From Patiria pectinifera (taxonomy: Eukaryota; Echinodermata; Asteroidea; Valvatida; Asterinidae): DNA of 64,000 nt. This document shows positions 1 through 64,000 of this stretch, piece after piece. The notes beneath the pieces are model-generated. The model ran no database searches and was not told the DNA's origin. It worked only from the letters and a program-made list of their open reading frames with translations. Every line of letters begins with the position of its first letter. The first letter of the stretch is position 1. Where the stretch lies: assembly GCA_029964075.1 (NCBI GenBank), contig CM057147.1, forward strand, positions 26,929,513-26,993,512. The letters are read 5' to 3'. The position numbers and the translations under genes were made by a program.

Positions 1-1952
1 GTGTAATGCCGTCGTCAGAACTCAATGCGGTTTATATGCGAAGCGGAACGCAATACAGTATTGATCTATTTATGCACAGCACTATTGTCATTTTTTTTCC
101 AAAGGGAACTTGCCAGGTGCGTTTTAAAGCCAATGTCATCTGCAGGCTTATTTTGGCTTTGTCTGCAGCAGTTGTGGCTAAAAAAACTCCCATAGTTATC
201 CATCGTTGGACACCAATTGTCTTTACGCGTATAACAGATGGTATTTAATTCATCCGGCTTCTGATATAATAATTTAAAAAAAAAAATGCGCATCAAATTT
301 ACCGGCGTGACTTTCTTATGCGAAGTCATTTTTTTTTAATCAATCATAATTTTTTTTTGTCTTGAAATATCCACAGCAGCAGTGTTGGCTGTAGGAACTT
401 GCGGTTGAATGTTTTTTGCCCTTCGCACCCCGGGGCTAAAATATCGTTGATTAAAAGTCTCCCCGAATCGTTAGCGAGTCCGGCCCGTTTGCTTTCCACC
501 GTAACAGGTTGCAACTAAAAAAATAATACCTAGATGCCCCCGGAGGTTCTGTTGGCAGTGGGGCCCCAGAATTTGTGACGCGGGGTCGATATTACGAATA
601 ACACCTGATGGACGTTTGCGGTGTAATATAAGGAATCGTTCCTCATTCAAGGATAAAAAACGTTCAAATCAGAGCTTGTTCCATGACGTGACATGTTCCA
701 CTTTTTATCCACGATCTTGACCTGCACTCTATCGCTGATTTGTCTCTCTTGTACAAAACACTGAAATATATTGCGAGGAATTTTGAAGAGAGTTTCAATA
801 GCTAATTTTACTGTGAAAAGTTTGGGTTAATGAAAGTTGAGTAAACCTGAGTTTTTGTAGATTTTGGTTCCTGTTCGAATTTCACATCGATTGCCAACTT
901 TCTCATGTCTTTTTCAACTATGAATTTGTGACCCACATTACTGTCTGCAGCCCGCACGGTCTTGAGCAGTACAGCAGTTTAATTGTGACATTTTCTTTTT
1001 TGGACGTCTTGTTTTATCCAAAAATTCCATCAGAATTGAAAAAAAACTAAAGAATTCCTTGTAAAACGGCATGAGTATGACACTTTTGTATGCAGTGTCC
1101 TATGAAGAAGTCGTAAACCCCGACTCATGCCTCCCGTTTAAACTTCATTCACGTCCCGTTGATATTCGACCATTAGTCTGTGACCCTTTAGGTGTCCATT
1201 GTCCTTTCGTTTTCTCTCAACTCTACAGTCGACACATCTGCAAATCCGTCATGCATAGCGCTATCCAATTGCTACAATTCACAACCATGCCTATACCTCC
1301 ATGCTTCAAAAATGCTAACCCGAAAACAGTTTCACACTGCATTAACCTGCCATGCACAACACACACACCTCTGGGTTTTTCTCCCCTCTAATTTTGCTTC
1401 TCAAAATTCAAGCCGCCACTTCGACCAAGTTCCCCTCCCACGCGTTCATGTATTCAGACGCACTTTGTATCCTAAGCATTTCACACGTTCATTTCACACC
1501 GTCTTGAGGGAGAATTATGCGATTCGCGTGAGCGGGCCTATAACCCGTGCATAGATTGGGGTTCGAAGTTGTTTAAGATGAGAAAGAAGAAAATGCAAAG
1601 AACTAGAGATGTGCTTGCTTTGTCGGATGTGTCATCTACGGATGATGAATCACAATTGGAAAACGTCAAACTTTAAAAACACATCATCCCTCTGTCATGT
1701 TGGAAACATTATCACGTCGCCATGTTAAAAAAAAAAAAGCACCACGTGACGAGGACACATTCATGTTGTAAGGTCTTTTCAAGGGTGTTTACGTTTACAG
1801 AGGTTGCTTTTAACAGGTTTGCAGCATTGCTAATGTTGCTAGCATCGTGACTTTGGACGTATCGTGACATGGTATAGGCTATACGGGTTTATGGCTTCTG
1901 ACTAGCGTCCCTAGAACAGAGACATTGACAAAATTGGGAACCGCCAACACAG

Positions 1953-2024
1953 GGCTGGGTAGCTCAGTTGGTAGAAAGCCGGAGCGGCAATCCGGACGTC
2001 ACAGGTTCAAACCTCGCTCAAGTC
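1953..2024 (+). repeat. tRNA-like sequence (tRNA pseudogene or SINE head)
   Basis: The 72 bases fold roughly as a tRNA. There is a good A box (TAGCTCAGTTGG), a B box (GGTTCAAACC) and a perfect 5-bp anticodon stem (CCGGA/TCCGG). Base 33 of the anticodon loop is C instead of the near-universal T, the T stem is weak and the acceptor stem has a mismatch. It is therefore more likely a tRNA pseudogene or the head of a SINE than a working tRNA. Confidence 0.55.
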
Positions 2025-2359
2025 AATTTCTTTGTTCAACTTTAAAATAAACATAATGCACCTCGTCAATTTCCCTTTGTGGTTTATAGGAAAATTAAAG
2101 TTATTTTACGTTTAAGGGATGATATACTTGATGGACATTTATGACATAAGCCATCTTTTGAAATTGTGTAGTCCGCGTTGTTGTTTTTTTTAAACCTTGC
2201 AGACTAAGCTATAATGTTCATTTGTTCACATAACGGGGTTTTTTTTCGCGCGTGGAGGTTCAGCGTTTAAATTGGGCGTTCAGATGTCGATCTGCAGGCC
2301 TAGCCGCCCGTAATCGACGGAAGCTCTAGTCCCGTTCTGTCAGCTTGAATCTGCAAGAT

Positions 2360-2900
2360 ACCCATCACCCAGGCGTTTGATTGATGCATCTGGCGGAGAC
2401 CGGAAGAATAGAACGGGGGCCGTGTATCCGCGCCGTTTTCCCCGTCACGGCCCGGCGGTCACCGCCGCCAGATCCGCGGAGTACATAGGGCCACAGTGGC
2501 ATCTGCCTCGTACTGACATAAGCGCCTTGGAAAAGAGTGTTAACCCAACGCACGGGACGTCCCAGAGGGGAAAAGCTGGGGCGAGTTGACTCGGGGACGG
2601 ATAAGGGAGAGAACACTTGAGAATATCTCCCTTGAAGGACTATGGGTGGCTGAGTCCGTGCCTGACCCTCTTTAGTTCGTGCCAGGGTTGTCCCATGGGG
2701 ATTAACCCCGGGGATGCGAGGGGCTTCCATGCATGCAACCAAGGACTAATGCCCAAACACCGCGGAGTCCCCGGCTCCCTGAGGGGGCTGCAGGGTGAGA
2801 AGACAACCGTGCGCACGCGAGTTTTCCCCCGTCATGCTCCGCCGAATCCCCGCTTGCAATTTTTTTCTCTGCTCGGAGTTCCATCTGTGACCCACTAAAA
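2360..2900. promoter_or_regulatory. GC-rich island upstream of the Lhx1/5 last exon (candidate regulatory block)
   Basis: About 540 bases rich in CG dinucleotides stand out from the AT-rich surroundings. No reading frame here resembles a known domain and no repeat copy was seen elsewhere in the window. Its place in the probable last intron of a developmental regulator makes a cis-regulatory role plausible, but that is inference. Confidence 0.25.
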
Positions 2901-3424
2901 ACAGACATCAGCCTTGCGAAAGCAGGCGCTTATATGCACGGGAAAACCTTTATCGATGGGAAAATACAGTTTGGGGTATTATAGCTTCACTAATGCTTGT
3001 ATCAAATTGGAATCAACATGGCTGTTTGCGTAATGGTGGAGCAACCAATAATGTAATTTAGACATTAATGTGATCTACGAATATTGAATTGACTTTATAT
3101 TCCCAATAAGTAAATATTTGACTAATAATTATGTTAATTGAAACAATGAGCCTACGTCATGGCAACAAATTCAAGAACATCAAATACAATTTTAAAGCTA
3201 AACTGAAAGTTTCTTGTGAATACATTTTGACCCAACACTTCGGGAATAATTTCCTGATCATCATCATCATCACCAAAAAGTTGGTTGACGAGGATCAATG
3301 TACGCTGTATTCTGACCAATCCCTGTCACACAAATACCTAAGGAGCTGGAATCCACATAACGTTCACGTGACAATCACATGATGACATAATTATTTTCTC
3401 ATTTGTGTGTGTGTTTGCAATCAG

Positions 3425-3801
3425 ATGGAGCACCGGGCGAGTACTACCCACAGGGCTACTACGACTTTTTCCCTGGTCACCAGCCACCCCCAGACCACCA
3501 GGGAGAGCCACTGGGCTACATGGGCACCCCAGTCTCTCAGCACAATCCCCTGACCAGCCTGGAACAGCCGTTGCATCCCAACATGGGAGGCCTCCCTCCG
3601 GAAGGGGCACAGCAGTTCGGCATCCCCCACAAGGAGCTGAGTCCGAGTCCGGAGCCGCCCATGTCTATGGCGCCCAACGGGGAGGGTTACCGGCAGAGCG
3701 ACGGACGGTTTATCGTCACGAGGGCCGGTCTGCCCCACGGAGGACCGTTGAACGGGTACGGCAGGGGTATGACACAAGAACTGGTCGGTGAGGTGTGGTG
3801 A
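3425..3801 (+). CDS. LHX1: LIM-homeobox protein Lhx1/5 (Lim1), last coding exon (partial gene)
   Basis: This is the C-terminal exon of a LIM-homeodomain transcription factor of the Lhx1/Lhx5 type, which in animals acts in axis, gut and neural patterning. The exon follows an acceptor ending TTTGCAATCAG, with the intron after the first base of a codon. It encodes about 124 residues. They begin with an EYYPQGYYDFFPG stretch matching the EYY..G.YDFFP motif of vertebrate LHX1, go on through a proline-rich region with a SPSPEPP motif, and end in VW exactly as in LHX1. The LIM domains and homeodomain are on exons left of the window. Whether to call it Lhx1 or Lhx5 is moot, because non-vertebrate deuterostomes usually have one gene for both. 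Confidence 0.85.
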
Positions 3802-5440
3802 CCCTCACAGACAGAACAATAACGCCTCACCCGAAGGCAGACTCTATCAGAGACAGTCTTACTAGACGATGTGTGCGTCTATGAGGAGGATGTAGATCGC
3901 TAACACCGAATCTGCAAGACAGTTTTAGTCAACTGCTCACAATCACGCTGCACCTGTATGAATGAGAGGTTCCACACAAACAATCTCAATTCAGTAACCT
4001 CCTGAACTTTGAGGCGCATGAGAGGTTTTTGCCACAACAAACTGAGGCGTCAGCTTCTGGCCAGGCCAGGAGAAATGCCTGTGGTCGACACTGAGATCTG
4101 AGTTTAATGCAGGCATCATACAAAAAATCTCATCACAAATAGACCTCTTCATTATTGTGACATGCCGCACCTCAGAACACACTCACGTCACGCCTAACCT
4201 CACGTCATTGGACCTCAGAGCCACATGAGGTTACCTCTACCGAAATCATTGACATTATATAGCTTGGACAAAAAAATGAGAGTTTGTCAACATTGTCAAC
4301 GAATCTGACTGGGAACCTCGTACCTGTAGTTTCAATGGGAAACCGCACACCTCACGATTCAATGCAGTTGAGGTGCCTAAACTTTGCACTGGCTCAGTTT
4401 GTGTTACTATTTATTTTCTGGTTTTAAATTATTGGGAAAAAATGGAAAAACGAAACACGAGCAGTAATTTTTGAGAGATATCTCCAAATTATGACGTCAC
4501 CTTCTGCCTTTTAATTCAAGAGATGGTGCAACATTTGGGACATTTTGTGTAATTTTCATTCTTGTTTTCTCCTATTATTTAAAGAAAGGTCACAAACATT
4601 GTCCGTTGATGTATTTTAATACAACTCGTACCGTGATTTCTTTTAGGACATAGTGGTACTCGGAAAGTTTGGTACAAAAATGAAACAATTTACTGATTTT
4701 TCGATTGTCTGTTACCATTAATGAGAAAAACCACGTGACCTAGACAAACTGTTAAAAAAATTCCCTTGACAACGGACCAAATGTGAGTGTGAAGCACTCT
4801 TTTCACCTTAAATTCAGTTTTTGAAAAACGCACTGATGAATGTTTTCTTTGTTTCATTTCGATAATTTTATTATCATTCCTTCTGCAAGTTGCTTTCAAT
4901 ATTTGTATTCGACCGAGCAGCTTGGCTCATCAAAACTTCTTTGTGAATACAGTGAAATGTGGATTTCTGATATTTTAACAGTACTTTTAATTAGTCTCTG
5001 TTCATTCTTAATGAGTTTCAACGTCTGTGGTACAATTAAGAGAAAAAAATCACAAAATGTAAACATTGTAATGTACAAGAGAACATATTTTTTTTCTGGT
5101 CAATGTTCCACCGTCATTGTTGTATAGAATATAGCAAAAGTCACGTGATTGCCAGCCAACCGAATTTATATTCTACAGCACACACCAAATGCATTTGGCC
5201 AATCAAATGGCCGAGGCCTGACGTAAATCTGCAGCGTCTTCGCCTTGATTTTTTTGTCAGTTCGTTTTTATGAATGGCTCTACGGTTGGCAGGTAATGTC
5301 ACGTGTCTCAAAGGGTGACTTGTGATTGGATAATTACTGTTAACATGTGACTATTTGGTCTGTCTTTGCTAGGTGGGGACGGAATAACTGTATATTTGTG
5401 GCCACTGGTGCAAGATAATAAAAAATGTATTATTTATGTC
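3802..5440 (+). other. Probable 3' UTR of the Lhx1/5 gene
   Basis: This AT-rich stretch after the stop codon has no coding potential. The first AATAAA that I noted is at 5417-5422, so a 3' UTR of about 1.6 kb is plausible. Earlier non-canonical poly(A) sites cannot be excluded. Confidence 0.4.
5417..5422 (+). terminator. Candidate poly(A) signal AATAAA for Lhx1/5
   Basis: A canonical AATAAA lies about 1.6 kb after the Lhx1/5 stop codon. Confidence 0.35.
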
Positions 5441-5672
5441 AAGTAAAACTCAAAAGAAGGTCTGGATGTATTCTATTTTGTCACCATTGTCTCGAATTTA
5501 TGTTGCCTTGTTCTCCTTTTTGGCACGCATTGAGATTCATCTTAATATGACACAAATTTTAGTCGTCTAAAATCAAAAGGAAACATTTTCAAGCACGTTT
5601 CGCATTTTGTTGTGAAACGGACAGTATTTATGAAAGTCCATCGTGATCACATACCGGTACTGCTTTATAATA

Positions 5673-6060
5673 CAGGGCGAGTCAAAAAAAGGGGAACCCC
5701 AACCCCCAAAAATATATCTCATATTTAAAAAAATATGTATCACCAAAAATAATAACGACTGGAAAGCTAATTTCATACGCTACTTTTAGATAAAAGAATT
5801 ACTGAAATTGCTCAATCCGTTCAAAGAATATCACCATTTAAACACAATGACCCTAAAACCTGTCTCGTCCAAAAAGAAAAATGTATTGTGCGTTTTGACT
5901 GTTTGGAACAACAAAGAAAATGACACAGAATGCTTGTTTCAACAACTGTCACCAACTGTATCTTTATTAACAACCCTGGTTAGGCAAACAATACGATTTA
6001 TAAAATGCCCACATGTACGTATGGCCCACATGTACAATATATCAGCTGCGCGATGCTAAG
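5673..6060. repeat. Fragment related to the CAGGGYGAGTC mariner-type MITE
   Basis: The sequence starts TACAGGGCGAGTCAAAAAAAGG, which closely resembles the left end of the element at 17453-17892. It goes on with a similar layout (an AAGCTAATTTCATACGCT..TTTTAG block), but no matching right end was found. It is probably a decayed, one-ended copy. Confidence 0.4.
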
Positions 6061-6599
6061 ATGTTTTGAACATCCGTAGAAAGGGTCTATTAAAATGGGA
6101 ACAATTTAAGGAATTTGGTCGTGCATTTTTCTGCCAAAGAAGATCGGTAAAGACTTAGGAATCCTAAAAATCTCTTTGTGTTCAAGACGGTTTTTGTCTT
6201 GCCCTAGTTGCGCGATACATCTTGTTGGCCTTTGTACGGTACATGTACAAGAAGAAACTTAGCACATATATAGTGTAGTTGCACCCGCCGACAGGAAACT
6301 CGCTAGCATTGCCCGGCATGGGATGGAGATTCTTTTACGTCAATACCGAAGTGAGGGAACATTTTACCTGTTGGTTACTGTGACCCGAGTTGGGTATGAA
6401 CCAAGGACGGGGAAGCCAGCTTGTCTACGACTGTTTGGTGGGCGTTGGTATCACAGCTAGATCAGCACAGCGCAAACCAGATGTGGAACTCGCAATGAAC
6501 CCACGCAAAGGTATGTAACGTTGACCATTTTTTGCAAAATCTGCTGACAAAATGACCGCTGATTTTAGGGAACTGGCAACTGAACTGAACAGTGCATGA

Positions 6600-6690
6600 G
6601 CATACAGACCAATCCGGGCACGCTATCAATTCTATCACGGAGGCCTCCTTCAATGGCGAAAGCATTGTGCTAGCTATTGTTCAATATTAA
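6600..6690. repeat. One-arm copy of the AGGCCCCTTTCAATGG foldback repeat
   Basis: A stretch around 6627-6680 (GGAGGCCTCCTTCAATGGCG, then AAAGCATTG) matches the reverse complement of the right arm of the small foldback at 25324-25449. The flanking sequence is also partly shared, so this is another copy of the same family. Confidence 0.5.
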
Positions 6691-7858
6691 CTGTCTTGGA
6701 CCAGCTCTATGAAATAGCTATGCGCTTTCACCAGTTAAGTGAGCTTCGTGAGTGCATAGTCATCACCTGCCCGATTCGTCTATACTGTCATCTTGGGAGT
6801 AGGCCTAAACATAAGCCTACATGCAGAGCAGTAATGCAAAACATTCAAAAACACCCACATGTCAAAGGCAATATTTGGCTCATGCATTAACCAATTGCAA
6901 TTTCTTTTGTGATTTTTTATTCATTTATTGGGTTTTTTTTTACAATACCTGTATAATAACGAAGAGCATTATACTTATCACGAGAAAAAATTTGTACATG
7001 ACCGAGCCAACACTTAGAAAACTATAGAGGGCGCTATACATAATAAGCAGGCAGATGTTGAGGCCTGGAAATACATGTGCAGCAGATCTGTACATTTAGG
7101 ATTGCACTTTTACTTTGTTCTTTTCTGAAAATCGCTGATATATATATTTAAGCTTCATGGCTCTGATTTAATATTTTTTGAAATAATTGAGAACGTACTA
7201 TTTCACTTTCACCCAGAATGTTTTCCTTTTAAAAAAAATGTTTTAAACAAACTCGTTTTCATCTTTTAATGGCAAATTGACAACGCACACGAGTGCAAAT
7301 CACCCTTCACCTATTTAACCTCTTTCTGTCCGATCTCTTTAACCGCTTTCGCATAAGTGACCGCTTTACGGAGGTTCAGCTTTATCAAACGGCCGAAACT
7401 CCTCCAAACATGTGCAACGCAACTGTCATCTCTTCTCACTGGGATATTTCTAGTATATAGCTAGGCCTACACACGCGTGTACGGGCGGCCAACAAACACA
7501 CACTCGGGCCAAATGTAATCTAAACATATCCATAAAGGTTGTGATTTTTCAGCTGTTTGGATTTCCTCCCCACCGTTCCTGTTTACAGAACCCCGATTTT
7601 TGTCCGTGTCCGTCGCGTAGTCCTCGGGGGAAAATCGCCACCGAAATTCGGTCAGGAACGCCCCGTTCCGCCGTACCGTAGCTCGCCTTCTGCGTTCGCG
7701 CGTACCTCGCAAAAAACAACTGGATCATCAAATTTATTTGAAGAAAGATATTAGACGCCCCCCCCCCCCCATTTTATGTTGGTTGTTGTGTTCCCTGAAT
7801 CTCCGTAATTCTTTTGAGATATCCCGAGGGGGATTTGTTAGGTAACAATATAGTCTTA

Positions 7859-8560
7859 TGTCCCAAAAAGTGTCCGTCTATTTTTTGAAATAACTACAAA
7901 ACCATGAAGTCAATTTCGATTTTTTTTAACTGTGCAGATACTCCTTATCCTTGGCCTAAAACCCCAATGAGAGTTTCCTTTTATTCAGTCATGCATCACT
8001 GCACAATGGTCGATTGATCACAACAACATTTTTGGACACTGTGACCAAGTTCCTTGCCTTAATCAATTTCAGTGCTGTGTTATGCAAGCTGCGTAAAATC
8101 ATGGTTGTGAAAAAAAGGCTGATGTGGTTTGGTATTGGAATCATTTGCCCTTGAGCATTGAACTGAGGTCTTACCATGGTGACTGCGCGAGTATACTCCA
8201 GCGGAGGTTTCTGCACAGTACATTGTATAGGAAGATGATGATGATGATGATGACAGCCAGGCAAATTATTCCAATCCCAACTGCAGCCATTTTCACAACA
8301 TGCTGGATTTTACACAGCTTTGGTCTTACATAACACAGCAATGAAATTCATTAAGGCAATGAACTTGGTCACACTGTCTAAAAATGTTGTTGTGAATCTA
8401 TTGATAATTAATTGTGTAGTGATGCGTGACTAAAATTAAATGAAACTCAGAGGGGTTTAGGCCAAGGATATGGAGTATCTGCACAACCAAAACCATTGGA
8501 ATTGAATTCATTGTTTTGTAGTTATTTCAAAAATAGTCAGACGGACACTTTTGGGGGACA
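7859..8560. mobile_element. 702-bp foldback inverted-repeat transposon, TA target duplication
   Basis: The two halves are long imperfect inverted repeats. The left arm begins TGTCCCAAAAAGTGTCCGTC, the right arm ends with its near reverse complement, and homology runs about 250 bases inward on each side. TA stands at both borders (7857-7858 and 8561-8562), as for Tc1/mariner-type insertions. The centre has a GAT microsatellite. There is no transposase, so it is non-autonomous. Confidence 0.8.
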
Positions 8561-10773
8561 TATTGTACGGGGTGTATAAGATATCGGCCTATATTCAAAT
8601 TGTACCAAATCCACGCCCTTTGTGTCCGTAAAAATTGCCAAATTAAAGAACTGATCATTTAGTGGGTTGGAGTAAATTTGAAGGGAGCTGATAGGCCTAA
8701 TTTTAAAATAAAGAATTTCGGCGACGATTCTCAAGTTCGTAATTCAATGAGTTGCCTTTTGTTTTTCAAATTACCGTAAATTAATGGCAACATTGCACGG
8801 GTGTAGGAGTAACAATCAAACGATAATAATACATGTATGTAACAGTTTGTGGACACGGTGACGATTTTTCTAGCTTACCAAGAATTTAAGTTATTTAGAC
8901 AAACTGCTGTTAAGGAGACGAAACACTTGTGTTCTTTTTTTTTCGGTGGCTTCCGGTTCAAATCCCGCATCAACTAATTTATAATTTTGTCTTTGATTAC
9001 TTTATTTGCTTCCGTTGTATTTTTTGTTCTTTAAATGTTAAATTTGATAAAACACATGTTTCGTTTCTTATTGTTTCATGTAAAATGTTTAATTTAGTTG
9101 GAGACCAGCACAAGACTATAGTCCTGCACTTCCAAACATATCCGAAAAATCGGAATTCTCGTTTACCAAAAACAAGAATATTCTGCTCATGTATGCGTGA
9201 ATGATGTTTATTTCTCCCTCAAAATCATTGGCATATTTTGGAAGTGACATGTTTGCATGGTTCACATATTTGGACCGTCACAAACACCTGCTTTTCATTC
9301 CGCGGTGTTTACATTTTGCGTCACGGTTATTGATGTTTGCCGCCATAAAATCAACATTTTCCGGATTATGTCTCTATTAAAGTGACTTGTGCAATAATCT
9401 TCGTATGATGAATGAACGAAATGTTTACCTAGCACTCGCAACCACATTAACATCCTAAAATCCTAATTTACTTTTTTTTTCAAATTTTTCTCTGAATTTT
9501 TGAGGGGAAAAAAATCATGCTCATCATAACTTAAAATTGTAGTCCTTTGAGGGGGTTAAGTCATCAATGTAAAGGCTTCAGAAAATGTCTGAAGGGGGCC
9601 GGCGCTCATCGGGTTTTTCTTTTTACAATTAAAATTTCATTTTTGCCTTCCCCAAATTCTGAGCGGGGGGGGGGGGCATTGGGCAGTGGGCACATGCCTC
9701 GGAGGAGCCCCCCCCCCCCTCCCTAGTTGCCGCCAGCCTCAGTTAGCCAATGACAAATTGGAGGACGGCCAACCTGATTAAGGCTGAATAGCTTAGGTAT
9801 GTTGTCTGTCATGAATTTTCCAATCCCATAATCTTTGTAGGTTTTGACTTTTCAGAACATTATTTTTAATGAAATCTTGAAATAATGTTCTGCTATTTTT
9901 AATGAAATTTAAACTGGAAAAGAGATTTTATTTATTTATGTTCTTGAAGTCGTTCTCCTAATAGTCAATTTAGACCCTAATCAACACTTCTCTGTATTAA
10001 GTAAAAGTCTGAAAAACTTCTGCAGCTTTGCACTGACTTTAAACTGACTTTAAACAATCTGTTGTGTATTTGATTTTTTTTTCTAAACAACCCCCGTCGC
10101 ATGTCTCCGTTCTGTTCTCACTTCCACGACCACCACTTCCATAAATATGTCTTGGGTCGGCTATTTTCAATAGTTGTTAACATTTAAGAGTGTTTATCTT
10201 TGTGAAGTGCCGTTTGAGCTTCCCTCTCCACTATGAGTACTACCACCGGGCTGCGTGGTATCACTCACGAACCGGTGTTGACGGGTCCCTGTTTGGCGGT
10301 CAAGACCAGCCAACGGTACGGGACAAACAGGGAAGTGATGCGGTGTATATGCGTTTTGTGGACCAAATTCATTGCATGGCAAAATGGGGTAGGGTACAAA
10401 CTTTCTGTTGCTAACACGTTCTGGGGCAGAAGTTTGAGCCTCAATCTCTGATGGCTTAGAACGCCCCCCCCCCCCCTCCACTCCCCTCAGGGCGTACCTA
10501 AAGTAAACTTTGCGAGGGGCAATGACGGGTCCTCATTTCTAGGAGAGGCTTGGGTTTGGTCCTGGTGTTATACTATATAAAGGCCCTGTTTTTTCCCACA
10601 TTGTGATCATGGCGGAGAGGGCAAACCTGGGGGTGTTAAGTTCAAGTGGGGAGGGCGTTCCCGTGCCTCCCCGGACGTTGTTACCCTACAGGGGCTACAG
10701 AACTTTCCGAGGAAGCCCCTTTTTACATCCCACACGACCCATTCCTCCATCAAGCCCATCCTACACTCGGGAC

Positions 10774-10977
10774 CAGTGACGTAACAACGGGGGAGGGGGG
10801 CCACAGGGGACACGCCCCCCAGCTGATGTCCGTGCCCCCACCCCCGTGCCCCCGTTTGGAATCTGAAATTGAACAAAAATGTATACCATTTGCCTTCAGT
10901 GCCCCCGCCTCCCCCCCCCCTCCCTTGTATACACCCCCAGGTGCCCCCAGAAGTTTAACCCTATAGTTACACCACTG
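10774..10977. mobile_element. hAT-like MITE with CAGTG ends and 8-bp target duplication
   Basis: The left end CAGTGACGTAACAACGGGG mirrors the right end CTATAGTTACACCACTG. It is flanked by CTCGGGAC (10766-10773) and CTCAGGAC (10978-10985), an 8-bp duplication with one mismatch, as expected for hAT transposons. The interior is C/G-rich and non-coding. Confidence 0.75.
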
Positions 10978-13900
10978 CTCAGGACAATCTTATCATATTC
11001 AAAAAGGTGCTATTGCGTATACGAAATTCAACTGGGGTCCGGTTTAAGCTACATACATTCGTAAAAGTCGCCAGTGGGCGTACATATTTTTGTGTATCTT
11101 CCTCAAAATCACAGCAATTACAATCATGCAGCGGTCTGATAGCTCAGCCTCCACCGACGGAAAACGCAGATTTTTCAAACCCCTTTTCCCCGTTTCTCAC
11201 AACTCGAAATCTGAAGTGTTTATATATGCCACGTACATTATGTGATGTGCAAGTGCAATTTTTCTCCCGTAATTGCATCGCCAAATAATACCCGAGATGT
11301 CATCTCTCGAGTGGCCACCAAAAGAATCTCGAGTATGCTTCAGAGCTTTTGTCACCGGTCAGAAATATGACCAGTGGACGTCGAGACATTTTGGACATTT
11401 TCTCGAGAGGCTGTTGTGCCCGGCAGACATTGGTTCTCAAGCGCTTCCAACCTGGCGGCTTAATAACTTCCCCCTGCCCCGCGGACTGCCCGAGAGCGCG
11501 TGACCCCTGCAATTTCAGGCCGGGGGAAGGACCGTGGGAGATAGCACGAGGATGTTTAATGACAGCGTGAATCGGCCCGACCCGTCCCCGTGACAATAGG
11601 CCTCCCAGCGGGGGGCGCTGTCAGCTCGTGCACGGTAGCCACGCGACGAGATTTTTCCCCCAATGACTTGTATCTCTCCTCCATTGTTTTCCCACCAGTC
11701 AGTCTCATCATCCTCGGAGATATTCTCGGTGTTCCGAGGGAAGACACAAGGGCCGCGAAGGTCGAGGAGGTTATACATCCCCGCCTTGCCTCAGACGATG
11801 AACCCTTGGGCGCGGCGAACGTGGGCAGAGAAGGGACAGTTTCTCCCGGTCTTTTGTTTCAGACGAATCGGAAGCCAGCGGGGTTAGTGAACGGGTTTCC
11901 GGCCGGCAATTACTTTTCTGCAACCAAGATATACATGGTTTCGGTTTCTACGTCCCTTTGGAAAAAATCCTCAAGCGCCATGAATCGTGGGACTAGTGAA
12001 ACTGATTTTATTAAAAAGTAGGACTTAGGACAGAAAAAGTATATTTTAGGGAGGAACATTAGGGGGTATGTCCCGTCTCAGATATCTTCAGTACAATTTT
12101 TTTTTCCAATGAAAAAGAAAAGTCCAAATTTGTTACAATATAATTGGACTGCATTTAGTGCAATTTTTCTTTCAAATTAAAAACTCACCGTATAGCTTTT
12201 TTTCCCCTTCCTATCCAAATAATGTTCATTTTACAAAAATAAATTTCCAGTGTTTTCCAGTTTATTCATCGCAACCTGAAATATATTAAGTTTCTTTAAA
12301 ATATCATGGAGTTTGGAGTATGTATACGGGGCATGACAATCGCCATAAGACTATGATATGGTGTCCCTGAAACTTTGACTGGTTTCTCTTTTCTCTTCCG
12401 AAGCATGGCTTGTATAGACCATTGTGCTGGACGTCATGCCGACAGTCAACCGCCGGGCAACCCAAACATTTAAGCATCTTTTGCATGTTATTTGGCCCAT
12501 ATTTATGTCAACACTTTAAATCATAGTTTCAAGAGAAAGACCGTGCAGAAGAGAACTGTTTGATGAAAGTTGAATCACATGACCGTCCACAACATCCAAT
12601 TTTGCGAACGAATGTCACATGGTCTGACAGCGTGTTTCATGTCAAACTCTAGTCCGAGGGCGGTATACGGTTGAGTTACACCAGGGTCGGGTGACTCAGG
12701 TCATAGGTCACCATGTTCACAACCCCCGCCATCTCATGTCGGTAAACTTTGTGTCTGTGGGCGGTCGTTCTTGGATTTGAACTACGCGTACAGGATAACA
12801 AAAGACGATACAATGAGATTAGGAAATCGATGTGGCTCCTGATTTTTACGAATCACTGTGAGAGGTTTTCTAGGAGTTTTGTTATTTTGAATGGCATTTC
12901 CGTTCAGTAAGGGTCAACATGCATTGGATTCGTAGGTTTGAATCTGTTTCGATTCAAATTATTGTTCAAATTGCATTTTAATGTTAGTATCGGCATAATA
13001 ATTATTGTGCACTGGTAAGGTTATAATCAGAAGTTTGTAAAACCAACAATGTCTTGCTCGCTTGGTGGCGCCCTTAAACGGATCCGATCAGCGCCATTTG
13101 TAAAACCCTCTTTGTCACTAACCTATCATCAAAGGCTATGAAAGGTATCATGATTTCGGAAGGCAAATTTGAAAGAAAAAATGATCCAACAACTTATCAA
13201 ATCCCATTTTGTTCAATCCATCATTGATTAAATTGTGATCAGGTTCCTTATTCAGTTTATTTTTGATGACGTACATTTTGAATGTGAAGTCCTGTTTATG
13301 GGGACAGGAGGTGAGGAGACCATAGTATTACTAATTACCCTCTCATAATAAGCCTATGAAGCATGGCTCCATTGTAAAAAGCGGACAACACGCGCTACAT
13401 TTAACACTTTCGCTGAGTGAGACACCTCAAAATTCAAGGCTAGACGTCGGGAGACATTCATCATTCTCTCTTCTTAAACTGTAGTTAACATGACATCTCA
13501 TACGTCTTGAGGGTGTTAACACATCTTGGCGTATCAGTCGTGCCGTGACAATTGGCAGAATCAGGCCTGGGCCGATGTCTTGAAGTGGGTCCGCGGGCGG
13601 AGTGTAGCGGTGCAGCCAGGCATTGGTATAGCGGTAGTTTGCACCCATACTTGGGCGCAGGTGCATGTTGTAATGATTTCTTCTGGTCCAAGCATCGATT
13701 CCCCCGCGGGCGTTTTTGCCTGATTCCGTCGCTCGGCCAGTCTGCCGAGGGTCTTACGGCGTATACCCGGCCGCAGGAATTGTCAGTGTGACGAAGTATG
13801 CGTCGCACCTGGCGCAAGACGAACCCCTTCGCATTCAACGACTGTTTTATGTCCTGCTTCCTTCGCCCGTCTGTTTGAAGGAATCGTCATTTGCCATCCT

Positions 13901-14828
13901 TTATTGTTGATAATGTAGTCCTCCTTTGGGTTATCACTTTATCTTTATCTTCTTCCTTCACCTTGTCACTAATGACAGCAAGTCGGTTCACTGAGTCGAC
14001 GGTCATCCTAAGTCCCGATCCTGGTCATTGTCAGTTGGGACATTCCCCTGTTTCTATCTTTAAAGAAGTTAAAATAATTATCTTCGTTTGGGGTCATCAG
14101 AGTACTTTGGATGTCTTCAGTTTCCTGTATTGATAAAAAAAAAAGAGTTGGTGATCATCTGAAACAATTCTGTTCTCCGAACAGCCGTCCACTTCTTTAA
14201 CCGCTGTGTTAATTCTCTTTTGCTCGTGGCGCATGGCGTGCGCGACGCCGCCAACCGTCCCCGTACCATGGCTGCATTTTGCCCGCAGCTTCACACAGTG
14301 TCCTTTCGGTCGATGCTGCGTCCTGCCCGGAGGTTCTCTCTCAACCCAAAATACGGGAGGGGAGAGCCGCCGGGGGGGGGGGGAGATCCCCACCGGAAGG
14401 AGCACCGAGCTTGGGTCGCAATATGGTTTCCTGTCTCTGAACTACAAAAGAAGAACAAATCTCAAATTATGACTTTCTAAGTCGTATTCATCCCAGGTGC
14501 AGTACACGTATGGCAGGGCGATGCGTAATGGTCTTGTTGACAGTAATGTTTTGATTGTACTTTGAAGGTGGGATTCAACGCAACGATGGTCGGTATAACT
14601 TTCGGGGTGCCGTCCTCTTTAATAACCACCTGCCCCACTCCCTGCTGCACGAGTGTTGGAATTATCGTCACGTGGCACCAATAGGCAGGATCTGCGTGGA
14701 ACGAGAATTCGTCATGACATGGTTCCATAAAAAAGGCGTAGATTTTGTTCTCGGCGACTGTGGGATGATGGGAAAGTCTTGACATTTAATTCCGGAAGCT
14801 TGAAACTTATTGGCAAGGGGTCATCGGA

Positions 14829-14842
14829 CACTAGGTGGCGCT
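14829..14842 (+). promoter_or_regulatory. CTCF-like motif
   Basis: CACTAGGTGGCGCT matches the core of the animal CTCF binding consensus closely. Binding is unproven, and similar GGGCGCT words also occur at 7027, 22945 (inside YDJC exon 2) and 31640. Confidence 0.25.
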
Positions 14843-16084
14843 GTTCACGACGGGAATACATGTATGTATACGCCATGGCGTCGAAACCCCATCAATTTTC
14901 CAAGTTTTCAAGTAAGGCTATTCATACAATAATTGTATAAGCCTACTATCGTAAACAGATATAGATAAAAAGTATGGGGACGTCAGATAACCGTGACTAT
15001 AGCTGAAGCATTTTTTTTATTTGAAAAAAGATTAGACATGCATGAATCCAACTTAGATCCAAAGAAATTTTTGGAATTGCCATACCATACTGAACTACGA
15101 AACTTACATCGGATCAATCAGACTGCTTTTATATTTGCCTTTACGAAAGTAGGTTCAACTCTTCGTTTGCGCAACGACAGAATTGATGGTCCCTGTAACC
15201 CTGAAATCTGTCAGAATGGTCATCGGTGGAAGCAACAAGATTTGACTTATCACCAGTCACAGTGCAGCCGACCTCGGTCAGGGGTCCCCGATTGGTGTTA
15301 AACGATTTCCCCTCTCCGCGCTTCGGTACCAAAAAAGTACGACGGTACGGCATTTATCAAGCGAGCGCGTGCAGAGGCCTCTGCCGTCTGTACAGCCATA
15401 CTGACGGTAGACCCTTGTGTTCCGGTGTGGCCTAGACCTTCAGATTTGTACCGACGAAAATGAGGATGTTCCCCATCAACAACAGCCAACCAGCTGGCTT
15501 GACACCCGCTTGGCCAACATTTTCCTGTGTTGTGTGGTCAAGCCATTGATCGGTGACACACGTGCTCGCTTTAGTAGCTTCCGGTGCTCCTTTTAGTCCT
15601 GCGGGAAAGTCAATCGAACAGGGATTTTTTCCCCCAGAAAAGCGCGTCGATTAGTTTGACAGACCTAAGCTGACACGTTTTTGCTTGGATGTCAAAGTCT
15701 TTGGTTCGCCAAATGGGAGGCGCGTGTTCACAGTTTTCAAGGTGGGGCGAACCGTGTGCCATTCAGGGCTGGTGCCATTTAGGGCTGGTGCAGTATGTTT
15801 TTGGATGATGATATTGTTTTCCTCCTTTTAAAAATAATACCCTCCTTATGTCACTGAAAAGTGCGGAAGGTTTTATATGTGTCTCAAAACTAAACTATAC
15901 CAGAAAGGGAAATGTAAAGCAGCATTTTTAAAGAGAGAATTGTCGCACATAAATTAAGGCAGAAAAGGGCGAAAGTAGGCATATACCGTCACCCGTTTCT
16001 GCCTTATTTCTACTTTGGATCTTATCATCCAAAAAATTCCTTCTCAAACCGCCCCGCCCGTCCCATTCTTCTCAGCCTTATCTG

Positions 16085-16335
16085 ATTCTTGCCTCATCCC
16101 ATCCCTGCCTCATCCCATCCCTGCCTCATCCCATCCCTGCCTTATCCCATCCCTGCCTCATCCCATCCCTGCCTTATCCCATCCCTGCCTTATCCCATCC
16201 CTGCCTCATCCCATCCCTGCCTCATCCCATCCCTGCCTTATCCCATCCCTGCCTCATCCCATCCCTGCCTCATCCCATCCCTGCTGCCCTATCCCATCCC
16301 TGCCTTATTCCATCCCTGACTTATTCCATCCCCGA
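16085..16335 (+). repeat. 16-bp minisatellite (TCATCCCATCCCTGCC)n
   Basis: About fifteen tandem copies of a 16-base unit occur, alternating between TCATCCCATCCCTGCC and TTATCCCATCCCTGCC, with degenerate copies at the right end. Because 16 is not a multiple of three, the open frames through it encode shifting HPCLIPSLP-like peptides and are artefacts. Confidence 0.9.
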
Positions 16336-16924
16336 CTTATTCAATCCGTACCTTACTTCTAACTTGCCGAACCTGTCATTTGCCTTACTCTTTCCCTCTC
16401 TTTACATTCTCACGACCTTATCTACTTGCCTCCCCCCGTCTTACCCTCCTCAACCTACCTGAACCCTCTTCTTAACCCCTTCCTTTTACCTTACCAATAC
16501 CTTGCCCAAATACATGTACCTGTTTTCTTCCTTGCCCCCATCCCCTTATCTTGCCAATCCCCTCAACGAAAGGTCGCATTTCCGCAAACCATACAACCTT
16601 GCCCCTACAGGCCACTGTTATCTCACCAAACAATCCACCAATGACCTTGGGAAAATACACTTCCCCCTGCCACGCGGAGCGCAGTCCCCGACCTTTAAAA
16701 AACCCGACTACCACCGCCGGCATTTCGCGCTGCCGGCCCCTACAAACAACTGCCGTTTGCCCCGCTAGTTCCTGGGTTCCTCGGAACTTTCCAAACAGAC
16801 TGCAGGTGTCTCCAACACGGCGGTAACACCCTTTAAAGTGATTGACGCGATTCGGTCTTTTTGATCTGCGTTTCTTGCCGTCTAGCCAACTCGGCTCCAG
16901 CTACTTCCCACGGTTGATTTTTTA

Positions 16925-17172
16925 AAGACGGATCGCCAACAGAAATTGCTGATTTCCTTTGAATCATTTTAATTTTGCTCTTAAATTAGCATAATTCAAC
17001 AGCTGCAAAATACGATAGGTATTCGAAAACATTTTTTTGATCTGAAAAATGAGTGGTTGGCATTTCAGAGACGGATCGCTAACACGACTTGCTGATTTCC
17101 TCTGAATAATTTTTAATTTGCTCATATATCATCATCGACTCAACAGTTGCTGAATGAAAGGTACTAAAACAA
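16925..17172. repeat. Two-copy tandem duplication, ~145-bp period
   Basis: A block starting GACGGATCGCCAACAGAAAT (16928) is repeated with changes from 17073 (GACGGATCGCTAACACGACT). Both copies continue through TTGCTGATTTCC and a CAACAG..GCTGAA segment. Confidence 0.65.
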
Positions 17173-17452
17173 TTTCATTTTTAATGTGAGTTGTGAATAT
17201 CAAGTACAATGTACATACAAAACACTTAGTACACATTACTGATTTCGCAAACTGTTTTGAGGTAGTATATCTGGTGTATATACAAAAAAAAATTAGGCAC
17301 TAAATATCAATTGTTTTCTCATTTGTATAAAAAATATTACTGTTTACCCTTTAAAATTTGACAATATTTCAAATGTTATAAAAAAGAAATGATAGTGAAT
17401 ACCAAGCACGCAAACAAAGTAGTTTTCAGAAAAACTGTTCTGAGTTAGTATA

Positions 17453-17892
17453 CAGGGTGAGTAAAAAAAAACGAAACCCAAACGAAACCCAAATGTCGGG
17501 ACCATTGTTTTAGTGAAGTTCTAGGATATGAAAGCCCAATTCATAAGCTTTCTTTTAGTACAAGAATCATTCAAATCACTCAAGTACTTTTGAAGGTACG
17601 GAATTTTAAACATTAACCACCGTTTTATAGTTATGTCCACGGATCAAGAGAAGGTAAGTGTTCTTTCAGCAAAACGAAAACAAATCACAAAAGGATGTGT
17701 GTGAATTGTTTCGTTTTGCTAAAAGAACGCACACCTTACTTCAAAAGTACATGAGTGATTTGAATGATTTTTGTACTAAAAGAAAGCTTATGAATTAGGC
17801 TTTCATATCTTAGATTTTGGAAGTGCTACATGCAGAACTTCACTAAAACAGCAGTCCCGACATTTGGGTTTCGCTTTTTTGGACTCACCCTG
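17453..17892. mobile_element. Mariner-type MITE, CAGGGTGAGT ends, TA target duplication
   Basis: The left end CAGGGTGAGTAAAAAAAAAC mirrors the right end GGACTCACCCTG, with TA on both sides (17451-17452, 17893-17894). Subterminal blocks containing AAGCTTTCTTTTAGTACAAG are inverted on the two sides. The 440-bp interior has no transposase frame. A second copy lies at 52588-53008. Confidence 0.8.
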
Positions 17893-18099
17893 TATAAAGT
17901 AACTGTTTCAGAAATGCACGAAATGCACCAAACAAATCAATTGTTTTTTATTTGTATTAACAAGTATTACTGTTTACCTTTGAATAACAAGTTATCCAAT
18001 TCAGTCCCTAAAGTATGGTATGCTTGCGAAACTGAGAGCAATTTTCAAAGTAAAAGTTACTTATTCATGTCAACAATTTTGTAATCTCTCGCTCTTTTT

Positions 18100-18390
18100 T
18101 TCCCTTCACTGGTGTGTAATCAGTTGCAAAGAAAAAGCAGAATAACCAAAAATGAAAAATTAAGAGCAGTTTTTGGAAAAAAAACACCCAGTTTTCTCCA
18201 ATGCTGGTCGGCTGACCAGCGTTGGAAAAATACAGTTTTTCTTGAAAATGTCAGCAAACCAGGAGCCACGATTTTACAGGATGCTTTAGACTGTCATTCC
18301 CTAACAATCCAATAAGGTATTTCGTGATAATTTGATCATTTCGGGTGTTTTTTTTTTGGTGTTTGCAAATGTTGTATCTTCCCTTTAAGC
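18100..18390 (+). repeat. Dispersed repeat with central 28-bp palindrome, copy A
   Basis: From TCCCTTCACTGGTGTGTAAT to GTTGTATCTTCCCTTT this matches the right half of the element at 53067-53563. It carries the slightly mutated palindrome at 18198-18225. No left terminal repeat was found, so the copy seems truncated. Confidence 0.65.
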
Positions 18391-19930
18391 AGTTAAAAAC
18401 TTAGTAAAGAATGTTATTTTGAATTACCTTCTTTGCACCATTTATCAAGAGATAACATTTATCATTACAGTTTTATTTAAAAATATATAGCATTTTCAAA
18501 TTTACTTATTCATCAGAATAAGCAATAGCAATTATCTTTGCAAGATATATTTAAAATAACATACTTGTAATTTTACTTTTATAAAAATTGTCGGTTGAAC
18601 AAAATACCTAACAGCTCTCAACCAAGAACTGAGAAAATTTGGAGTCCAAACATCAGGCCCTTTTACTTTTTGAACATGAATACATTTTAGTTTGGTGAGT
18701 AGTTTGCAGATAACGATTTGTGGAGAAAAAAAAGTCCTACGGAAAACTGCTTTGTTAATTAAAGAGAGGAGGCCCTTAAAAAGTTCCACCTGGATTGTGT
18801 TTCAAAATGGCTGCTGGTTTTTGGCTACCTGCCTTTTTGAATAAAAAAATGACAGATTTTCAAGGCAGGTCGTTTATAGCATCTTGGATATTTATGCTCA
18901 CACATATCTGTGGAATGTGGCTTCAGAAGTTCAGCGCACTAATCTCCATAAATCTGGATAGCCCATTGAGGTCACCGTCCGCCATATTACTATCCCAAGA
19001 ACAATAGACTTGTAAAGAAAGATGTCTAATTTAATTGACATGTACGCTTGTTACTCAAACGAATTACATGTAAAATGGCGACGAAATATATTTTACATAT
19101 TATATACAATTTCATTTTAGAAAAAAAAATTCTGTATACTTTCAGACAGCTCTATTTTAATTATTTACATAATGGGAGTGGTTGAGACTGGTCCCCTCCC
19201 CACATTTGAGTGAAGGGATATGGGGAACCAGTGCGTAGCTTCACATTTTTGTACAGCTGGGAATGGCCAATGAGCTATCCAGATTTTTTTCATGGGGATC
19301 ATTGCTTCAGCTGCTCACATGGCAAATGTTTCAGGGTTGCATTTTTTGGTGGTTACCCAGACTGGGACCTCAAGTGCTCAAAACGATGCAAAACAAGATC
19401 AGGCCAACATTACTCACTCTTTAGCCAGCAAATTTCTCCAAAACAGTTGTTGTGGGAAAGAAAATGTCGTCAGTATTTCACCAACCAATTTTGAAGCTTC
19501 AATTCAATGTTTAAAGGAGACTTTTCTTCAATATTTGGCAGTGGCTTGAACATGAGAGGGAAGTCAAATGATATCAAAATGAGGCTAAAGACTAGAATTC
19601 TACATTTCCATCCATGGTCCAACTGTTTGACAAGACTTACTTCTTCATTCATTGTCATTAGTCAGGTGCCTGACTATGGAGAAATGTGTAGAAATAGTGA
19701 CCTAGTACCCGACATCCTAGATATTTCTTTTGGCACAGTCAGCTGACAGTTGATTGATGCAGTACTGAAGAGTTGTTGGACTGGTTGTTTCAGGTGCTAG
19801 TCTATTTTCTTTTATTGCATGTTTTCAGTATCTTAAGTTTTGGGACTCTCATACACAGTATTGAGAGTCCCAAATTTTCGGTAATCACAAGCCATGGTCA
19901 TGTAATTTGGATGCCGCCTTACTTTCTCTC

Positions 19931-19936
19931 TTTATT
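19931..19936 (-). terminator. Candidate YDJC poly(A) signal
   Basis: TTTATT on the plus strand reads AATAAA on the minus strand, 25 bases after the YDJC stop, which would give a very short 3' UTR. A second AATAAA lies at 19811-19816. Confidence 0.4.
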
Positions 19937-19960
19937 TCATTCTAGAGTTTGCATCAGTCC

Positions 19961-20270
19961 CTACTCGATGCTTTCAAAGGAGCAGAGTTTTACCCCAGTC
20001 TGTGTCATCACCTCCTTCCATCCCGGCTCTCCGAGGACCCGCATCTCATGTGCCCGGTCCTCGAAGCAGTAGAAGTCCTCTCCATCCACCCCGCAGCCTG
20101 GCTGACAGGGGTAGCCCGGATGCACCATGAGTTCAAGGGTCAGAGGTGAGGCGGGGTCACAGTGTGGAGTTTTGGCCACGCTGTTGAGGGCGGTCTCTAG
20201 AGCTGATTTTAAGGTAGGCAGGGTCATGTTGGATCCCATGGTGGTAAGACCAAAGAATCCATCGGTGGTT
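19961..20270 (-). CDS. YDJC: YDJC exon 5 (last coding exon)
   Basis: The acceptor is CATTCCATTGAAG with a T-run upstream on the minus strand. The split codon AG|A gives Arg203, followed by [15 protein letters not shown]. The exon carries the VHPGYP motif and ends in TAG at 19961-19963. Confidence 0.93.
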
Positions 20271-23200
20271 CTTCAATGGAATGAAAAAAAGTGGAGTTGA
20301 AGTTAAGGCCATCACTTCAACTTGTCAAAACAAGTCAAACACAACACAGTCACAAGTCAAATCACAAGCTAGGCCACAACTCAATCACAAGTCGATCATA
20401 AGTCAAATCACAAGTCAAATCCATATCAAACACAAGTTAAACACAAGTCAAACACAAGCCAATCACAAATCAAATTACAAATTAAACCAATAGTCAATCA
20501 CAAGCTTGTCAATCATAAGTCAAATCACAAGTCAAACACAAATCAAACACAAATCAAACACAAGTCAGTTCACAAGTCAATCACAAGTCAATCACAAGTA
20601 AATCACAAATCAAATCACAAGTCAAATAACAAGTCAATCACAAGTCAATCACAAGTCAATCACAAGTCAAACACAAGTCAAACACAAGTCAAACACAAGT
20701 CAAACACAAGTCAATCACAAGTCAATTCACAAGTCAAATCACAAGTCAAATCACAAGTCAAATCACAAGTCAATCCGAGGTCAATCACAAGTCAAACACA
20801 AGTCAAACACAAGCCAATGACAAGTCAAATCACAAGTCCAATCATAACCACACAAAAGAAACAGGTAGGCAGGGTCATGTTGGATCCCATGGTGGTAAGA
20901 CCGAAGAATCCATCGGTGGTTCTTCAATGGAATGAAAAAGAGTGGAGTTGAAGTCAAGGCCATCACTTCAATTTGTCAAAACAAGTCAAACACAACACAG
21001 TGACAAGTCAATCACAAGCTAGGCCACAAGTCAATCACATGTCAAATCACAAGTCAAATCACAAGCCAATCACAAGTCAATCACAAGTCAAACACAAGTC
21101 AAACACAAGCCAAATCACAAGTCAAACCCACATCAAACACAAGTTAAACACAAGTCAAACACAAGCCAATCACAAATCAAATTACAAATCAAATCAATAG
21201 TCAATCACAAGTTAATCACAAGTCAATCACAAGTCAAACACTAGTCAAACACAAGACAAACACAAGCCAATCACAAGTCAATCACAAGTCAAACACAAGA
21301 CAAACACAAGCCAATCACAAGTCAAATCACCAGTCAAATCACAAGTCAATCACAAGTCAATCACAAGTCAATCACAAGCCAATCACAAGTCAATCACAAG
21401 TCAAACACAAGCCAAACACAAGTCAAACACAAGTCAATCACAAGTCAATCACAAGTCAATCAAAAGTCAAACACAAGTCAAATCACAAGTCAATCACAAA
21501 TTAATCACAATTCAAATCACTAGTCCAATCATAAATCTACTACACCAAAGGAACAGGGGATGAACAATGACAGTGTCCTGTATATTTAATGAGATGACGA
21601 CTAAGCAAATCTAGAAACAAATTGACCATACCTCAAGCCATTCTTGGTGAACAAATCCCTGGCTTCAGTGGACTCTCTGATGACATCACGGAAGAACATC
21701 TGACTTGCAGGGGCCAGCCAGTGACACTCCTCCAAGCCATGCTGAATGGGTATCCTGACTGCACGGACCCCAAACTGCTTGGCAATGTCTGCCAGTATCT
21801 CACGAACACCTTGTCATGGAAAAGACACCGAGTCACTGAGTTAGTCGATATGGTTTAAAATTTACTTTATTTCTTTTTGGCAATGAGCCAGGATCATTTG
21901 TATGAATCAGATTGAAACACATTGATGTATTAATAATAATAATAATAACAGGCATAGCGCTTTTACGCCTATTATTACCCCTGTTTCAGCGGGCAAGCAC
22001 TCATGAAACCTTCTCAACTCCCTGGGGAGCATACCCGGCCGGTAGGCAGCCATTTCGGCGCACTTGGCCGTAATCAACCTCTCACAGTCACCAACCCTGC
22101 CCTCTCAGGTACCCATCTACTCCTGGGTGGAAAGAAGCAATGAGTGACAAAGTGCCTTGCCCAAGGGCACCATAAACCCAGGCTGGACTCGAACCCGCAA
22201 CCTGCAGAATTACCCGCAGACCACGAATTCAGTGCTCCAGACCACTAGGCCATGACACTCCATTGTGTAAATAACTTATACAGCTCCATGGTCCAATGGT
22301 TACCATGTCCTTGGGCAAGTCACATTACTCCAATCGCCTCCCTCCACCAAGGAATATACATGTACATGGGTGCCTGTGAGGATCGAGACCAGATTGTGCT
22401 GATCTTGAACGGCTACTTACGTGCAAAACTGATCTCATGGCCTAATGAACAGGGATGATAGCTGTGAAGCTCTTGAAACATTTGAATAAGGTGCTACAAC
22501 ACGATTATAACATTATAATACCTGGCAAGACATGTACATGCTGATGCCCATCAACATGGGTTGGTGGGTGGCCTGTCAATTCCTGAAAACGACGAAACTG
22601 GGCCTCAATCTCTTCCCTGAGCTGTTGTAAACAGAACAGAAAACAATTATTTGTTAGCGTGGAATTTGCTGGAAAGTTTGTTTTTTGAATCACTAACTGT
22701 GAATTCGCTTTTGGTTTAATTACCATCTTAAAACACTCATGATGAATTATCAAAATTCCAACTTCCAATATCTTTCCCAAGCAATTTCATTTTTGTAAAT
22801 ACTTCCACTTGTTTCAATGAAAAATAAGTACTATATTTTCAGTCCAATTCATGTCACCTCATCCTCTATTATAGTTCTGGATGCGAGAGCCTCCCGAAAG
22901 CCAAACTTCCCTCGGAGGACTCCCGAGGTGCTGTCCAGTAGACTGCCACAGCGCCCTCTCTTGGTCACATATCCTTCAGTGAGGTTCAGATGAAGACCTG
23001 ATGAGAACAGGTACTTACATTGTTTTTTTTTTCAGCGATGTTACAGTATTACAGGATTACAAAATACATTTCACAGCTTGTAAACAAGGCCTCGTGACTC
23101 ACAAAGGTCTAATGCCACTTTAACTTTGGGCGTCTTGTACGCTTGAGACTCAAATTAAGTCAAGTCTCAGACACTTCAGTTCTGGAGATAAAACTTGATG

Positions 23201-24258
23201 AGAAATCAAGGTTTTAAATACTTTTTTCGCACTATTTTACAACAACTTTGCACATGGTTGTCAAAGCATAACTTTTAGTATAAAGGCAAGAAACACATTT
23301 AAACACATAAACTTGTACTCCATCAGTAATACTTCAACAGTTTAGTAATGTAGTACTAGTTTAAACACTAGTTGCAAAAGCTTTCCTAAAGTGTTTTCTT
23401 TCACAAAGGGTCAATCTTATCCTGTAATTTTTTTTAAGAAGATAGGTGTCATTCTATAAATTTTGGGTCCAAAGTGTGACCCTTTCCCTGTCCCTGTTAA
23501 CTTGGTACTTCGTAATTTGCAATTCAAGTATCATTAAGAGTGACTTCAAACAATTTTGCATTTGATGGGTAAGTAGTTTGCTATTCATAATCACTCTTAG
23601 AGAACAACTGCATTAAGGATTGCATCAATTATAAAATCATATATGTCAGATGCAAAGGAGACAGGAACTAAGCGTCGTGTACCCGGCAGAAGGGTATATG
23701 TGCATATACCCTTATGCAATAGCGCGTAATGACCAAAATGTTCCCAGCAAAAGGACATATGCAGAAAACTGCCTCCATTTTAATGACATTTAAACTTTTT
23801 CGTCATAATGCACGCGGGGGAACATTGGAACCTTTCAATGCAATTTTCTTGAAAATGATTTTTGCGTCAGAACGCTCATATGCCCTTCTGCCGGGCACCT
23901 GACGAAAAGGTGGACCCAAAGTTTATAGAATGACCCACAGACACCTTTTTCCTGTAGCATAAAACAGTCCTATGTTGGGTAGGAATCTGAAACTAAAATG
24001 GGAAGCCAAAACACAAAGCCTCAGCTAGAGACAAAGTCGCGTTTTGACAAATGGCTCGGGTTTCTTACCTAGCGGGATGCAGTACTCCTCAGCTTGCCTG
24101 ATAGCTGCCCTTGCCTCCCTGGCATTGATCATCAGTGTAGCACTGCTGATCAGACCTGCGCGGTAGCACTCCACGATGCCACGATTCCTCCCATCGCAAT
24201 GCCCAAAGTCATCTGCGTTAATGACGAGTTGGATGCGCGGTGGTTTGTTGCCTGCCAT
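19961..24258 (-). CDS. YDJC: YDJC carbohydrate deacetylase, complete five-exon gene (305 aa)
   Basis: YDJC-family proteins are metal-dependent deacetylases thought to remove acetyl groups from N-acetylated sugars. Five exons join in frame: 24069-24258, 22858-22997, 22522-22621, 21632-21809 and 19961-20270 (918 bases with the stop). All donors are GT and all acceptors AG. The protein has the family signature near its start (NADDFG, residues 14-19, with the Asp pair) and the histidine cluster [14 protein letters not shown] at 131-144, followed by ELMVHPGYP at 249-257. These are the metal-site and active-site motifs of the family. Its length is close to vertebrate YDJC (about 320 aa). The ATG is followed by six residues before the conserved core, so no targeting peptide is evident. 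A partial tandem copy of exon 5 sits in the last intron (see 20863-21556). Confidence 0.94.
20300..21535. repeat. Degenerate 10-11-bp satellite (ACAAGTCAATC / ACAAGTCAAAC)
   Basis: Two blocks (about 20320-20850 and 20975-21535) are built of units such as ACAAGTCAATC, ACAAGTCAAAC and ACAAGTCAAATC, with scattered changes. They fill most of the last YDJC intron. The units are contiguous with no spacers, so this is not CRISPR-like. Confidence 0.9.
20873..20921 (-). pseudogene. Decoy copy of the start of YDJC exon 5
   Basis: The acceptor CCATTGAAG and the first residues ([19 protein letters not shown]) are preserved. The copy then leaves homology and soon runs into stop codons. If spliced to, it would truncate YDJC before the HPGYP motif. 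Confidence 0.75.
21632..21809 (-). CDS. YDJC: YDJC exon 4
   Basis: The exon begins after ATGACAAG and completes a split Gly (G|GT), followed by [20 protein letters not shown]. It ends AG|GTATGG within Arg203. Confidence 0.93.
21930..22262 (-). repeat. tRNA-derived SINE, (TTA)n tail
   Basis: Read on the minus strand, it starts with a tRNA-like head with an A box (TGGCCTAGTGG) and a B box (GGTTCGAGTCC). A central GCCCTTGGGCAAGGCACTTT / CTTTCCACCCAGGAGTAGAT..GGGTACC block follows, and it ends in a TTATTATTATTATTAATA tail. The central block resembles the conserved domain of the widespread MetaSINE group as I recall it. It lies in YDJC intron 3. Confidence 0.8.
22522..22621 (-). CDS. YDJC: YDJC exon 3
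   Basis: After the acceptor TTTACAACAG it encodes [17 protein letters not shown], then the histidine-rich [13 protein letters not shown] segment. The donor is G|GTATTA. Confidence 0.94.
22858..22997 (-). CDS. YDJC: YDJC exon 2
   Basis: After the acceptor CTCATCAG it encodes [10 protein letters not shown], where the conserved GLHxNLxEG motif includes a likely metal-site His, then [11 protein letters not shown]. The donor is GAG|GTGACA in phase 0. Confidence 0.94.
23432..23955. mobile_element. Nested inverted-repeat elements in YDJC intron 1
   Basis: The outer inverted repeat pairs AGGTGTCATTCTATAAATTT (and following GGGTCC) near 23441-23472 with its reverse complement at 23911-23945. Inside it sits a second element (23674-23904) with its own inverted ends. 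Related GGTCATTCTAT ends occur near 47958-48023 and 59385-59450. Confidence 0.65.
23674..23904. mobile_element. 231-bp MITE with GTCxxGTxCCCGGCAGAAGGG ends
   Basis: The left end CGTGTACCCGGCAGAAGGGT mirrors the right end CCCTTCTGCCGGGCACCTGAC. It is inserted inside the larger inverted repeat 23432-23955 and has no coding capacity. Confidence 0.75.
24069..24258 (-). CDS. YDJC: YDJC exon 1 with start codon
   Basis: ATG is at 24258-24256. The exon encodes the [19 protein letters not shown] core and ends CCGCTAG|GTAAGA with one base of the Gly64 codon. Confidence 0.94.
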
Positions 24259-24305
24259 TGCTGAAAAACGGTAACAATAGTGTATCGTGTATCCAAAAGT
24301 TGTAA

Positions 24306-24591
24306 GTAAAGTCTGTCACCAGCCCTGATATGGACCATAAGGCCGGCGTTTGACTCCGGTTTCAGTAGCATAAAACGACTGAGAATATTTCTATTCCCCT
24401 GGATGAGATGCTAGTCCATTGCAGGTTACTCCCCATCTAATGCCGGTACCCATTTATACTCCTGGGTGGAGAGAGGCAAGTAGAGGTAAAGTGGATTGCC
24501 CAAGGACACAATATGTGGTCACCGGCTGGATTCGAACCCCTGACCCTCTGATCATGAGTCACCAACCCTAACCACTAGGCCACACTCCCCC
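24306..24591 (-). repeat. tRNA-derived SINE with 17-bp target duplication, just upstream of YDJC
   Basis: The minus strand shows an A box (TGGCCTAGTGG), a B box (GGTTCGAATCC) and the same central CCACCCAGGAGTATAAATGG domain as the SINE at 21930-22262. It is bounded by GTATCCAAAAGTTGTAA (24289-24305) and GTATCCAAGAGTTGTAA (24592-24608), a 17-bp duplication with one mismatch. It inserted within about 50 bases of the YDJC start codon, so it lies in the 5' UTR or promoter. Confidence 0.85.
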
Positions 24592-25323
24592 GTATCCAAG
24601 AGTTGTAATAGATTACAATAATCTCAAGTAATCACAAAACATCCCAAGTCAGTCACAAGTCGTTCACTTTTGTGTCAAGTCACAAGCTATCCAAATGATC
24701 TGCATTAAACAAAAGGCATACAACAAAAGTATGTTCATTCCCTGTTACTTGAGACCAGACTTGTGGTCCAACTTGGAATTGACTCAGTTACCACTCTGAC
24801 ATACATGTATCCCACAAGTTGTGCTTAAGGGAGTCAGTCATTACTACCCCTGCTCATCAGGCATGTAGAGTATTCTAAAAACGATTTGAACTTCTAAAGC
24901 CAACGAAGTCTTATTCAGACAACAGCCTTCTATAGTCTTATTCAAACAACAGCCTTCCGTGCCCTCACAACTGTCCACAAACTCTTGACTGGCAAGAACT
25001 AGTTTTCAGCTACTTTTTGTTCAGAACACAGGCACCAAAATTCCACTGCCTGAATTCACACCCAACACCTGTGGAATTAGGGAATTACCAAAAAGATCGC
25101 GAGGTTGGACATTCTAGATTACTTCGGAACGCTTCACAAACAAGACTCGAGTTGTGCTTTAGAATTTTGGCCCCGACAAGTTCAATCCAAAAAGATTTGG
25201 GGAAATTCAAACTGCACCCCAAGTAAAGATTAACAATGATCAAGTCTGGTATCAAGATCCCTTTTTCCCCTGTAATGAAGACATCATATATTTTGCCATT
25301 CATATAGAGGAATCTGGTACACT

Positions 25324-25449
25324 CACGAAGGCCCCTTCAATGGAGATACCATTGTGTGTGTATGCTATTGTACAAAGCAACTGCCCCATGACGGATTATC
25401 TGGACAATAGCTAGCGCAATGCTTTCGCCATTGAAAGGGGCCTCTGTGG
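25324..25449. mobile_element. Small foldback element, ~50-bp arms
   Basis: The left arm CACGAAGGCCCCTTCAATGG pairs with the right arm around CCATTGAAAGGGGCCTCTGT. Homology runs inward to GCTATTGTAC/GGACAATAGC, leaving a loop of about 25 bases. An arm copy lies near 6627-6680. Confidence 0.7.
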
Positions 25450-26104
25450 TGGCATGCCTGGATTGGTTCATATGTTGGGCGTGATCAGTCGATTGCGCTG
25501 TGCTATTGGTTGATCGTGCTGCCATCCATCAATCACGCCGCCATCAGTTGATCACCTTTCCTCTCTAATTCATGGCTCTGGAGGATGTTTTGAAAAAGGG
25601 ACAGAAACTCTTTGAGATTTCCTGCATGATCGACTGATCGCACAAGTGAATTTTTATGCAATTGAGTGACAAAGCAGATTCACAGATTGTGCCCAACAAA
25701 TATGCTACTGAGAATGTCACACTCTCTCCCATAATAAACCCTGATTGTTTTCCCATCTCGAATTAACTCTTTATCTTTTTCCCCCGGTCTAAAGTAGGAA
25801 ATTCTTGGCATGACATGCATACCTCTCTTTAGGCTGTTGCATACCTACACGGTGAAGCGGTGCTATCTATATAATCTTCAATCAAGAACCTTTAATGAAA
25901 CACTGATGCAAACAGCAGTTAGTTTACTTACAAAACAAGGTGAAATTTTATTTCGAGGTGTCAAAATGACCGACTCTGGCCACTGAACATGAGCAAATAT
26001 TTCCATTTTTGAACAATGAACAAAGACATTTCTCAGGTCATAAAAAAATCTGATTGTTGTCAGTCTTACCCAGAAAAACAAAATTGTTTTAATTTTAAAT
26101 TGTT

Positions 26105-26320
26105 TTAACCCTAACCTTACCAACTCTATCAAAATCCATCCCCTCATTTTGGTGGATTTAGGCAGATAAACCATGTATACCAAGTCCATCAAAATCCATT
26201 AGCACCAGTGGTGGATTTCAACGGATTTGGTCCTGAAGCATTATGTGAAGCAGAGTGAGTGATGGATTTTGATGGACATGGTCTTCTACTTAGTAAAACT
26301 AAGTAGGGAGTTAGGGTTAA
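26105..26320. mobile_element. MITE with TTAACCCTAAC...GTTAGGGTTAA ends
   Basis: The ends TTAACCCTAAC and GTTAGGGTTAA are exact inverted repeats. Inside, the motif TCCATCAAAATCCAT recurs in both orientations. Two other elements with the same ends but different inner motifs lie at 59706-60109 and 63065-63287. Confidence 0.7.
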
Positions 26321-27597
26321 TCTATGTACTTCTTTGTTTTTGAATCATCAGCCTGCATTCCAACAGTGCTTACCTGTAAACTGGAAATCAGGTTAATTTC
26401 ATAATCACATTATAAAAAAATGTATACAGGAATGTATTTTGAAAATAACGTATTATTCCATTATTTTTGTTCCAGCTCAGGTATTCCACTAGCAGGAAAA
26501 TTACTGTTTCATAAGACGTGGCTAACTGCTCAAACTGGCCAAGGTGCTCCCAATGATTCTGCTCCACGTAATGATGAAATTGTCCAAATTCAAAACTGGT
26601 CACCTTGGTAAGCAAATCAGGCCTTCATCAAATCTATTAAACAGAAATATTCCATGTCGTCTTACTGTCAATGTACCTATGCTCCTGTCTGAACCTGACT
26701 TACAGCACACTTACATGTAACCCTTTAATACCAATCCAAACCATTCAAAATCCTCTAAAATCAATCATATGTGACCAGTTCTCACAAAATGAGCTTAAAG
26801 TCATATTTTTAAAGAATTGAGACATTTATATATCTGGATTCTGCAGAACAAGAGCTTTCCAATGGTATGCAACATTAAGGGGTACTGAGTTCAGTAACGG
26901 AAATATAGACCACCAACTTACTTGAAGTTGTAAACTGATTCTTGAGAAAATGGCACTTTAAATTCCTACAGTTGTCTTACAGCGAATGAACGACATAATA
27001 AAAATGGTATGAAATAGATTTTAAAGATGTTTGACAGAACGAACAAAAGTAAAACCGGACTTAATACAGATTAAGGTTTACATGTACTTGGGAAAAAACA
27101 CACCGTTCCTTCAAATTTTGGCTTTGCCCCACTGTACTGCAAAATAGCAACTTCTGACATTATGCACATTTCATGGTGACAGGTCAAATGTTTTTAACCC
27201 CTTAAGGACGGGGTGTAATGGGGACATTCCTCCACACACAGAGCAAGTGGCCCTCATGACTGCACAGCCTTTGTGCGGTAGCGGGACTGCACAAAAGCAG
27301 CAGCTGTGGAACTAAGGTGTTAAGGTTTGGCAGACTCGGTATTTTGAAGCACTGAATAGTTACCTAATATATGAAGAATTTAACAAAATATTGTTACAAA
27401 CCAGTGTTGTGAATCCAGGGATTTGAAAGAATTTTGACGTTTCACTAGTGGTTGTTCGTAGAAGTGCAGCATTTAAGGAAGATTCTGGAGTAACAAATTT
27501 GGGATTAGGCATGGTTCTCTGTACATATCGTCGCGTCAGTGCAACGAGGTTGTAACTCAATTCTGCAACAAAGTCATATCTCGCACGAATACGCTCC

Positions 27598-27737
27598 GTG
27601 CAACAAGGTCGTATCTCCATTGACTTTGCGTGTACATCTGGGTTGTTTTAAGTGAGGTACGATCTTTTGACATTGAAAACTCACGTTTCCCGTACATGAC
27701 GTCATACGCCATTTTAGGAGATACGACCTTGTTGCAC
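27598..27737. mobile_element. 140-bp inverted-repeat element
   Basis: The ends GTGCAACAAGGTCGTATCTCC and GGAGATACGACCTTGTTGCAC are perfect 21-bp inverted repeats around a short non-coding centre. Related GCAACGAGGTTGTAACTC and GCAACAAAGTCATATCTCGC stretches lie just to the left. Confidence 0.7.
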
Positions 27738-28090
27738 AGACACAACGATATTAAATTCTAACCAAAATTCTTCATGTCCTTGTTGCTCAGAGTCCGTTTC
27801 AGAGCATTACGTATCAATCCATACGGCAGTCATCTTGGTCTAGGTCCCTAAAAGAACATGCTCTATACCACGGTGAAAGGCCGTATCACATCCGGGCACC
27901 GGTCCATTTTAGATACAAGCCTCATCCTGAGCTCTTCAGACTTGGATGTGCAACATCAAAAGGCCGGCACATACCATGAGTCTTACTAATGTACCTCCAA
28001 AAGCTCTGTCCCTCGACTCGGATGAATATGAGAAAGTCTCTCTTGGTTATGTACAAAAATCCAAGCTTTTTTACATGTTCTTTTCTCTTC

Positions 28091-28120
28091 TCAATCTTCT
28101 TGTTTTTCTCGAACAGCAAC
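28091..28120 (-). CDS. POLR2J: POLR2J exon 4 (last ten codons)
   Basis: A strong acceptor (a run of T, then GCAG) is followed by VAVREKQED and TGA at 28091-28093. The exon is only 30 coding bases, easily missed by gene finders. Confidence 0.92.
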   Translation of the reverse strand, partial: VAVREKQED

Positions 28121-31100
28121 CTGCAAAAAAAAATGATGTTTGATATTCAGAATACGATTCAGCAAAAAAGGTCGTGGTCAGCCTACTTATGTTCTTGAGC
28201 AAGGCACTTTACCACAAGCTAACACAATACAGAACATATAGTAATTCCTAACACCTGCTTATGCAGGGGGACTATTCGGTCCATCGTTGATTTGTCAGCT
28301 GCCTTACTTTAATCTCAAATGACTCAACTAGAGAACTAAAAAAAAACACAGAATTTTCTTTTTATATTTGCCTTTTTTGAAAATATATAGGTCAACTTGT
28401 TGGTTTAAAACATGCCGTCTTCTAGCATTCACCAGGGTCTTATTTCATGCAGCTGCTAGTCGAAATATCAGTTGAAACAGCTGTGCATTTAACCAACTGT
28501 TCTCAATCTCAGATGACTTTGGTTGGCTTATTAAAATGCTAAGCACTTGTTTCTGTTTAGCAGCTGCATGAAATAAGGCCCTGGTGAATGCTAGAAGACG
28601 GCAAAAATCTGGGATTTACTGAGCCAAATTGGTAATGCTCAGCAGACTTCAAGACTTGGTATGAATTACTGCACAGCTCCACCCAATTTGCCCAACATGT
28701 TGGTGACAGTAGGTAAAAAGTTCTATACATAAACTCGGTGGTTTATGAAATGCTGACTTTGTCTCCAGCTCACAAACTTGGGCTCCTAACTTCACAGACT
28801 CTAGTCCAATGTTTGCTCATTTTCTGCCACAGAAACACCAAGTCCAGTCATTTTGTTACTGGGTTTGAACGAGGCAAGATTCTTTTTGAATTATGAGCTA
28901 GGTAAAGAGCCAGGGTTTCATCATTTCAATTCTGACAGCAATAAGTGTATCATTTGTTCTCACCTTAAATCTCTCCTCCAGTAATGAAATCTCGCTGATC
29001 AGATCCGTGATGGCATTCGTGAAGGCTTCCTGGGGGCTGTACTCGGGCGTGGTCTGTACCCGCAGAACAAACTTGTTCTCCAACGGGTGGGGCACCTTGT
29101 AGCCAGCAAAGAGCACCTGGGGGTCCTTCAAGAGTTGCCTGTGGAGTGAGTGGGGTTGGATTTGGGGTGAGGTCAATCAACTTTATCATTATTGTTAAGG
29201 GTATAATAGCAGAATTTTAGAGTTAATGAAACGGCATTCAATCAACCATGCCGCTGTTAAAAAATTTGCATTTTGTGGCCACTTGATGCTAACTTTAATC
29301 TGCGAAAACCAGGCGGAATTGGGCAGAGCTACGAATGGAGTAACAGCTGCAAAATGACGAGGGCGATTTTCAGCGATTTAGAGATTTTTTGAAACTTGTG
29401 ATGCTACTAATGTTGAAAATAATAATAATAATAATAACAATTTGGGAGGCTAATCATCCTTACTCGCAGCTGGTATGCTGAATTGCGAAGGACGCGGCTA
29501 CAACGTGGTCGGGCCGCTGGCACGTAAAGGCGCCTATGGCTGCCGGCCACATCGACCCATATATGACCACGGAGCACAGCCTGAGATCGAAAGTGTTTGA
29601 TTTTTCCGGAGGGAGAAAAACCGGAGGGCCCGGAGAAAAACCCTCGTGGCACAGGAGAGAACAACGCACAACTCTACTCACATGTGATCCGCGGCCAGGA
29701 TTCGAACCGTGGTCACCTTGGTGAGAGGCGAGCGCTTTACGCACAAGCCACCCATGCCACCCTTGGTTTCTGTGAAACTGAAATTTCATCGACAAAGTAT
29801 TTTTTTTCTTCACTATTTTCTCAATTTCACATTTCAGACAGCCCTATTTCAAAATTTAATAACTTTGCTTTGCAATATCCAATTTCAAAATTCAAAGCAC
29901 CGTTTGAAAGAGCAAGGTCTATATTTTACCAATATTGCTATAACTCAAAATTGACTTCTTGCCCAAATGTGCCTGATTTGACATACCATGTCACATAATA
30001 TGAGATTACAGGGCGTTCGGAAATTACACTGCACAATATTGGTCAACAACCAATAGGTATTTCATCTCAGTTGAGATGGTCTATACACAAAGTTTTAAGT
30101 CACGCTTATTCACGTCTTCTTTTCTTTTGGGGGGGGGGCACTTGGGGAAGGAAGATTAATTTTACTTTTGGTCTCACATGAGAGGTGAAGGGACTTGTAA
30201 TGGTGGACACATTGTGCCAGCTGGAGCAGTTAAGCTCCTGCCATTATTGGGAAACCAGCGTGAGTTTGCAACGACTATTTGCCCCGTTTGGTCTTTACTT
30301 ACTGGCGCAGCATGTTTCCCAGAGTGTGGTCCTCCTTATTCACATGGTATATCGCTGCATTGGGAACCTTGGTATCCTTCTCTATGGTGATCCTGCAACA
30401 AACAATGTCATTCCCCACAAGGTCAACAAAATGATCATTGATATTCTGCCCAAAATTCTATGAAGAATATTTTGGTCCACCTAATATCTCAAATTACATG
30501 AGGGTATACTAGTTTTTTTCGCAGTATGTAGGATTTATTTCCATTTTTCTAATAATTTTCAAATCTGTTACAAACTTTATTTTAATTGGAAAAATTAATA
30601 TAGTTATGTTGTTAACAATCACAATGATGAGATTTAGCTGCAACTCACACATTGAAAGTGCAACGCAGCGCGGAATCACGACCGATGCCAGAAACTGTCA
30701 ACCCTGATGAAATATCCGTGACTAGCAGAAATGTTATAGGCGGGCGCAGCACAGCCTGGAGCTTCTTACATTGCCTTGTCTTGTTCCCAGACCTATGTTA
30801 TTTACTAAAAACTCAAAGATTCTTGAGTCTAGAGTGAACTCATCCAACGGATAAAACTAGTACGCAAATAAATGGATGTTTTCACTGGCTGACGTAATCC
30901 TGCCCTCATATAAACCGGGAGTGGCATCCTCTTTCCTTCATTTCTCACACAGAATCTGCTCTCATTTCTACAGCTTGAAATTCCTTGAAAAGTACTCAAA
31001 GTGATATATTTGGTTATATTTGATATTTAAGGCACCATGCACCGCTTAACACACATTAAACCCCATGTGCACAGCATCAAATTTCAACATGTGCACAAGG

Positions 31101-34100
31101 CCTCGGTTGTACCTTTTTGAAGTTCGAACGCTGCCATCATGGGTATGGATGACAAACAAGCACTGCCGTTTATACACAAACCTATGGGGGCAGTGAATCA
31201 GCCAAACCTTAGGCTTTAAAAAAAACATCTTCAGTATTTTTCCAATCTGCAATTAAATGTAGGACTAGAGTCAATTTAAAATAAAAGAAGAATATTCTTA
31301 TTTATTGGGATGAAAAAAAATAAATTTGATGGACGTGACAGCGGCTCGAACCCAGGATTTCACTTACGAGTCAGGCGCTATCCACTCGGCCACACATACT
31401 CCTTGAACGATGCATGCCGATGGTGGTAATTTACTAATGTAGGTCTGCTCGTAAAGTCGTATACGTGTCAAAGAGGGCGCTGTATGATCTGGCTTAATGC
31501 TGTTTGCTAAAAGAAAACTGGCGCCGGCCAAATAGCCACTAATCAATCATATCGAAAAGGTAGTGTATATTTTGCCGGAGGTAACGCCGGCAAACTAACG
31601 TTTACTAAAGGTTTGCCGGCGGCAATCCATATCAACAGAGGGCGCTGTACTCTTTAAGATAGGGCTGAATTGTAACATGTATTGAATTCCCACCAAAGTT
31701 GTGTAGCACAGTTGGTGCAGTGGTTAAGCAATGGCTCTGTCGAGCGCAATCTGAGTCCCACGCGCAAGTTGAAACCTGCGCGCGCAGGTTTAAGCTTGCG
31801 CGCGCAGGTTTAAACTTGCGCGCGCGCAAGTTTAAACCTGCGCGTGCAGGAATTTACTTGCTTCAAATTGCGCGCGCAAGTTTAAACTTGCGCGTGCAGG
31901 AATTTACTAGCTTCAAATTGCGCGCGCAAGTTTAAACTAAGGGGGTTTTCGAAATCTTTGCTTTGTCTTCGTCTTCGGCTTTGCCTTCGACTTCTGAATC
32001 ACTGAGAGGCTAACTAAACAAAAATATTCCAATTTTTGGCTTCACATCAACCGATTGAATGTTCCTGAAGCATAACAGGCACCAAAATGTAGCTGGAGTT
32101 CCAGAAGTTCGGGCCTAAAATCTCCTTAAGCCGAAGCCAGTCGGTTTTTTTTACGGAATTTTAACTTCTGAAAAGAAGTGAACGAGGGTGTAATCTTCAT
32201 TGTGGGAACCGAGCTAATTTTTTTTTTCGTGAATTTTCGTCCTTGAATGACATTTCAACTTGAAAACGCATGTGACACGCGTTGAGCATCAGGAAATGCA
32301 CACTGGGAAGCTGCTAAACGAGTTCCAAAACTATGCTGAATCTTGCAGCAAAATAGAAGATTATGTACTGCTTATGTCTCGTCGAAGTCAAGAAACCTCC
32401 GATCTCCATTCACACCACGTTTTAAAGGACATGGCAGGCATTGCATGCCCGCACTCGTCATGCATGCTCGTGGGAAGAAATCTGACACCATTCGGTGGCA
32501 TCATGCGGTCGTCGCCGGCCAGCCGTGCCGGGAGTTCGAGCTCGAAACCCCACTACAAACATCGCTTGTGACAGGCACCGCTTTGGAGTCGAGTTTTGGG
32601 TGTAATATGCGGGTAAACAGGGATTTGGTTTTGTGCAGTAAATGTGAAAACTGGTTCAATTTCAAATTAAATTTTGTGATTATGACTTGGCTATTCCTTC
32701 TTCCAATGTATTTTTGTGTCATATATTTTTTAGACATTTTAATGTTGCGTTTTGCATTGTTTTTAATCTTGCTTCATTTCCTTTTCCATTTTTTTTGCAG
32801 CTGTTGCTGTAAATGGAGATGTTTTGATTGTCGTTCCTACTGATGACGATGCAGACCTTGGAATCTACAATATGTGACATAATGAAGAATTCTGTCATGT
32901 CTGTGAAGAATAAAACTATGGCCAGACTTGAACTGAATTTTAAAAATCCTTTTATTTAATATACTTAAATATTTTGAATTATTTTAATAATGGAGACTAG
33001 ACATGCATTAAACAGAAATGTAAACATTAACCAGGCATGTAACTTTTCCTCGGATCAGCTGATTTCCTCTTTTTTTACTTCCCATAAAATAGAAAAACAC
33101 TGTACAAAGCAAAGTCTTGGCATTCAAATAATGAGAGCATTGCATGAATTCAGTGAGGTTTTAGTTGTATTCCCTTTTTTACTTTCTGTTAGTTTTGTGT
33201 TGTTTTTGGAATTGACTTGAGCTCTTATTTGGAATGTTTAATTGGCCCAATGATCAGGGGTAATAATAATACTGTAAGCGCTGTGATTTAGTTTACTACG
33301 AAGAGCGTTCTTAAATATTTATTAAAACAATTATTATGATTGTTATTATTAATTACAAAATCCTCAAGAAATCCACAAGGCCGGGCAAAAAGAGTGAACT
33401 TTATTTCAATGATAACTAAAATTGAAATAAGAAAAGGAAAACAGAAATTTTGGGTGTACATTATCGCAAATCATGTGGCAGGGTTTTATTTAAACATGGA
33501 CATTCTGTATAGCTAAGTTCAAACATTTACTTGTAGAGCACTCAATGTCTTTCTTTATTAAAAAAAAAGTTAATGTTAATTTCACCCAGTTGCAAATTAA
33601 AACGTATAAGGTCCATCTTGGTTGCCGCACAGAAATAACACGCACCCTTATACAAAGCAACATCCCTACATTTTGTGAGGGATTATCTGAATAAAGGTTT
33701 TGTATTTTTAAAAGAATGTTGAAAAAAATCATATTAATCAACATTACCGGTACATACAAAAACAATAGGATAGTGAAACCATGGAACTAAGATCCCCCCA
33801 CTCAAATACTCAGGAGAGTGCAAGATACTTAATAGTTAAACCCTAGTCCATAATTCAACTCCCTCAGTCATGGAAAGTTCGTGGTGGAAAAAAAAAAAAG
33901 GCCATGCAAACTAGATAACGCCGTCACAATTTCGTAAGCCTGCGATTGCCATTTGCTAACATTGTACGTACATGTACACTTTACCTTGCGCACGCAAGTT
34001 TAAACTTGCGCAAGGGTGTTAAATTGCGATCGCCTTTGCGCAAGTTGTAACGTGCGCGCGCAAATTAAAATGGCGCGGTGTAGTTTGCGTGCTTCGAGAG

Positions 34101-35179
34101 TCACTCGCGCAAGTTTAAACTTGCGCGCGCAGGTTTAAACTTGCGCGCGCAGCTCAGATTGCGCTCGACAGCTCTAATGAGTGGAAGGTCCCGAGTTCAA
34201 CTCCTGATCCTGCCACAATTTTAAGGTGTTTTTTTTCCAATCCCCAAATAAATAAGAATATTCTTCTTTTATTATTTTAATATGTCTCAAACATTTTATT
34301 GCAGAGTATTACTTTTTCTTTTTCAGATTTGTGGCTCTGGAGGATTTTTTTAAAGGGAAATAAAGTCCGAAATTATAAAATGGTCTGATTCCCATCTTGT
34401 TATAGCTGGAGTTACCCAGCTCTGAGTTTTATCATTGGGTTGTCATCTAGAGCTGGAGCTCATTTTTCTCAAAAACGATAGTATAGGCAAAACAAATTTG
34501 GAAAATGTTGAATTTTGTCCCCGTTACACACTAATTGCAACTGCAACTCACCCCAAACTTGCCTGGAATAACCATAACCATTTACTTCAAGGACCTGTGT
34601 AATGGTTATTCCAGGCAAGTTTGGGGTGAGTTGCAGTTGCAATTAGTGTGTAACGGGGACAAAATTCAACATTTTCCAAATTTTTTTTGCCTATACTATC
34701 GTTTTTGAGAAAAATGAGCTCCAGCTCTAGATGACAACCCAATGATAAGACTCAGAGCTGGGTAACTCCAGCTAATCTTGTTAATACAAAAATACAACGA
34801 TAATATTGGCATGGAGCCAGACTAAAATTTGTCACCGGAAAACGTTTAAGTACAAAAAAACAGAATCTGCGCATGTTCAGTGCATATCCGGCAAACTAAC
34901 GTTTACTGAAGGTTTGCCGTCTCCGGCAAAATATCCACTGCCTATCGAAAATCGGCGGGTGTGTGTCGGAAATAGATGCCTTACCGAGACTCCGAGTCAA
35001 TATATGATTTTTTTCGCACCCAATTTTCCAACACAACTAATTCAAATAGAACCCAAAACACGTGGAATCAAAGAAATGAAATTTGAAAGTATACATCTTG
35101 GTGATTCACCTGAGTGGGTTACTTACTTCTTATCACCTTCGTAGAGAATAAAAGCTTCGAAAGTTGGCGGAGCATTCAT
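28091..35179 (-). CDS. POLR2J: POLR2J (RPB11), RNA polymerase II subunit, complete four-exon gene (115 aa)
   Basis: RPB11 pairs with RPB3 to form the alpha-like heterodimer on which RNA polymerase II assembles in the nucleus. Four exons join in frame: 35127-35179, 30303-30392, 28964-29138 and 28091-28120 (348 bases with the stop). The protein starts [18 protein letters not shown]. It carries the alpha-motif-like [19 protein letters not shown], then [14 protein letters not shown] and [20 protein letters not shown], and ends [13 protein letters not shown]. It is almost identical in length to human RPB11 (117 aa). Each junction restores the codon (phases 2, 2, 0). The first intron (35126 to 30393) is large and crowded with repeats. 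Confidence 0.97.
28413..28603. mobile_element. 191-bp element with 45-bp inverted ends (POLR2J intron 3)
   Basis: The first 45 bases (from TGCCGTCTTCTAGCATTCAC) are repeated in reverse at the end with one mismatch. The inner part, CAGGGTCTTATTTCATGCAG...CTGCATGAAATAAGGCCCTG, looks like the ends of the CAGGGGCCC / GCTGCTAAGCAC family seen at 46746-47213. The flanks therefore appear inverted together with the element. Confidence 0.8.
28964..29138 (-). CDS. POLR2J: POLR2J exon 3
   Basis: The acceptor is CACTCCACAG. The exon encodes [20 protein letters not shown] through SLLEERFK and ends AAG|GTGAGA in phase 0. Confidence 0.96.
29415..29765 (-). repeat. tRNA-derived SINE with (TTA)n tail (POLR2J intron 2)
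   Basis: On the minus strand a tRNA-like head (GGGTGGCTTGTGCGTAAAGC, then the B box CGGTTCGAATCCTGG) is followed by a ~250-bp body. It ends ATTGTTATTATTATTATTATT. Its tail resembles that of the SINE at 21930-22262, but the body is different. Confidence 0.75.
30303..30392 (-). CDS. POLR2J: POLR2J exon 2
   Basis: After the acceptor TTTGTTGCAG it encodes [20 protein letters not shown] and DHTLGNMLR. The donor is CA|GTAAGT. Confidence 0.96.
31262..31405 (-). repeat. tRNA-derived SINE (POLR2J intron 1)
   Basis: The minus strand has the A box TGGCCGAGTGGATAGCGC and the B box GGGTTCGAGCC, followed by a T-run and the tail CAATAAATAAGAATATTCTTC. The same tail, in the opposite orientation, is found at 34226-34262. 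Confidence 0.7.
31686..31935 (+). repeat. tRNA-like head joined to GCGC palindrome array
   Basis: A tRNA-like segment (GTAGCACAGTTGGTGCAGTGGTTAAGC) runs into CTGTCGAGCGCAATCTGAG. After it come about eight degenerate copies of a ~22-bp palindromic unit such as GCGCGCAAGTTTAAACTTGC. A mirror-image partner array lies at 33985-34175. Confidence 0.75.
32260..32571 (+). CDS. Unassigned open frame, 103 codons, in POLR2J intron 1 (weak)
   Basis: An ATG-started frame on the strand opposite POLR2J encodes a residue mix that looks protein-like ([20 protein letters not shown]..). I recognise no domain and the stop follows a low-complexity Ser-rich end. It lies between the two palindrome arrays and upstream of the possible terminal exon at 32801-32877. 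It may be part of a small plus-strand gene or of a transposon; chance is also possible. Confidence 0.2.
   Translation: MKTHVTRVEHQEMHTGKLLNEFQNYAESCSKIEDYVLLMSRRSQETSDLHSHHVLKDMAGIACPHSSCMLVGRNLTPFGGIMRSSPASRAGSSSSKPHYKHRL
32801..32877 (+). CDS. Possible terminal exon of an unknown plus-strand transcript
   Basis: A textbook acceptor (pyrimidine-rich TTTCCTTTTCCATTTTTTTTGCAG) precedes 77 bases that read [20 protein letters not shown] then IYNM and TGA. AATAAA follows 32 bases after the stop (32909-32914). The frame needs one base from the previous exon, which I could not identify with confidence. No family is recognised. Confidence 0.35.
33985..34262 (+). repeat. Second GCGC palindrome array plus SINE 3' part (POLR2J intron 1)
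   Basis: Units such as GCGCAAGTTTAAACTTGCGC recur about five times. They then meet CTCAGATTGCGCTCGACAGC, the inverse of the junction at 31736-31754. A B-box-like CGAGTTCAACTCC, a T-run and a SINE tail (CCCCAAATAAATAAGAATAT, then TCTTC) follow. Confidence 0.7.
34403..34774. mobile_element. 372-bp near-perfect foldback transposon with 9-bp target duplication
   Basis: Two arms of about 166 bases are near-perfect inverted copies, from TAGCTGGAGTTACCCAGCTC inward to GGAATAACC/GGTTATTCC, leaving a loop of about 30 bases. ATCTTGTTA flanks both sides (34394-34402, 34775-34783). A 9-bp duplication suggests Mutator-like mobilisation, which is inference. It sits in POLR2J intron 1. Confidence 0.88.
35127..35179 (-). 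CDS. POLR2J: POLR2J exon 1 with start codon
   Basis: ATG is at 35179-35177. The exon encodes [17 protein letters not shown] and ends AA|GTAAGT in phase 2, joining exon 2 to give Lys then ITIEK. Confidence 0.96.
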
Positions 35180-35844
35180 TGTCAACGTCAAAATCACAAA
35201 ATGAATGGGCCAGTAAATGTGTCTTGTACCCAGACTTTCCATGCGATTTTTGCAATGCATGAACGAAATGGGAGGGTGCCCGTCTGAAATGTTCACCTCG
35301 TTCTCACAAAAGAAATCTAGTGTATCGCTTACTGTGCAGCTTTATCCTACCCTGAAGCCAAGGTTGTTTCATCAATTATACACTACGCGCTGCGCTGTGT
35401 CAGCAGGTTTTTTGTTTTGATGGCAAGGTAGCAAACTTCAAGACTTCAGTTTGCAAGGTTTTGTCAAGGTTAGACTTAAGTTAAAGCTAGATGAATGTAC
35501 AGTTGTAAGTAAACTGATTGTTTCATCTTGAAATATTTTAACCTTATTTAGCCAATTCCTGGACCATGCATTTTAGTGCCCTGGCTAGAATGATGATGAA
35601 TACATTTTTGATTTTAGCTTGGAAACCGGGGGTGGGGGTCGGGGGTGGGGGGTGGCGGGGGGAGGCGGGGGAGAGCTAAGTGCGTATATATGGTGGTTTG
35701 TGTGCCGCTTCCATTCGTAAAAAAGGGGTGTGCAAAATAGTGATAATAATATTGTACAGCGTTGTGTACATTGAGTTTACTCCCCCGCGATATGTGCGCC
35801 ATGGAGGAAGGAATCCGTGCAGCTGTCGAAGGGAATGAGTAATT

Positions 35845-35998
35845 ATGAGTGATGTCCCAGCGTTGCTGGTGCCCCCCACCCCGGGAAAACCCAACTTTAT
35901 TGACGAATCTCCCATGTCCTCTCTCTCTCTCTCTCTTCCGGTGAAGTACAGTCCACCATCTGGTGTATTACGTACTGCGGTTGCTGTGTGCATGCAAG
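35845..35998 (+). CDS. Candidate first coding exon of an unidentified gene
   Basis: An ATG frame of 51 codons starts MSDVPALLVPPTPGKPNFID. It runs into a strong donor (GCAAG|GTGAGG) at 35999, with one base of the next codon before it. The composition looks protein-coding, and it stands about 670 bases from the divergent POLR2J start, as expected for a shared promoter region. I do not recognise the protein and found no further exons. The alternative is chance coding within the 3' flank of the adjacent LINE, which includes a CT microsatellite here. Confidence 0.35.
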
Positions 35999-36066
35999 GT
36001 GAGGATATATACAGTGCAGGTGATCAGCTTAAACATAAGGTGCGGCTAAAAACAACTCAGGCTGAC

Positions 36067-38328
36067 TTAGCGGAGCTGGACTGACTGCACACCCTGCTTG
36101 AAGCTTGCAAGCGATGTGCAGTTGACGAGATCTTGTGGAAGGGTGTTCCAAATTCTGATGCTATCCGGGAAGAATGACTGCCGATATACCCCAATCCTGG
36201 TGAATGGTACTAGGTATCTGAGGGAGTGACCTCTCAGGGCAACTGTTGGTATCAGGTAGGTATGTGGGACATCAACCAGGTTGTTGACAATTCGGAACAT
36301 CATCACTGCCTTGGCCTGTGCACGCCGTTCTTGAAGGGTGGGCCACTGGAGCTGATTGATCATGGCAGTGACACTGCTGGTGGTCCTGTAGTCCCCAAAC
36401 ACGAAGCGTACATAACGCCGTTGCACCATCTCCAGCTTTTGGATGTTGCTTGCTGTCAGGGGGTCCCATATGATGCAAGAGTATTCAACTATAGGGCGTA
36501 CTAAAGCCTTGTAGCACAGCTCCTTTGTTTTTCTAGGACACTGATGGATATTACGTTGCAAGAAAGCCCTGGTAGAATTTGCTTTGTTGGTAATGCTATT
36601 GATGTGATGGTTCCAGTTCAGGTTTTTGTGGATGTTGACGCCGAGGTATTTTGCAGAGTCAACCTCTTCTAGTACGTGGTTGTGAATGATGTACGGCTGT
36701 TTGATGAGTTTCCTTTTGTTGGTTATGTGGATGACCTGACACTTCTGTGGATGAAACTCCATCTGCCAATCCTTCTCCCATTGCTGAAGGTGGTCCAAGT
36801 CCTGCTGCAATAAACTTGCATCTTCCTCTGTCTTGATGGTGCGATACAGGACACAGTCGTCCGCAAATAATCTGGCTGTTGTGCCCACTGAAGTGCAGTC
36901 AGGAAGATCGTTTATGAAAAGCAGGAACAGCAGTGGGCCCAGAACACTCCCTTGAGGAACCCCTGATATGACTGGTGCAGATTTGGATGTAGTTCCATCC
37001 AGGATGACTTGTTGAGTGCGGTTCTCTAGGAATGCGCTTACCCATATGTTGATATTACCATCAATACCGTAGTAGTTGAGCTTGTGGAGTAACCTTTGAT
37101 GTGGCACCTTATCAAAGGCCTTTGAGAAGTCTAATAGTATGACATCTACTTGGCCTTTGCAATCTACAGTGTTGGCAAGATCTTGTAGGGTGAGCAACAA
37201 TTGGGTATCACAAGAGCGACGTTTTCTGAAACCGAACTGTGCATCGGTGAGGATGTTATTCTTGTCCAGATGATTCAGGATTTAACTACACAACACATGC
37301 TCGAGCATCTTGCAGATGACGGAGGTCAGTGATCTTGGTCTATAATTCACAGCCTTATTTCGTTCCCCCTTTTTAAAGACGGGAACGACGTTCGCTTCCT
37401 TCCATTCTTGTGGCAAGATGCCTTGGTTGATGGAGGCTTGGTAGAATAAGGCAAGTACTGGAGCTAGTGCGTTTGATAACTCCTTCAATAGCCTGGGAGG
37501 AATACCGTCTGGGCCTGATGCCTTGTGGATGTTTAGGCCATTGAGCAACTTTCTGACACCATCAATTGACACCGTGATAGAGTCCATCGATGGAAATGGG
37601 CAAGGACCTTTATCCTTGATGGTTGACTTATCCTCATTTCTGTTGAAGACTGATGAGAATTGATCATTGAGTATGTTTGCTTTGGTTGCACTGTCCGTGT
37701 ATGTTACTCCATTTCTCGCCTTCAGTGGAGAAACGCCAGAGTTATCACATTTCTTGCTGTTGATGAACCCCCAAAATCTCTTGGGGTTTGTTGTTGACTC
37801 AGGGGAAATAATGTTGTTGATGTACTCACTATAGGCATGTTTACAGGCTGATCTTGTCGTCTTCTTCAGTTGGTGATAACGCTGAAAATCTCTGGCTTTC
37901 TGTGTTTTCTTGGCCTTGGTGAAGCTACGCTTTTTACGTCTTGTCAAACGCTTTACTTTCCTTGTGATCCATGGTTGGTTTAACCTGGTGGATGACATCT
38001 TGGAGGGCACACCATTGTCAAGGATCTTCAATAATGATGACTTAATGTCTGCCCACATCTGGGGAATTGGGCTGTTGACATTGTACTTGCTCACAAACTC
38101 GCGCTGGAAATTGTGACACTCCTCCTTCATGCCATCAACACTGGCCTTATTCCACAGATGGATTTTTCGCCTCACTGGAATGTTCCTCTTTGGTGTAATG
38201 CTAGATTCTGTGTATACAATGTCATGATCGCCGAGACCTGGCAGAGGAGCACATTTATTAACCAAGGAGGGGCGGTTGGTAAGAAAGACATCCAGTGTCT
38301 TATCTCCTCTAGTTGAAAATGTGACCAT
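36067..38328 (-). pseudogene. LINE ORF, 3' portion: end of endonuclease plus reverse transcriptase
   Basis: This holds the rest of the endonuclease (GLGDHDIVYTE, with the conserved SDH-like site as GDHD) and then a basic linker. The reverse transcriptase follows, with motifs HKASGPDGIPPRLLKEL, ILLDFSKAFDKVPH (A), GVPQGSVLGPLLF (B), LFADDCVLY (C, catalytic Asp pair) and KYLGVNI. A TAA at 37282-37284 interrupts it in frame, between EHVLCS and ILNHLDKNNILTDAQFGFRK. The frame is otherwise open to the C-terminal WNTLP segment typical of these elements. Confidence 0.9.
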
Positions 38329-39520
38329 TTAATCCACAGTTTTGGATGAACTCAAGAAATCTCTCATTCAGTCGACAAGAATATTGGTTGCGATCGACAG
38401 CCAGCAGATCCCAGTTGATATCTGGAAGATTGACATCTCCACCAATCCAGAGCACCGCATTTTTGAATTTGCGGGCAAGTTCTTCAACACAGGAGCACAA
38501 TGCGTTCAGATATTGGGCATCACTGCTGGGAGGACGATACATGCCACCTATAATGAGGGTCTTATCTTTTGCCATGGTGAACTTAGCAAAGATACATTCG
38601 GCATCCACATCAACTTCAACACGATCATAGACAAGGTCTTTTCTGATGGCAAGAAGGACTCCACCATAACCATCACTGCGGTCCTTCCGAATGACATCAA
38701 AATTTGGTGGAAAGATTTCCGATGAGTGTATACAACTGTTCAGCCAGGTTTCAGTACCGATGATGATGGTTGGATCAGAAGAATCAATTAAATTGATTAT
38801 GTCTTCCTTTTTGTTCTTTGCACTTTGGAAATTGACAGTTAACACTTTCATGTTCACAGGTTTTTTGTTGGTAGATTTGGGTATTGGTGATGAGCATGAC
38901 AGTGGTGGTCCTGGACTTGCGATAGGGGTGGGGTTATAACTCGCAGTTGGGTTACTACTGTCACTAGTATCTAGATGAGAAAACGAATTGGTGGTATCTA
39001 CAGTGAATGACTCGAATAGGCCGGAAGAAAAATTGGGCATGCCACAGTTTACACAGTGCCATGAGACATTGTTGAGTGTCATATACACTGGGGTGGACAT
39101 ATGCATGCAGTCGGCATGGTACCATTGTTGACAGTCATCACAAGCAACCCCTCGTTGCTTCCATGTTACTGCACGACTACATATCTGGCATGGGTACTTG
39201 CAGGTCTGCGGACCTGGGTTCAGCTCGACATCTGGGGCATTAACCAAGAGCAGTAAGCTTAGGTACAGGAGAGTGTGGGTTTTCTTCTCTCTGACACTAG
39301 CAGAAGCAGTGTTGAGCTTTCTTGAAAAGGCTGCAACAATTATCTCATCATTGACATTGAGATGGTCATGAGGTGTAACAGAAGAACAGACTATGCCGAG
39401 GTGTTCAACGAAATGTTCCTGCTGATGTTTGTAGATGAAGTTGATGAATATTATGCCCAGTAATACATAGAAAGCATTTCTAGCCATGGCTAACATATTT
39501 GCCTCTGACGAAGTAGGCAA
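38309..39520 (-). pseudogene. LINE ORF, 5' portion: leader, 2A, PHD finger, endonuclease start
   Basis: The 403 residues comprise a hydrophobic segment (about 16-30), a second hydrophobic run (about 84-93) leading straight into DVELNPGP (97-104), and a PHD finger. The finger has Cys111/114, Cys127/130, His135, Cys138 and Cys156/159. A Pro/Ser linker and an APE-type endonuclease from about residue 224 follow (ETW with Glu257, then GGDVNLPDINW). The frame is lost at the end, where the same endonuclease resumes in another frame from 38328. Confidence 0.9.
39209..39232 (-). other. 2A-like ribosome-skipping motif DVELNPGP in the LINE ORF
   Basis: The eight residues fit the 2A consensus D-V/I-E-x-N-P-G-P exactly. 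They are preceded by a leucine-rich hydrophobic run. In known 2A sequences the ribosome skips the bond between the final Gly and Pro, releasing the upstream peptide. Confidence 0.85.
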
Positions 39521-39572
39521 TGCATAGAAAGAAAGAAAAGGAATCTCTCACCAATGTCACTCCAGTCTTCTT

Positions 39573-40280
39573 ACGTCTGGGGTCTAGACACAGTCTAGGC
39601 TGAGGTGTTAAATTCTGTAGACAGGCACCAGACTAAATCTAGGTGTGGCAGGATGGGTGTCAAAAATGACTCCATAAATGACTCAATCACTGAATAAGAC
39701 TCCAAATGATGAAACGCACACAGGAAAAGACAAACCTGGGATGAAGTAGGGTTTAACTATCCCAGAATATCCAGGTGGAAATGCAGGCTGGGGTTTGAAA
39801 ACCGAGTTCAGTCACTCACGTCTGGGGTCTAGACACAGACTAGGCTGAGGTGTTAAATTCTGTAGACAAGCACCAGACTAAATCTAAGTGTGGCAGGATG
39901 GGCGACAAAAATGAGTCTAAAAATGACTCATTAGGACTCCAAATGATGAAAGGCACACAAGAAAAGACAATCCTGGGATGAAGTAGGGTTTAACTATCCC
40001 AGAATATCCAGGTGGAAATGCAGGCTGGGGTTTGAAAACCGAGTTCAGTCACTCACGTCTGGGGTCTAGACACAGACTAGGCTGAGGTGTTAAATTCTGT
40101 AGACAGGCACCAGACTAAATCTAAGTGTGGCAGGATGGGTGACAAAAAATGACTCTAAAAATGACTCATTAGGACTCCAAATGATGAAAGGCACACAAGA
40201 AAAGACAATCCTGGGATCAAATAGGGTTTAACTATCCCAAAGATCCAAATGAAGATGCGGGTTGGAGTTGGAAAAATGTG
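39573..40280 (-). repeat. Three ~240-bp tandem repeats upstream of the LINE ORF
   Basis: Copies start with ACGTCTGGGGTCTAGACACA at 39573, 39818 and 40055 (spacings 245 and 237 bases). They match along nearly their whole length, the third fading near 40280. They lie just upstream of the LINE frame in its own orientation. Confidence 0.88.
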
Positions 40281-40509
40281 AAAATATGCACTTTTTTCAC
40301 GAGCCCATGCACAACACGTCCAACACCTAAGCATACACACAACACTCAGGCTCAGTCCTGAGCCTAGTGAGCTGGATATTTCAACTTCAAGCTAGTCACG
40401 AGCCAAGTTAGAGCTGGGTTTTCAAAGCTAGGTATGATTATGTGTGAATCTTGCAGAATTGAAGTGGAAAGAAAGCAGCAGAAAGTGATTGTTATTGTTA
40501 TTGCACAAG

Positions 40510-40702
40510 AGAGAAAGAATGTTGCAACCTGACGCTACGTACAAAGTCTATGGAGAGTCTAGAACATTTTATTTCCTAACAAAATTGGAAATGTTTCTCA
40601 GTCCAACATTCATGTCTCATCATTTTTGCAATGACTGACCTTCAAGTTCATTGAGATGATGTGTGAAGAAAAAAGCAGCGTCAGGTTGCAACAATCTTTC
40701 CC
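40510..40702. mobile_element. ~190-bp MITE with GAAAGAATGTTGCAACCTGA ends
   Basis: The left end GAAAGAATGTTGCAACCTGA (then CGCT) mirrors the right end AGCGTCAGGTTGCAACAATC (then TTTC). A related copy missing its right end lies at 56436-56580, sharing CAAAGTCTATGGAGAGTC and TTTCCTAACAAAATTGGAAA. Confidence 0.75.
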
Positions 40703-41148
40703 ACAAGAGTGTATTTACATCCGTTTACACTTTGGCAAATTGGATGTGACTCTTCGTTATTTAATTATGCGTACATGAAGGTCCAGAACATAAATGGTCA
40801 TAATTTTTATTAGTACCAGAAATGAAAATAGTAAGAAATTCAAAAATAAACAAAAAGGCACTGTTGTCAGGACCTACACATTTACTTAAATGTTGAGGTT
40901 GGGGTAAATTTCGATAAAAAATATGTTGAGAAATAATGTCCACTCCAGGCTAATGTATGCTTATGTGGTTTTTTGACACAGGATTGCCGATCTGTCACTG
41001 TCAGGTTTTTTTGTCAAAATGAAATAATTTATTCCTTGAAATTATTTCTTCAACAGAATCATGCATCCTTCGAAGAACAGTCATCAATCCAAGTTTGTCT
41101 CGGTATTAAAATAGTGCTATCAGTCTCCAGACACTGCACATTTCCAAC

Positions 41149-41670
41149 ATGAGAACATTTTACATCAACCCCAACCTGCGCTGGCTGATCCTAGCAGTTC
41201 TGGCCTTCCTACCGTTCTTCCTGGTCCTGCGTTCCATAACGGTCTCCGCTCCAGGGGAGGAGCCAGTGGCCGGGATGGGGGGCAAGACCTCAAACGACAG
41301 GGTGCAGCAGCTGGAGGTGGCCGTGGTCGAGCTGCAGAAACAGCTGGCGGAGGAGAAAGATCTGGAGAAGGATTTGATGGATACGCTGCACAAGTACAAG
41401 AAGCTCGTCGTCAAACGAAGCCACGCCCCGGGGGCAGCCCCACCCAGTCCACTCCCCGAGGGCAAGTTCCTGGACTGCCAAGCGATCGACCGGATTCAGA
41501 TCACGCAGCAGATTGCCAGAGGTTACAGCAAGGTGGTGCAGGAAGGGAAACTAGGCGATAAGCACTATGCTGTGAAGAGCAGCAGTTATGACGTGAAGAA
41601 CGTGAAGGATTGCGTGCTGGGCGGGACGTACAAGAAGAAAGAAGACTGTTTTATCCTTGGGACATATCAG
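41149..41670 (+). CDS. PKDCC-like exon 1 (anchor, coiled coil, kinase N-lobe start)
   Basis: The ATG at 41149 is followed directly by the hydrophobic segment; upstream the frame is closed by stops. The exon ends GGGACATATCAG|GTATTTGG in phase 0. Confidence 0.85.
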
Positions 41671-43921
41671 GTATTTGGTTAGAATAGACCAGCAGCCGAT
41701 TTCCCGAAACAGTGCTAAACTTACGCCATGTGTAGGACTAACGATCAATTTCATGAAACTTGGTGTAGCTGCGAAATGTTTTAAATAGTTAACATCTTGG
41801 ACGAGGAATGTAACAGCATTTATGACGGCTGTTTGTGTATGATTTTGTTCATTCATGAAACAGTCGTTGAAACAGTCCTTGAATCACTTCCGCCCTCCAT
41901 TTTGAAAATAATTTTGTCGGACGTTCTTCAACTCTAAAAGCTCTGTCACGAGTAAAATAGCAGATCTTTTACTTCGAACACAAAGCTGTGAGTGTGTTGT
42001 ATCAACCTTGATAAGTTGTGCAATAACAGACACCACGACGATCACAATTTGCTGGTAAAACTAGTTCATTTTCAGTTGCTATGCCACAAAGTTATGCCAC
42101 CTAAAATGATTGCACAAGTTAATTGGTTGCGCAAGTCGCGCCATAATTTGTTGTGGGGGCATAGGATAGTTTGCAGCAAAAAGGCTTCTAGTGACACTTA
42201 ACAAGGGTTGAACAATTTCTTTTCCTTCTGTCAATTTGTGTAAACTCTCATCACGCAGGTCCTAAAGGAAGCTATGATGCTGAAGCAGCTCCAGCATCCC
42301 AACATCGTCCGGCTTCTGGGTCTGTGCGTACGCAGCGAGAACAGCAGTCCCATCATTCATGAGCGAGGAGTGACTGTGGTTGAGGAGCTGGGCGCTCCGG
42401 TGCTGCTACGTGATCTGACCGAGATGGACTTCAGGGCCAAGATAGAAGTAAGGCCAGCTCTAAACCTCATGCAACTACCATGCCGAACTGGCAAACTCCA
42501 GTGATTTGAGCTTGGCAGTAGCTTGGCAACAGTTGCTCTGAACAAGTCAAATTAAATTCAACTAGAGTACCTTGCCATTTGAAAGCAGTCCAGTGCACTT
42601 TCATCTCAATCAAGTTTTCACTCCCTGTGATGCAGATTCGAGAGGTTAATTGTGAGCATCAGCATTCCTTAACTGTTTGCCCTAACTTTGAATTAAATTG
42701 AGTTTGTCATGCCACCGCCGCTTGGAACAACGATAGCATGGCAGACCCTGTTGAGCCAAAGGGCGGTGCCGTTCCGAACTCAATTTGCTGAGATTAAAAA
42801 AAAACTGATATGAAACTCCACAGATTCAATAAACTAATATGAATTTCCCCCTCATCCTATGTACTTTAGATTTGCCTCGATCTAGCCAGACTTCTCCAGT
42901 ACCTTGTTGACTCCCCTATGGGCAGTGTCGCCATCACTGATTGGAGGGACGAACAGTTTGTCTTCGTCGCTGGAACGTTAAAAATTGCCGACGTGGACGG
43001 ACTGAACAGCAAAGAGCCGTCTTGCAATAAAGAAATGAAGTGCCTTATCAATGATATGCCTTCTGGTAAGTCATATAATTCGCCGTCAACAGGATGATAT
43101 TATGAGGGGCATTTGCATAGCCACGGGATCACACACCGCCAAAGATGGTGACCACTCGCTATATAGAGTGCTGATTATGCGAAACACTGCATTTTGACCT
43201 CGAGATTCTGACCATTCTGTGGTTGCCTTCTATCATGTCTTCGGTAACCCGATGTTGTATGACAAAAGCATGACAGCTATTGACCAATCAACAGCTTGGG
43301 CAAACTTTCTACTCTAAAACAATGTCACAACTTCTAAGGGCGGCTCTGATTGGCTGGCGTGCGGGGTCGCATGAAATGTACATGTACCTGTATTTCAGAC
43401 GTTTGTAGTGTATGATCAATCGGCAGGGATTTTATGTATTGCTGTGTTTGTAAACTACGATGGCAGACCTGTTCTGATACCGATTTTTAAGTTGGCAGGA
43501 AGTTCAAATTGTCCTGTTTTTATGGAGCTAATTTTCTCAAAGCATTTTAAAAATTTAGTGAAATTCCCCCACCCCCCACAAAAAAAAAACAAAAAAAATA
43601 TCAAGGTTGATTCTTATATTGCTTGTTTGCCCTTGCATTTTCCATTAAGGTTTAAGATGTGCCAAGAACATGGAGTGTCCCGGCACCAACGCCAAGACCA
43701 ACCTCCTCCATGCACGGCACCACTTCCTGGAGCCCATGCTAGGCTCGGGCATCCCCGTGGAGTACCTTGCCAAGGCCTCGGCCCTCCTGACGGACCTACA
43801 GAAGGACAATCTGGATGCGGACGACCTGGTGGAGCGTCTTGAAGACCTGCTCAAGTTCGCTGACACGGTGACCAAAGTGCCGCCTCTGGAGGTAGACCCA
43901 AGAGACTTGGATTACTACTGA
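41149..43921 (+). CDS. PKDCC/VLK-like secretory-pathway protein kinase, complete four-exon gene (392 aa)
   Basis: Vertebrate PKDCC (VLK) is a secreted kinase that phosphorylates tyrosines on extracellular and secretory-pathway proteins. Exons 41149-41670, 42259-42447, 42870-43065 and 43650-43921 join in frame. The product has a single hydrophobic anchor or signal at about 12-28 (type II layout), a predicted coiled coil (about 48-85) and then the kinase fold. AVK (Lys143) corresponds to the ATP-binding Lys and LKEAMML (Glu178) to the helix-C Glu. ELGAPV and ICLDLARLLQYLVDSPMGSV match PKDCC closely. The catalytic loop reads TDWRDEQ (Asp261) and the DFG position IADVDG (Asp278). All key residues are kept, so activity is likely. 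It ends about 100 residues short of vertebrate PKDCC, lacking the Cys-rich C-terminal part. Orthology to PKDCC is likely but not certain within the wider family. Confidence 0.85.
42259..42447 (+). CDS. PKDCC-like exon 2 (helix C to hinge)
   Basis: After the acceptor CATCACGCAG it encodes VLKEAMMLKQLQHPNIVRLL and VVEELGAPVLLRDL. The donor is GAA|GTAAGG. Confidence 0.9.
42870..43065 (+). CDS. PKDCC-like exon 3 (catalytic loop and DFG region)
   Basis: The acceptor is TGTACTTTAG. The exon encodes ICLDLARLLQYLV, TDWRDEQFVFV and LKIADVDGL, with cysteines in SCNKEMKC. It ends TCTG|GTAAGT in phase 1. Confidence 0.9.
43650..43921 (+). CDS. PKDCC-like exon 4 (last exon)
   Basis: After TTCCATTAAG it encodes GLRCAKNMECPGTNAKTNLL and a helical C-terminal lobe, ending DPRDLDYY and TGA at 43919-43921. 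Confidence 0.88.
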
Positions 43922-44992
43922 GAGCCAACATTTTGCACAGCTGCCAAACCAAAAATTGTGCCTACCCAGTACCCACCAAGTAAGGAATGAAGTTAGCAAA
44001 GAATGCCATCGTACCTTGTGTGTAATGTAGTTCACCAACTGGCGACCAACAGAACATGTAAGTAACTCCATGACATAGACCAATCCTTTAAGTCCCGCCC
44101 ACTGATGTTTTGACCAATGACAGCCTTGATTAACCCTCCTATGCAAACATACGTCGTGTGCCAAGTGGTCCTTTCAGTCAAAATCAATCAAGTGACAGTT
44201 TTCAACAGTAAAGAATTCCAAGCCTACATATAGCAAGATTGACTGGCCGTGACTGTTTATGTAACTCGATACAGCTTTGCTGTGGGTAAATTGATAAGCC
44301 AGCTGTGCACACAACTTGCCTGCTTTGTCAATTCATGGTTTGTTGACTGAGTTTGACTAGACACAGTGCTTGCCTGACATATGATCTGACTGCTGGTGAC
44401 TATCCTTTGTTAAAAGTACAGCAGGGGAAGAGGATGGACATTTTGACTGTCTGTGACTGTTTAAATAGCAGGAGAGTTAACGTCGGACATGCTTGCACAA
44501 AAGTCCAACATGCGTGGATGTGCATATGACCTGAGCGGCCTGAACATGCAGTGCAGCACTGGGGAGGCACATACGTTGTTGCCCATGCGCGCAGTGGGCG
44601 TGGCCTAATGGATTTGACTTTTGGGCCCAGCTGCCTTATCTGTGCAGAGAAGATGCCATAGATGGCATCATTCCCCGCCTCTTTAGCAGTCACTGTGGTG
44701 AAGTGCACAATTTCATGATGGATCTTTCTTCACAAGCAACGATATAAGAAAAGGCCTTTTTACACTATCATCTCCCCTACCTGCGTTGCAATCAGGGTGG
44801 GTCCACCATAAGTGGAACCAGTTCCCATTAAGCACAGGTATGCAAGGCTTACTGTTCACACGGGTCGGCTGTAGATTTGAGATTTTCTACCTGGGTAGTA
44901 CCTCTCAACCCTGGTCCCAGCCAGGGTTGGATTATATACCCGTGTTGATGCCGTACCTATGTAGAAGCCATGCTGTGTTCTACAATCCTGGC

Positions 44993-45162
44993 CAAATCTC
45001 GCTGGGCCCCCAAACCCCGGCCCCCTGTCAATGTTGTCTCTCATTGCGCGGTGTGTGCTCTATCAGCTGGAGAGAACAACATTGACCGGGGGAGCGGGGG
45101 AGTGGGTAACCGTGGGAGGCTAAGGTTATTTCCAAGTGTCCCAACCATTTTGGCCGGGATTG
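44993..45162. mobile_element. 170-bp MITE with CAATCCYGGCCAAA ends, TA target duplication
   Basis: The left end CAATCCTGGCCAAATCTCGC mirrors the right end TTTTGGCCGGGATTG, and TA stands on each side. Inner GTCAATGTTGT and ACAACATTGAC blocks are also inverted. Confidence 0.75.
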
Positions 45163-45398
45163 TAGTTAGTGTGAAAGGTGTTCCCGAAATCTCTGTGTTG
45201 GACCCGGGACCCGTATGCAGTGTAAGAGGCTCATAAGGTGTACCTCATAATGCATCCCCTCCAAAGAATACCCTGCATGTGCAAGTAAGTCAGCCTTCAT
45301 TATTACTAATGACAACAAAAAATTGTCAGTTTACAAACAAAAGTCATCAACCTCTGATTCTTAGTAATGTCTTCCAATTTTTAAAACCTATTGCATCG

Positions 45399-45570
45399 CA
45401 GGCCGGTCGCCAAGGGGGGCCGGGGCCCCCCGACGAGCAACTGCCCCCCCCCCCCATCTGCAAAAACCATAAGCGTAAATGTTATATATTAGTGTGTTTT
45501 TTCTTGTGGTGTGCCCCCCTAGTCTGCACTGTGCTCCCCCCCATAATGCCCAGAGCTGGCGACGGGCCTG
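45399..45570. mobile_element. hAT-like MITE with CAGGCCxGTCGCCA ends
   Basis: CAGGCCGGTCGCCA on the left mirrors TGGCGACGGGCCTG on the right. The interior is C-rich. No clear target duplication was seen. Confidence 0.6.
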
Positions 45571-46745
45571 TCTACAACGTCTTGATAGAATCTCACTTAC
45601 GAATATCCGTGTGAGCGTGCATGATTATTCTAGTTTTGTGATAATCTACTTGTGCCCAATCTTCACTGTTATTTTGTACTAACTCCATCAGTATCCAAAA
45701 GCTCCCTCGGTTCAACAGAACTCAAGAACCGGAACCAGTTATCCTACGTAGATTAACAGTACATGTATGCTGCAAAAAATACCTGCTCTCTGATTTTTTG
45801 GGATTTAAAAAAATGAGGGTTTCAGTTGGAACTAAAGGGCTTTTCAATACTTCGCTGTGATTAACTTTCTGCATCGTAAACGTTTTTATGCTACATATAC
45901 ATGTACATGTGAGCAGCTAAGTTTTATTCATGAACAGTACTTACTGAAGTGAGTTTGGTATTTTTCTATTTTGATTATTTCCCCCACCCCAATATTTGTT
46001 GTGATTTGGGGAGCAGTTGATCAGTACTTAAATGGGTATAGGTTACAAACAAATATATTCCCAGAATTGTTATTGAAGTCATTATATAAAGCCAAAATCA
46101 CCAGAAAGTTTTTCAAATTTTCTAGTTTTTGCGTACCAAGTCAGATCTAGCTCAATGAGATTGTATTCACGGTTTACACATTTTGCAAGTCTCCTGTGAG
46201 TAAATTTGTAGGGTAACTCAATCATCAAGTGTGTTGTCCCTTGAACTCCCAGTAAAGCCAACACGTTCACTCACAGTTTTGCTACAGCAAAAGTGGGAAA
46301 ACAAGGATAGGATTTTCACAGTAGGTGTCCACATTGGTATGGGGGCAGTCCCCTCTTGTAATAACAGTGACTTGCTCTGGCAAAATTGGTCTTAACATGT
46401 CAAATGGAGTTTTCGGTGTCTGTAAAACTTTCAAAGAAATAGTTTCACATGATGCTATTGAAAAGACCTGTACGAAAATTGACCAACTAATTACAAACAT
46501 GCTAATTGTCATTGGATTAGACATACATGTATCTGCCTTTAAAGTTTTCTCATGGATGAATTTGGCTGCCTTTGCCTGTTGTTGTTTTTACCGAGAAATC
46601 TGATATAATTCCCAAATTCAATTATATGCCCAAATACTCCAAGCCAGTCAGAGGTCGATGGAAAATAGCCAGAAGTGCCAGGTTTCACCAGAACAGGCCA
46701 ATGTCCGTAAGGAGATCTCCAGCATTTCCAACATGCACAAACAAG

Positions 46746-46986
46746 GGGCCAATTTCACAGTGCTGCTAAGCACAAACATTTGCTTAGCTCAAAAAAAGTA
46801 TGGCTTATATAAAAGCAGTACACCAGTCAAAACGCCATGTGATGTATATTGCTTGTGATTAGTATTCAGCTGTTTTTTGCTTAGCATGAAAATCACGTGG
46901 ACTTTTGGCTGGTAACCTGATTTTATAAGCCAGACTTTTTTTGTGCTAAGCAGATTTTTGTGCTTAGCAGCGCCGTATAATTGGGC
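46746..46986. mobile_element. MITE, GGGCCAATTTCAC...GCTGCTAAGCAC family, copy 1
   Basis: The ends GGGCCAATTTCACAGTGCTG (then CTAAGCACAAA) and their near reverse complement at 46940-46986 enclose about 240 bases. GCTTAGC words recur inside. Confidence 0.75.
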
Positions 46987-47014
46987 TTTTCTCAACATTC
47001 CTCTGTGTGCCCAG

Positions 47015-47213
47015 CAGGGGCCCATTTCTTTGAGCTGCTATATACAGAATTCTGCTAAGCACAGAAAATATCTGCTTAGCAAAAACAGGTAACCAGTTGA
47101 AAAGTCATGATGTGTCTGCAGCCAGTAACTGGTACCCAGCTGATTCTTGCTAAGCACATTAACTTGCCAAGCAATATTCTCTGCTTAGGAAGCTCCAGGA
47201 AGTTGGGCCCCTG
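47015..47213. mobile_element. MITE, CAGGGGCCC family, copy 2
   Basis: CAGGGGCCC at the left and GGGCCCCTG at the right are exact inverted ends. Inside, CTGCTAAGCACAG and TTGCTAAGCAC words match copy 1, which ends only about 30 bases to the left. A fragment of the family lies near 59480-59527. Confidence 0.75.
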
Positions 47214-47957
47214 TCTTAATTTAACAGCATTGTTGTGGTGTCAAACTGATACTAAGAGATCCATTGTGCAAAGTTCCATATCATTTCACAGGCATTCTCA
47301 AATCAAGCAACTCGTATTCTAAAGGTATAAATTTGCAATGCAGATAGGAGACATTGCTATGTTTTTAATTTTTTATCCTGTCCTTGTTTAAGCCTAGTTT
47401 CCATATCGACGTACGAAACGCAAAGTGAAATGCAAACAGGACCCAAACTGCAACCCAGACAGACGCAAACTATCTCACAGACGGTTGGCAAAGTTGAATC
47501 TGTCTGTGCAGTCTGCGTACAGTAAGCTAGCTTAACGTCGATATTGACACCAGGCTTTACATAATTACATGTATGATTTTGTAATTTGGGATGCACTCCT
47601 TCGTGCTTCCTTTCTTAACCTACCGGTACCTACCCTATTTTGACAGCCCCTACCCTAATTTGTTTTGGGGAAAATGAGGAAAAATACCCGAAAACCATCA
47701 ATTACTACCTTTTACCCTTTACTACACACAGACACCTCCATATGATCATACACAAAAAGAATTGCCCCCAAAAAATTTCCTACCTACCTACCTACCTACC
47801 TATTTTCAAATGCCATGTAATTGGAAGCAGAACTATTTTTTTTTGGCCTCAGAGAGTGAATGGATGTAAAGCAAACTGCATACATACCTATCCAACAATT
47901 AGAATATAGTTTGAAGAAATTGTTAATGAAACTTAAATGGCAATTACAACATTTAGA

Positions 47958-48023
47958 GGTACATGTAACAGGGACAGGTCAAATGTCTCACTGTAGACCC
48001 TTACTTCATAGAATGACCCCCTA
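47958..48023. repeat. Terminal fragment of the GGTCATTCTAT inverted-repeat family
   Basis: The reverse complement reads GGTCATTCTATGAAGTAAGG, then GTCTACAGTG and CCTGTCCCTGTTAC. It matches the left end of the element at 23432 and a copy at 59385-59450. No partner end was found here. Confidence 0.5.
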
Positions 48024-48255
48024 AGTCACCAAAAATATGATGCTAAGTAATTGTCAGTGACAGTAAAAATAAGGGCTTAATTGTAACTAGACATAAAATA
48101 CAGGGAGCTGGATGTGGCATTGGTCATGTTTAAAATTGCAGCCAGCTAATCCCGCTGTAGTTTGGAATTTAAAAAAATTAAGAATATACTGAGGACTGTG
48201 TTTTTTTTAATTTAGTGCCATCCTATTTTAGGTGTGGGTGGCTGAAGTCTTAATA

Positions 48256-48724
48256 CAGGGTGACCAAAAATAATTGTGCAAGCAGATATCGTTAAAATTT
48301 ACAAAGAGTACCTAAAATGAGTATTTCATTTTGATAGAACATATTATGAGACTCTTGTGTATAATCATTGAAAATGTCATGGAAACCCATCCATGCAAAC
48401 CACAGCTGTAACAGATTATAAAAGGATATTTGTTTTTCAACCATTCCAATGGGAATTAGACATTGCATTGGAAATCGTTCAACTGGCACTCTGCAATGGG
48501 TCTTTTCTTTTACTGCGTAAATTACATTGGTACGGGTGAAAAAAACATTGCCATTATAATCTGTTGTATCTGTGGTTTGCATGACTGGATTTTCATCAAA
48601 TTTTCGCTGTGATTACACACGAGAGTACAAACAATTTACACCATCAACATGAAATGCTGATGTTGGATACTTTTTGAGAAATTTAAATATGTCTGCTTGC
48701 ACAACTTTTTTTGGAGTCGTCCTG
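48256..48724. mobile_element. Mariner-type MITE with TA target duplication
   Basis: The left end CAGGGTGACCAAAAATAATT (then GTGCAAGCAGA) mirrors the right end TCTGCTTGCACAACTTTTTT (then TGGAGTCGTCCTG). TA lies on each side (48254-48255, 48725-48726). There is no transposase frame. Confidence 0.75.
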
Positions 48725-49271
48725 TATTAAGGAGTTAGATAAACAGAGAGCTTGTTAACAGTCACAATTTTACTGCCAGAAATCACGACTAAATATCATC
48801 TGCCATTGTAACAGGGTATTTAATGTAATTAAGAAGGATTTATTAACAAAGACAAATGATATATTTTAAAATACTTTTTTATGTACATGCCATATTCCAA
48901 CCCACCTATCATATGTATTCCTTCTATAATTGAAATTAGTTATAAGTGATAGTGGGGAGTGTTTATTGACATCGAAATATTGAAATGAAAATTGTTGTAA
49001 CTTAATTTTAATACAGTTAGGAAATTATTGAAAAATGGTTTTAAGGTCGGTCTCAAATGTCAACAAGTTGCAGTTTGAACAGATTTTGGGACAGATTTTC
49101 AAGATCCTAGTTTTAGGATGAAAACACCTTCTTGGAGATGTTCACTTCGTGGTGAGATAGTCTGTGAAGATCTCAATCACTTTAAGAGAAATGTTTTCAG
49201 GAGGGGTCAGGCCTTAACGTGAGAAACTACAAAGGCTCATCATAAAAAAAATCACCCCCAGAAGCCGTCAT

Positions 49272-49512
49272 AGTTGTAACGAGTTACTGGATTTTGTGAC
49301 TCGAGTTGAGTCAAGTCATTTTCAGAAAGTGACTTGAGTTGAGTCGAGTCATTAGGTCAAGAAGGTCGGGTTGAGTCACTGTGTGGTCGAGTTGAGGCGA
49401 GTTCGGTTAACCCGTTGGGACTCGAGTCAAGTCAAGTCGGCAAAAATTGTGACTAGAGTCAGACTCGAGTCGAGTCACTGACTCAAGTCATTGACTCAAG
49501 TCATTACAACTC
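49272..49512. repeat. Degenerate GAGTCGAGTCA repeat tract with inverted ends
   Basis: About twenty variants of GAGTCAAGTCA / GAGTTGAGTCG fill the stretch. AGTTGTAACGAG at the left and CATTACAACT at the right are inverted, so it may be a MITE made of short internal repeats. Confidence 0.55.
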
Positions 49513-52500
49513 TGGTAGCCCTGTCATGCAATGTGCCAGAATCAAACCAAATAGTTTATTTTGAAAAGCGTGTATAGTGTAAAGATAATTATCGCAAATA
49601 GATGCAGAGGAGTAATAGGCTTCCAGCAGACAATAAATAATATTACTGCAAACAAAATCAGGATAGGTACATGTATTTAAGCAGCGATTATAGCTGAGTA
49701 ATTATATTGGACAAATTCATGCTTGTGTAAATGCTGCTTTGTTTTTAAAGATAAGGTTAAATAACGATTTTGATCGGTGTATAAAAATGTATTTTATTAT
49801 ACATACAGTGCCTTCTGAAAGAAATCCTATAATCATTGCCAAAAAATTAGAATAGATTATTGCTTTGTAAATACATGGCATGCTCAGATTCGTACATGGA
49901 CACAAGTTCTTCTGGAGCAAGATCAAAATCATCAAACTCTTGTTTAGTATCACAACCATTGATTGGTTGAAAAAATGAGTTCACATTTATGATAATTAAC
50001 ACTTTTTTATAACACCAAAATTATATTTTAAACAAGAAAACATCGCTTTGATTGCTTATACAATTTCAACTGTTAAGATTTTTCGGCTACGCACATTTAA
50101 TTTTTCGGGTAAGCTGTAAAATTAAACTATTAACAAATATTAACGGATGTTTGTCTACCTGATGATTTACGTAATTTTGTATTATGCTAACTTGAATATT
50201 GATTGATTATTAATGTTATTGAAGTGTTTTTCTTTTGCACTCTTGCCAAATCTTGCCTGATAAAGTTGCTGTTTGATTAAATGCACTAGCATATAAATTG
50301 AAACAAAAGTTCTTATTTAAATTATCGGTTGAAGAATTAAATTATGTTGGCTAAATGAATAGAAATATAACAAATTTTATAAATGTAACTTCTGAAAAAT
50401 ACAAAATCACAGATTATGCAAATTAGATTGAGCACAATAAGAGAAATTCCTTTGCTAGATCATTGCAACTATTTATGGATATTATTGAGTATCTATGTGA
50501 GAATGACTTGTCTCCGAAATTTTGAATAAAAAAAGAGAATAATTTTGAATTGTAACTGCTATGTGTGATTGTCTTTTATTTGTGTTTTGAAAGAACAAAG
50601 TAAACGCTGACAGTCAACAAGGAAGATAAGTTTGAAAACAATGCCCATGTTTTTGAAACTGCACCCATGTTATCCAAATAAGCATTGTTCATTACCTGGT
50701 AACGTTTTTGATTGCAATACAGTAGCTGTATTTGCTGTTATTGAAAGCAATGTAAATGTATATATGTACCGTTTTTGTAGGCCAACATTTGTTTGTTTGT
50801 TTTTCCCTGGATTTGCAATTCATCATGAGGAAATATGCCCATTTGGTTCGTGCAGTTGCTATGGAGAGGCTCATTGTAAAAAAAAAATCCTTGTATGGTG
50901 ATGATTGATGAAGGTTTTGTTTCGGTTGTCGTTTCTCACGAACAAGGAAAAATGTGCTTTCCTTCCATGAATCTGATTTCACGGTGTGGTGTACGTGTGT
51001 GTCATCCGAGCCAGGAACACTAGCTCCATGTTTTCATCGCACTGGAATGTTGTGAATACCCTATATAAGTGCCCACGGTAAATAGTTTGCCAATGTAAGT
51101 TGTAGTGCATATGTATACATGTACTAGTGTACAGCCATTTTAGTGTGCGATTTAAATAGCGCAGCATAGCATTGGGCCAGCATCTCTCGACGTTTTCTCT
51201 ACCACCGTACCCGCGTGCTCCTCATCGCTGGATCGTGGACCGAGGCTGACGGCCTGTTTCTGCTAGTTCCTTTAAGGTATTTAAAATTATATTCGGCCGA
51301 ATATACTTTGCCTCTTTTTGCTTATTATAAAGGGGTTCATGAAATGCATTTCTCTCTGAGGAACAGATTTTGTGCAACTTTCTGTTCGTCTTAAATGTTT
51401 AAAAACTATTTGACATCCCTTTTTGGTCTATTTTGTTGAAAAGTAATGTAATGGCAGACTAACTGGGAATTCTTGCTTAACCTGTTGGTTGATTTGAGTG
51501 AATTAAAATGCATTTTGTATAACTGTCTTTGATTGGCCTGGTTTTGCCTTTGCTTCGTAAAGGCATGGTTCCCGTTCTGCGGTGCGTTCGCCGTGCGCAA
51601 ACAACAGCTACTGAAATCACGTCAAATGATCTGCAATTGTTTCTCTTTTGGAGTTCACAACTGTGAAGAATTTTCGAGAACCCCCACCCCCCTCTTGGCC
51701 AGAACGGGACCCTATGTATTAAATGTAATTTTTCACTTGAAAAAGTTTCTTCTGTTTGTAAGATTTTTGTGTGTGATGCCCCATTGGAAATTTTGTTTTA
51801 AACGTATCAGGCTCCCCCTCCATAAATACAAAGTAGGCGTGCCACATCCTAAAAGATACGGACAGGCCTTTTTTTTCTGTACTCCTGCAATAAATTTTGG
51901 GTTGAAGAACAATTCGGAAGAGTAAACTAGATCAAAAGTTCCGCTTAACACTGACATTCGTCGTCCGGTCGCGGTGTTTTTTTTCCCTAAGAAATCCGTG
52001 TCCGTGACCATTCTGACAACCGGGACCTCAGATCCCGTGACCGGGTCTACACCGCGTTTCCTTCCAGTATGTAAAATCGGAAGAATTCAGGTATGGATGC
52101 CCGCACTATGAGATGGCGGGGGGCACTGTGATACGGGAATGAACTTCTCCGGTGCTGCGTAAAATACTTTTTTATCCTGGAAAAAAGGTAGGCATATACA
52201 TTGGTTGAACTTCAGCTGAAAGGAAATAGCAGCACAGCCAGGCGCGGTTCAAGACAGTAAATTTCAAATTTAAAAAAGTAAGTTGTAGTTATAATAGCCG
52301 AGACGCGATCTACAGAAAACTTTGAAAATGTGTTGAGTTTTTCCGGGGAAAAGTGTTGAAAATTTAAAATGTCGGAAATTGCTGACAAAAATATGCTGTA
52401 CAACACAAACTCTCTTGACTTTCTTTGAAAAAAAATTGAAGTGATCATTGGAGATGAGCCCGTTCCCCTTCCGTACAACCCGAGTCTATGACATCGTCAG

Positions 52501-52587
52501 TGAATTTATATTCAAAAGCATTCCAAGAACTTTTTCCTTTTTAATTTTCTTGATCGACATCTTTTGGGGAGTTTGAAGGGATAAATA

Positions 52588-53008
52588 TAGAGTGAGTTAA
52601 AAAAAAAAAAGGAAACGCAAATGTCAGGACTATTTTTTAATAAAGTTCTGCATGTAGCACTTTCAAAATTTAGTATATGAACGCCCAATTAATAAACTTT
52701 CTTTTAGTACAAGAATCATTCAAATAACTCATGTACCTTTCAAGTTACGGAATTTTAAACACAACCAGCGTTTTAAAGTTCTGTCCACGCGGATCACAAA
52801 AAAGTTGTCTGTTCTTTCAGCAAATCGAAAACAATTCACGCACATCCCTATGAAAAGAACATGAGTGATTTGCATGATTCTTGTACTAAAAGAAAGCTTA
52901 TTAATTGGGCTTTCATATCCTAGATTTTGATAGTGCTACATGCAGAACATCATTAAGAAATTGGTCCTGCCATTGGGGTTTCTTTTCTTTCTTTTTTACT
53001 CGCCCTCA
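52588..53008. mobile_element. Second copy of the 17453-17892 mariner-type MITE
   Basis: The inner blocks (TTTCTTTTAGTACAAGAATC and AAGAAAGC in reverse) match the copy at 17453-17892. The terminal repeats are more mutated (AGAGTGAGT; ACTCGCCCTC), suggesting an older insertion. Confidence 0.7.
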
Positions 53009-53066
53009 TTTATATTTTAATGTTAGAAGTTTAATTTCCCGGTTCATGTACTCTTCCACAATTATT

Positions 53067-53563
53067 AAAGGGAATGTACAACATTTGCTTTTGCTTCAAA
53101 TTTCATAAATAAATAGATTTTGAGGATTAGGATGTTATAGCAAATATTGTTAAAATGAATTGTTTCACGTTTTGGGCTTGTAGATGCTGAAATACCAGGA
53201 AAACCAATCATGTTCTTGTAGTCTGGTTCCCTGACCCCACTTAAGATGTAAAGGAGAATTTATAGACTTTGGGGAATTGTGAGGTCAGATAATCAGTCTA
53301 GCAGGCTTGTACCCCTTCACAGGTGTGTAATCAATTGCAAAGAGTTTTTGCAGTTTATGCAGCAAAGAGTTTGCAAATTCTCCAACGCTGGTCGGCCGAC
53401 CAGCGTTGGAAAAATACCATTTTTCTTGAAAATGTCAGCACACCAGGAGCCACGATTTTACAGGATGCTTAAGACTGTCATTCCCTAACAATCCAGTAAG
53501 GTATTTTGTGACAATCTGATCATTTCGTTTTATTATGTTTGCAAATGTTGTATTTTCCCTTTT
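53067..53563. mobile_element. ~500-bp inverted-repeat element with perfect 28-bp central palindrome
   Basis: The left end AAAGGGAATGTACAACATTT (then GC) mirrors the right end GCAAATGTTGTATTTTCCCTTT. At 53382-53409 lies the perfect palindrome CCAACGCTGGTCGG / CCGACCAGCGTTGG. The right half is shared with the copy at 18100-18390. Confidence 0.7.
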
Positions 53564-54941
53564 AGAAGTTTGTGTCGTGTTTGATGAAATTGCGATATAT
53601 GGTTTAATTACTTGAAGCACTCACTTCGTAATACGACCTGCCATGAGCTAGAATTCATAAAAAAAAAAAATTTGATGAGAACTTTTCCGGAATAATTAAT
53701 ATATTTAAGTTGTAGCTAAGCCTTGGTTGATGGAAATTTGGAGGTAATTTTGGCTGACCAGAGTGAGCTGATCAGGTGAGGGATTATCATACATCCAATA
53801 ATTATGATTCATAATACGGCCCTGCTAATAAACTGAGACTTCAACATCGCACATGCACTTCAGTGATGGGCTTTCTATGATAATTAGGAAATTCATATGG
53901 CACCGATTAAATTACTGGGGATATAATGGAGGGCAGATATAATAGCATCCATGATCATTTATTATGTTTTAGTTTTCGTTGAGTCAAGGCCACTAGATGC
54001 TAAGCGTGGTGCGGTATCATATATGACTTGGACTGTGCCGCGGGTTTTCGGCGATATTTGCGGATGGTTGTGGCATCTATCCTATCTACTTAGGCTCATA
54101 ATTTTTGAAGTGAGAAATGCGTCTATATTATAAACGTTGAGATTTAAAACTTTGATGTTGAAGTGGGACACTTCCATTTTGTATAAGCCATCGTAAACCC
54201 TTTTGAAGATGTTCTTCCAAAGATACCTTTTTTTCAAGACGGCAGTGGCCAAAAATATGACGTCCGTGGACTTGCATAAGAAAATATGTATATACCTGGG
54301 GCGGATAGCAATGCTTATTTTTCAAAAATGTGACAAACAAGCCACTTGAACTAGTGTGCTGTATAGTGGGTATCTTAAACTATTCATGTTGAGTCATCTT
54401 GTTTATGAATCGTGTTTACCTACCGATACTTTGAATTTGGCCCACTCAAAATTACAAATAATACTTTACTTCCGTGTACGTTTGCTACTTGGACCATAAA
54501 AGTCAGGCGATAAAAACTTTGAAAGTTGACACGACGGACGGATGACCCCATGGTGAACTGTTTTATCAACCCAAACTTGATGACGTATCAACCGTTTTAC
54601 GTCACTGGCTACAAGGTCACAAATAATCCCAGCTATTCTTAGCTATATCACAGCATGCCTCAACAAAATCATGCCACCATAATGCCTGCCACTACATGTA
54701 ATATCGATATTTTATACAACATAATGCAACCCGCCCAGTATTTCGAAATGTGCGATACCGATACTATCGGACTTAAAAACAATTAACAAAATCGATTCTG
54801 TATTGCACTGCTGCAGATCAAAGAATCGAAACTTTCAGCAAGTACGATAGAAGTATAATCGATTCTTATGCCCACTTATATTGACCGTATATACCGTATA
54901 CGCGCGGCATATAATACGCGATACATGTGCTGTGATGTGAA

Positions 54942-55057
54942 ATGCGGCTAGCTGTGCTATCGCGGTTAGCAACGCTGAATACCCGTTTGTTCCATTCTTT
55001 TCTTGGCAAAGCAAGCCAAAGACTTTACACAGCAGACACGAAGACGAGTACTAGAAG
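54942..55057 (+). CDS. NUDT9: NUDT9 exon 1: mitochondrial targeting sequence
   Basis: ATG is at 54942. The exon begins MRLAVLSRLATLNTRLFHSF and ends AGAAG|GTGGGT, leaving two bases (AG) that complete Arg39 with exon 2. TA-rich TATATA/CATATAATA sequence lies 20-55 bases upstream. Confidence 0.75.
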
Positions 55058-58000
55058 GTGGGTGCAGTATTGGGAGTTTCTTTTTTTTTTTAATTGCAAC
55101 TCCGTGTTGGTTGGTCTTGCATTTGCAATTTACACTTTGCAGTCGATCGTCAGATCGTGTTTTCGATAGGGGTAATTTTCGATCTGTCGTGTCTGTGCAC
55201 GTAGCCTTCTAATTCTAAAAGTACACAGCCCAGGTTGGACTCCGTTGTGTACACATCGTAATGCAATGAAGACATTGCCAACCTGGGCTAACCCAGCTAG
55301 CTAGCTGCAGCTGGTCAGTGTGTAGTGAGCTACGAGGGGTGTACATTGCCCAGTTTCCGGACACTTGACAATTTTCGCTTTTTTTTATATAGGATTATAG
55401 GGAAGCATAGCAGTGGCATGGCAGCAATTATAATTATAGGCCTACTATTACTATATTATTAGTGAATCCACACTACAGGGCATAAGTTCTGGTAAAGCCA
55501 CCCTTTTTAGTTTTTTTTTGCTGTTGCAAGCAGTGCAGACTGTAGACCCGTGAACGTGGTGTTGTATACAACGCCACGCTGTTGTGTATTTTTGAACCTA
55601 GCGAAATCGATCCGCCATACATAATTCCGTATGGATGTTGAGTACTCACCTAGAAATCTAAATTTGCCCGTCCGATTGTTCAGGCTGTGTAATTTCGACG
55701 AAATTTGCCATCAATAAAGACCCATACGAACGTGTAGAAATTAGATTTTAACCTGACAAGTGACCCTGACAAATGACCCCGGACGAGTACCCGAGTCATT
55801 TGCGTGCAAAATTATCGGAGCCCTCTGAGCTACCCGTCTGCTTCCTGTCGCTTGGACAGATTGACGGCTGTTTCATGTCGCAACCCCAGAAAAAAACACC
55901 GCAGACGATTGGCTGCTCGGCTCATCTCGTGTACAATGTACGTGTGCGCCCGCGTGCGTTGCGGTGAGAGAGGAAAGGACTTGAAACTTGTCTAAAACGA
56001 TGTCGCTTTTAGCTGCGACAGTAAACAGCCGTCGAATCATACGAAACAGGACGGTACAATAAAACGTAATGCGCATGCGTCAGTTGAGAGAAAATGGCAG
56101 CTAGCAGGGCTTCAGGAACCGGGGCCAGAATTTTCCTCAAATTTCGTCAAATGCAAGTTTTGATGTACAAACAGATTTCAAGACAGCTTCATATGTGAGT
56201 ACTTATTACATGGGCAAAATAACGTCCAGTGTGTGTAACGGAGGGAGTCAGAGGGACAATTTCGCCAGGTTCGAAAATACACAACAGCGTGGCGTAGTTT
56301 ACAAGCCACGTTCACGGGTCTATGCAGACTGCAGTGCCAGTGGTTCTCACTCAGTCTCTTTCTCCCCCCCCCCCAAAAAAACCCCACAATAATAATACAG
56401 TCTTCTTTTAATTGTAATGAGGGAAAGAATGTAAAGAAAGAATGTTGCAACCTGATGCCACTTCAGCGGTTGTGTACAAAGTCTATGGAGAGTCAAGAAA
56501 ATTGTCTAAGTATTTCCTAACAAAATTGGAAATATGTTTCTCAGTCCCAGGTTCATTTCTTATCATCATTTTTGCTAGTCTGAGTAACTTGGACCCAACT
56601 TTTCGCCTTTTTTAACATTCGGACATGGTCTGGCGATAGAAGGGTCCAAGCTATAAAATAAATCCGTATATGCCGGGCAACACAATCCCAAAAACCCAAC
56701 ATTGCCCAACAAAAACATCAGATTTCACCCTCAAAATGGCCTACAAATTACTACCTGAGGTACAAGTAGACATCGATGATTAAGATGGTTGTACTGAAGT
56801 TTACTTACGATCTGGATGAAAAGTGAAATTTCCATTAATTCCGAGAGCTCCCCTCACGATCGTGAACACGTTAAATTTCCGACTTGTGTTAATGTTTGAA
56901 CGACGCGATGTGGTCTTCATGCCCAGCGTACATTCGATGGTCCCCGTATCCCGAGTGCGATTCCGTTACCGAGCGCGATGCATCGATTATGATAATGAGT
57001 AGACTGGATCTCGTTTGTAAACACAAGTGCATTTCGAACGGTAAAAGGGAGTCGGGAACTAGCTTGAACTGGTTTCCGCCCATAAAAGCTGCCCTAGTTC
57101 CCGACTCCCTATTATCGAAAAGTTTGTGTTTACAAACGAGATCTAGTCTACTAGTCCGAGAATTTTCACATTGGCTTATCTAGCTCCCAGACCTATGTTC
57201 ATGAAACTCGGTGGTTCTTGAGTCTGGAGTGCTGAATGGTATACCATGGATGAAAAACTGGTGTGCAAATGAATAGGTGTTTTCATCGGATGACATCAGC
57301 CCACCCCCATCTACATGTATGGCTAATTGTATCCATGTGAGTCATTGTATACACTTTTTCCTGTTTCTGTTACAATGTATCTGACATTTTCTAATTCTGG
57401 ATGTGTATTCTTAAGGTATTCTTCCTCCAAGATAGACCCGTGAACATGGCTATATGGGTCATTCCACTGGGTTGGGGAACAATGTGTGACATATGACCAT
57501 ATTAAGAAAAGCATGAATGCCTTGCTAGCAGTTGCTCTACATAATATTTGTTGTTGGGTGTTTCACGACTGCAGAAAGTTTGAAATGATTTCAATGTATT
57601 TTGCCAAAAATATTAGCAAAAAATGTCATTTTAGATGTAACATTGACACCGTCTCAGTGTTACCTTCCAAATGCGACATTTGTACTTTTTAAAAAAAATT
57701 TCTGCGAAACATCACCCAAATTCTCTTTGCGTACTTCTTACTATACATGCAACACAATAAGAAAAGCTTTTGTTACGGTAGTCAGGTATCAAATGGAGCA
57801 GAAATGATAGCTTGGTTGTGTGGATGTAACATTGACACGGTGTAAAACCCAATGTCACACTTCCATTGAGTGATTTTTACACCGTTACATCCACACTTGA
57901 GGTATTGTTTCTGCTATATTTGAACCTGACTATACCAAAACAAAAGCTTTTCTTGGTGCTTAGGTGTCCAGTTGTAAATATGCAATGTCAGTTTGGGTAA

Positions 58001-61000
58001 TATTTTACACACGTGTAAAAAATGGCAAAAAAAAGAATATCTGGATGTAACATTGACACGGTGTCAATGTTACATCCGAATTAATACATTTTTGCTCATA
58101 TTTTTGTCAAAGTAACTTTCAAATGATTTCAAACTTTCTCAAGTATTGAAACACCTTAAGACAAATATTATGTTGAGCAATTGTTTAGAATGCATTGATA
58201 CTTTTAATAGTATAACCAAATATATGGATGTAACATGCACTGCTTCCCAACCTGGTGGAATGATACATAGCCATGCTCCAGAGTTGCATATAAACACTCG
58301 ACGCACGAGATTGTACTGGTACCCGGACGGCTCCTACCATTTCGCGCCTGCGCCTGCATGGAGTACCAACGTACCGTGCGTGACCTCAGAAAATCAAAAG
58401 TTCTGCTCGTACGTTTGTTGTTGTGTTGAGGTTGTTTTTTCCCCCTCAAATTTCTTGGCAATGCAAGATCCTACTCGTGCGTGAATTAATACAGGAAGCT
58501 TCATTATGTAACTACTGAGAATACTGGCGAAACGACGTGCCGCGTGACAATTTCAAGTGTTTTTATGGGAGGTTGGAGGGTGGCATGACCACGTTTACGG
58601 GTCTGCCTCCAAGAGTGGTTATGTGAAGCAAATGGCCTACCTAACAAATAAAAATTAGTTATTTTCAATCTTGCAGTCGAGTCCATCACAATTCCCCACA
58701 AGTCCCTGTAAGTTAAAGCTATAGTCCATCATTTGCAGCCATCCGAAAAAGTAACTGGCGTATTATTGTTGAAAAACATACTTGGTTGAAAGATAGTAAG
58801 TGGACTAAACTCCCTGTGAAATTAATCTTTCTGGCAAGCTATTATTTTGAAGTAATCAACGAAAGAAGGCCTTTCCAATGGTGCGTCTTAAAAAGCACCG
58901 TAGATTTAGTAGTTCGTTTTGTTATTCGGCGCAGCGCGCGCAAACATTGTTACGACGCACAGGCGCCCGCGGTTGCTATAATTCGTCGGATCAGTGCGCA
59001 ACATCGCGTATAGCTGCAATTCAAAACAATCCAAAACATGATTCAGCAACTTTTGATTTGAAATTGAGATCCTAGAATGCTGTTTTTCTCGGAATATACA
59101 GCTGAAGCTGAGCTGAAAGTTCATCAGGTTAGATGTTCAGTATCCTTCATTAGATTTTGAACACTTTTGTTGCTTCAAACGAACAAAATGCACAAATTAC
59201 AAATGATGGACTATATCCATGACAAGTCCATCAGTCTCCAGTCTCAAGTCAAGTCACTAGCTGTTCAAACGAACTGTTACAAAAGCATTTTTTTGTCATT
59301 GTGTATTCCGTTACTTAGGACTGGACTTGTGATGGACTTGATTACAACACTGATCGTTTTTAATGACACTTGAATGGCAAATTGCAAAGGTCACAGGTAA
59401 CAGAAACAGGAAAAAGCCACACTTTGGATCCTACATACCGGTAGAATGACCAATACATATCGTGTAATTGAAATGGCGGGGCTCAGTGAATTATTTGTGT
59501 ACTTAGCAGTGCCATACAATTGGCCCTACAAGATTAAACTACATGTAGGTTGGGAAGTGCTATCTTATCTTTGAGGATAAGGCATTGTTTGAGAACTACC
59601 AACATTAGTTACCAGTCCACATTTGAATATACATGTCTGAATCCTGTGTCTGTCGGTATGTCGTGACAGTGTATTGCTTGACAGTATATTTCAAGATCGT
59701 ATGCTTTAACCCTATTTACCCTAACCTTCCCAAATCCTCCAAAATCCTCTTTGCAAAATGGAGGATTTTGCATGATTGAGGCTATATGGCAAAAATGTGT
59801 GGCTGATTTTGGAGGATGCACTGTTGCAGTGTTGTTAATAATCAGCTGTGCGTACATTCAGGCCCAGAATATTCTTGAAATCCCTCGTTCTGCTTCAGGA
59901 TGTCACTGGCTCTGCCTTTTACAAATTGACAGTGATTGCTGGAGATTTTGCAGGATTGAGGCAGTGGTCACCCCTCCAAGGAGTGAGGACCACATAACGG
60001 ATAATTTTGCAGGATTGAGGCTGTATGCAATTTTTATATGAAGGCAGTTGGAGGATTTTGCAGGATTGAGGTTGCATCCTAGCAAAAATGCCGAGAGAGT
60101 TAGGGTTAAACAGCACCACCAATAATCAGATGGTGTCCAGCCCTCCCCCCCCCCACGTCAACCCAACCCACAACCATTTTTAAAATTTAATTTATGTGGC
60201 TATTGGGTGAACCCCCCCCCCCCCCCCCAAAAAAATACCTGGCTACCTTCCAGCACAGATGGTCTGTCAGCAGATTTGTTGTCAGACCCCTCCCCCCCCA
60301 AAAAAAATTCATATTGGTCTGACGATGCCCCTGAAAATTGGTTGTTCTCAATAAGACCTTACCCATACATGTACTTTCCCTCTGTCTGAACAGATTTCTA
60401 GCAGGCCTGATCTTCTGTGGCCAATTTCTCATCGAACAAGCCCCCAAGATGGCACTCACAACGAGTGCGTCGCGTCTTCCCCTGCACGTGAAGGCCCGTA
60501 AGGAGACGTACCCAAATTCTGATGTCAAACGCTTCCCAGTACCAGACGATAAGGTCCAATGGTCTGTTGACTGGCCGGAATATAAACCTGTGGAGTTTAC
60601 AAACCCCAAAGTATTGGCAGGCCCTGTGTGGGCAGATCCAGAAGTAAGGTAAGCAAAAACAACTTTAGGAAACCGCTTTGAAATTTTTATTTAATTTAAA
60701 AAAAAGGCACCCAGGTGGTAGCATGCACTCATACGGAGTATTCCCACAAATTCACACTGGTTTTTGAGGTTAAATTGCCCGTTAGGTATTATACCAGTGA
60801 TGTAGTGCCTTGATGCTGGGCCTTGGCCTTAAGGCTGCCTTAAGGCTGGATTTTAGGGCCTTGGCCTTGGCCTCTCTGAGGAGGGGGCAAAAGCCTTAGC
60901 TTTGCCTTGAGGGGCCTTGAGGGTTCATTTTGAGTCAATTTTGAGTCAAGGCTCTTCAGGCCCATAGATTTTCCAAATTCAGATAAATCTGTTTATTGCC

Positions 61001-62956
61001 TGTTATTTTTTAAGCCGACTGATGGAGAGGAGAGGATTCATATGATTTCGTTGGGCACCGTCCTTTTTGTACATCACGTTTTTACCATTTGTAGTAGTTG
61101 TAGTGCAGCTAAAATTCTGTATTGTGGGGCTATTATCTAATGAGATGGATGATTAATTGATTATTACTTAGGAATAGTTGGAATTGTCTGATTGGTTTGT
61201 ATATAAGTGCCTGATAAGTGCTAAAGATTTGCATGTATCTGCTTTATTGATATTTCATGACCAGCCAACAAATAAAAACAAATCCAAAAAATTTAATTAT
61301 CAATAAGGTTGTATTTGTTCTTATTAACGAGCAAATAAGATGACCAGAGGCGGATATCCAGAGAGAGGGCCAAGGGGCAAAGCCCCCAAAAAAACCCGGA
61401 ACCATTTTTTTTTTATGTGGCCGTCGTAATAAGGCAGGCAATGAATGGTACACCAAAATCTTTAAAAAAAATGGTTAAAATAAGTCAAAAATTGTCAGAA
61501 ATCGCACGCACCAGCACATCGAAAAATCAAATTTGGGGCCCATAGGGCCTGGCCCCGAACTAATTTATTTGACCTCTTTTTGGGGATGACCCCAAATTGC
61601 CCCCCCCCAATTGAATTCTGGATCCGAATCTTGATGGATCGTGATGATGTGTCACTAATTACTATAATTGAATCATATATCATTGGTCATTTCATAGGGC
61701 AGCCCATGCCTCCTTGAGCCTTGGGGTTGGGCCTCTCGAGGAGTGAGGAGGAAGCAGCGCTGCTGCAGCAGCGGCCTTGAGGTCAAAGCTTGGCCTGGCA
61801 GCGCGCCTGAGGGTCAAAGCCTTTGCTCCAACACTGTATTATACTGTGGGAGTAGACTGCAACAAACTCCAATTGGATGCTACAGTTAACCTCCTTATCC
61901 CTGTGAACCTCAGTAAGCTTAGTCAAGGGTCAGTACTACTGGTCATGCTTGGCTGCCTCTATTATGAAGTTCCATGTTTGTTCAGTCAAATTTTGAAGTT
62001 CATAGAGGTGTGTGTGATATATGTGCTTGCAGTGGGGACCCTTGTCCCCCTTTTTTTGTTTGTTGTTTTTTTTTTAAAGTGACCTCCCATATTTGTATGA
62101 TCACCAAATTGGGGGGGGACCTCGCATTGACCTATTTATCTCATATTGCTCAACATCCCCTATTAAGAGCAACAACAACTCAAACTCAGTTTATATGAGC
62201 CTTTGTTTGTTTTCTTTCTTTTTTCCTTTTCCTTTTTGTTTCTCCATTATACTTTGTTTCCTTAAGTATAATATGGGTGGGGTGTATGGGGGTGTTTGTT
62301 TCTATTGTTTAAGACCCCCTCAAGTAAACCTGTTTCATGCACAATCATTTACATACATGTACATTTTATGGTTTCCAATGAATATGGTTTTTCCAATTGC
62401 CAGTTGCAAATCATGATGGATGAAATGACGATGTGCACAGTTTAAACACGGATTTATGTCAAAACATGTCAAATTACGTAATTATGTGGATTCTTAGTGC
62501 TCATACAGAAAGTTAGCTTTCATCAGAGTTTTTACCCAAGGGTGTTAGGCCAAAGTGTTTGAAATTAATATACAGCCTAGCCTTAAACTAGAAATAACCT
62601 TAAACTTACACATTAAATGTACATTGTCTTAACAAATAACCCAGTTAAAATACAAAATACTACAAATACTTACATGTGAAGTACATGTAGTAGTGCAGTA
62701 TATGCACATAGTGGGCACAGATAAGCAAGTATTTGGTGTATTTTTTGCCTGCATACGTAATTTTAGTAGTATGCAGCAGTACTAAGGATGTTAGAGTTAA
62801 ATCTGTATATAACCTTAAAATTTCATTACTTATTTTTTGCATTTTTTTATGCAGAGGGCCGAGTGCACCCAAAATGAAGTTCAACCGAGTAGATGGCAAA
62901 ATCAACAGACGCAGTCACATGAAACCAGATTATGAAACGCCTGACGGAGTGCCAAG
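54942..62956 (+). CDS. NUDT9: NUDT9, mitochondrial ADP-ribose pyrophosphatase: first three coding exons (partial)
   Basis: NUDT9 hydrolyses ADP-ribose to AMP and ribose 5-phosphate. Exon 1 (54942-55057) encodes a typical mitochondrial presequence: residues 1-39 have many Arg and Ser and very little acid. Exon 2 (60394-60648) encodes the conserved N-terminal fold (YPNSDVKRFPVPDDKVQWSV, EYKPVEFT, VLAGPVWADPEV). Exon 3 (62855-62956) continues it (PKMKFNRVDGKINRRS..YETPDGVPR). All junctions split a codon after its second base as AG|A (Arg), so the assembly keeps frame. The human protein aligns through the same motifs. Internal Met58 could start a shorter cytosolic form. The Nudix box and the rest lie right of the window. 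Confidence 0.87.
56436..56580. repeat. Decayed copy of the 40510-40702 MITE
   Basis: It shares AAGAATGTTGCAACCTGATG, CAAAGTCTATGGAGAGTC and TTTCCTAACAAAATTGGAAA with that element. The right terminal repeat is missing. Confidence 0.65.
56998..57152. mobile_element. 155-bp foldback element
   Basis: AGTAGACTGGATCTCGTTTG (then TAAACACAA) at the left mirrors TTGTGTTTACAAACGAGATC (then TAGTCTACT) at the right. A second inner arm pair, GGGAGTCGGGAACTAG and CTAGTTCCCGACTCCC, is also inverted, leaving about 30 bases of loop. Confidence 0.78.
57634..58077. repeat. Cluster of GGATGTAACATTGACACGGTGT palindromic motifs
   Basis: The motif occurs at 57634-57652 (variant), at 57822-57843 facing an inverted partner at 57878-57894, and at 58043-58077. 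There it forms a 35-base palindrome with 17-base arms around one base. Another partial copy (GGATGTAACATGCACTG) lies near 58226. Confidence 0.75.
59385..59450. repeat. Terminal fragment of the GGTCATTCTAT family
   Basis: The reverse complement reads GGTCATTCTACCGGTATGTA, then GGATCCAAAGTGTGG and CTGTTTCTGTTACC, similar to 23449-23510 and 47958-48023. Confidence 0.45.
59706..60109. mobile_element. ~400-bp MITE with TTAACCCTA...TAGGGTTAA ends
   Basis: TTAACCCTA and TAGGGTTAA are exact inverted ends. The interior repeats GGAGGATTTTGCAGGATTGAGG-like units (at least four) and their inverse (AATCCTCCAAAATCCTC). Confidence 0.7.
60394..60648 (+). CDS. NUDT9: NUDT9 exon 2
   Basis: The acceptor is CCCTCTGTCTGAACAG and the donor AG|GTAAGC. 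It codes residues 40-123, with the conserved KARKETYPNSDVKRFPVP and VLAGPVWADPEV stretches. Confidence 0.9.
60795..61836. mobile_element. 1042-bp hAT-like element with 8-bp target duplication, carrying a nested MITE
   Basis: CAGTG at the left and CACTG at the right are bounded by TATTATAC (60787-60794 and 61837-61844), a perfect 8-bp duplication as in hAT transposons. GGCCTTGG/CCTTGAGG words fill both subterminal regions. There is no transposase. A second element (61345-61633) is inserted inside. It lies in NUDT9 intron 2. Confidence 0.82.
61345..61633. mobile_element. Nested hAT-like MITE with CAGAGGCGGATxxCCAGA ends
   Basis: CAGAGGCGGATATCCAGAG at the left mirrors AATTCTGGATCCGAATCTTG at the right. 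No clear target duplication was found. It lies wholly inside the 60795-61836 element and is therefore younger than it. Confidence 0.6.
62855..62956 (+). CDS. NUDT9: NUDT9 exon 3 (last one in the window)
   Basis: The acceptor is a T-run then ATGCAG, and the exon encodes GPSAPKMKFNRVDGKINRRS to GVPR. I place the donor at CCAAG|GTTTGT because it keeps the phase-2 pattern and the PR position of human NUDT9. A stronger-looking GTGAGA four bases later (62961) is an alternative. Confidence 0.8.
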
Positions 62957-63064
62957 GTTTGTGAGAACAAAACTGAATGTACATGTATCACGCTATGAAT
63001 TCCTAGGAGGGTTGAAGTGTTGCTGTGTGTTGGTTATGAACAGTTGAAACGCCTTGCCGGGTCA

Positions 63065-63287
63065 TTAACCCTATCCGAACCCAACCCACCAAAGTTCAAC
63101 AGCAGGTGTTGTTTAAATCTGTTGGGATAGGTACAGCACCCCTAAACTGATGGTCTTTTACACTGGGGTTGGCATACCTCCAGAAACTAAGTCCAACAGT
63201 GTGTGTGTACAATTTCCCATGTGGGTGTTGGAATTTGCCAGAATGGGTATGGTTCCTAGTAAATTAGGCTGGGGAGTTGGGGTTAAA
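63065..63287. mobile_element. MITE with TTAACCCTA...GGGGTTAA ends
   Basis: The left end ATTAACCCTATCC mirrors the right end GTTGGGGTTAA with one change. The interior carries short AACA/TGTTG-rich inverted words. It belongs with the elements at 26105-26320 and 59706-60109 by its ends. Confidence 0.55.
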
Positions 63288-64000
63288 CCTGCCATAGTGT
63301 AATTTAATTTACATCTTGCAAAGTCATATTCTAGCCATGCAGTAATTTTGAAGGCAACGGGAATTTATTGTTGAAACATAATCTTTATAATCCTTCTCAT
63401 TTCCTCATTTCCTCATTGATTATGCCCCAGAAAGTGAATTACACAATTTCATAACAAACATAAAGAACAAAGTTTGAATAGTTGTACGATAATAAGATAT
63501 TACCTAGAGAACATGTGTCTGTTTTTCAACAGAACACCGAGCTGTTTTGGCGAGTTATGATTCAATGTATTTATAGTGCAAAGAATATTGTCATATGGAT
63601 ATTCCATGCAAAATTTAACCAAATTGCCTCTGTTGTCTGGTGCTTCATATAATGTACGTTTAATGTGATGTAACATGACTCCCAATGATGTTATCATAAC
63701 ATCACATAAATTGTAATCTATAACATTTTCATTTCATTTCATTTCAGAAACATTTATTTCCACATGAATAAGCACTTTAGAAAACAAAACAATTGTTACA
63801 TGAAAACTACTAAGTGGAGGCATTACACAAGAAGCCGAAGCTTATAAACGGAATGCCTTAAACACACACACACAAAATATATATATAAACAAAACTGAAA
63901 AAGGAAGACTGAATTCAAAACACAAAACAAAACAAAACAAAACAATGAAACAGAAACAGACATGTTCCTGTCTATGTGCATACCAAGTATCAACCCAATG
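63288..64000. other. NUDT9 intron 3 (partial), no feature recognised
   Basis: This is AT-rich DNA with an ACACAC/ATATAT tract near 63862-63888 and an AAAAC tract near 63925-63950. No exon was seen. Confidence 0.5.

Follow-up and report, generated by a model that had tools for sequence, protein, structure and literature searches.

2A-like sequences have been reported in APE-type non-LTR retrotransposons (Odon et al. 2013, as cited in PMC4981915 and PMC12846837), and the element described here is likewise an APE-type LINE with a 2A octapeptide. Viral and retrotransposon 2As are described in the available text of PMC4981915 as internal to proteins or polyproteins, whereas in the present element the 2A forms the end of a short leader with an N-terminal signal-like segment of its own. 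The hydrophobic N-terminal 2A of sea urchin NLR proteins (SpNLR2A; available text of PMC4981915) can act as a signal, and one LINE family in the present genome (L017) has a similar geometry. However, in SpNLR2A the 26-residue 2A is itself the signal, targeting requires a failed skip, and the cargo is an NLR (NACHT), whereas here the signal-like core is separate from the 2A and is expected to emerge ahead of the skip, the order of events that we propose is different, and a PHD-endonuclease-reverse transcriptase (PHD-EN-RT) protein lies downstream. CR1 subgroup 6 and L2 subgroup 4 elements (PMC4120745) share with the present element an N-terminal PHD finger on a single EN-RT open reading frame (ORF) and a repetitive 5' region; the main text of that paper, as available, lacks the terms signal peptide and transmembrane, and the passages available do not mention 2A. 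The esterase-type ORF1p of CR1/L2 LINEs such as ZfL2-1 (available text of PMC3905857) is also a proposed membrane-targeting LINE module, but it is a folded lipid-binding esterase, whereas here there is a short hydrophobic leader and the esterase is absent. Three ingredients are thus already known separately: 2A in LINEs, the PHD finger of CR1/L2 LINEs, and peptides that combine signal and 2A. What appears to be new in the literature searched is a leader with an early signal that recurs as a module of LINEs; no description of a LINE leader whose signal is distinct from its 2A was found there, although Odon 2013, Luke 2014, or Rao 2025 may contain one.

The window analyzed is a 64,000-nucleotide stretch of Patiria pectinifera DNA (assembly GCA_029964075.1, contig CM057147.1, positions 26,929,513 to 26,993,512). 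It contains a whole LINE insertion of ∼4.42 kb on the minus strand (35919..40343), the strand of all of the element's features given below, with its ends placed by the ends shared among copies. The 5' end at 40339-40344 was common to five copies (L011 to L015), and 34 of 45 matches to the 3' part used as the query ended at query positions 472 to 482, which correspond to window positions 35919-35929. The starts of the 3'-part matches were spread from 1 to 433, as for 5'-truncated copies with one 3' end. The 5' untranslated region (UTR) carries tandem repeats with a unit of ∼237 nucleotides (39570..40275), and the 3' tail is (AG)n (35919..35936). Exons of an apparent membrane-anchored kinase gene, recognized by frame reading, lie on the plus strand by the 5' end of the LINE (41110-43060).

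The 5' part of the ORF, from the first Met, comprises the leader, the 2A, a PHD finger, and the start of the endonuclease (38309..39496). It lies in a stop-to-stop frame of 412 amino acids (38309-39547), with the first Met at 39496 and a second Met at residue 4 (39487) in the context GCCATGG. A signal-anchor-like N-terminal hydrophobic core occupies residues 11 to 22 (39431..39466; mean Kyte-Doolittle value of 2.52 over 12 residues). The Leu-rich upstream part of the 2A (39233..39280) is followed by the 2A/StopGo octapeptide DVELNPGP (39209..39232), which fits the motif D(V/I)ExNPGP, just as a first-pass annotation of this sequence had noted, with the skip predicted between G and P. The same annotation had remarked on two hydrophobic segments upstream of the skip. 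Both are present, but the second, beside the 2A (mean Kyte-Doolittle value of 2.25), belongs to the 2A as its normal upstream part and is thus not an independent feature. The leader had been put at 104 residues; counted from the first Met through the G of NPG, it has 95.

The PHD finger (C4HC3; 39044..39190) is complete and ahead of the endonuclease, as had been described, and scored 29.6 bits against PF00628, compared with a Pfam cut-off of 24; a PDB search identified Pygopus PHD fingers as its best solved relatives. The first part of an APE-type endonuclease (38309..38851) gave a partial match to PF14529 below the cut-off, with the rest of the domain in another frame. A second open stretch (37282..38328) holds the rest of the endonuclease, a linker, and the start of the reverse transcriptase, with domains assigned by match to the relative L011, and a third (36067..37281) holds the reverse transcriptase (PF00078, 108.2 bits). 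Because the open frame changes twice (∼38309-38328 and 37281/37282), the window copy is broken; it is complete at both ends but frameshifted. The first-pass annotation had suggested seeking intact copies, and a candidate is L011 on C18, whose open frame spans 1161 codons; the 891 residues of it that were scanned carry PHD, EN, and RT. The PHD finger precedes the endonuclease within the single ORF, and in one L011 frame the endonuclease (PF14529, 35.6 bits versus a cut-off of 27.4) and the reverse transcriptase are both above their cut-offs. The element is an APE-type, single-ORF, PHD-bearing LINE, CR1/L2-like by architecture.

Seven leader-bearing copies of this family, including the window's, were found, with leader identities of 97 to 100%. 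DVELNPGP was kept in all seven and degraded in none of them. When L009, L010, L012, L013, L014, and L015 (in that order) were compared with L011, there were 0, 0, 3, 5, 2, and 0 changes in 285 leader sites; 6, 3, 6, 10, 8, and 6 changes in ∼351 sites of the PHD finger plus linker; and 1, 1, 2, 17, 33, and 31 changes in 200 nucleotides of the 5' UTR. In five of the six copies the leader had changed less than any of the other three segments compared, although the counts are small. The exception was L012, in which leader change (3/285) was slightly above that of the 5' UTR (2/200) and the endonuclease (4/525) and below that of the PHD finger plus linker (6/351). Exchange of 5' UTRs between subfamilies may have taken place. 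An origin of the leader from a host gene was considered and rejected; genome-wide, the window leader as a query matched only its own seven family copies.

Across the 613.5-Mb genome, a degenerate DNA pattern for the 2A octapeptide matched exactly at 59 places and its reversed control at none; 51 of the 59 places were inspected. A PHD finger was detected in frame with a regular expression in 23 of the 50 2A places L039 to L088. In L053, L078, and L081 an endonuclease followed the 2A without a PHD match, and many other places were short broken frames. Homology searches added families with a 2A that departs from the pattern. Just before the D of the 2A, the window family has a P, and 42 of 60 ORFs have a G. 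L071, L085, L069, L078, L081, L045, and L053 carry a second type of 2A, approximately YYxNSxxTFN...GDIExNPGP; some of these frames have a PHD finger and others do not. L036 and L037 (C11 and C19) represent a related LINE with two tandem PHD-like fingers after a variant 2A, DCHPNPGP, upstream of which the frame has no Met. L057 and L058 (C7, ∼40.97 and 41.14 Mb) have GDIETNPGP after an internal transmembrane-like stretch; this repeated ORF is no recognizable LINE, and L058 had no Pfam match above the cut-off. A link to NLR genes in this genome was rejected: among the 101 listed of 439 NACHT candidates, the nearest was 14.9 kb from any 2A match, and that match belonged to a LINE, as judged from its PHD-like frame. 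No relatives were found in the viral contigs searched.

Sixty 2A ORFs were examined for signal-like leaders, and 26 were dropped for want of an open, Met-started leader of 55 residues. From the remaining 34, one representative of each family was picked by hand, with open and complete leaders preferred. The resulting 17 representatives include L017, restored from among the 26 dropped, as well as L011 and L027, which stand for the window and L042 families and came from outside the 60. A leader was scored as signal-like if a 12-residue stretch without D, E, K, or R and with a mean hydropathy of at least 1.8 lay within the first 45 residues; hydrophobicity is a crude proxy for signal prediction. 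The hydropathy scale and the (-3,-1) rule for signal-peptidase sites are general background.

A signal-like N terminus was present in 15 of the 17 family representatives, compared with 22 of the 212 ORFs in the six-frame control set (Fisher P, 8.7e-12). That set includes 49 unfiltered window ORFs, so that the window's own leader ORF is among the 212. When L017, in which the core is the 2A's own, and L058, which is no recognizable LINE, were left aside, 14 of 15 long LINE leaders were signal-like. L049, whose assignment as a LINE rests on frame reading and not on Pfam, was below the threshold. Shuffle P values combined over 12 representatives, with L042 standing for the L027 family, gave 4e-10 or 6e-12, depending on the choice made. 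The weak rows among those left out (shuffle P, 0.86 for L030, 0.28 for L040, 0.65 to 0.86 for L047, L048, and L066, and 0.81 for L054) were interpreted as related to families already kept, their 5' frames being damaged; because they are among the rows left out, a blind choice would lower the signal-like count. The non-LINE pair L057 and L058 had shuffle P values of 0.995 and 0.963, and L058, which was kept, fails. For the window leader alone the shuffle P was ∼0.08, which is not significant, and 5.2% of control ORFs reached its score. The proposal in the first-pass annotation of a membrane-directed leader thus gains from the 14 of 15 chosen long-leader LINE families and is only suggestive for the window family taken alone.

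The most hydrophobic 12 residues of the leader, with the 2A left out, fell within the first 36 residues in 15 of 15 long leaders; with random placing, 6.9 of 15 would be expected to have the core in the first 45 residues. The G of NPG lay 64 to 144 residues beyond the end of the core in all 15 (73 in the window family) and 10 residues beyond it in L017. The long gap follows in part from the choosing of long leaders, as a core inside the first 45 residues sets a minimum possible gap of 44 to 125. Candidate cleavage sites were present in 13 of the 15 leaders under a loose rule without a control. The (-3,-1) rule gave no candidate signal-peptidase site in L011 or L026, so that in the window family the segment would act as an uncleaved signal anchor. 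A glycosylated ectodomain was considered and rejected, as leader sequons were not enriched (5 versus 6.0 expected). Homology among all leaders was likewise rejected: of 105 leader pairs, only 5 scored better than at least 198 of 200 shuffles, against 1.3 expected, and all 5 fell within three groups. The leaders form ∼11 groups without detectable sequence similarity between groups.

The ribosome tunnel holds 30 to 40 residues (available text of PMC2978324). Because the 73 residues between core and skip site in the window family, and the 64 to 144 residues in the 15 long leaders, exceed this length, the N-terminal hydrophobic segment would be outside the ribosome before the 2A meets the peptidyl-transferase center. 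With the core exposed this early, SRP docking could precede the skip. We therefore favor, with a probability of about 0.6, a reading in which a membrane-directing leader opens the ORF and a 2A/StopGo skip parts it from the PHD-EN-RT enzyme, in the order dock, then release. SRP would first dock the LINE polysome on the endoplasmic reticulum (ER) or nuclear envelope; the skip would then free the enzyme on the cytosolic side, near its mRNA and the nucleus, and the leader would remain in the membrane or pass through it. The reasoning about the ER behind this docking order is general background. The interpretation in the first-pass annotation, in which skipping would release the leader and leave the enzyme free, is partly supported by the open-frame copy, the NPGP kept in all seven copies, the protein constraint on leaders, and the recurrent signal-like N termini. 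In yeast, a protein upstream of a 2A entered the ER and the downstream one was cytosolic (available text of PMC2978324).

It is also possible, but improbable, that the leader acts only on a failed skip, sending some full-length LINE protein to the ER and leaving less free enzyme. Such dual targeting has been described for the NLR 2A signals of Strongylocentrotus purpuratus (available text of PMC4981915), the L017 family fits its geometry with a core 10 residues from NPG, and signal-bearing upstream proteins can inhibit skipping, reducing it in cells (available text of PMC2978324). In all 15 long leaders, however, 64 to 144 residues separate the core from NPG, so that it would already be exposed when the skip occurs. 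In L017, as in the sea urchin NLRs, the core would still be inside the ribosome at that point. This geometry leads us to propose two orders: docking followed by the skip in the long leaders, and either skipping or docking in L017.

If the dock-then-release order is correct, StopGo would be extended from the separation of polyproteins to ordered targeting, with docking first and release afterwards. It would bear on how the ribonucleoproteins of LINEs without ORF1p reach the nucleus; a membrane role has been proposed for the esterase type (available text of PMC3905857). The existence of early-signal leaders in many families, together with a natural leaderless relative, makes the question directly testable with reporters.

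The leaderless relative is a LINE family (L020, L022, and L038, on C7, C5, and C422) without a 2A and without an open Met-started leader, as checked in three frames for L020 and in one each for L022 and L038. L020 and L022 have open frames of 1077 codons. The three copies read T-A-M-P-Y-K-P-K-Y-P-C-G versus N-P-G-P-Y-x-P-K-Y-P-C-G in their relatives, and the beginning of their ORF, ATG-CCC-TAC-AAG-CCT-AAG-TAC, aligns by eye without gaps to the relatives' G-P-Y-x-P-K-Y. The ATG is exactly at the skip site, in place of the G of NPG. Because a quick tree of 15 rows places L020 together with L033 and the window family (SH-aLRT, 97), its state is read as a probable derived loss of leader and 2A. 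This family supports the view that the skip would leave the Pro as the first residue of the working enzyme, and it hints that the leader may be dispensable in some lineage. With leaderless (L020) and short-leader (L017) families both present, not every lineage needs an early signal.

A broader scenario, which we offer only tentatively, is that in many single-ORF LINEs of this genome ORF1p has been replaced by a membrane module, that leaders differing in sequence have been repeatedly acquired or remade under the single constraint of early docking followed by release, and that the module can be shed via a start codon at the skip site. The existence of a leaderless family with 1077-codon open frames would also suit a hydrophobic N terminus that is a by-product of a long 2A context or of translation control at the level of the leader, with no membrane role, and full activity of the FMDV 2A needs >30 residues of native sequence (available text of PMC12846837). 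We regard this explanation as very unlikely, given a recurrent core that lies 64 to 144 residues away, beyond the tunnel, and is N-terminal far more often than in controls.

The first-pass annotation had also called for the conservation of the leader to be compared between copies, and between families the leader was found to be under protein constraint. Because leader dN/dS was 0.40 to 0.59 among L071, L085, and L069 and 0.44 for L051/L084, the leader is, as far as substitution patterns can tell, a translated, constrained but fast-evolving protein. Of these four comparisons, dN/dS after the 2A was computable only for L071/L085 (0.11), the others being saturated. In close within-family pairs, leader dN/dS was 0.28 to 0.97 in eight and 2.53 in L056/L069, and only nonsynonymous leader changes were present in L049/L086 (5) and L031/L033 (3); these mixed values were taken as decay after insertion.

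Among L071, L085, and L069, identity was 0.65 to 0.85 in the 2A, 0.34 to 0.54 in the first 35 residues, and 0.28 to 0.41 in the middle of the leader. The first 35 residues and the middle were alike in L051/L084 (0.29 and 0.31) and L044/L070 (0.29 and 0.25). The fast divergence of leader middles (identities of 0.25 to 0.41 in five pairs) next to a better-kept 2A would be expected if the leader were a free-standing accessory peptide, membrane-active or secreted and unrelated to polysome targeting, with the 2A serving only to obtain two proteins per mRNA. The candidate cleavage sites in 13 of 15 leaders, found with a loose rule without a control, point the same way. A common function of such a product is, however, hard to see in leader groups without detectable similarity and without enrichment of sequons, and we consider this explanation quite unlikely.

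DNA homology between L071 and L085 starts at position 1055, with the Met at 1057. In this pair dS was lower in the leader (0.60) than after the 2A (2.4), even though protein identity is the lower in the leader; exchange of 5' parts between families is a possible source of the low leader dS.
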